From a virus, in IMG/VR virus record IMGVR_UViG_3300035156_000367, positions 1 through 24,671 of that record: a stretch of DNA of 24,671 nucleotides; one strand, 5' to 3'. The first letter of the stretch is position 1; every line of letters begins with the position of its first letter. The notes beneath the pieces were generated by a model, which worked only from the letters and a program-made list of their open reading frames with translations, was not told the DNA's origin and ran no database searches. Of this stretch, positions 1 to 24,671 are shown in pieces. A program made the translations under genes and the position numbers.

Positions 1-225
1 GTCCAGACTCTTGCCCTCGACGATGGCTCGGTCGACCGCCGCCGCGAGGTCGGCGAGCAAGTCCGCCTTCTGTGCGCCCGCGACCATGAAGGCCGTGTCG
101 TGCTGCTCGCGCGTGAGGTCATCCCAGCGCTGCGTCGGCACCCGGTGCGCGAGCTTGCCTCGAAAGAACGCGACCTGCTCGCGGAACGGCCGACGCAGAA
201 CGCCCGAGACGGCGCTCTCAGGCAC
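1..225 (-). CDS. Minor head protein, Mu gp30 (F)-like, partial
   Basis: This is the first 75 codons of a phage head morphogenesis protein of the Mu gpF (gp30) family. It runs off the left window edge with no stop. I read it from a GTG at 225 that sits just inside the end of the portal gene (stop 218-220), the same overlap style used throughout this operon. The visible part has motifs such as RPFREQVAFFRGKL and RWDDLTREQHDTAF, which resemble the start of Mu F-like proteins placed directly after a DUF935 portal. In Mu this protein is a minor capsid component needed for head assembly. The assignment rests mainly on gene order and a modest family resemblance. Confidence 0.72.
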   Translation of the reverse strand, partial: MPESAVSGVLRRPFREQVAFFRGKLAHRVPTQRWDDLTREQHDTAFMVAGAQKADLLADLAAAVDRAIVEGKSLD

Positions 226-1813
226 CGTCGTCCTCGACGTCGCTGATCCCGGCCGCGTGCGCCGCGGTGAAGCCCGCCGCGAGCTTGTCGACCAGGCGCG
301 TGGCGTCCAGGCGAGGGTAGGCCGACACGACCATCTCGCGCAGCTCACCTAGCGACCCCGCCGCCTGCATCATCAGCGCGAGCTCGCCGAGCCAGGCGCG
401 CATCTCCGGTTCGGTTTCGCCCGCGAGCCGGTCAGCGATCTGCTCCGCCGGCGAAGGGGCGACGGGCTCGGCCGCCTGGAGCGCGGTCCGCTCCGGCGAT
501 GACGGAGCACCGGGTAGCGGCGGCGTCGTGACGATCGCCGACGACGGTGCGGCCGGAGCCCGCGCCTGGAGCAGCTCGTCGCCGTCGCCCGGCTCGGAAA
601 GCGCGAACTTGTCGCGCACCTCGGCGGCCTTGACCCGAAGGCCCAGCGGCACAAGCTTGTCGAGCGCCTCTGCGAGCTGGATCAGATCCTCCGGCTTCGG
701 CCGCTCGATCTTGATACGGGGGTAGCGCGGCTGCGGGCCGTGTTCGAGCTGGATCCACGGCCGCACCAGATCGCGGTTGAGCGTCGCCGCCAGCGCCTTG
801 CAGTCGGCGGTCTCGATGTCCTCCCGGACGTCGTTGTGGACCTTGTTGCCGCCGTCGCCCAGGCCGCCCGATTTGCTGTCGGTGGTGCCGGTCTGACCCA
901 GCACCGCCTTCGAGATCTGGCGGTCAAGCCAGTCGGCGCGGCGTTCGTACAGGTCGGAGCCCGCGCCAACGTTGGCCGACTCGATGAACTCGATGTCCAT
1001 CCCCTTCGGCACGATCGCGGCCATGTCGCCCGCGATGTTGGCGACGGCGCGGAACAGCGTGCGCCGATCCTCGGCCGAGGCGTTGCTGTCGAACTTGCCG
1101 ATGCGGACCGGCTGGCCGTAGGTCTGCGCGAAGATCGCCCAGTCGCGCTGCGTGAACGCCTTGAACATCCAGCCCCAGGCGGCGATCCGCGCTAGGCCCG
1201 ACCGCACGGGCAGCCCCGACTTGGCCTTCACCGTGTGGCTGATGAACTTGAACGGCTCCAGCGCGATCGACTGCCCGGCCCCGCTCTCGCCGCCGCGGAG
1301 CAGCGGGGTGCGACCGTCCGCCCGGTTGAACTCGAACCAGCGCGGATCCCGCCACTCCAGCCGGGCGGGGCGCCACTGCCCCTCCGACGTGTCCCAGATG
1401 ATCTCGGTGTAGCTGACGCCCTTGCCGACCGCGTCCAGGACGTCGAACGTCTCGTCGGCGAGCTCGTCGCGGTCGAGCCACTCGCGCACCATGTCCGCGA
1501 GCATGACGTCGTGCGCGTCCTCGCTCGCCGCGATCACGCTGACGTCGATCTGCGCCACCGAGCGCTTGCGGGTGCCGAGCACGCCGACGTAATGCGGGTC
1601 GCGCTCCTCGATCAGTTCGGCGAGCTCGAAATAGCGCAACGGGTCGCCCGCGTCCGCCGCGCGAAGGATCTGCGCGAGGCGGAGCGGGTTCAACCCGTCG
1701 GCCGGGTAGCCCGCGATCGGGCTGCGCAGGCCGAACACGGTGGGACCCGCGACCTCCTGCGTCAGCACCTCGCGCCGGATCGGTCGGCCGTGCTGATCCA
1801 CCAGCCCCGTCAT
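218..1813 (-). CDS. Portal protein, Mu gp29-like (DUF935)
   Basis: This 531-residue protein matches the DUF935 portal family (Mu gp29), which forms the ring at the head vertex through which DNA is packaged and leaves. Family-like stretches include LAELIEERDPHYVGVLGTRK near residue 65, YTEIIWDTSEGQWRP near 135, and DWAIFAQTYGQPVRIGKFD near 225. A Pro/Ala-rich stretch follows around residue 420, then a helical C-terminal tail. The ATG at 1813 was chosen because it overlaps the stop of the upstream small membrane gene (ATGA); an in-frame start 18 codons earlier would lie inside that gene. Position between large terminase and gp30 is the standard Mu order. Confidence 0.93.
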   Translation of the reverse strand: MTGLVDQHGRPIRREVLTQEVAGPTVFGLRSPIAGYPADGLNPLRLAQILRAADAGDPLRYFELAELIEERDPHYVGVLGTRKRSVAQIDVSVIAASEDAHDVMLADMVREWLDRDELADETFDVLDAVGKGVSYTEIIWDTSEGQWRPARLEWRDPRWFEFNRADGRTPLLRGGESGAGQSIALEPFKFISHTVKAKSGLPVRSGLARIAAWGWMFKAFTQRDWAIFAQTYGQPVRIGKFDSNASAEDRRTLFRAVANIAGDMAAIVPKGMDIEFIESANVGAGSDLYERRADWLDRQISKAVLGQTGTTDSKSGGLGDGGNKVHNDVREDIETADCKALAATLNRDLVRPWIQLEHGPQPRYPRIKIERPKPEDLIQLAEALDKLVPLGLRVKAAEVRDKFALSEPGDGDELLQARAPAAPSSAIVTTPPLPGAPSSPERTALQAAEPVAPSPAEQIADRLAGETEPEMRAWLGELALMMQAAGSLGELREMVVSAYPRLDATRLVDKLAAGFTAAHAAGISDVEDDGA

Positions 1814-1947
1814 CGCACCCGTCCCCGTCCGTTCAAATAGCCGATTAAGAAGGCAAAGAAGGCCCAAAGAAGCCTGCCGCGGCGATTTCGGGTCCCCTGG
1901 GCCCCGGCGGTGATCCGAGCGCCTCCTGACGCGAAAATCGAGGTCAT
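1810..1947 (-). CDS. Small membrane protein between terminase and portal
   Basis: This is a 45-residue protein, too short for most gene callers. It is supported by a start codon that overlaps the terminase stop (ATGA at 1944-1947) and a stop that overlaps the portal start (ATGA at 1810-1813). It has a basic N-terminal half (TRNRRGRLL) followed by a hydrophobic stretch, LLWAFFAFLIGYL, that could span the inner membrane, and a basic tail. I do not recognise a family. Perfect coupling on both sides argues that it is translated. It could also be a spacer that simply keeps translation coupled from terminase to portal. Confidence 0.6.
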   Translation of the reverse strand: MTSIFASGGARITAGAQGTRNRRGRLLWAFFAFLIGYLNGRGRVR

Positions 1948-3605
1948 CGCACGACCGCCCCGAGCGGCGGGGTCCACCAGCTGCGCAGGTCGCCGCCGGC
2001 GTCCGAGAACGGGCTCGATCCCGAGCCGTCCGCGAACGGGCTCCCGCCCGCGGGCGTCACCGCCTCGTAGCCGTATTCGGCCGCGCCCTGGCGCGACGCG
2101 AACCAGGCGAGCATCCCCGCGATCGCGGTGTCGCCGTGCCGGGTCAGCCCGTCCTCGCCCTTGTAGCGCATGTCGTCGGGGACCTTCACCACGCCGCCGA
2201 CGTACTGGAGCGCCTGGTGATCGCGGATCACGTCCTCGTCGGCCGCGACGGTCAGCGTGCGGTCGCCGAACGCCTCCACGTAGGCGGCGCCGTTCGCCCG
2301 GTACCATTCGACCGACAGCTTGATTTCGCTGACCCGCTCGCCGTAGCGCTGGCGGCTCACCTCGGCGATGTACGCGCCGTTGCCGGTCGCGTCGAACGCG
2401 CCGTGGCCGTAGCGCGGCAAGCGGTCCTGGACGAAGAACAGCACGTCCCGCTGCATCTCGAACGGGACGTTGCGCATCTCCAGCACCAGCCGGGCGCGCC
2501 GCACCAGGTCGCGGCCGAGCTCGGTGACGATCGTGCCCGCGGCGTCGCCGGTGCGCGCGAAGTCGGAGCCGAGGTCGTGGCGCCGATCGCCATCGAGCCC
2601 GGCGAGCAGGGGCAGGAGCTTTTCGCGGCAGAAGTCGCGGACGACCGCGTCGCGGACCGCAGGCTCGGCCGACTTGACGCTGTCGGGCAGCAGCCAGCGG
2701 ACGACGGGCACCGTCCGGTCGGCCACGGCCTCGATTGCCACCCGCGTCAGCGCCGCGCCTTCCGCGTCGGCCGGGATCGCATCGAGCTCCTGGTGCATCT
2801 GCGCGGTGCGCGCGCCGTATGCGCCGCGGATCTTCGCTTCCCACTCCGCCTCGGCCTCAGGTGACCAGGCTTTGCCGCGGAGCAGGCAGACCCGCTTGAA
2901 AAGGCCGTTAGCGACGGACTTCGCGAACGGAATGAAGTGGAGCGAGAAGGGGACCTTGCCGGCCTTCGCCTCGCGGATCAGCTCGTTGAACGGGTTGAGC
3001 ACGCCGTTGTGGGTCGAGATCACGCGGATGCGGCCGCCCCAGATCAACAGCGCGTTGACCGCGTCGAGCACCGCACGCACGTCGGTGTGGAACGCGGCCT
3101 CGTCGATCACGACGACGCCCTGGAGCCCGCGGATGTTCTCCGGCCGGGACGATAGTGCCTCGACGCGGAAGCCGCTGGCGAAGCGCACGCGGTAGCCCGA
3201 GATCATCCGCGAGGTGCCGTCGGGAAGCTGATCCTCGAACAGGAACTCTTCGAAGTCGGTCAGTTCCTTCGCGACGATCCTGGCGAAGTGCGCGACGTAG
3301 CCGATGAACTCGCGGCCCTTGTCCTTGGTGTCGCCGATGTAGAACACGTTGTCGCCGCCTGCCGAGCGCGCGGAGGCGGCAATCAGCGTGTCGTCGAGCG
3401 CCTCGGCGTAGGTGATCCCGCACCGCCGCCCCTTCTCGCCGAGCTTCAGGTCCGCCTTGTCCTCCAGCCATTCCAGCTGATGCTGCATCAGGATGCCGGC
3501 GGCGAGCGGATCGTGGTCGGCAGGCAGATCGCCACCGCGCGGCAAGTCCGCGGGCAGCTGCCCGGGCTCGCGCGACAGCACGGGTGCCATCGCGACCTCG
3601 CTCAT
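1944..3605 (-). CDS. Large terminase subunit, Mu gp28-like
   Basis: This is the 553-residue packaging motor and nuclease of a Mu-like phage. The ATPase half has a Walker A-like segment EKGRRCGIT at residues 57-65 and a Walker B VVVIDEA at 164-170, followed by a coupling motif ISTHNG near 196-201. The nuclease half carries acidic residues in expected settings: D348 in GSDFARTGD, D405 in FDATGNG and D492 in GDTAIAG. Length fits the family. The ATG at 3605 overlaps the stop of the preceding gene (ATGA). In Mu, gp28 with the small subunit gp27 cuts and packages integrated phage DNA together with flanking host DNA. Confidence 0.93.
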   Translation of the reverse strand: MSEVAMAPVLSREPGQLPADLPRGGDLPADHDPLAAGILMQHQLEWLEDKADLKLGEKGRRCGITYAEALDDTLIAASARSAGGDNVFYIGDTKDKGREFIGYVAHFARIVAKELTDFEEFLFEDQLPDGTSRMISGYRVRFASGFRVEALSSRPENIRGLQGVVVIDEAAFHTDVRAVLDAVNALLIWGGRIRVISTHNGVLNPFNELIREAKAGKVPFSLHFIPFAKSVANGLFKRVCLLRGKAWSPEAEAEWEAKIRGAYGARTAQMHQELDAIPADAEGAALTRVAIEAVADRTVPVVRWLLPDSVKSAEPAVRDAVVRDFCREKLLPLLAGLDGDRRHDLGSDFARTGDAAGTIVTELGRDLVRRARLVLEMRNVPFEMQRDVLFFVQDRLPRYGHGAFDATGNGAYIAEVSRQRYGERVSEIKLSVEWYRANGAAYVEAFGDRTLTVAADEDVIRDHQALQYVGGVVKVPDDMRYKGEDGLTRHGDTAIAGMLAWFASRQGAAEYGYEAVTPAGGSPFADGSGSSPFSDAGGDLRSWWTPPLGAVVR

Positions 3606-3856
3606 GCCGCTTTCCCCGCGAGCAGATCCCGGGCCAAGGCGGCGATAAGCGACGGCGCATAGAGTTCAGCGGCTAGGCGGTAGGAGTCTTGGGCGTCGTC
3701 GGCTTGCGGGGAGGGCACTCCGTGCTGGGAGATTGCCTCCGAGAACCCAAGAAGCGATCTCGTGAAGGCTTTCACCTGGTGAGGCATGGGATCGCGGCTC
3801 ACCGGCTCCAACCCGGCAAGCACCCGCAGTTCGTCGACAGAGAACGGCGAACTCAC
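3602..3856 (-). CDS. Hypothetical protein between terminase subunits (84 aa)
   Basis: This 84-residue protein is read from a GTG at 3856 that overlaps the previous stop (GTGA), and it ends in ATGA overlap with the large terminase. It contains SVDELRVLAGLEPVSRDPMP near the N-terminus and an alpha-helical, Ala-rich C-terminus ending in ARDLLAGKAA. I recognise no domain. Its place between the two terminase subunits suggests a role in packaging, but that is inference from context only. Confidence 0.65.
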   Translation of the reverse strand: MSSPFSVDELRVLAGLEPVSRDPMPHQVKAFTRSLLGFSEAISQHGVPSPQADDAQDSYRLAAELYAPSLIAALARDLLAGKAA

Positions 3857-4254
3857 TGCTGCAATCCAGCCATCATCAGCAGCTCGTCTTCCCCGACCAC
3901 CCGCTTCTGCCCGTCCGGCAGGACGAGGAGGTAGGTGAGGATACGGCGGCAAGGCTCGACGAGGACGCCGTCACGCCCCCAGAGCACTAAAGTTGCCTCG
4001 AAGGTCCGGTCCACCGCGGCCCGCGCATCGACCGAGAATAGCTCCAGCACATCCTCGCAGGTCGACAGCCCGTCCCCGTGGCGACGATCCAGCAGGCTCC
4101 ACAGGTGTCGGCAAACCCGCTTGAGCAACCACACCTGCTGCTCGGGCGGCATGTCAGACACGGTCGTAAGCGACGCGGCCGCGCGCGCGCGCGACCGCGC
4201 GAGCTCGACCGTCTCACGTCGTACCTTGGGCGCAGGACGCCGGGACTGCGTCAC
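3853..4254 (-). CDS. Hypothetical protein downstream of small terminase (133 aa)
   Basis: This 133-residue protein starts at a GTG (4254) overlapping the end of the small terminase gene, and its stop overlaps the next GTG. The N-terminus is basic (QSRRPAPKVRRETVELARSRAR), the middle is helical with MPPEQQVWLLKRVCRHLW, and the C-terminus has RILTYLLVLPDGQKRVVGEDELL. The basic start would suit nucleic-acid contact. I recognise no family. It sits in the packaging block and has no obvious Mu equivalent between gp27 and gp28. Confidence 0.65.
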   Translation of the reverse strand: MTQSRRPAPKVRRETVELARSRARAAASLTTVSDMPPEQQVWLLKRVCRHLWSLLDRRHGDGLSTCEDVLELFSVDARAAVDRTFEATLVLWGRDGVLVEPCRRILTYLLVLPDGQKRVVGEDELLMMAGLQQ

Positions 4255-4823
4255 TGCCGCACCCCCAACACGTCGCGCCGGATCTGCGCGACGCGATCGG
4301 CGCTGAGCCCCGCCTCGCGCGCCGACTCGGTCGCTGTGTCCGCAGCCTTCTCGACGGTCGCCTTCACCTGCTCCTCCAGCTTGCGCCGGTGGTCGGCGGA
4401 CGTCTTCTGCGCAGCGACAGCCGAGCCGAGCGCACGCGACAGCTCCATGATTTCCTTGGGGCCGAGATCGCCTTCGAGCGACTCGTAGATCGCGACCTTC
4501 AGCATCTCGGCCACCGCCACCGTCACCTGGTCGGCGCCGTCTGTGCCGAGTCCTGCGACGACGTCGCTGGTAATCGCCCGGACTTCGTCCAGGCGGCGGA
4601 ACTGGATGGCCTTGCGCACCGACCAGCGGCTGAAGGCCGACTTGCTGACCGCGGCGATGCCGCGATCGGCGAGCCGCGCGTTGAACGCGTCGACGATCGC
4701 CTTCTGCGGCATCGCGCGCTCGCGCAGCTGCTCCAGCGCCCAGATGATGTCGGGTTCGGCGTCGTCGGGCAGCAGGTCGATCGACGACAGCCGCCCGCGA
4801 CCTTCGCGGCGATCATCGGTCAT
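4251..4823 (-). CDS. Small terminase subunit, Mu gp27-like (DUF3486)
   Basis: This 190-residue protein fits the DUF3486 family (Mu gp27), the small terminase of transposable phages, which recognises phage DNA for packaging. The N-terminus has the family-like RGRLSSIDLLPDDAEPDIIWAL, then a helix-turn-helix region with QKAIVDAFNARLADRGI and VSKSAFSRW (residues about 45-70). The C-terminal half is a long helical stretch with LEEQVKATVEKAADTA. The start at 4823 (TGATG overlap with the upstream 45-residue gene) was preferred over an in-frame start 9 codons earlier. Gene order gp27, two small genes, gp28, gp29 matches Mu except for the inserted genes. Confidence 0.9.
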   Translation of the reverse strand: MTDDRREGRGRLSSIDLLPDDAEPDIIWALEQLRERAMPQKAIVDAFNARLADRGIAAVSKSAFSRWSVRKAIQFRRLDEVRAITSDVVAGLGTDGADQVTVAVAEMLKVAIYESLEGDLGPKEIMELSRALGSAVAAQKTSADHRRKLEEQVKATVEKAADTATESAREAGLSADRVAQIRRDVLGVRQ

Positions 4824-4960
4824 CACAGCCGATCCTTGAAGTGGTCCCACCTGGTCTTCGGCTTCGGCGCAGTTGAGCGATCCAACGCGTCGGCGATTCG
4901 GGCGAACTGGCGATTACGCTCCTGTTCGATCGCGCGTCCCTGCCGCTGCGCATCGGTCAC
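4823..4960 (-). CDS. Small charged hypothetical protein (45 aa)
   Basis: This 45-residue ORF runs from a GTG at 4960 to a stop that overlaps the small terminase start (TGATG). It fills an otherwise empty gap exactly and is rich in Arg and Gln (AQRQGRAIEQERNRQFARI), so it probably folds as one charged helix with a basic tail. No family is recognised. The neat end-to-end fit with both neighbours is the main support. Confidence 0.55.
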   Translation of the reverse strand: MTDAQRQGRAIEQERNRQFARIADALDRSTAPKPKTRWDHFKDRL

Positions 4961-4963
4961 GGG

Positions 4964-5182
4964 CTATCGCTTCTCGGCTGCGGCGAGCGTCGCGTCCAGC
5001 CGGTCCGCCGCGGCGAGAGCGTCCGCGTGGATCGCGTCGCGCTCGGCGCGATCGGCGCTGCTCAGGATGCCCGGCGTGCGCGCAGCCGCCGCCTTGACCT
5101 CAGCGGCAAAGGCGAGACCCGACGCGATCAGACCCGGCGCGTCGAGCCGCGAGGCGAAGTCGAAGAGCTTAGTAAAGTCCAT
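4964..5182 (-). CDS. Hypothetical helical protein (72 aa)
   Basis: This 72-residue Ala-rich protein starts at an ATG one base after the stop of the lipoprotein gene. The sequence opens with MDFTKLFDFASRLDAPGL and continues as a helix with regularly spaced Asp/Glu and Arg (DRAERDAIHADALAAADRLD), suggesting a coiled coil. No membrane segment or known domain is visible. It belongs to the stretch between the lysis genes and the terminase, where Mu also has small genes of unknown function. Confidence 0.65.
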   Translation of the reverse strand: MDFTKLFDFASRLDAPGLIASGLAFAAEVKAAAARTPGILSSADRAERDAIHADALAAADRLDATLAAAEKR

Positions 5183-5183
5183 C

Positions 5184-5570
5184 TCAGCGCCCTCCCAACA
5201 GGCTGTTGAGGCTGTCGGAGATCCCGAACAGCCGGGTCGCGATCCGCGCACGCTCGGCGGTGTCCGCTACCGCCTTGCCGCGGACGAGCAGATCGCGCGC
5301 CTGGCTGTTCCAGCCGCGCACCCGCGTTGCGGCGGCGCCGCGGATCAGCCCGGCATCGACCAGCCTCGCCACCCCGTTCGCGGCCGTCGTGTAGGTCAGC
5401 TCGGCCACCGCGAACGCCCGTTCGCCCGTCAGGATGACGGTGTCCGCCTTGGCGATCACCCCCTCGACCGGTGCTTGCGGCGTCGAAGCCGTCACGGGCG
5501 CGGTGGTCGCAGCCTGTGGCGCACACGCGGCCATCGCCAGCGCGCCGTAGATCATCATCAAACGCTTCAT
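5184..5570 (-). CDS. Putative outer-membrane lipoprotein
   Basis: This 128-residue protein has a lipoprotein-type leader: basic start MKRL, hydrophobic core MMIYGALAMAA, and a lipobox-like MAAC with Cys16. A Thr/Ala/Pro-rich linker follows (residues 17-35), then a helical domain to the end. Tandem ATGs occur at 5573 and 5570; the AAGGAG ribosome site lies 6 bases before the second, so I prefer 5570. The gene is close to the endolysin and holin, so it could be an outer-membrane spanin that helps disrupt the outer membrane. That is inference: at 128 residues it is longer than a typical Rz1, and no Rz-like partner is certain. Confidence 0.72.
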   Translation of the reverse strand: MKRLMMIYGALAMAACAPQAATTAPVTASTPQAPVEGVIAKADTVILTGERAFAVAELTYTTAANGVARLVDAGLIRGAAATRVRGWNSQARDLLVRGKAVADTAERARIATRLFGISDSLNSLLGGR

Positions 5571-5583
5571 CATCCGCTCCTTC

Positions 5584-5880
5584 TCAAGCCTCGTCTGCCG
5601 GGCGAGCAACGCCCTCGATCATCCCGCGCCGGTCGACGTGGTCTCGCCCGGCTTGCCGCAGCGTGGCGACGAACACCGTGCCGATCTCCTCGACCTTGAC
5701 CGCGTCGAGCTCGGCGAGGCGGCGCAGCTGAGTGCGCACCCAGTCACGCGACCTCCGCACGCCCTGCGCGTCGAGCACGCGGGTGAGCACTAGGTCGTTG
5801 GACCGGCCGTCCAGCTGATCCGCGAGCTCGCGCAGGATCATCAGGCGCGCGAACCCCGCGATCGCGTCCGGCGCGCTCAC
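5584..5880 (-). CDS. Mu gp26-like winged-helix protein, copy 2
   Basis: This 98-residue protein appears to belong to the small Mu gp26-like family (often annotated as VpaChn25_0724-type phage proteins). It reads as a winged helix: ARLMILRELADQL at the start, SRDWVRTQLRRLAELDAVKV as recognition helix and wing, and a C-terminal TLRQAGRDHVDRRGMIEGV. It lines up along its length with the gene immediately upstream, which points to a tandem duplication. Start and stop follow the operon pattern, with ATGA-type overlap at 5877-5880. The function in Mu phages is not established; DNA binding is inferred from the fold. Confidence 0.78.
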   Translation of the reverse strand: MSAPDAIAGFARLMILRELADQLDGRSNDLVLTRVLDAQGVRRSRDWVRTQLRRLAELDAVKVEEIGTVFVATLRQAGRDHVDRRGMIEGVARPADEA

Positions 5881-6191
5881 CGGCCGGGCCCCGGACGCTG
5901 CACACCATCGACCGCCGCCCGGCCGAGCGCGACGTCGACGCCGCGTTCGCGCGCCACTGCGACCATCAGCGTGTCGCTGGCACGCCGAATCTGGATCAGT
6001 CCCTGCTCATCCAGCCAGCCGAGCTGAGTGCGCAGCTGGTCGCGGGTTACGGGCAGGCCGACTGACTCGATCGTCTGCGCGAGCACGCTGTCGTTCGCCG
6101 AATAGTTCGGCGACTCGACCAGCGCGCGCAGCCCCGTCAGGCGCACGTGACCCATCGTGAAGTCGTAGAAATCGGGCTTGGCGCCGCTCAT
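5877..6191 (-). CDS. Mu gp26-like winged-helix protein, copy 1
   Basis: This 104-residue protein is the first of two adjacent gp26-like genes. Shared landmarks with its neighbour include R-L-x-x-L-R-x-L near residue 17, TRDQLRTQLGWLDEQGLIQI around residues 49-68, and a C-terminal RGVDVALGRAAVDGVQRP. The pattern of an RTQL helix followed by a short beta wing suggests a winged helix-turn-helix. It starts in ATGA overlap with the gp25-like gene. In Mu the equivalent gene lies just before the small terminase; here four more small genes intervene. Confidence 0.78.
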   Translation of the reverse strand: MSGAKPDFYDFTMGHVRLTGLRALVESPNYSANDSVLAQTIESVGLPVTRDQLRTQLGWLDEQGLIQIRRASDTLMVAVARERGVDVALGRAAVDGVQRPGPGR

Positions 6192-6559
6192 CCCCGGTCC
6201 TTTCGCGCCGCAAAGGCGTCTGCGATGAAGAAGTGCTGGAGCCGGTCGACCGCGCCCCAGGTCCGCTCGGTCAGCCCGCGGTCTCCCGCCAGCTCCAGCC
6301 GGATCGCGGCGATGCTCTTGTTGGTCTCGCCCGCGGCGTCCGCGACCGCGACCACTGCGCGCTCGACCGCGGCGATCTGCACGCCTTGGGCGTCCAGCTT
6401 CTGACCTTGCTCGGCCACCTTGAGCTCAAGCATGTCCATCCGCCTTGCCAGTTTGCCGGTGCCGACCGGATTGGCCTGCCCCGCGCGGTGTGCCGCCCAG
6501 AGCACCAGCGCGACGATCGCGACGGTGATGAACCAGTCTGTTGCAGTCAGCGAACTCAC
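6188..6559 (-). CDS. DUF2730 (Mu gp25-like) membrane-anchored coiled-coil protein
   Basis: This 123-residue protein has an N-terminal membrane helix (WFITVAIVALVLWAA, residues about 9-23), then a predicted coiled coil (MDMLELKVAEQGQKLDAQGVQ and onward) and a C-terminal RTWGAVDRLQHFFI. This layout and the position right after the holin fit DUF2730, the Mu gp25 family. The start is a GTG at 6559 overlapping the holin stop (GTGA). A membrane anchor plus periplasmic coiled coil is also the layout of inner-membrane spanins, so a lysis role is possible but unproven. Confidence 0.75.
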   Translation of the reverse strand: MSSLTATDWFITVAIVALVLWAAHRAGQANPVGTGKLARRMDMLELKVAEQGQKLDAQGVQIAAVERAVVAVADAAGETNKSIAAIRLELAGDRGLTERTWGAVDRLQHFFIADAFAARKDRG

Positions 6560-6981
6560 GCGCGGGGCCCTTCGTCAGTGGGGTCGGATACGGCGGGGCC
6601 GGGGGCGGGATCGTCGAAGACGGGGTCCACGCGCTTGGCGGTCAGCCGCTCGGCAACGCGCTCGCCCAACGTGCGCATGGCGCCGCGGGTCTGCGCCGCG
6701 ATCGTCTGAAAGATCGTGATCCCTGAAAAGCCGATGCCGATCGACCAGCCGAGCACGACCAGGGGCCGCTGGCCCGTAGCAATCGTGATCCCGACCGAAA
6801 GCAGCACACCCGCCGCGATTACGCTCGCCTGACGCTGGAGCGGCAGCGGCGGGGACGAGATCGGCGCCATCATATGGCCAAGCGCCACGCCCGCGACCCC
6901 GAAGAGCGCGGCGAGCACGGGCACTTGAACGCCCCACCAGATCACGGTCTCAGGTCCAGGGATGACGATTGTCCGGTTCAT
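6556..6981 (-). CDS. Putative holin
   Basis: This 141-residue protein shows three likely membrane helices: residues about 13-37 (VIWWGVQVPVLAALFGVAGV), 52-70 (SVIAAGVLLSVGITIA) and 74-95 (VVLGWSIGIGFSGITIF). A charged, proline-containing cytoplasmic tail follows. Its ATG at 6981 overlaps the endolysin stop. Holins form the inner-membrane lesion that times lysis. The topology and the tight linkage to the endolysin support the call; holin families are too diverse for me to name one with confidence. Confidence 0.75.
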   Translation of the reverse strand: MNRTIVIPGPETVIWWGVQVPVLAALFGVAGVALGHMMAPISSPPLPLQRQASVIAAGVLLSVGITIATGQRPLVVLGWSIGIGFSGITIFQTIAAQTRGAMRTLGERVAERLTAKRVDPVFDDPAPGPAVSDPTDEGPRA

Positions 6982-7559
6982 GCACGCCGCCCGAAGCGCG
7001 CCTTCAGCATCTCGGTCATCCGGCCGAACCAGCCGTAGGTGAACGCCTCGTTGGCGGGCCGCGCCTCGCAGATTTCGATATAGCGGGCACCGCGAAGCGA
7101 GCGGATCGCCTCCAGCAGCCGGTCCGCGCCTTCAGCGCCCCGCCGGCCCTGAAAGAGCGCAAGGGCGCGCATCGTCGCCGCGCCGATCGCACCGTCAACG
7201 GGGACGTCCGGGTAGTGTGCACCACCCGAATTCAGCGCGTTCAGCGAGCGCTGGAGAAAGGTTGCAGCGACGCCCACGCCCATGTTGACGCCGATGTCGA
7301 ACAGCTCAGCCGCGACGTCCGGATAGTGCTGCGCGACCAGGAAGAAGCCCGGACGCTCCCAGTAGATCACCCGGTAGATCGCCCCGGCGGCGCTGCGCGG
7401 CAAGTCGCGCATGTCGCCACGGTAGCCGTTGGCGCGCGCGACCTGCTCCGTCACGCCCCAGCGGGTCGGCCCGCCTTTGTCTGCGGGGTGGTTCGAATAG
7501 CCGCCCTCGCGGCCTATGACGGCATCGATCAGCCCGTCGATGATGGTGGGAGTCGCCAT
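6978..7559 (-). CDS. Endolysin, glycoside hydrolase 108 type
   Basis: This 193-residue protein is a peptidoglycan-cleaving enzyme of the GH108 family with a C-terminal PG_binding_3-type region. The catalytic Glu is E18 in GREGGYSNHPADKGGPTRWG, a signature of the family. The C-terminal half has VPVDGAIGAATMRALALF and ends in YGWFGRMTEML. No signal peptide or SAR helix is visible, so export would depend on the holin in the next gene. The ATG at 7559 has an AAGG about 10 bases upstream. Lysis genes directly after the Mor-type activator match the Mu layout. Confidence 0.92.
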   Translation of the reverse strand: MATPTIIDGLIDAVIGREGGYSNHPADKGGPTRWGVTEQVARANGYRGDMRDLPRSAAGAIYRVIYWERPGFFLVAQHYPDVAAELFDIGVNMGVGVAATFLQRSLNALNSGGAHYPDVPVDGAIGAATMRALALFQGRRGAEGADRLLEAIRSLRGARYIEICEARPANEAFTYGWFGRMTEMLKARFGRRA

Positions 7560-7597
7560 GATTTGACGACCTTGCCGTGGGCGCGATCCCGGAAGCA

Positions 7598-7615
7598 TGC
7601 CCGCCTTGGCGGGCA
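7598..7615. promoter_or_regulatory. Perfect 8-bp-arm palindrome before the lysis genes
   Basis: TGCCCGCC and GGCGGGCA form a perfect dyad with a 2-base centre in the short gap between the mor-like gene and the endolysin. It could be a hairpin that slows transcription, or the dyad recognised by the Mor-type activator at a middle promoter, since Mor in Mu binds a dyad just upstream of its promoter. No T-run follows on the minus strand, so a classical terminator is unlikely. Confidence 0.4.
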
Positions 7616-7623
7616 AGGAACGA

Positions 7624-7980
7624 TTAGTCGCCGAATAATGAAGGCTGGCGGTCGTCGCCGCGGGCTCGGCGGCGGGCGAACAGCTTGTCGACGCCCGACT
7701 CGGTGATCCCCAGCGCCCGGGCGATCTGCGCGTTGCTCTTGCCGGCCGCGCGATAGTGTCGCGCCCGCTGCTCGCGCGCAAGCGGCACTCGAACGACGTC
7801 GGGCGCCAGCCGCTCGGACAGCCGCCGCGCCGCCTCGACCCCGATTGCTCTCGCGATATCGTGCGCGGCCGAGATCGTCACCGGCACGTACAGCCGGGTC
7901 CCGCCGAACGCCTCGGCGAGGCGGATCAGCGCGTCCTCTCCGATCAGCGCCTCCAGCTCGGGACCCGGACGGCTCGTCAC
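7624..7980 (-). CDS. Mor-type transcription activator
   Basis: This 118-residue protein fits the Mor/C activator family of Mu-like phages, which turns on middle and late promoters. The N-terminal dimerisation region has LAEAFGGTRLYVPVTI (residues about 21-37) and the C-terminal helix-turn-helix is GKSNAQIARALGITESGVDK (about 80-99). It starts at a GTG (7980) overlapping the previous stop. Located at the end of the early operon and just ahead of the lysis genes, it is placed exactly as Mor is in Mu. No second family member (C) is seen before the late genes. Confidence 0.88.
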   Translation of the reverse strand: MTSRPGPELEALIGEDALIRLAEAFGGTRLYVPVTISAAHDIARAIGVEAARRLSERLAPDVVRVPLAREQRARHYRAAGKSNAQIARALGITESGVDKLFARRRARGDDRQPSLFGD

Positions 7981-8135
7981 CGCGTCAGCGTCGCGAGCAG
8001 GAGGCCGAGGAGCAGGCCGAGCAGGAACCAGGTGCAGCGGCCTATCCGACGACGCCGCTGGCCGCCGACGATCGCGCGCTCGTCCCAGTCGGCTGGGAGG
8101 CCGGGTGCGGTGCGGGGGTGGACCTTTGCGCTCAC
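7977..8135 (-). CDS. Small C-tail membrane protein (52 aa)
   Basis: This 52-residue protein has a basic N-terminal part and one C-terminal membrane helix, CTWFLLGLLLGLLLATL, preceded by QRRRRIGR. It reads from a GTG at 8135 that overlaps the gemA stop and ends overlapping the mor start, so translation of gemA, this gene and mor is coupled. The topology is probably N-terminus in the cytoplasm. I recognise no family. Confidence 0.65.
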   Translation of the reverse strand: MSAKVHPRTAPGLPADWDERAIVGGQRRRRIGRCTWFLLGLLLGLLLATLTR

Positions 8136-8830
8136 GGCCGCTTGCCCGCCAGCACCGCGCCCAGTGAGCGCGCAACCAAGTCGAGCGTCTCCGCGCCCGC
8201 GAACAGCAGGTCGACATCGACACCTGCGAACTCGAATGCGGCCCGGGCGACCGTCCAGTCGGCAGGCGCGAGCCCAGCGTCCTGGAGCTTGACGAGCAAC
8301 GCGCCGCACAGCCGCCGCTTGAGCACGTTCGCGACGGCGACCGGCCGCAGCCCCGCGATCGACTGGTCCCAGCCGTGACGCTCGGCGATCGCCTTCAGTG
8401 CTTCGATCAGGCGGTAGACCATCGACTGGTTCGCCCACTGGAGCTTGTCGCAGCTGAGCTGGCGTCGGGCGAACGCCTCCAGCGCACGCTCGGACGGGTC
8501 ATCAATGGCGCCGAGCAGCCCAAGCGAGATCCACATCGCCCGCGCCTTGCGCGCGGCGGGGTGGTCGGCGGGCCGGGTCGCTGCGCCCTTCGCGGGCGAC
8601 CGCGCTTTCGCCGAGAAGCCGCGTGCCTCGAAGGCGCGGATCACCTTCTCCAGCTCGGACTGAGTGCAGTCGGCCGCGCTGGTGCGCCCGGTCTCTCTGA
8701 TCAGCACCGCAACGTAATCGTCGTCGCACAGCCGCAGTTGCGCCTTGGCAATGTGGACCTTGGCGAGCATCGAGCGCCGGTGCTGCTGCGACGCGTCGAA
8801 GCGGGCGGGCGCGGCACGCTGAGCGGTCAC
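8132..8830 (-). CDS. gemA: GemA/gp16-family regulator (DUF1018)
   Basis: This 232-residue protein fits the GemA/Gp16 family (DUF1018) of Mu-like phages. The hallmark is near residue 20: RRSMLAKVHIAKAQL followed by DDDYVAVLIRETGRTSA. The C-terminal part has WANQSMVYRLIEALKAIAERHGW. In Mu, GemA affects host gene expression and DNA topology during lytic growth, though the mechanism is not settled. The chosen GTG at 8830 overlaps the upstream stop; a more upstream in-frame start would run through the previous gene. Position shortly after MuB and before mor is typical. Confidence 0.88.
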   Translation of the reverse strand: MTAQRAAPARFDASQQHRRSMLAKVHIAKAQLRLCDDDYVAVLIRETGRTSAADCTQSELEKVIRAFEARGFSAKARSPAKGAATRPADHPAARKARAMWISLGLLGAIDDPSERALEAFARRQLSCDKLQWANQSMVYRLIEALKAIAERHGWDQSIAGLRPVAVANVLKRRLCGALLVKLQDAGLAPADWTVARAAFEFAGVDVDLLFAGAETLDLVARSLGAVLAGKRP

Positions 8831-8991
8831 GCGACGGCTCCGCTCAGTACCACGCGGACTTCGGTGACGGTCCGCCGCAGCCGGGAGGCGATGCTCGAAA
8901 CCGCGTCGCCGTCGAGGTACGCGAGCGCGACGACGACGAGCTCGGCCAACGTCCACTCGGCGCCGCGCCGTTGGGCGTAATGCGACCTCAC
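8827..8991 (-). CDS. Small helix-turn-helix protein (54 aa)
   Basis: This 54-residue protein reads from a GTG at 8991 overlapping the previous stop, and ends overlapping gemA. Residues about 15-49 (LAELVVVALAYLDGDAVSSI, then ASRLRRTVTEVRVVL) look like a sigma-70 region 4-like or LuxR-like helix-turn-helix, with a turn at DGD and a recognition helix after it. No other domain fits in this length. It is probably a minor phage regulator; this is inferred from the motif alone. Confidence 0.6.
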   Translation of the reverse strand: MRSHYAQRRGAEWTLAELVVVALAYLDGDAVSSIASRLRRTVTEVRVVLSGAVA

Positions 8992-9128
8992 GACAGCACC
9001 CGGTGAGCGAGCGTGAGCAGCTCGGGCAGCGCGGTGCCGAGCGCGGCCGAGCCGGACAGCAGCACGCCGGGAACCACCCACGGGTGGAAGCGCCGGACGT
9101 AGCGGTAAGAGGTGATCAAGGCGGACAT
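8988..9128 (-). CDS. Small membrane protein (46 aa)
   Basis: This 46-residue protein follows MuB by about ten bases with a GAGAGG ribosome site. It has a short N-terminal part (MSALITSYRYVRRFHPW) and a single hydrophobic helix, VVPGVLLSGSAALGTALPELL. No family is recognised. It is the first of the set of small genes between MuB and gemA. Confidence 0.58.
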   Translation of the reverse strand: MSALITSYRYVRRFHPWVVPGVLLSGSAALGTALPELLTLAHRVLS

Positions 9129-9138
9129 CAGATGCCTC

Positions 9139-10104
9139 TCAGGTGCGGATGTATCGGGTGGCGCGGGTGCTCTGCGCATCGCGCAGTGCGGCGAGGCTGA
9201 GCGGCTGATCGTCCTCCATCGCGAGCATCGAGGCCTGCTCGATCAGCTGCTGGCACTCGCGCAGTCCGCCCGACGCCGGGGTCAGCGCGATCCGCTTGAG
9301 CATCGCACGCATGCCGTCGTCGCGGACGTTCCAGGCATCGCAGAACGCCTCCACGTCACCCTCGACCGGCGAATGCTGGAGGTGGCGCTGCGCGATCCGG
9401 CTGTTGAGGCGGCCGAAGGCGTCGCGGCGCGAACCGCCCTCGATCCGCATCAGCAGCTCCTCGTTGCCGAGCAGGCACACGCCTGGGCCGCCCGGCATGT
9501 CGTGCCATGCGCGTATCTGCTCCAGCGCCTTCAGGTCGAGGTGATTGGCCTCGTCGATCACCAGCAACCCGCGGCGGCCGACGACGCTGTCCTTCACCAG
9601 TTGCGAGAGCTGCGCCCCCCAGCCGCCCTTGGCGGTGACGCCTAGCGAGCGCAGCACCGCCATGATCATGCTGTTGAGCCCGCCGCTCGCCTGCTCCATC
9701 GTGACGACCCAGACGTTGGACGCCGACGCCTGGTACTCGGCGATCGTCATCGTCTTGCCGGTGCCGGGCCCGGTAGCGGCGAGCGTCATGCGGCCGCGGT
9801 GCGCCCACACCAGCAGCGACATCAGGCGCCGCGAGGTCGGCGTCTCGAAATAGCCGGGCGCGTCGGGGATCCCGAGCCCGACCGCGGCCTGGCTGTCGAG
9901 CGTCTGCCGGAACTTGAAGATCAGGCGGGCGATGTTGTCGCGATTGCCCTGGTAGTGCTCACCGGCGAACCCGGAGAGCGTGCCGGCGGCGATGCCGGTG
10001 ATATCTGCAAGCCGCGACCAGCTCAGCCCTTTGGCGGACTTATGGGCGAGCAGCCAATCCCGCTGCTCCTCGGCGTCGACGGGGAAGTTCTCTGCGTTGT
10101 TCAT
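9139..10104 (-). CDS. MuB-type transposition target-capture ATPase
   Basis: This 321-residue AAA+ ATPase is the MuB partner of the transposase. It binds target DNA, stimulates MuA and directs insertion away from the phage itself. The N-terminal helix-turn-helix lies around residues 29-50 (SWSRLADITGIAAGTLSGF). Walker A is GPGTGKT (112-118) and Walker B LLVIDEA (180-186), with GVCLLGNEELLMRI (208-221) as sensor region. The ATG at 10104 has a GAGGA ribosome site a few bases upstream; the longer reading would run through the hairpin in front of the gene. Two small genes separate it from muA. Confidence 0.92.
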   Translation of the reverse strand: MNNAENFPVDAEEQRDWLLAHKSAKGLSWSRLADITGIAAGTLSGFAGEHYQGNRDNIARLIFKFRQTLDSQAAVGLGIPDAPGYFETPTSRRLMSLLVWAHRGRMTLAATGPGTGKTMTIAEYQASASNVWVVTMEQASGGLNSMIMAVLRSLGVTAKGGWGAQLSQLVKDSVVGRRGLLVIDEANHLDLKALEQIRAWHDMPGGPGVCLLGNEELLMRIEGGSRRDAFGRLNSRIAQRHLQHSPVEGDVEAFCDAWNVRDDGMRAMLKRIALTPASGGLRECQQLIEQASMLAMEDDQPLSLAALRDAQSTRATRYIRT

Positions 10105-10129
10105 GGGTGTCCTCGCTCGTTGAGAGCAG

Positions 10130-10158
10130 GTCGCGCGCGGCGCCCGGCCGCGCGCGAC
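10130..10158 (-). other. Strong hairpin upstream of the MuB gene
   Basis: A perfect 12-bp GC stem (GTCGCGCGCGGC and its complement) with a 5-base loop lies between the stop of the 80-residue gene and the MuB start. No T-run follows, so it is not a classical intrinsic terminator. It could be an attenuator, a factor-dependent stop or an mRNA stabiliser, and would let transposase and MuB be expressed at different levels. Confidence 0.5.
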
Positions 10159-10165
10159 GGGGTGA

Positions 10166-10408
10166 TCAAAGGTCGATGAATTGGACGGGCAGCTCGGCGT
10201 CATCGTTGACGTCCACGACCAGCGGCCGGAACTCCGGGTCGCCGGGCAGCTGGACCAGCGTCGCGGGCTCGCCGTCGTAATCGGCCAGGCCGAGCGCGAA
10301 CTCGTCGGCGCCGAACGGCAAGTCGCCGTCGGCCTTCGGCCGGATAATCGCGGCGCGCGAGTTGCCGTGCCGGTCGACGTAGATCGCCAGCCACCGGGAG
10401 ACGGTCAC
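10166..10408 (-). CDS. Hypothetical protein between MuA and MuB (80 aa)
   Basis: This 80-residue acidic protein starts at a GTG (10408) overlapping the previous stop. It is probably beta-rich, with RWLAIYVDRHGNSRAAII at the N-terminus and EFRPLVVDVNDDAELPVQF at the C-terminus. No domain is recognised. It is one of two small genes that separate muA from muB; in Mu itself the two are adjacent. Confidence 0.68.
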   Translation of the reverse strand: MTVSRWLAIYVDRHGNSRAAIIRPKADGDLPFGADEFALGLADYDGEPATLVQLPGDPEFRPLVVDVNDDAELPVQFIDL

Positions 10409-10590
10409 GCCCGGCCTCCCGTGATCAGCTCGTACGCCACGCCGTTCTTGTCGGCCGCGCGCGGGTAGGGCTGACTGCCCTCGATGACCGACACGCCCGA
10501 CACCCGCACCGGCGCGCCGTGCGCATTCTTTCCCTCGATCGTGATGTGCGCGCCCGAGCGTTGGGCCCGCCAGTCGAACAGTCGGATCAT
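10405..10590 (-). CDS. Hypothetical protein after MuA (61 aa)
   Basis: This 61-residue protein has a very strong ribosome site (AAGGAGGAG) ahead of its ATG at 10590. It begins MIRLFDWRAQRSGAHITIEG and looks like a small beta-rich fold with ending YELITGGRA. It is not overlapped with muA; about 40 bases separate them and include a short GC hairpin (10609-10626). Thus translation restarts strongly here. No family is recognised. Confidence 0.68.
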   Translation of the reverse strand: MIRLFDWRAQRSGAHITIEGKNAHGAPVRVSGVSVIEGSQPYPRAADKNGVAYELITGGRA

Positions 10591-10608
10591 GCTGGTTCTC
10601 CTCCTTGT

Positions 10609-10626
10609 GCCCGGGACCCGCCGGGC
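10609..10626 (-). other. Short GC hairpin after muA
   Basis: A 6-bp stem (GCCCGG and CCGGGC) with a 6-base loop lies just after the muA stop and before the ribosome site of the next gene. It has no T-run. It may be a weak pause or mRNA-end structure; support is only the sequence symmetry. Confidence 0.3.
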
Positions 10627-10631
10627 GCGGA

Positions 10632-12587
10632 TCAGTCGACGACGCGCAATCGGGCGGTCGCCGCCGCGAAGCGGTCGATCACGGAGCGCTGCGCGGGATC
10701 ATGGGTGGCGACCGGCGTGACCTTCAGCGCGGCGGCGGTGTGACGGTGGCGAACCGGGCGGATCACCGCAGGTGGCGGGATCACCGCCTCGTCCTCGTGG
10801 TCCGGGATCATCGCGGCGATTGCGGCGGCGTCGAGCAGCTCGTGCGTCTCGGCGAGCTGGCGGACCAGGCGGCGCTGCTCGGCCTCCTGCGCCCGCCGCT
10901 TGCCCGCAGACGCCTTGTCGAAGAAGCCGACGGCTGCGATCGCAGGCGCGGTGCAGATGAACCCGCCCGCCCGGTCGTAGACGTGGACCTCGCCGTGGAG
11001 ATTGTCCGGGTCGAACCGCAGGGTCACCTTGGTGCCCGCGTGGCTCGCCAGTTCGGGCGCGTAGTAGCGGTTGCCCTCCAGCGTCACGACCGCGGTCTCG
11101 CGGTCACACGTCCGCTCCTCGGCGGTGAGCAGCGCGATTCGCAGCTGCTCGGGCGTGGCCCGGCCGATCGGCGCGACGGCGTAGCTCGCCGCAAACACCT
11201 GGTCGAACGAGAGCTTGCCCTGCGCGGTCTCGGTGCGCCGGTTCGGCTTGGCGTTGTGCGCCGCGATTCCTGCTGCGACGACGGCGCGGAACACATCGAT
11301 CGGCACCGCCCGGCTGCCATAATTCTCCGGCTTCGCGTCCGGCTTGTTGCCCGTGTACGCACCGGCGAGCGACGGGTGCTTGGCGATCGTGTCGCACAGG
11401 TCGCGGAACGCCCGCTCGATCGGCTTGGACTGGCCCCGATACGGCGTCGCCCAGTGTATCTGAACGCCGAGCGCGGTGAGAACGCCCGTGGGCTCCTCGT
11501 CCTTGATCTTGAACCGGAACCGCGACTTCGCGCCGCCTGTGATCATCTTGGACGCGAACGCCCGGCCGTTGTCGAGCAGGCACGCCCCCGGGATGCCCCA
11601 GTCGCGGAACAGGTCGGCGAACACCAGCCGCGTCGACAAGGCGCTCTCACTCTCGTCGATGCGGTGCGCGAGGAGCTTGCGGCTGTGCAGGTCCTGCACC
11701 GCGACCATCAGCGGTCGGCCCACGCGGCCGTCCGGCCAGCGCACGAACACGTCGAACTTGTGGCCGTCGATGTTGACAGCCTCCAATGCATGAAGCTCTG
11801 CCACCGATCTCTCCTGTGCTGGTAGGGTCCGTCTGAGCGCCTCCGCGCCCTCGCGCCGCGCGATCACCAGCCGACCGTCGACCTCGCGCTCCAGCTTGCG
11901 GCGGAGCGTCTTCTCGTGCGGCACCGCGAGCCCGCGCGGCTCGGCGTACTTGCGTACCATCCGCCAGTAGCAGGAGGTGAACGTCGGCTGTTCGAGCCGA
12001 AGGTAGTCGGACAGCAGGAACTGCCACGCGCCCGAGTCGATCGCCGCGTCCGCGCCGCCGCCTGTCCGCTTGGGGGCGAGATGCGCGAGCCGGTCCGGAC
12101 CGCGGACGCCGTCGATCAGCTCCAGCCAGCTCCACACGGTCGACGCGCCCACACCCGACTGCCCCGCGGCTGCCGCAACCGCGGCCGATCGGGTCAGGCC
12201 TGCGCGCACGTAGCCGTCGACCAGCTGCACCGCATCGAGCCGCCGCCGTGCCTCGACCTTCACCCGCTCGCTCGCCGCATCGAACCAGCGCCACAGCTGC
12301 GCCGAGCTGGTGGTCGGCTCCACGTGGACGTCCGCTACGATCGCGACACCCTTGGCCGCGATCGCCGCTCGCGTTGCTGCGGGAAGCACGTCGAGGTGGT
12401 ACTCGAGCCCGCCGCCGCGCGCCTGCCGCGGCCGGGCGAGCGGCGCGCCGTCCGGGCCGGTGCGCAGCGCCCAGCGGTCCTCGGCCGCGCGCTCGTTGAT
12501 CTTGCGCTTGGTCGTCGGCAGCGCGGGGAGCCGGAGCTCCGCAAGCTCGACCGCGGTGAACCATTCCTTGCCGCCGCCCAGCTTCAA
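10632..12587 (-). CDS. Mu-type transposase (MuA, DDE recombinase)
   Basis: This 651-residue protein is the DDE transposase that joins phage ends to target DNA for integration and replicative transposition. The N-terminal part (1-70) carries the Mu-type winged-helix region (EWFTAVELAELRLPALPTTK). A second DNA-binding domain lies at about 105-165 with GLTRSAAVAAAAG and GASTVWSWLE. The catalytic core has D274 (VNIDGHKFD), D339 (LLDNGRAFAS) and E391 (SKPIERAFRD), almost the spacing of Mu (269/336/392). The C-terminal domain (about 490-560) fits Mu-transpos_C, followed by a charged tail. The start is a TTG at 12587 overlapping the upstream stop (TTGA), which may keep levels low. Confidence 0.96.
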   Translation of the reverse strand: MKLGGGKEWFTAVELAELRLPALPTTKRKINERAAEDRWALRTGPDGAPLARPRQARGGGLEYHLDVLPAATRAAIAAKGVAIVADVHVEPTTSSAQLWRWFDAASERVKVEARRRLDAVQLVDGYVRAGLTRSAAVAAAAGQSGVGASTVWSWLELIDGVRGPDRLAHLAPKRTGGGADAAIDSGAWQFLLSDYLRLEQPTFTSCYWRMVRKYAEPRGLAVPHEKTLRRKLEREVDGRLVIARREGAEALRRTLPAQERSVAELHALEAVNIDGHKFDVFVRWPDGRVGRPLMVAVQDLHSRKLLAHRIDESESALSTRLVFADLFRDWGIPGACLLDNGRAFASKMITGGAKSRFRFKIKDEEPTGVLTALGVQIHWATPYRGQSKPIERAFRDLCDTIAKHPSLAGAYTGNKPDAKPENYGSRAVPIDVFRAVVAAGIAAHNAKPNRRTETAQGKLSFDQVFAASYAVAPIGRATPEQLRIALLTAEERTCDRETAVVTLEGNRYYAPELASHAGTKVTLRFDPDNLHGEVHVYDRAGGFICTAPAIAAVGFFDKASAGKRRAQEAEQRRLVRQLAETHELLDAAAIAAMIPDHEDEAVIPPPAVIRPVRHRHTAAALKVTPVATHDPAQRSVIDRFAAATARLRVVD

Positions 12588-12784
12588 CGCAGCACCTCGT
12601 AAGCATCGATGTCGAAGGGCGAACCGGTCCGCGACCAGCGACAGCCGTTGCGCCCGTCTGCCGCCCAGCCCGCCGGAGAGACGGTGCTGACCGGCTCCAC
12701 GCCCGCCAGGCTGCCGTCGGCGAGGCGCACGCGTACGCGCTTGCCTTGTGCCTCGGCTGGGAGGTGACCGGGGTTGCGCTTCAC
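12584..12784 (-). CDS. Hypothetical basic protein upstream of MuA (66 aa)
   Basis: This 66-residue basic protein reads from a GTG at 12784 (GTGA overlap) and ends overlapping the muA start. It includes GKRVRVRLADGSLAGVEPV, a beta-hairpin-like segment, and RNGCRWSRTGSPFDIDAYEVL. No family is recognised. Because muA has a TTG start, ribosomes finishing this gene probably deliver most of the muA translation. Confidence 0.65.
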   Translation of the reverse strand: MKRNPGHLPAEAQGKRVRVRLADGSLAGVEPVSTVSPAGWAADGRNGCRWSRTGSPFDIDAYEVLR

Positions 12785-13239
12785 CGCCGCCCCTCTCGCT
12801 TGATCGGAATCGCGCGCCCCTTGATGTCGCGGATTTCGCCCTCGATCTGCCGCTTGCGAGCCTCCAGCTGGCCGAGACGGGCGACCATGATCTCCTCGCC
12901 CCACAGCACGGTGCCGCCGAGCAGCCCGACGACCCACTCGATCATGCCCCGGTCGCCGGTCACCGCCATCAGCGCGACCGCGCGGCCCAGGCTGATGTTG
13001 TGCGCGTCGCGCGCCGGGCTCGCGTAGGCGTCGAGCATCCAGCGCGACACCTCCTCGCCGAGCGCCGCCGACATCGCCCCCGCGATCTCCTCGCGCGTGC
13101 GCAGATCGCCCTTCAGCACGCCTGCAACCGCCGCCGACGCCTGCGCCTCGACCCCGGCCAGCGCGGCCGGGCCCGACACGGGTGACCGCGGCTCGAACGA
13201 GAAGCCGAGCTGGTCCGTCGAGGCGCGCCGCTTGGTCAC
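12781..13239 (-). CDS. Hypothetical early protein (152 aa)
   Basis: This 152-residue protein starts at a GTG (13239) overlapping the previous stop; a longer in-frame reading exists but would overlap the neighbour. The N-terminal tag-like part is TKRRASTDQLGFSFEP, then a helical middle with REEIAGAMSAALGEEVSRWM and DAHNISLGRAVALMAVTGD, and a C-terminal coiled coil (LGQLEARKRQIEGEIRDIKG). Similar proteins occur upstream of muA in other alphaproteobacterial Mu-like phages as far as I recall, but I cannot name a function. Confidence 0.72.
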   Translation of the reverse strand: MTKRRASTDQLGFSFEPRSPVSGPAALAGVEAQASAAVAGVLKGDLRTREEIAGAMSAALGEEVSRWMLDAYASPARDAHNISLGRAVALMAVTGDRGMIEWVVGLLGGTVLWGEEIMVARLGQLEARKRQIEGEIRDIKGRAIPIKREGRR

Positions 13240-13514
13240 GCCTGGAGGCGCTCCCAACGAACCCAACGGCCGCATGCTTCCTCGTTGATCGAGATCAGAT
13301 GCCCCCGATCGGCACGATCGAGCGGAACGAGATCGCAGTACCAGTCACGGCGCGAGCAGCTGGTGGGCGCCCGATGCCGGCAGGAACGGCAGGTCTCACC
13401 GTACGGACCGGTTCCGGGTGGCTGGACGTGCCCCTTCAACGGCGCGAACCGGAGATTGGTCGGCGTCGTGAGCGGATTGTCGAGGATGCGCTGGATGCGC
13501 GGGTCGACGACCAT
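13236..13514 (-). CDS. Cys-rich hypothetical protein, possible zinc binder (92 aa)
   Basis: This 92-residue protein reads from an ATG at 13514 overlapping the previous stop (TGATG). It contains ETCRSCRHRAPTSCSRRDWYC, four cysteines spaced like a small zinc site (CxxC, then two further Cys), and ends GRWVRWERLQA. No exact family is recognised. It may be a small DNA- or protein-binding phage factor. Confidence 0.68.
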   Translation of the reverse strand: MVVDPRIQRILDNPLTTPTNLRFAPLKGHVQPPGTGPYGETCRSCRHRAPTSCSRRDWYCDLVPLDRADRGHLISINEEACGRWVRWERLQA

Positions 13515-13657
13515 CACCGGCAACGCCGATTGTGACGGCCGAAGTCGAGCTCGATTTCCCACGAATGCCAGCGGAGTCGAACCGAATAGCCCTCGACCTC
13601 GCCGTCATCGTCGCAGGCCATCCAGCTGTGGGTCGAGATGCGCGGGAGCCACCCCAT
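13514..13657 (-). CDS. Small acidic/Trp-rich protein (47 aa)
   Basis: This 47-residue ORF was found by following the overlap rule. Its ATG at 13657 overlaps the stop of the upstream gene (ATGA) and its stop overlaps the next ATG. It reads WLPRISTHSWMACDDDGEVE and continues with VRLRWHSWEIELDFGRH, a plausible short beta fold. Other frames here are low-complexity. No family is recognised. Confidence 0.6.
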   Translation of the reverse strand: MGWLPRISTHSWMACDDDGEVEGYSVRLRWHSWEIELDFGRHNRRCR

Positions 13658-13860
13658 CACTCAACCCCCGAGATTTGCCGCACCGTGATCGCGTAGCGAT
13701 TGCCGTTCCGGTGCTCGAGCAAGGTGGTCGCGTCGGTGGCGTCGACTTCAACCGGCCGGTAGGGACTGTCGACAGATGGCCGAATAAGCAGACCGCCGAT
13801 GAAGCCCGCCAACAGGACCGCGTTGCCGGTGATCCGCGGCTCGTCGACTGACCGGCTCAT
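13657..13860 (-). CDS. Hypothetical protein (67 aa)
   Basis: This 67-residue protein is coupled on both sides by ATGA overlaps. It has a short hydrophobic stretch (GNAVLLAGFIGGLLI, residues about 12-26) that could be a membrane helix, then a hydrophilic part ending RNGNRYAITVRQISGVE. No family is recognised. Confidence 0.65.
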   Translation of the reverse strand: MSRSVDEPRITGNAVLLAGFIGGLLIRPSVDSPYRPVEVDATDATTLLEHRNGNRYAITVRQISGVE

Positions 13861-14075
13861 ACCGGAAACGCCACAACGTTCGCGCCTGCCCGCTCGTCAG
13901 TGAACGACTGGAGCGCGAGGCCGAGCTCGCCGAACAGCATGATCGCGTGCGGCTCGTCGAGCTCGACGTCCAGGAACGGCCGGAACTCACGGCAAGGCCC
14001 GGCGTCGGTCGAGAGCATGACGGTCAGGCGCACGATGTCACCCTCGCGCGTCGTGGCGGTGGTGAACGGCGTCAC
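13857..14075 (-). CDS. Hypothetical protein downstream of G tract (72 aa)
   Basis: This 72-residue protein starts at a GTG (14075) immediately after the 13-base G tract that ends the upstream gene. It has RLTVMLSTDAGPCREFRPFL and PHAIMLFGELGLALQSF, a mixed alpha/beta pattern. No family is recognised. Its frame is the one the upstream gene would enter if the G tract gained one base or lost two, so it could be made either alone or as a C-terminal extension. Confidence 0.65.
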   Translation of the reverse strand: MTPFTTATTREGDIVRLTVMLSTDAGPCREFRPFLDVELDEPHAIMLFGELGLALQSFTDERAGANVVAFPV

Positions 14076-14728
14076 GCCCCCCCCCCCCCGACGAGATCGA
14101 GGATGCCGCCGAGCTGCGCCCGCACGGTCGCCAGCTGACCCTCGGCCGCGTCGGCCCGCGCAACTGCGGCGTCACGCTCCTGCAGGACTGCTTGGTGATC
14201 GTCCGACCCGACGGTCGTCTCGTAACGCCGGACCAGCTCCTCGATCAGCCAGGCGTCGGGCACGTTCTCCAGGAACACGACGGCATCCTTGCGAGTGCCG
14301 TTCCACTCGGCGGCAGGAGTCGGCTCGGCCGCGGGCCCTGGCGGTTTGGCCAGTGCGTCGTTGATCATCGCCAGTGCGGCTTGCCCGAGCGCCACGTCTT
14401 CGCGCTTGGCTCGCGCTTCGATCACCTTCAGCGTCGCGCCATCGGCGGGCACGCTGATGTACTTGCCGTCCTTAAAGGCGGGCATGGCCGTCTCCTTCGC
14501 TGCCGAGGGAACAAGCGCGACGACGGGCAGCGTGTCGTAGCGCTGGAGTGGGGGACGGCGGCCATCGCGGCAGAAGCCGCAGCGTCCATCGACCAGGCGC
14601 GGCATCTGCTCGCCGCAGTCATCGCATTCGCCCGGCGCACCGGCCGGGATCGTCGCGTCGATCGCGCGCAGCCGCGCAGCGACCGCCGCCTCCGCCAGTT
14701 CGGCGGCGAGGTCCGCGTCGTCGCTCAC
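14072..14728 (-). CDS. TraR/DksA-type zinc-finger protein with C-terminal extension
   Basis: This 218-residue protein has a four-Cys zinc finger resembling TraR/DksA: C35 and C38 (ECDDCGEQMP), C50 and C53 (GRCGFCRDG), after a short helical N-terminus. Members act at the RNA polymerase secondary channel or are used as small phage regulators. A second region begins near residue 82 with MPAFKDGKYISVPADGATLK and ends in a coiled-coil-like helix. An AAGGAG ribosome site sits 6 bases before the Met82 codon (14485), so a shorter second product is likely. The gene ends in a tract of 13 G residues encoding four glycines. Confidence 0.75.
   Translation of the reverse strand: MSDDADLAAELAEAAVAARLRAIDATIPAGAPGECDDCGEQMPRLVDGRCGFCRDGRRPPLQRYDTLPVVALVPSAAKETAMPAFKDGKYISVPADGATLKVIEARAKREDVALGQAALAMINDALAKPPGPAAEPTPAAEWNGTRKDAVVFLENVPDAWLIEELVRRYETTVGSDDHQAVLQERDAAVARADAAEGQLATVRAQLGGILDLVGGGGA
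14077..14089. repeat. 13-base G:C homopolymer
   Basis: An uninterrupted run of 13 C on the plus strand (13 G on the coding strand) lies at the junction between two overlapping genes. It is the longest single-base run I saw in the window. Tracts this long are prone to slippage during replication or transcription, and also to sequencing error. Confidence 0.9.
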
Positions 14729-15009
14729 GCTTCGTCAACCAGGAACTGATCGACGTGACCAAGCAGCTTCAGCATCGCGGACAGGCGGCCGGAAAAGGTC
14801 AGGTCCACCTCGGCGCGCACCGCGAGGATCAGCGCCGCCCCGAGGGCGCACGCGAGATCGGTGACCACGTCCTCGCGGAACAGGAGGTCGGCGAGGTCCT
14901 GATCGTCCTGCAGGGCGTCCGCGATATTGGTCGTCGCTCCGCTGGCCGAGGCGATCGCGGCGAGAAGCAGGTCGCGCTGAGCGGCCGGGTCCTGATAGCT
15001 ATCGGTCAT
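14725..15009 (-). CDS. Hypothetical helical protein (94 aa)
   Basis: This 94-residue, mostly helical acidic protein starts at an ATG (15009) that lies within the end of the upstream 42-residue ORF. Segments include QRDLLLAAIASASGATTNIA, LALGAALILAV-like hydrophobics (residues about 55-68) and SAMLKLLGHVDQFLVDEA. No family is recognised. The in-frame upstream reading to 15084 looks out of frame with neighbours, so 15009 was preferred. Confidence 0.66.
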   Translation of the reverse strand: MTDSYQDPAAQRDLLLAAIASASGATTNIADALQDDQDLADLLFREDVVTDLACALGAALILAVRAEVDLTFSGRLSAMLKLLGHVDQFLVDEA

Positions 15010-15127
15010 TGTCGGCCTTTCGCTTCGATGTCGGAAGCAGGCGCAGCGCCGCGGCGAGCGCGTCCGCATCGATCGCGGGCGCATCGCGCAGGTTGGCGAC
15101 GGGCACGGAGGGACGACGCTCAGTCAC
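14999..15127 (-). CDS. Small hypothetical protein (42 aa)
   Basis: This 42-residue ORF from a GTG at 15127 fills the gap between two recognised genes and overlaps both. It reads RRPSVPVANLRDAPAIDADA and ends LRLLPTSKRKADNDR. The composition is like that of neighbouring early proteins. No family is recognised; the support is spacing and the GTG placement near the upstream stop. Confidence 0.48.
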   Translation of the reverse strand: MTERRPSVPVANLRDAPAIDADALAAALRLLPTSKRKADNDR

Positions 15128-15326
15128 GCATCATCCACGGCTGAGAGGGTGCCAGATCGCTTGTGGCGAAGCGCTTCGCCGCCAGCTTGGCGTCCGACAT
15201 CCGCCAGCGCTGCTCGGCATCGCGGCGGAGCAAGTCCGTCGGCGTGCAGCCGACGATCAGCGCCCGCTCGAACAGCCTGCGGCAGCGCCGCGTCCGCTCC
15301 GCTCCGGTCTCCTGCCGCGCCATCAT
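15120..15326 (-). CDS. Hypothetical basic protein (68 aa)
   Basis: This 68-residue basic protein starts at tandem ATG codons (15326 and 15323) overlapping the previous stop. It includes TRRCRRLFERALIVGCTPTD and MSDAKLAAKRFATSDL. The long in-frame upstream extension is a shadow of other genes. It may be a small DNA-binding protein, inferred only from its charge. Confidence 0.6.
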   Translation of the reverse strand: MMARQETGAERTRRCRRLFERALIVGCTPTDLLRRDAEQRWRMSDAKLAAKRFATSDLAPSQPWMMRD

Positions 15327-15562
15327 GCGTAGCTCCCGCCGGACGCAGCGAGCGCGCGCTGGTACAGCCGGTCCGCATGCCGCGTGGCCGCCTCGATCGC
15401 GCTCATTTCGCGCGCGAGCTTGCCGAATTGGTACCGGCCGACGACCTGGCGGACGTAGACCCGCTCCAGGCCTAGCGCTGTGGTGATCGCGTCCGTCGAT
15501 TGGCCTGCGTCGCACAGATCCATGATCTGCTGCTCGCGCGCGCCGAGTCCGTGCTGGCTCAC
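15323..15562 (-). CDS. Small LuxR/FixJ-like helix-turn-helix protein (79 aa)
   Basis: This 79-residue protein reads from a GTG at 15562 (GTGA overlap). GAREQQIMDLCDAGQSTDAI followed by TTALGLERVYVRQVVGRYQF (residues about 6-45) looks like a LuxR-type or sigma-4-like helix-turn-helix. The C-terminal half is helical with REMSAIEAATRHADRLYQRA. It is one of several small DNA-binding-type proteins between ner and muA. Confidence 0.68.
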   Translation of the reverse strand: MSQHGLGAREQQIMDLCDAGQSTDAITTALGLERVYVRQVVGRYQFGKLAREMSAIEAATRHADRLYQRALAASGGSYA

Positions 15563-15753
15563 AGGCGACTCTCCCAGTCTTCGCTGCTGATCCACGGCGA
15601 GAACGGGACGTGGTCGAAAGGCTCACCCAGTTCGGCAACGACTGCCTCGACGTGCGGCTCGCCGATCGCGAGCGCGGCCGCGATCTCCTCGGCGGACAGC
15701 CCGTCGTCCCACAGCGCGATGATCTCGCGATCGTTGATGGCGAGGCGGGTCAT
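15559..15753 (-). CDS. Small helix-turn-helix protein (64 aa)
   Basis: This 64-residue protein begins at an ATG (15753) overlapping the previous stop. NDREIIALWDDGLSAEEIAA and ALAIGEPHVEAVVAEL (residues about 7-42) form a clear helix-turn-helix pattern, followed by an acidic, Trp-containing tail. It resembles the next gene in layout, so the two may be distant paralogues. It is probably a regulator or DNA-binding accessory factor. Confidence 0.65.
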   Translation of the reverse strand: MTRLAINDREIIALWDDGLSAEEIAAALAIGEPHVEAVVAELGEPFDHVPFSPWISSEDWESRL

Positions 15754-16262
15754 GCCCGCTTCGCCCGCATTTCGGGGGTCAGTCCGTCCGCGACATCCTT
15801 TGCGGTGGCGAGCAGCGCCTGGAACCGCGCTGTCTCGCCCGCAGCTGAGGCGCGCTTTAAACCCTGTTGAAGCGACTCCGAGAGCATGAACCAGTGACGG
15901 CGGCACATCAGCATACCGACCTTGACCGGCTCGCCGCACGTGTCCGCGGCGCAGGTTCGTGCGAACCGCCCGACTGCGAGCTGACGACGCTCCAGCACCT
16001 CCACCCCGCGGCGGCGCAGCTCGGCGACCATGACGTGGGTCGGCGCGGTCCGCACGTCGGGCTGCCCCGCGATCAGCAGGTTGCGCGTTCGCCCCGGCCC
16101 GCGCTCCAGCGCTCCGGCCGTAACCAGCGCGTCGATCGCCTCCCAGGCCTGCGACGTCGACATGCCGAACCGCTTGCCGACGTCACGGACCGACGGGCAC
16201 ACGCCCGCGACGGTGATCGCCTCGCGCACGTAGTCGAGAACTTCGAGCTGCCGCGGGGTCAT
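15750..16262 (-). CDS. LexA-type winged helix with Cys/His zinc-like site
   Basis: This 170-residue protein opens with a LexA-like winged helix, MTPRQLEVLDYVREAITVAG then CPSVRDVGKRFGMSTSQAWE (residues 1-64). No peptidase domain follows. Instead there is C104, C109, C120 and H123 in TCAADTCGEPVKVGMLMCRRHW, a plausible metal site, then a basic helical tail. The ATG at 16262 has GGAG 7 bases upstream, which fixes the start; 25 codons of upstream in-frame sequence are not used. It may be an anti-SOS or early regulator, but that is speculation. Confidence 0.75.
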   Translation of the reverse strand: MTPRQLEVLDYVREAITVAGVCPSVRDVGKRFGMSTSQAWEAIDALVTAGALERGPGRTRNLLIAGQPDVRTAPTHVMVAELRRRGVEVLERRQLAVGRFARTCAADTCGEPVKVGMLMCRRHWFMLSESLQQGLKRASAAGETARFQALLATAKDVADGLTPEMRAKRA

Positions 16263-16315
16263 AGCGAAACTCCACACAGCCAAAGCAGCGTGTCGTCGTT
16301 CTCGGGCGGCATCAT
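16259..16315 (-). CDS. Micro-ORF linking two early genes (18 aa)
   Basis: An 18-codon ORF with tandem ATGs at 16315/16312 overlaps the parB-like stop and ends in ATGA overlap with the next gene. It encodes MMPPENDDTLLWLCGVSL. Exact coupling on both sides suggests that it is translated, perhaps as a relay for ribosomes across the gap. Chance cannot be excluded for so short a frame. Confidence 0.35.
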   Translation of the reverse strand: MMPPENDDTLLWLCGVSL

Positions 16316-17736
16316 GCGGCCGCTGCCTTGGCTTCATTGAGCCGCACCCATGCCTTGGTCATCCAGGCGCGAAGCAGCCCGATCCCGCCTGCGGTGCAGG
16401 TCGCCGCGATCTTGCCCAGCTTCAGCTCGTAGGTGCCGTTCTGGAAGCGCGCCTGACCGCCGTGTCGGCGGACCAGCTCGTTGATGATCCAGTCCGGGTC
16501 GCCGTCCTGGCCGAGCTGCTCGGCGATGAAGCCGGTGGCCGAACGCAGAAGGTCGTTGTCCGCGAGATCAGCGCTTAGCGGTGCCGCAGCATCGCCTGCC
16601 AATACTCCCGATCCGCCCGCCACCGCCGCAGCGTCGAGGCGCTGATCTTCGCCTTCCCTGACACGATCGCGACTGCTGCTGACCGCGTCCAGCCCGCTTG
16701 TTCTAACCGCCGGACCATGTCGAGCCACGCCAGCCGCATCGCGATGTCCGTGCGCCGGCATAGTTTCGGCCGCATCCGCCGTTTCCTGGTTGATGTTCGG
16801 GTCACGCCGCATCGGGGCAAGCAGGACGCGCGCTTCGGCGGGGGCTAGGTCGTGAAACTGAGGTGACTGGAAAAGGGCCGCGAGCTCCCCCGCGTCCATC
16901 CGACTGAGGACGTCGAGGACGCTGCGGAACCTCTTATCCTTGAGGTTGAGCGGTTTTTTGGCGTCGCTGCCTTGCGCCACCGCCTGCGCTACCGACGTGA
17001 TCGTGCGCCCGTTAACCAGCTTGCCGCACAGCGTCGCGACGACCGCGACCTGCTGGACCGGCTCCAGCTTGGCAAGCGCACGAAGCTGGCTTGCGTTGGA
17101 GAGTACCGGATGCCGAGCACTGCGCAGCCGCTCCACGATGGAGGCGGGCAGGCGACGGTAGAGCATCAGGTCGCGCTCGATCGTGCGCTTGTTCAGCCCG
17201 ATCTGCTCGCCGACTGTGTCGCTCCAGCCGTATACACGCGACATCGTGTCGTTTGTATCAGCCGCCTCGTCAGCAACCTGCTTCTGCCAGCGCGCAGCGA
17301 CCGAGGCGACGCGCCCGTCACGTTCCGGATCGATCCCGGCCCGGCGCTTGTAGATCGCGACCGCCTCCGCAATGAACGCTGCGCGATCGATCGGCATCAG
17401 GTCCGACCGCCACAGGTTCTCGCGCACCTCACGCAGCCGCCGCGCGTCGCGATCGGCGCTGACAACCTCGGCGCGTAGATGTTCGATGCCGACCTCGCGG
17501 GCACCGGCTAGACGGTGAGCACCAGCGACCAAGGTCCACCGATTGCGGCCGGGCAGGCGGCACACCTGGACAGGCGTATCCTGCCCGTCGCGCGCCATCA
17601 TCTGCCCCAGCGCTTTCGCCCAGACCGGATCGACCGGCCGCAGCCGCTCGCCCTCGTCCACCTCGTCCGTGCGGATCAGGATGAAATCGGGCAGCGTCTC
17701 CTGGTGCAGCCCTGCGCCCAGCGTCTCGCCGGTCAT
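16312..17736 (-). CDS. ParB-like N-terminal domain protein
   Basis: This 474-residue ORF starts with a ParB/Srx-like domain. Residues about 17-110 include TPVQVCRLPGRNRWTLVAGA, HRLAGAREVG and VRENLWRSDLMPIDRA, equivalent to the ParB box I and II motifs. A helix-turn-helix follows at about 170-192 (GWSDTVGEQIGLNKRTIERD). Residues about 321-388 are low-complexity and have poor codon bias, because a second frame there appears to be the coding one. The last 80 residues (TGFIAEQLGQDGDPDWIINE onward) look like a real small domain. ParB-like proteins are common in alphaproteobacterial Mu-like early operons; the role here could be DNA binding or nuclease. Confidence 0.78.
   Translation of the reverse strand: MTGETLGAGLHQETLPDFILIRTDEVDEGERLRPVDPVWAKALGQMMARDGQDTPVQVCRLPGRNRWTLVAGAHRLAGAREVGIEHLRAEVVSADRDARRLREVRENLWRSDLMPIDRAAFIAEAVAIYKRRAGIDPERDGRVASVAARWQKQVADEAADTNDTMSRVYGWSDTVGEQIGLNKRTIERDLMLYRRLPASIVERLRSARHPVLSNASQLRALAKLEPVQQVAVVATLCGKLVNGRTITSVAQAVAQGSDAKKPLNLKDKRFRSVLDVLSRMDAGELAALFQSPQFHDLAPAEARVLLAPMRRDPNINQETADAAETMPAHGHRDAAGVARHGPAVRTSGLDAVSSSRDRVREGEDQRLDAAAVAGGSGVLAGDAAAPLSADLADNDLLRSATGFIAEQLGQDGDPDWIINELVRRHGGQARFQNGTYELKLGKIAATCTAGGIGLLRAWMTKAWVRLNEAKAAAA
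16575..16775 (-). CDS. Nested MuA-like DNA-binding helix-turn-helix protein (66 aa)
   Basis: Inside the parB-like ORF, in another frame, a 66-residue protein runs from an ATG at 16775 (AGGA about 8 bases upstream) to a TAA. Its core, LEQAGWTRSAAVAIVSGKAK then ISASTLRRWRADREYW, lines up with residues 127-156 of the MuA in this window (RAGLTRSAAVAAAAG, GASTVWSWLE). By hand, 45 of the last 54 codons end in G or C, against about 31 of 54 in the overlapping frame. This suggests a free-standing end-binding type domain or a shifted part of the parB-like gene. Confidence 0.55.
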   Translation of the reverse strand: MRPKLCRRTDIAMRLAWLDMVRRLEQAGWTRSAAVAIVSGKAKISASTLRRWRADREYWQAMLRHR

Positions 17737-18026
17737 GCCTGCGCCCTCCGCGCCAGGCGTACGCGCGAGGTCGAGATCGCCTTATCGAGCCGCTTCCACG
17801 CGCGCGCGAGTGCAGAGCGGCTCGGCGTCCGCTCGTCGCCGACCGCGGCGCGGATGACGTCGCGCGCCTCGTCGACCGTCATTTGCCGGTGATGCGCCAC
17901 GACCAGGCGGCGCACCTCAATGTCGCTCCAGAACGACGGATTACGCCGTACTGAGCCGATGGCGGGCAGATAGGCGAGTACGTAGCCGCCCGGCAGCACG
18001 TCCTGTTCATGAGAGGCCGTCGCCAT
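17733..18026 (-). CDS. Hypothetical early protein after ner (97 aa)
   Basis: This 97-residue protein starts two bases after the ner stop and ends in ATGA overlap with the parB-like gene. It has an N-terminal GGYVLAYLPAIGSVRRNPSF and a helical part with VRRLVVAHHRQMTVDEARDV and SRSALARAWKRLDKAI, which may be helix-turn-helix. No family is recognised. Its position makes it one of the first lytic genes expressed. Confidence 0.68.
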   Translation of the reverse strand: MATASHEQDVLPGGYVLAYLPAIGSVRRNPSFWSDIEVRRLVVAHHRQMTVDEARDVIRAAVGDERTPSRSALARAWKRLDKAISTSRVRLARRAQA

Positions 18027-18028
18027 GT

Positions 18029-18295
18029 CTAGCGAGCCGCCGCATTTAGACGATGCGAGGCGTTCGACCCGGTGCTAGACGAGTCCACATCGGTGGAATG
18101 GTCGGTGATGGTAAGTTGATCAGGGTCAACCCCCAAGAGGCTGGCGACGTGCGCTTTTGCGCGATTGGATTTGCCCCGCAGCAGGTCACGGACGCTCTGC
18201 GAGGTGAGGTCGTGCGCGTCCGCGAACGACTCAAGCGAGCCATGTTTGATGCGGATCGCAGCTTTCACGTCCTCTCTGTGGATTACCGTCTGCAT
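18029..18295 (-). CDS. Ner-like early regulator
   Basis: This 88-residue protein resembles Ner/Nlp, the lambda-Cro-like regulator that dampens early and repressor promoters in Mu. The core is HREDVKAAIRIKHGSLESFA, then DAHDLTSQSVRDLLRGKSNR and AKAHVASLLGVDPDQL (residues 6-63), a typical Ner helix-turn-helix ending before a disordered tail. The ATG at 18295 is preceded by GGAAGAG. It is the first gene of the leftward operon and divergent from the repressor, with only 28 bases between the two start codons, so each promoter must lie inside the opposite gene. Confidence 0.85.
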   Translation of the reverse strand: MQTVIHREDVKAAIRIKHGSLESFADAHDLTSQSVRDLLRGKSNRAKAHVASLLGVDPDQLTITDHSTDVDSSSTGSNASHRLNAAAR

Positions 18296-18340
18296 TGGCC
18301 GCGCTCTTCCGAGTTGTTCCACGATGGTGGATAACTCCAC
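18278..18340. promoter_or_regulatory. Operator candidate between repressor and ner
   Basis: Copies of a GTGGA/TCCAC half-site cluster here: 18278-18282, 18318-18322 (inverted), 18327-18331 and 18336-18340 (inverted). The last two form GTGGA-TAAC-TCCAC across the repressor start, and the middle pair TCCAC-GATG-GTGGA. Symmetric sites at the divergent early switch are what a repressor or Ner would bind. Promoter -35/-10 boxes are weak by eye, so none is placed. Confidence 0.5.
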
Positions 18341-19031
18341 GAACGCGGAGGAGCAATCCCCTTTTGCGGAAATATTAGCGGCGCGAGTACGTGGTCGTGC
18401 GGCCGAGGTCGGGCTCAAGCAGGCCAATATCGCCGAGCGTCTGCGCGCTTCAACTTCGGCGATCGGAACCTACTGGCATGGCAAGCGCACGTGGCCGACG
18501 GAGATGCTGGAGCCATTGGCTGTCATGTTGAACTGGTCGGTCGAGGAGATGCTGACCGGCCGATCGGCAGGTTCGCCGTTGGCAGCGGAGATCCGAGCGT
18601 CACTAGCCCGTAGTCGGGAGAACGACGACGCCGTCGAGGTGCAGGAGATCGATCTAGCCTACGGACTTGGCGGCACTTTCTCCGACGGCCCTGTCGAGGT
18701 CACCACCCACCACTTTCCGCGTCGCTGGCTGGAGCAGTTCACCAGCACCCCCGCAGCCCAGCTCACCTTTGCTCGCGGCCGTGGCGACTCCATGCAGCCG
18801 ACGATTCAGGATGGCGACATGGTGCTGATCGACCGATCTCAGCGTACCGTGCGCGAGTGGGATGCGATTTGGGCGCTGACGGTCGGCGACATGGCGATGA
18901 TTAAGCGCCTTCGCACCAAGGGGGATCGGGTCGCTATCCTGTCCGACAACGACCGCGTACCAACCGACGACGTTTTTCACGAGGAGGTTAACATCGTTGG
19001 CAGGGTAATCTTCATAGGTCGAAGGATATAG
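18324..19031 (+). CDS. Phage repressor, HTH plus S24-type peptidase domain
   Basis: This 235-residue protein is the likely lysogeny repressor. The N-terminal helix-turn-helix is at about 30-50 (GLKQANIAERLRASTSAIGT). The C-terminal LexA/CI-like domain has the catalytic pair Ser156 (RGRGDSMQPTIQDGDMVLID) and Lys194 (MAMIKRL). The expected Ala-Gly or Cys-Gly cleavage pair is not visible about 35-40 residues before Ser156; the sequence there is LAYGLGGTF. The ATG at 18324 was chosen as the first Met that suits the domain, since the upstream 53 codons overlap ner. No clear ribosome site precedes it, so low or leaderless translation is possible. Confidence 0.88.
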   Translation: MVDNSTNAEEQSPFAEILAARVRGRAAEVGLKQANIAERLRASTSAIGTYWHGKRTWPTEMLEPLAVMLNWSVEEMLTGRSAGSPLAAEIRASLARSRENDDAVEVQEIDLAYGLGGTFSDGPVEVTTHHFPRRWLEQFTSTPAAQLTFARGRGDSMQPTIQDGDMVLIDRSQRTVREWDAIWALTVGDMAMIKRLRTKGDRVAILSDNDRVPTDDVFHEEVNIVGRVIFIGRRI

Positions 19032-19044
19032 GAGCCATTTCCCA

Positions 19045-19557
19045 ATGTACGGCTTGATCACCATGACAGTTGCGGCTCTCGTTGCAGCGCCTAGCGCCGC
19101 TCGGATCGTGGAACGTGTTGATCCCATATCGGACGAGCGCTCGGTCTATGCCGTGGTCGGCGACTCAACTGCTAATCTGGCTCTTGGCTGCGCGAGCGTT
19201 GGCGATCCCTCTACGGTCCGGGTCGTCGCCCACTTCCCGCGATACATCGGCGAAGCTACGCCGGGACTAGTTCTTGGCGGCCAGGAGCTGCAATACAGGT
19301 TCGACAAGCGACCGTCTGAGACAGTTTACTGGTATGCAAATGGGCAGACCGTACGCGCCGAGGCTCAACGCACACGTCCCGTCGCCTTCATGATGCAAAT
19401 GAAGGGCACCACCTCCGTGCATCTAAGGGCCCTTAATTATGCTCTTGATCCGGTCGATATGGCGTTCAGCTATCCCGATCCGACAGCTCTAATCGAGGAT
19501 GTGCTAGTCCGCTGCGGCTTTGATCTGCTGGGCAACAAGCCAAAGAGAAAGCGGTGA
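19045..19557 (+). CDS. Secreted protein of unknown function
   Basis: This 170-residue protein has a typical signal peptide (MYGLITMTVAALVAAPSAA) and a likely periplasmic domain with two cysteines (ALGCASVG and VRCGFDLL). The body reads as beta-rich: STVRVVAHFPRYIGEATPGL, QYRFDKRPSETVYWYANGQT. It vaguely recalls VasI-like secreted proteins, but I am not confident. GGAG lies 10 bases before the start. It follows the repressor by 13 bases, so it is likely expressed in the lysogen. Codon use seems less GC-rich than in the early operon, which would suit a cargo gene. Confidence 0.75.
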   Translation: MYGLITMTVAALVAAPSAARIVERVDPISDERSVYAVVGDSTANLALGCASVGDPSTVRVVAHFPRYIGEATPGLVLGGQELQYRFDKRPSETVYWYANGQTVRAEAQRTRPVAFMMQMKGTTSVHLRALNYALDPVDMAFSYPDPTALIEDVLVRCGFDLLGNKPKRKR

Positions 19558-19558
19558 C

Positions 19559-19972
19559 GTGACGACCGCAACGCGTCTTTCATCCCCGCGCGAAATGAGC
19601 CTCGCCGTAGTCGGGCTTGATTACCCGAACGCCGACAAGAGCAATCGCCGCTTCGAGCAGGCGCTCTGCACGCGTGGCGAGCCCGTCCACTTGGTTCGCG
19701 ACCCGAAGAACCGGGCCGACCCGCGCGCGGTCGCGGTCGTTAGTGCGCGTGGCATCCAGCTCGGCTATCTCAGGGCGGAACGCTGCGGGCTGATCGGCAG
19801 CTGGCTCGACGCGGGCGAGAAGTACCAGGCGGTCTTTCAGGAACCCGGCCGCTCCGCCGCGATCATCCGCGCCCGCTTCGGCGGAGGGAGCCTCACGCTC
19901 CCGCCCGAACGCGAAGACGTAATCTGGGACCGGTCGGAAGAGGGCGGCGATAGCTTCGATTGGGGTTGCTGA
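19559..19972 (+). CDS. HIRAN-domain protein
   Basis: This 137-residue protein carries a HIRAN domain, a small DNA-end or stalled-fork binding fold otherwise seen attached to helicases. Motifs are LAVVGLDYPNADKSNRRFE, LVRDPKNRADPRAVAVV and GIQLGYLRAERCGLIGSWL (residues about 14-80). Here it stands alone, followed by an acidic tail (PPEREDVIWDRSEEGGDSF). The GTG at 19559 overlaps the end of the secreted-protein gene and follows AGAGAAAGCGG; an ATG at 19595 is an alternative. It is the last gene before the prophage end and part of the repressor transcript. Confidence 0.78.
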   Translation: MTTATRLSSPREMSLAVVGLDYPNADKSNRRFEQALCTRGEPVHLVRDPKNRADPRAVAVVSARGIQLGYLRAERCGLIGSWLDAGEKYQAVFQEPGRSAAIIRARFGGGSLTLPPEREDVIWDRSEEGGDSFDWGC

Positions 19973-19984
19973 CGCAAGAAAATA

Positions 19985-20114
19985 GGTCCCACTTAGATCG
20001 GGCCCGCGAAACGTTCGTCGCCTCGCGAGAGCCGGAAAAAGCTAGCATTCTCAACCACAACCCACTTCTTTTCACCCGTGGGTTAAGTGGGACCTTCAGG
20101 GGCCCACTTAATCA
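19985..20114. repeat. Putative prophage left end with four transposase-binding-like sites
   Basis: Four similar sites occur in 130 bases: GGTCCCACTTAG (19985-19996), ACCCACTTCT (20060-20069), the inverted TTAAGTGGGACC (20083-20094), and GGGCCCACTTAA (20100-20111). Multiple sites in mixed orientation are what Mu attL shows for MuA. The outermost copy is followed by TCA at 20112-20114, so a phage end of 5'-TGATTAAGTGGG read inward would obey the TG...CA rule. This predicts a boundary at about 20114. The last two copies could also pair as a hairpin and end the repressor transcript. Confidence 0.5.
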
Positions 20115-20430
20115 AGGCGTTCGCGGCCCTACCCGCGCGCCAGCTGGTCCGCTCGAAGCGCCCGGACTGACGGTTTTCTGCCACTGAGAGGGCTCTAAGA
20201 GGCCGCTTAGCCAACCGGTGCCGACTCCGATTACTCCTGTCCCAGGCTTGTCTATTTGGGCACTGACTCTAGACAACCCCAGCAACCGGCGCCCAACCAC
20301 CACGACCACCGAAACCCGCAGAAATCCGCCGATCGAACCACCTCGATGCGGGCCGAACCGGGAAATCCCGCCACTCCAGCCTCTTGCGTCCCCTCACACC
20401 CGTTCGCGTTTGGGCTGGGGGAGCCGGGCA
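20115..20430. other. Intergenic region between prophage end and GTA-type cluster
   Basis: No convincing gene, tRNA or promoter is seen in these 316 bases. Short frames across it lack codon bias. A ribosome site (GGGGGAG) lies just before the small terminase start at its right end. If the prophage end is at 20114, this is host DNA that would carry the GTA promoter region. Confidence 0.5.
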
Positions 20431-21030
20431 ATGGATGAGCCGAACGACGACGCACGTGCGGTGCACGATGCGGGAGTGGCGCCGCGATGGGGCCGGACGA
20501 CCGACCGGCGATGGGTGCGCTGGTCCAGAAAGCTGAAGGCCGCGTTTCTCGATCACCTGGCCTCCACCTGCAACGTGCGGGACAGCGCCGAGGCGATCGG
20601 TGTCGATCCCGGATCGATCTACGTCCTTCGGCGACGGGACAAGGCGTTCGCCGCCGCCTGGGGCGAGGCGCTGGAGGCCGGGTACGAGATGCTGGAGACG
20701 CAGCTCGTCGGGCATGCGCTGTCGGGCGGCGGCGCGCGGTCGATCACCAACGGCGACGTCGAGCACACCGGTCCGATCGACGTCGATCTGGCGCTGAGGC
20801 TGCTCGGCACGCACCGCGGGGCGATGGCGGGCAAGCCATCCAGAGGCGGGCCCAAGCCGCGGACCGCCACCCGCGAGGAGACCAATGCGGTTCTGCTGAG
20901 AAAGCTGAAGATCGTCGAGACGCGGCTGCGTTCGGAAGCGGAGCGTGCCGCGGCGATCCCCCTGCTGCCCGACACAACGGACGCGATCATCGATGTCGCG
21001 ACCGGCGTGCCGGCGCGAGACTGCGCGTGA
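20431..21030 (+). CDS. GTA-type small terminase subunit
   Basis: This 199-residue protein is a terminase small-subunit-like protein at the head of a gene-transfer-agent-type cluster. It has WSRKLKAAFLDHLASTCNVR, then DSAEAIGVDPGSIYVLRRRD (residues about 32-70, helix-turn-helix) and a segment EALEAGYEMLETQLVGHALS typical of sphingomonad versions. The ATG at 20431 has GGGGGAG upstream; in-frame codons before it are intergenic. Its stop overlaps the large terminase GTG (GTGA). It is the only gene of the cluster here that looks intact. Confidence 0.8.
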   Translation: MDEPNDDARAVHDAGVAPRWGRTTDRRWVRWSRKLKAAFLDHLASTCNVRDSAEAIGVDPGSIYVLRRRDKAFAAAWGEALEAGYEMLETQLVGHALSGGGARSITNGDVEHTGPIDVDLALRLLGTHRGAMAGKPSRGGPKPRTATREETNAVLLRKLKIVETRLRSEAERAAAIPLLPDTTDAIIDVATGVPARDCA

Positions 21031-22133
21031 GCGGCGCGGCCGGTGACGACGACGCGCTGCTCGGCCGAATCGCGCTGCTGCCCGACCGGGAGAAGCAGGT
21101 TGTGCTCGGCGCGCTCGATGGTGCGAGACGGCGCGAGTTCGACCAGCGCTGGGGAGTCTGGGCGCACGGGGCGCAACGGGAGCCCCCGGGCGACTGGCGG
21201 GTGTGGCTGATCCGCGCGGGGCGCGGATACGGCAAGACGCGCGGCGGAGCGGAATGGGTGTCGCAGTTCGCGCGAGATCACGCGGATGCGCGGATCGCGC
21301 TGGTCGGCAACACCGCGGAGGACGTGGCCAAGGTGATGGTGGAGGGCGCGAGCGGGTTGATCGCGGTGGCGCGCGTGGGGGAGCAGGTACGCTGGTCGCG
21401 GATGCGCGGCGAGGTTCGCTTCGAGTCGGGCGCGAGGGCATTCGTCTACTCGGCCAAGGCGCCGGAGGGACTGCGCGGACCCGAGCATCATGCGGCCTGG
21501 TGCGACGAGCTGGCGAAATGGCGAGGCGGAAGCCGGGGCGGCGATGCCGCCTGGGACAATCTGCTGATGGGGCTTCGCGCCGGCGAGCGGCCCCGCGCCG
21601 TGGTGACGACGACGCCGAGGCCCACCGCGCTGATGCGCCGGGTCATGGCGATGAGGGGGGTCCATCAGACCGTCGGCGCGACACGCGACAACCCGCACCT
21701 GCCCGAGACCTTCGTGACCGACATGGAGGACCAGTATGGCGGCACCCGGCTGGGGCGGCAGGAGCTCGACGGCGAGATGATCGACGATGTGGCGGGCGCG
21801 CTGTGGAAGCGCGCGACGATCGAGGCGTCCCGGTGCGACAAGGCGTTCGAGCGCAAGCGGCTGGTGATCGGGGTCGATCCCCCGGCGAGTTCGGGAGGAG
21901 ACGCCTGCGGGATCGTGGCGGCGGCGGTCGACGGGGACGGCATGGTGCACGTGCTCGACGACGCAAGCGTGCGCGGGGTCTCGCCGGAAGGATGGGCGGA
22001 GGTGGTGCACCTGCGCACCTTTAATCCCGTCGACGACCATTTCTTTTGGAGCAAGGAGCAAAGGCATGGAGAATATCGATACGGCGGCGGTGATGCGGCC
22101 GGTGCTGGCGGGGGCTTCGGCCCCCAGCAATAG
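21027..22133 (+). pseudogene. GTA-type large terminase, C-terminally truncated
   Basis: The frame gives 368 residues, but only the first 329 or so match a GTA large terminase. Walker A is AGRGYGKT (64-71), Walker B ends in CDELAKW (D160, E161), the coupling motif is AVVTTTPRPT (191-200), and the first nuclease Asp is D284 in VIGVDPPASSGGD. After EGWAEVVHL, near 22014, the sequence becomes LRTFNPVDDHFFWSKEQRHG and a Gly-rich tail that is simply the leader and start of the capsid gene read in another frame. About 100 residues of the nuclease domain are missing, so the product should not package DNA. Confidence 0.85.
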
Positions 22134-24270
22134 GTTCGGGGCGTTCGTGCGGTCCGGCGCGACCGTCGAGATGAAGGCGTTCACCGGGGTGACCGGGGAT
22201 GCGGGCGGCTATGCGGTGCCGCGCGAGATCGACCGGGAGATCGACGCGGTGCTGAAGAGCGCCTCGCCGATCCGGTCGATCGCCAACGTGGTGACGGTGG
22301 GCAGCGCGGGGTATCGCAAGCTGATCACGACGGGCGGCACGCCGTCGGGCTGGGCGGTGGAGACCGGACCGAGGCCGGAGACCGCCTCTCCGGTGTTCAC
22401 CGAACTGGCGCCGCCGATGGGCGAGCTCTACGCCAATCCGGCGGCGAGCCAGGCGATGCTCGACGATGCGGCGTTCGATGTCGAGGAATGGCTGGCGGGG
22501 GAGATCGCCAACGAGTTCGCCAAGGCGGAAGGGGCGGCGTTCGTCTCCGGTTCCGGGGTGAACCGGCCGAAGGGTTTCCTGACCTCCGCCGTCGCGGCAG
22601 CCGGGGATGCGACGCGGACCGCGATCGGCGGGCCGCTGGGCGGGGCGGTGGGCGCGCTGCTCGGGCGGGGAGTCGACCGGGCGGTGCTCGGCGGGCGGAG
22701 GCAGGGACCGCGGCTGACCGAGCTGAAGGTGCAGACCTCGTCCTACGGGACGCAGATCCCCAGGCTGTTCGGGACGATGCGGGTCGCAGGCACGGTGATC
22801 TGGGCGACCGACCTCACCGAGACGCGGAGCACCAGCGGCGGCAAGGGGCGGCCCAGGGTGACGAACTATGCCTATGCGGCGAACGTCGCGGTGGCGTTGT
22901 CGGCGCGCCCGGTCCTTGGCATCCGGCGGATCTGGGCAGATGGCAAGCTGCTGCGCGGGGCGGCGGGCGACTGGAAGGTGCGGACCGGCTTCCGGCTGCA
23001 CCTGGGCGGCGAGAACCAGCCCGTCGATCCGCTCCTTGCGTCGGTGGAAGGCGCGATGGCGCCCGCGCACCGCGGCGTGGCCTATGCGGTGTTCGAGGGG
23101 CTGGAACTGGCGGAATACGGCAACCGCATCCCGTCGCTGAGCTTCGAGGTGGTCGCCGACGACGGGCCGGTGGCGAGCGGCGCGGTCGTGCGCGCGCTGA
23201 CGGGTGAGGTCGCGGCGGCGGACGCGGGGCTTGCGCTCGGCGGGTTTGCGGCGGCGGGCGGAAGCGTGCGCGCGGTGCTGGAGACACTGGCGGAGGCGAG
23301 CGGGGCGTGGTTCGCGGGAGAGGGCGAGGGACTGGCGTTCCGGACCGGGGGCGCGGCGCAGACGGTGGCGGACCGGGGGCGCGCGACGCGGGCGATCGCG
23401 GGAGCGGGCGTCGTGCCGGGAGCGGTCTCGGTCGCGCATTATGACGCGGCGCGCGACTATCAGGCGGGACTGCAGCGGGCGCGGGCGCCTGGAGGGGGCG
23501 TGCGCGAGGAGCGGGTGGAGGTGGCGGCGGTTCTGGATGCGCCCGCCGCCAAGGCGGTGGCGGAGGCGGTGCTGCTGCGGCGCGAGGCGGAGCGGGTGCG
23601 GCGGACGGTGACGGCGGGGCTGGACGCGCTCGCCATCGCGCCGGGCGCGGTCGTGGCGATCGCGGGCGAGACGGGGGTGTGGCGGGTGGCGAAGGCGTCG
23701 CTGGAGGGCATGGCGGTAGTCCTGGAGCTGTTGCCGCTGGTGCGCGCGCCGGAGATCGCGGGGGCGAGCGGCGGGCGGGTGCTGGCGCAGGACGATGCGG
23801 TCGCGGGACGGACGCTGGTGGCGGCGTTCGAGGCCCCTGCGCTCGGCGATGTGGCGCTCGGCGCCCCCGTGCTCCTGGTCGCGGCGGCGGGCGAGGGGGC
23901 GGGCTGGCGGCGCGCGGACCTGCTGCTGAGCACCGACGGGGGAGCGAGCTGGGACGAGGCCGGGTCGACGGCGGCGCCTGCGGTGATGGGGGTGATCGAG
24001 GTTGCGCCGGACAAGGAAGCGCGACGCTTGCGGACATGCGCAATGCGATGGTGGTGCGGCTGGCGCATGAGGGTATGGCGTTGCTCGACGCCGACGACGC
24101 GAGCCTCGACCGCGGCGCGAACCTGGCGATCGCCGGCGACGAGCTGGTCCAGTTCGGGCGCGCCGAGCCGCTGGGCGCGAACCGCTGGCGCGTGTCGCGG
24201 CTGCTCCGCGGACGGCGCGGCACCGAATGGGCGATGGGCGCGCAAGGCCCGGACGACCGCTTCGTGGTGA
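22066..24270 (+). pseudogene. Chimeric frame: capsid N-terminus fused to gp15-like tail protein
   Basis: This 734-codon frame starts as an HK97-type major capsid protein with its own AAGGAG ribosome site. Residues 36-172 have MKAFTGVTGDAGGYAVPREI and SGSGVNRPKGFLT. Then it switches without a stop, near nt 22585, to the start of a GTA gp15-like tail/host-specificity protein: IGGPLGGAVGALLGRGVDRA, TSSYGTQIPRLFGTMRVAGT, GNRIPSLSFEVVADDG. The second half of the capsid and all genes between capsid and gp15 are absent. Beyond about 24010 the frame is nonsense, because the gp15 reading continues in another frame. No TIM-barrel domain is seen. Confidence 0.85.
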
Positions 24271-24671
24271 TCGAGGCCGGAGCGGTGCGCGACGTGGCGG
24301 TCCCCCCGGGCAGCAGCACGGCACGGGTGCTGGCGTCGGGAGTCGGCGACGAGGCCGCGGCGGTGGCGGACGCGGCCGTCGACGGGGCATCGGTGCGGCC
24401 GCCCTCCGTGGCGCGGTTACGGTGGGACGGCGAGATGGTCCGCTGGATCCGGCGCAGCCGCGCGGGTTGGCGGTGGAGCGACGGTGCGGATGCGGCGCTC
24501 GCCGAGGAGTTCGAACGTTATCTGGTGACGGTGACCCGCGCCGACGGCACCGAGTCGAACGAGGTGCGGGACGAGCCCTGGGCGGTGGCGCCGCGGGGTG
24601 CCGCGGTCACGGTGCGCCAGCGGGGCACGCTGGGCGATTCGCGGGGCGCGACCATCGTCGTGCCCGCTTGA
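24003..24671 (+). pseudogene. gp15-like tail protein, C-terminal part after frameshift
   Basis: From about 24010 the gp15 reading continues in the frame whose codons start at 24003, consistent with loss of one base. It reads GSATLADMRNAMVVRLAHEG, ANLAIAGDELVQFGRAEPLG, VSRLLRGRRGTEWAMGAQG and RRSRAGWRWSDGADAALAEE, all typical of the C-terminal part of GTA gp15-like proteins, and stops at 24669-24671, the window edge. Without a correction this part has no sensible start. Together with the chimeric frame it would make a near-complete gp15 body of roughly 690 residues. Confidence 0.8.

Follow-up and report, generated by a model that had tools for sequence, protein, structure and literature searches.

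Can a single stretch of phage DNA encode a ParB-like protein in one frame and a transposase-type DNA-binding domain in another? The question is raised by a window of 24,671 nucleotides (IMG/VR record IMGVR_UViG_3300035156_000367, the whole stretch that was analysed), in which a sequence-only reading had noticed MuA-like residues in a second frame inside a parB-like gene. It had offered two explanations: a true overlapping gene that provides a stand-alone transposon-end or enhancer binding domain, or a single gene remodelled by two frameshifts. The two frames exist as claimed. The outer one spans 16312-17736 on the minus strand, with 474 codons and 0 internal stops; the inner one is listed at 16575-16820 of the same strand. 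Judging from sequence comparisons and a structural model, we consider it likely that they overlap as a pair of same-strand genes in the early operon, that the nested HTH gene is real and probably came to be overlapped by loss of a stop codon, and that its product is a DNA-binding accessory protein or regulator.

The prophage and its parB-like gene

The window contains part of a Mu-like prophage, the early operon of which is read leftwards from about 18430. The same prophage encodes a MuA transposase at 10632..12587 on the minus strand (Pfam DDE_2 3.5e-56, HTH_Tnp_Mu_2 7e-24; match to 4fcy 3e-98) and a MuB-like ATPase at 9139-10203. The I-beta subdomain of this MuA comprises residues 97-172 (about 12072-12299) and aligns with 2ezk (0.0098). 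At the prophage end, between the prophage and a GTA-like cluster, three exact copies of GGKCCCACTTA occur within 126 bp (19985..20110), 0.36 being expected with 1 mismatch allowed. Another contig, L009, has two copies at 3880-4006 with the same spacing of ~115 bp as in the window. These copies are candidate MuA sites and could be bound by MuA or by the nested HTH. A separate observation concerns 22066-24270, where an HK97-type (GTA-like) capsid protein shares a single open reading frame with the first part of the GTA 'megatron' baseplate protein; we take this as a sign either that the GTA cluster has suffered a deletion or that the assembly has joined two pieces.

The outer frame consists of three parts. 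Residues 18-286 match the ParB-like family PHROG 3264 (E 9e-35) and also TIGR00180 (E 1e-9, which is under the cut-off of that model). Alignment with the parB relatives of two other viral contigs, L003 and L008, delimits a conserved ParB part, residues 1-311 (16804..17736, minus strand), which ends in FQSPQFHDLxPAEARxLLAPMxR. The stretch over the nested gene, residues 312-388 (16573..16803, minus strand), is unconserved and predicted to be unstructured; in a generally weak model, residues 309-398 do not reach a pLDDT of 50. What follows is a C-terminal 'IAATC' segment of about 85 amino acids (16312..16572, minus strand). It is a gene of its own in L003 and L009 and is fused in frame to ParB in L004, which bears out the earlier impression that the last ~80 residues of the outer frame are real.

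Similar ParB-like early proteins (PHROG 3264) are found in the alphaproteobacterial Mu-like phages RcapMu, RR1-B and ThpS-P1. They resemble the window's protein in the ParB part, and their genes likewise lie between repressor/ner-type genes and the transposase. They differ in what comes next: the gene after parB encodes another protein or MuA, and a nested HTH is not annotated.

The nested reading frame

The nested gene most likely extends from an ATG at 16775 to a TAA at 16577-16575 (16575..16775, minus strand) and encodes 66 amino acids in the +1 frame relative to parB, a stand-alone HTH of the MuA I-beta type. The extent of the open frame, 16575-16820, was correctly listed, but its likely start is the ATG rather than the TTG at 16820, because a Shine-Dalgarno-like AGGAA (16783..16787, minus strand) precedes the ATG by 7 nt and because this ATG is aligned with those of two homologues. 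The match is modest: its duplex energy is -5.3 kcal/mol versus -10.0 for parB, and the nested HTH of L008 reaches -3.3. Given these weak Shine-Dalgarno matches and no parB stop close by, the HTH would be expected to be expressed at a low level by internal initiation.

The composition of the overlap agrees with a coding nested frame. The hand count of third-base GC in the sequence-only reading (45 of 54 codons against 31 of 54) is confirmed by a GC3 over the HTH of 0.83 in the nested and 0.58 in the outer frame. Near 16840 the nested frame takes over the bias, and near 16600 the outer frame regains it. Also the claimed MuA-like residues are there: TRSAAVA is identical in the window's MuA, and SASTLRRW aligns with GASTVWSW of MuA.

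A profile of I-beta was built from 36 MuA segments of other phages, the nested sequences being left out. Among 21,536 six-frame open reading frames the nested one scored 39.6 bits (E 6e-10), and within the window it ranked second, behind MuA itself. The nested HTHs of L008 and L003 were found in the same scan with E 3e-4 and E 0.0065, respectively. When the outer-frame codons were synonymously redrawn or permuted (n=4,000), the nested frame never scored better than 25.6 bits. The best PHROG match of the nested protein is a transposase family (phrog_310, E 0.008), while the Pfam Mu domains yielded no match on the 66 amino acids. By sequence and model, the nested frame looks like a gene rather than a chance pattern.

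Fold and family

An AlphaFold model of the nested HTH has a pLDDT of 89.6. Among the PDB chains compared with it, the top one is 2ezk, the I-beta subdomain of Mu (66/66 residues, Z 7.6), and the Mu transpososome 4fcy ranks third. The Z scores are middling, with an unrelated helical chain within 1 of the best, yet the match to 2ezk agrees with the sequence evidence. A search of the PDB sequences with a profile of the nested HTH found nothing at E 10; the structural link thus rests on the model and on the alignment with MuA.

The nested protein accordingly matches I-beta of Mu MuA (2ezk/2ezl; contained in 4fcy) in profile and helix order and, in the model, in fold, its 66 residues being aligned with Mu 97-168. 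In contrast to MuA, it is a stand-alone domain without the I-gamma, DDE and C-terminal domains of the transposase. MuA recognises the transposon ends through I-beta and I-gamma, and the enhancer through I-alpha (PMC3362531). Of the "transposon-end or enhancer binding domain" originally proposed, only the first half therefore stands: the MuA residues that had been used for comparison, 127-156, lie within I-beta, not within I-alpha.

Nested homologues in related phages

The comparison with related prophages that the sequence-only reading had called for shows that the arrangement recurs. In the contigs L003 and L008, parB is 54% and 46% identical to the window's and its frame likewise stays open through an HTH in the same +1 frame. 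Their HTHs are 36% and 46% identical to that of the window and 49% to each other, and the start ATGs fall into the same alignment column. These homologues and the profile match speak for a true overlapping gene. In L003 the outer frame continues into the half of a MucR protein (ROS_MUCR, E 5e-22), a possible GTG start of which overlaps the HTH stop.

Across the overlap the two frames are not equally conserved. The z scores are 8.8-13.1 for the HTH frame, 3.5-5.8 for the outer parB frame and 4.7-6.1 for the dead third frame, so that the outer frame shows no similarity beyond that of the dead one. GC3 of the HTH frame is 0.79-0.86 in the window, L003 and L008. Substitutions between the window and L003 are evenly spread over the codon positions of the HTH frame (29, 31 and 30), without enrichment at the third. 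With 3 phages, the nested set is too small and too diverged for a two-frame dN/dS test. Openness of the outer frame was considered as proof of selection and rejected: by chance alone it would remain open across the HTH with a probability of about 0.52, 0.40 and 0.40 in the three phages, ~8% jointly.

Origin of the overlap

A MuA I-beta domain also occurs as a free gene next to parB. In L024 (2791-3090) and L030 (2476-2742) the start of such a gene sits at the parB stop codon and is likewise in the +1 frame. There, parB ends in ...LGDA-stop, and the ATG of the HTH gene lies inside GGCGATGC(G/T)TGA; both genes are preceded by a strong Shine-Dalgarno sequence. The free and the nested HTHs share 21-29% identity, which is weak, so that their common descent is only inferred.

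ParB proteins that run on into a neighbour are seen elsewhere, too. In L126 (G1121), LGDA-stop became LGDAPVTPP..., and ParB continues in frame into half of a MucR protein (ROS_MUCR E 5e-19). In L004 it is joined in frame to the same IAATC segment as in the window. Both fusions are free of any HTH, and both apparently arose by loss of the parB stop, to which this ParB seems to be prone. The ParB of L067 ends like that of the window (LLAPMRR), its stop follows nine residues after RR, and an HTH is not found there. L067 contributes a side observation: upstream of its intact MuA, an open reading frame of 304 codons (7512-8423) comprises I-beta and, next to it, similarity to MuA as far as the catalytic domain, which itself is absent. 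It would represent another type of free-standing MuA DNA-binding protein.

From these comparisons, the overlap probably arose by loss of the parB stop beside an older downstream HTH gene. The HTH gene would formerly have been an ordinary neighbour of parB; once the stop was lost, parB would read over it and, in the window, also on into the next gene. The overlying parB tail would then probably be young sequence and the nested gene old. Same-strand overlaps created by 3'-elongation are known (PMC3887535), and there as here an upstream gene is extended over a downstream one by loss of its stop codon. Here, however, the downstream gene is fully nested and the elongated gene enters a third one. 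The regulatory part of the Mu-type transposable phage Fc02 also contains same-strand overlapping reading frames, olg1 and olg2 (PMC9936078), but they encode other proteins (superinfection exclusion; unknown) and lie in another place.

Three other explanations have to be weighed. That two frameshifts or sequencing errors split one continuous gene would explain why the GC bias changes frame twice within one open frame. This second option of the sequence-only reading is hardly credible, and we reject it, since two independent contigs share the same-frame nested arrangement and since the HTH is an ordinary gene downstream of parB in L024 and L030; in L003, moreover, what comes next is another gene, the MucR half. 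Nor did the sequences searched contain any relative that has ParB, the HTH and the C-terminal segment joined in a continuous frame.

Alternatively, programmed +1 frameshifting could append the HTH to the C-terminus of ParB as a further domain. Every nested case has the HTH in the +1 frame, and no parB stop precedes it. Yet the start ATGs are aligned across the three phages, the HTH is a separate gene behind the parB stop in L024 and L030, and the three upstream sequences are dissimilar, with no common slip site apparent by eye. Such a ParB-HTH fusion is very improbable.

The third explanation concedes a real HTH gene and regards the outer frame over the overlap as functionless, kept open by accident of a GC-rich sequence, its tail just being tolerated. 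The joint chance of openness and a conservation not above that of the dead frame speak for it. Against it, parB has no stop before or within the overlap, so that ribosomes translating it must read across the nested gene, and the HTH-less fusions of L004 (C-terminal segment) and L126 (MucR half) indicate that a run-on ParB may be useful. This explanation deserves to be taken seriously, although we incline somewhat against it.

Function of the nested HTH

Most likely, the HTH is initiated internally at its own ATG and acts as a small DNA-binding accessory protein or regulator in the early region of the phage. Its target is probably not identical to that of MuA, because the recognition helix differs. 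The MuA-type motif T-x-W-x-W is absent; all three nested HTHs have T-x-R-R-W-R instead. The first of these arginines replaces a tryptophan that is present in 32 of 37 MuAs (one of the 37 has R), hence common but not universal among them, and that the free HTHs of L024 and L030 retain. The next column, R in the nested HTHs, is mostly N or S in the MuAs. Nor is any nested HTH closest to the MuA of its own phage, which ranks 18th, 36th and 4th of 37 by identity. These differences favour a regulator or accessory protein with a target of its own.

They equally weaken the idea of a transposition inhibitor, that is, a piece of MuA that lacks the catalytic domain, binds to the phage ends and competes there with MuA, so as to limit transposition. 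The idea is not far-fetched: I-beta is a subdomain by which MuA binds the Mu ends, L067 has a larger free fragment of I-beta plus an I-gamma-like part that equally lacks the catalytic domain, and candidate end sites are present in the window. MuA, however, reads the ends with I-beta and I-gamma, whereas the nested HTH lacks the latter. We rate an inhibitor as rather unlikely; among the more specific forms of the regulator reading, competition with MuA at the ends comes first, possible but not favoured. A more ambitious version, in which two frames of one stretch yield a ParB fusion and a free end-binding domain that tunes MuA at the ends, and thereby couple a ParB-type protein to transposition control, appears improbable.

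Distribution

The arrangement is rare among the sequences searched: the viral contigs, phages, plasmids and genome samples contained no further nested case. In a phage collection, the sole match of the nested HTH (E 1) lies within the MuA of Thiobacimonas phage ThpS-P1. The sole match of the L030 HTH (E 2e-4) is located in the same MuA, directly after parB, and is not a free gene either. Plasmids yielded two distant parB matches and no HTH; the negative obtained there with the core of the L030 HTH is weak, since a few other residues preceded that core in the query. Of 397 genomes from the probable host family and order, 8 contain parB relatives, none with the HTH, and the HTH profile had no match in 186 genomes of the likely host group, in a scan without positive control.

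Implications

Mu-like phages can encode the end-binding domain of a transposase as a predicted free-standing protein. Three phages have it within parB, two immediately behind parB and one at another place. Such free-standing domains are clear candidates for the control of transposition or of early transcription. Gene callers overlook small nested genes of this kind if a longer open reading frame lies over them. The nested case offers a traceable route to a long overlap, in which the overlying frame would be the young one and the nested frame the old one, the reverse of what is usually assumed.
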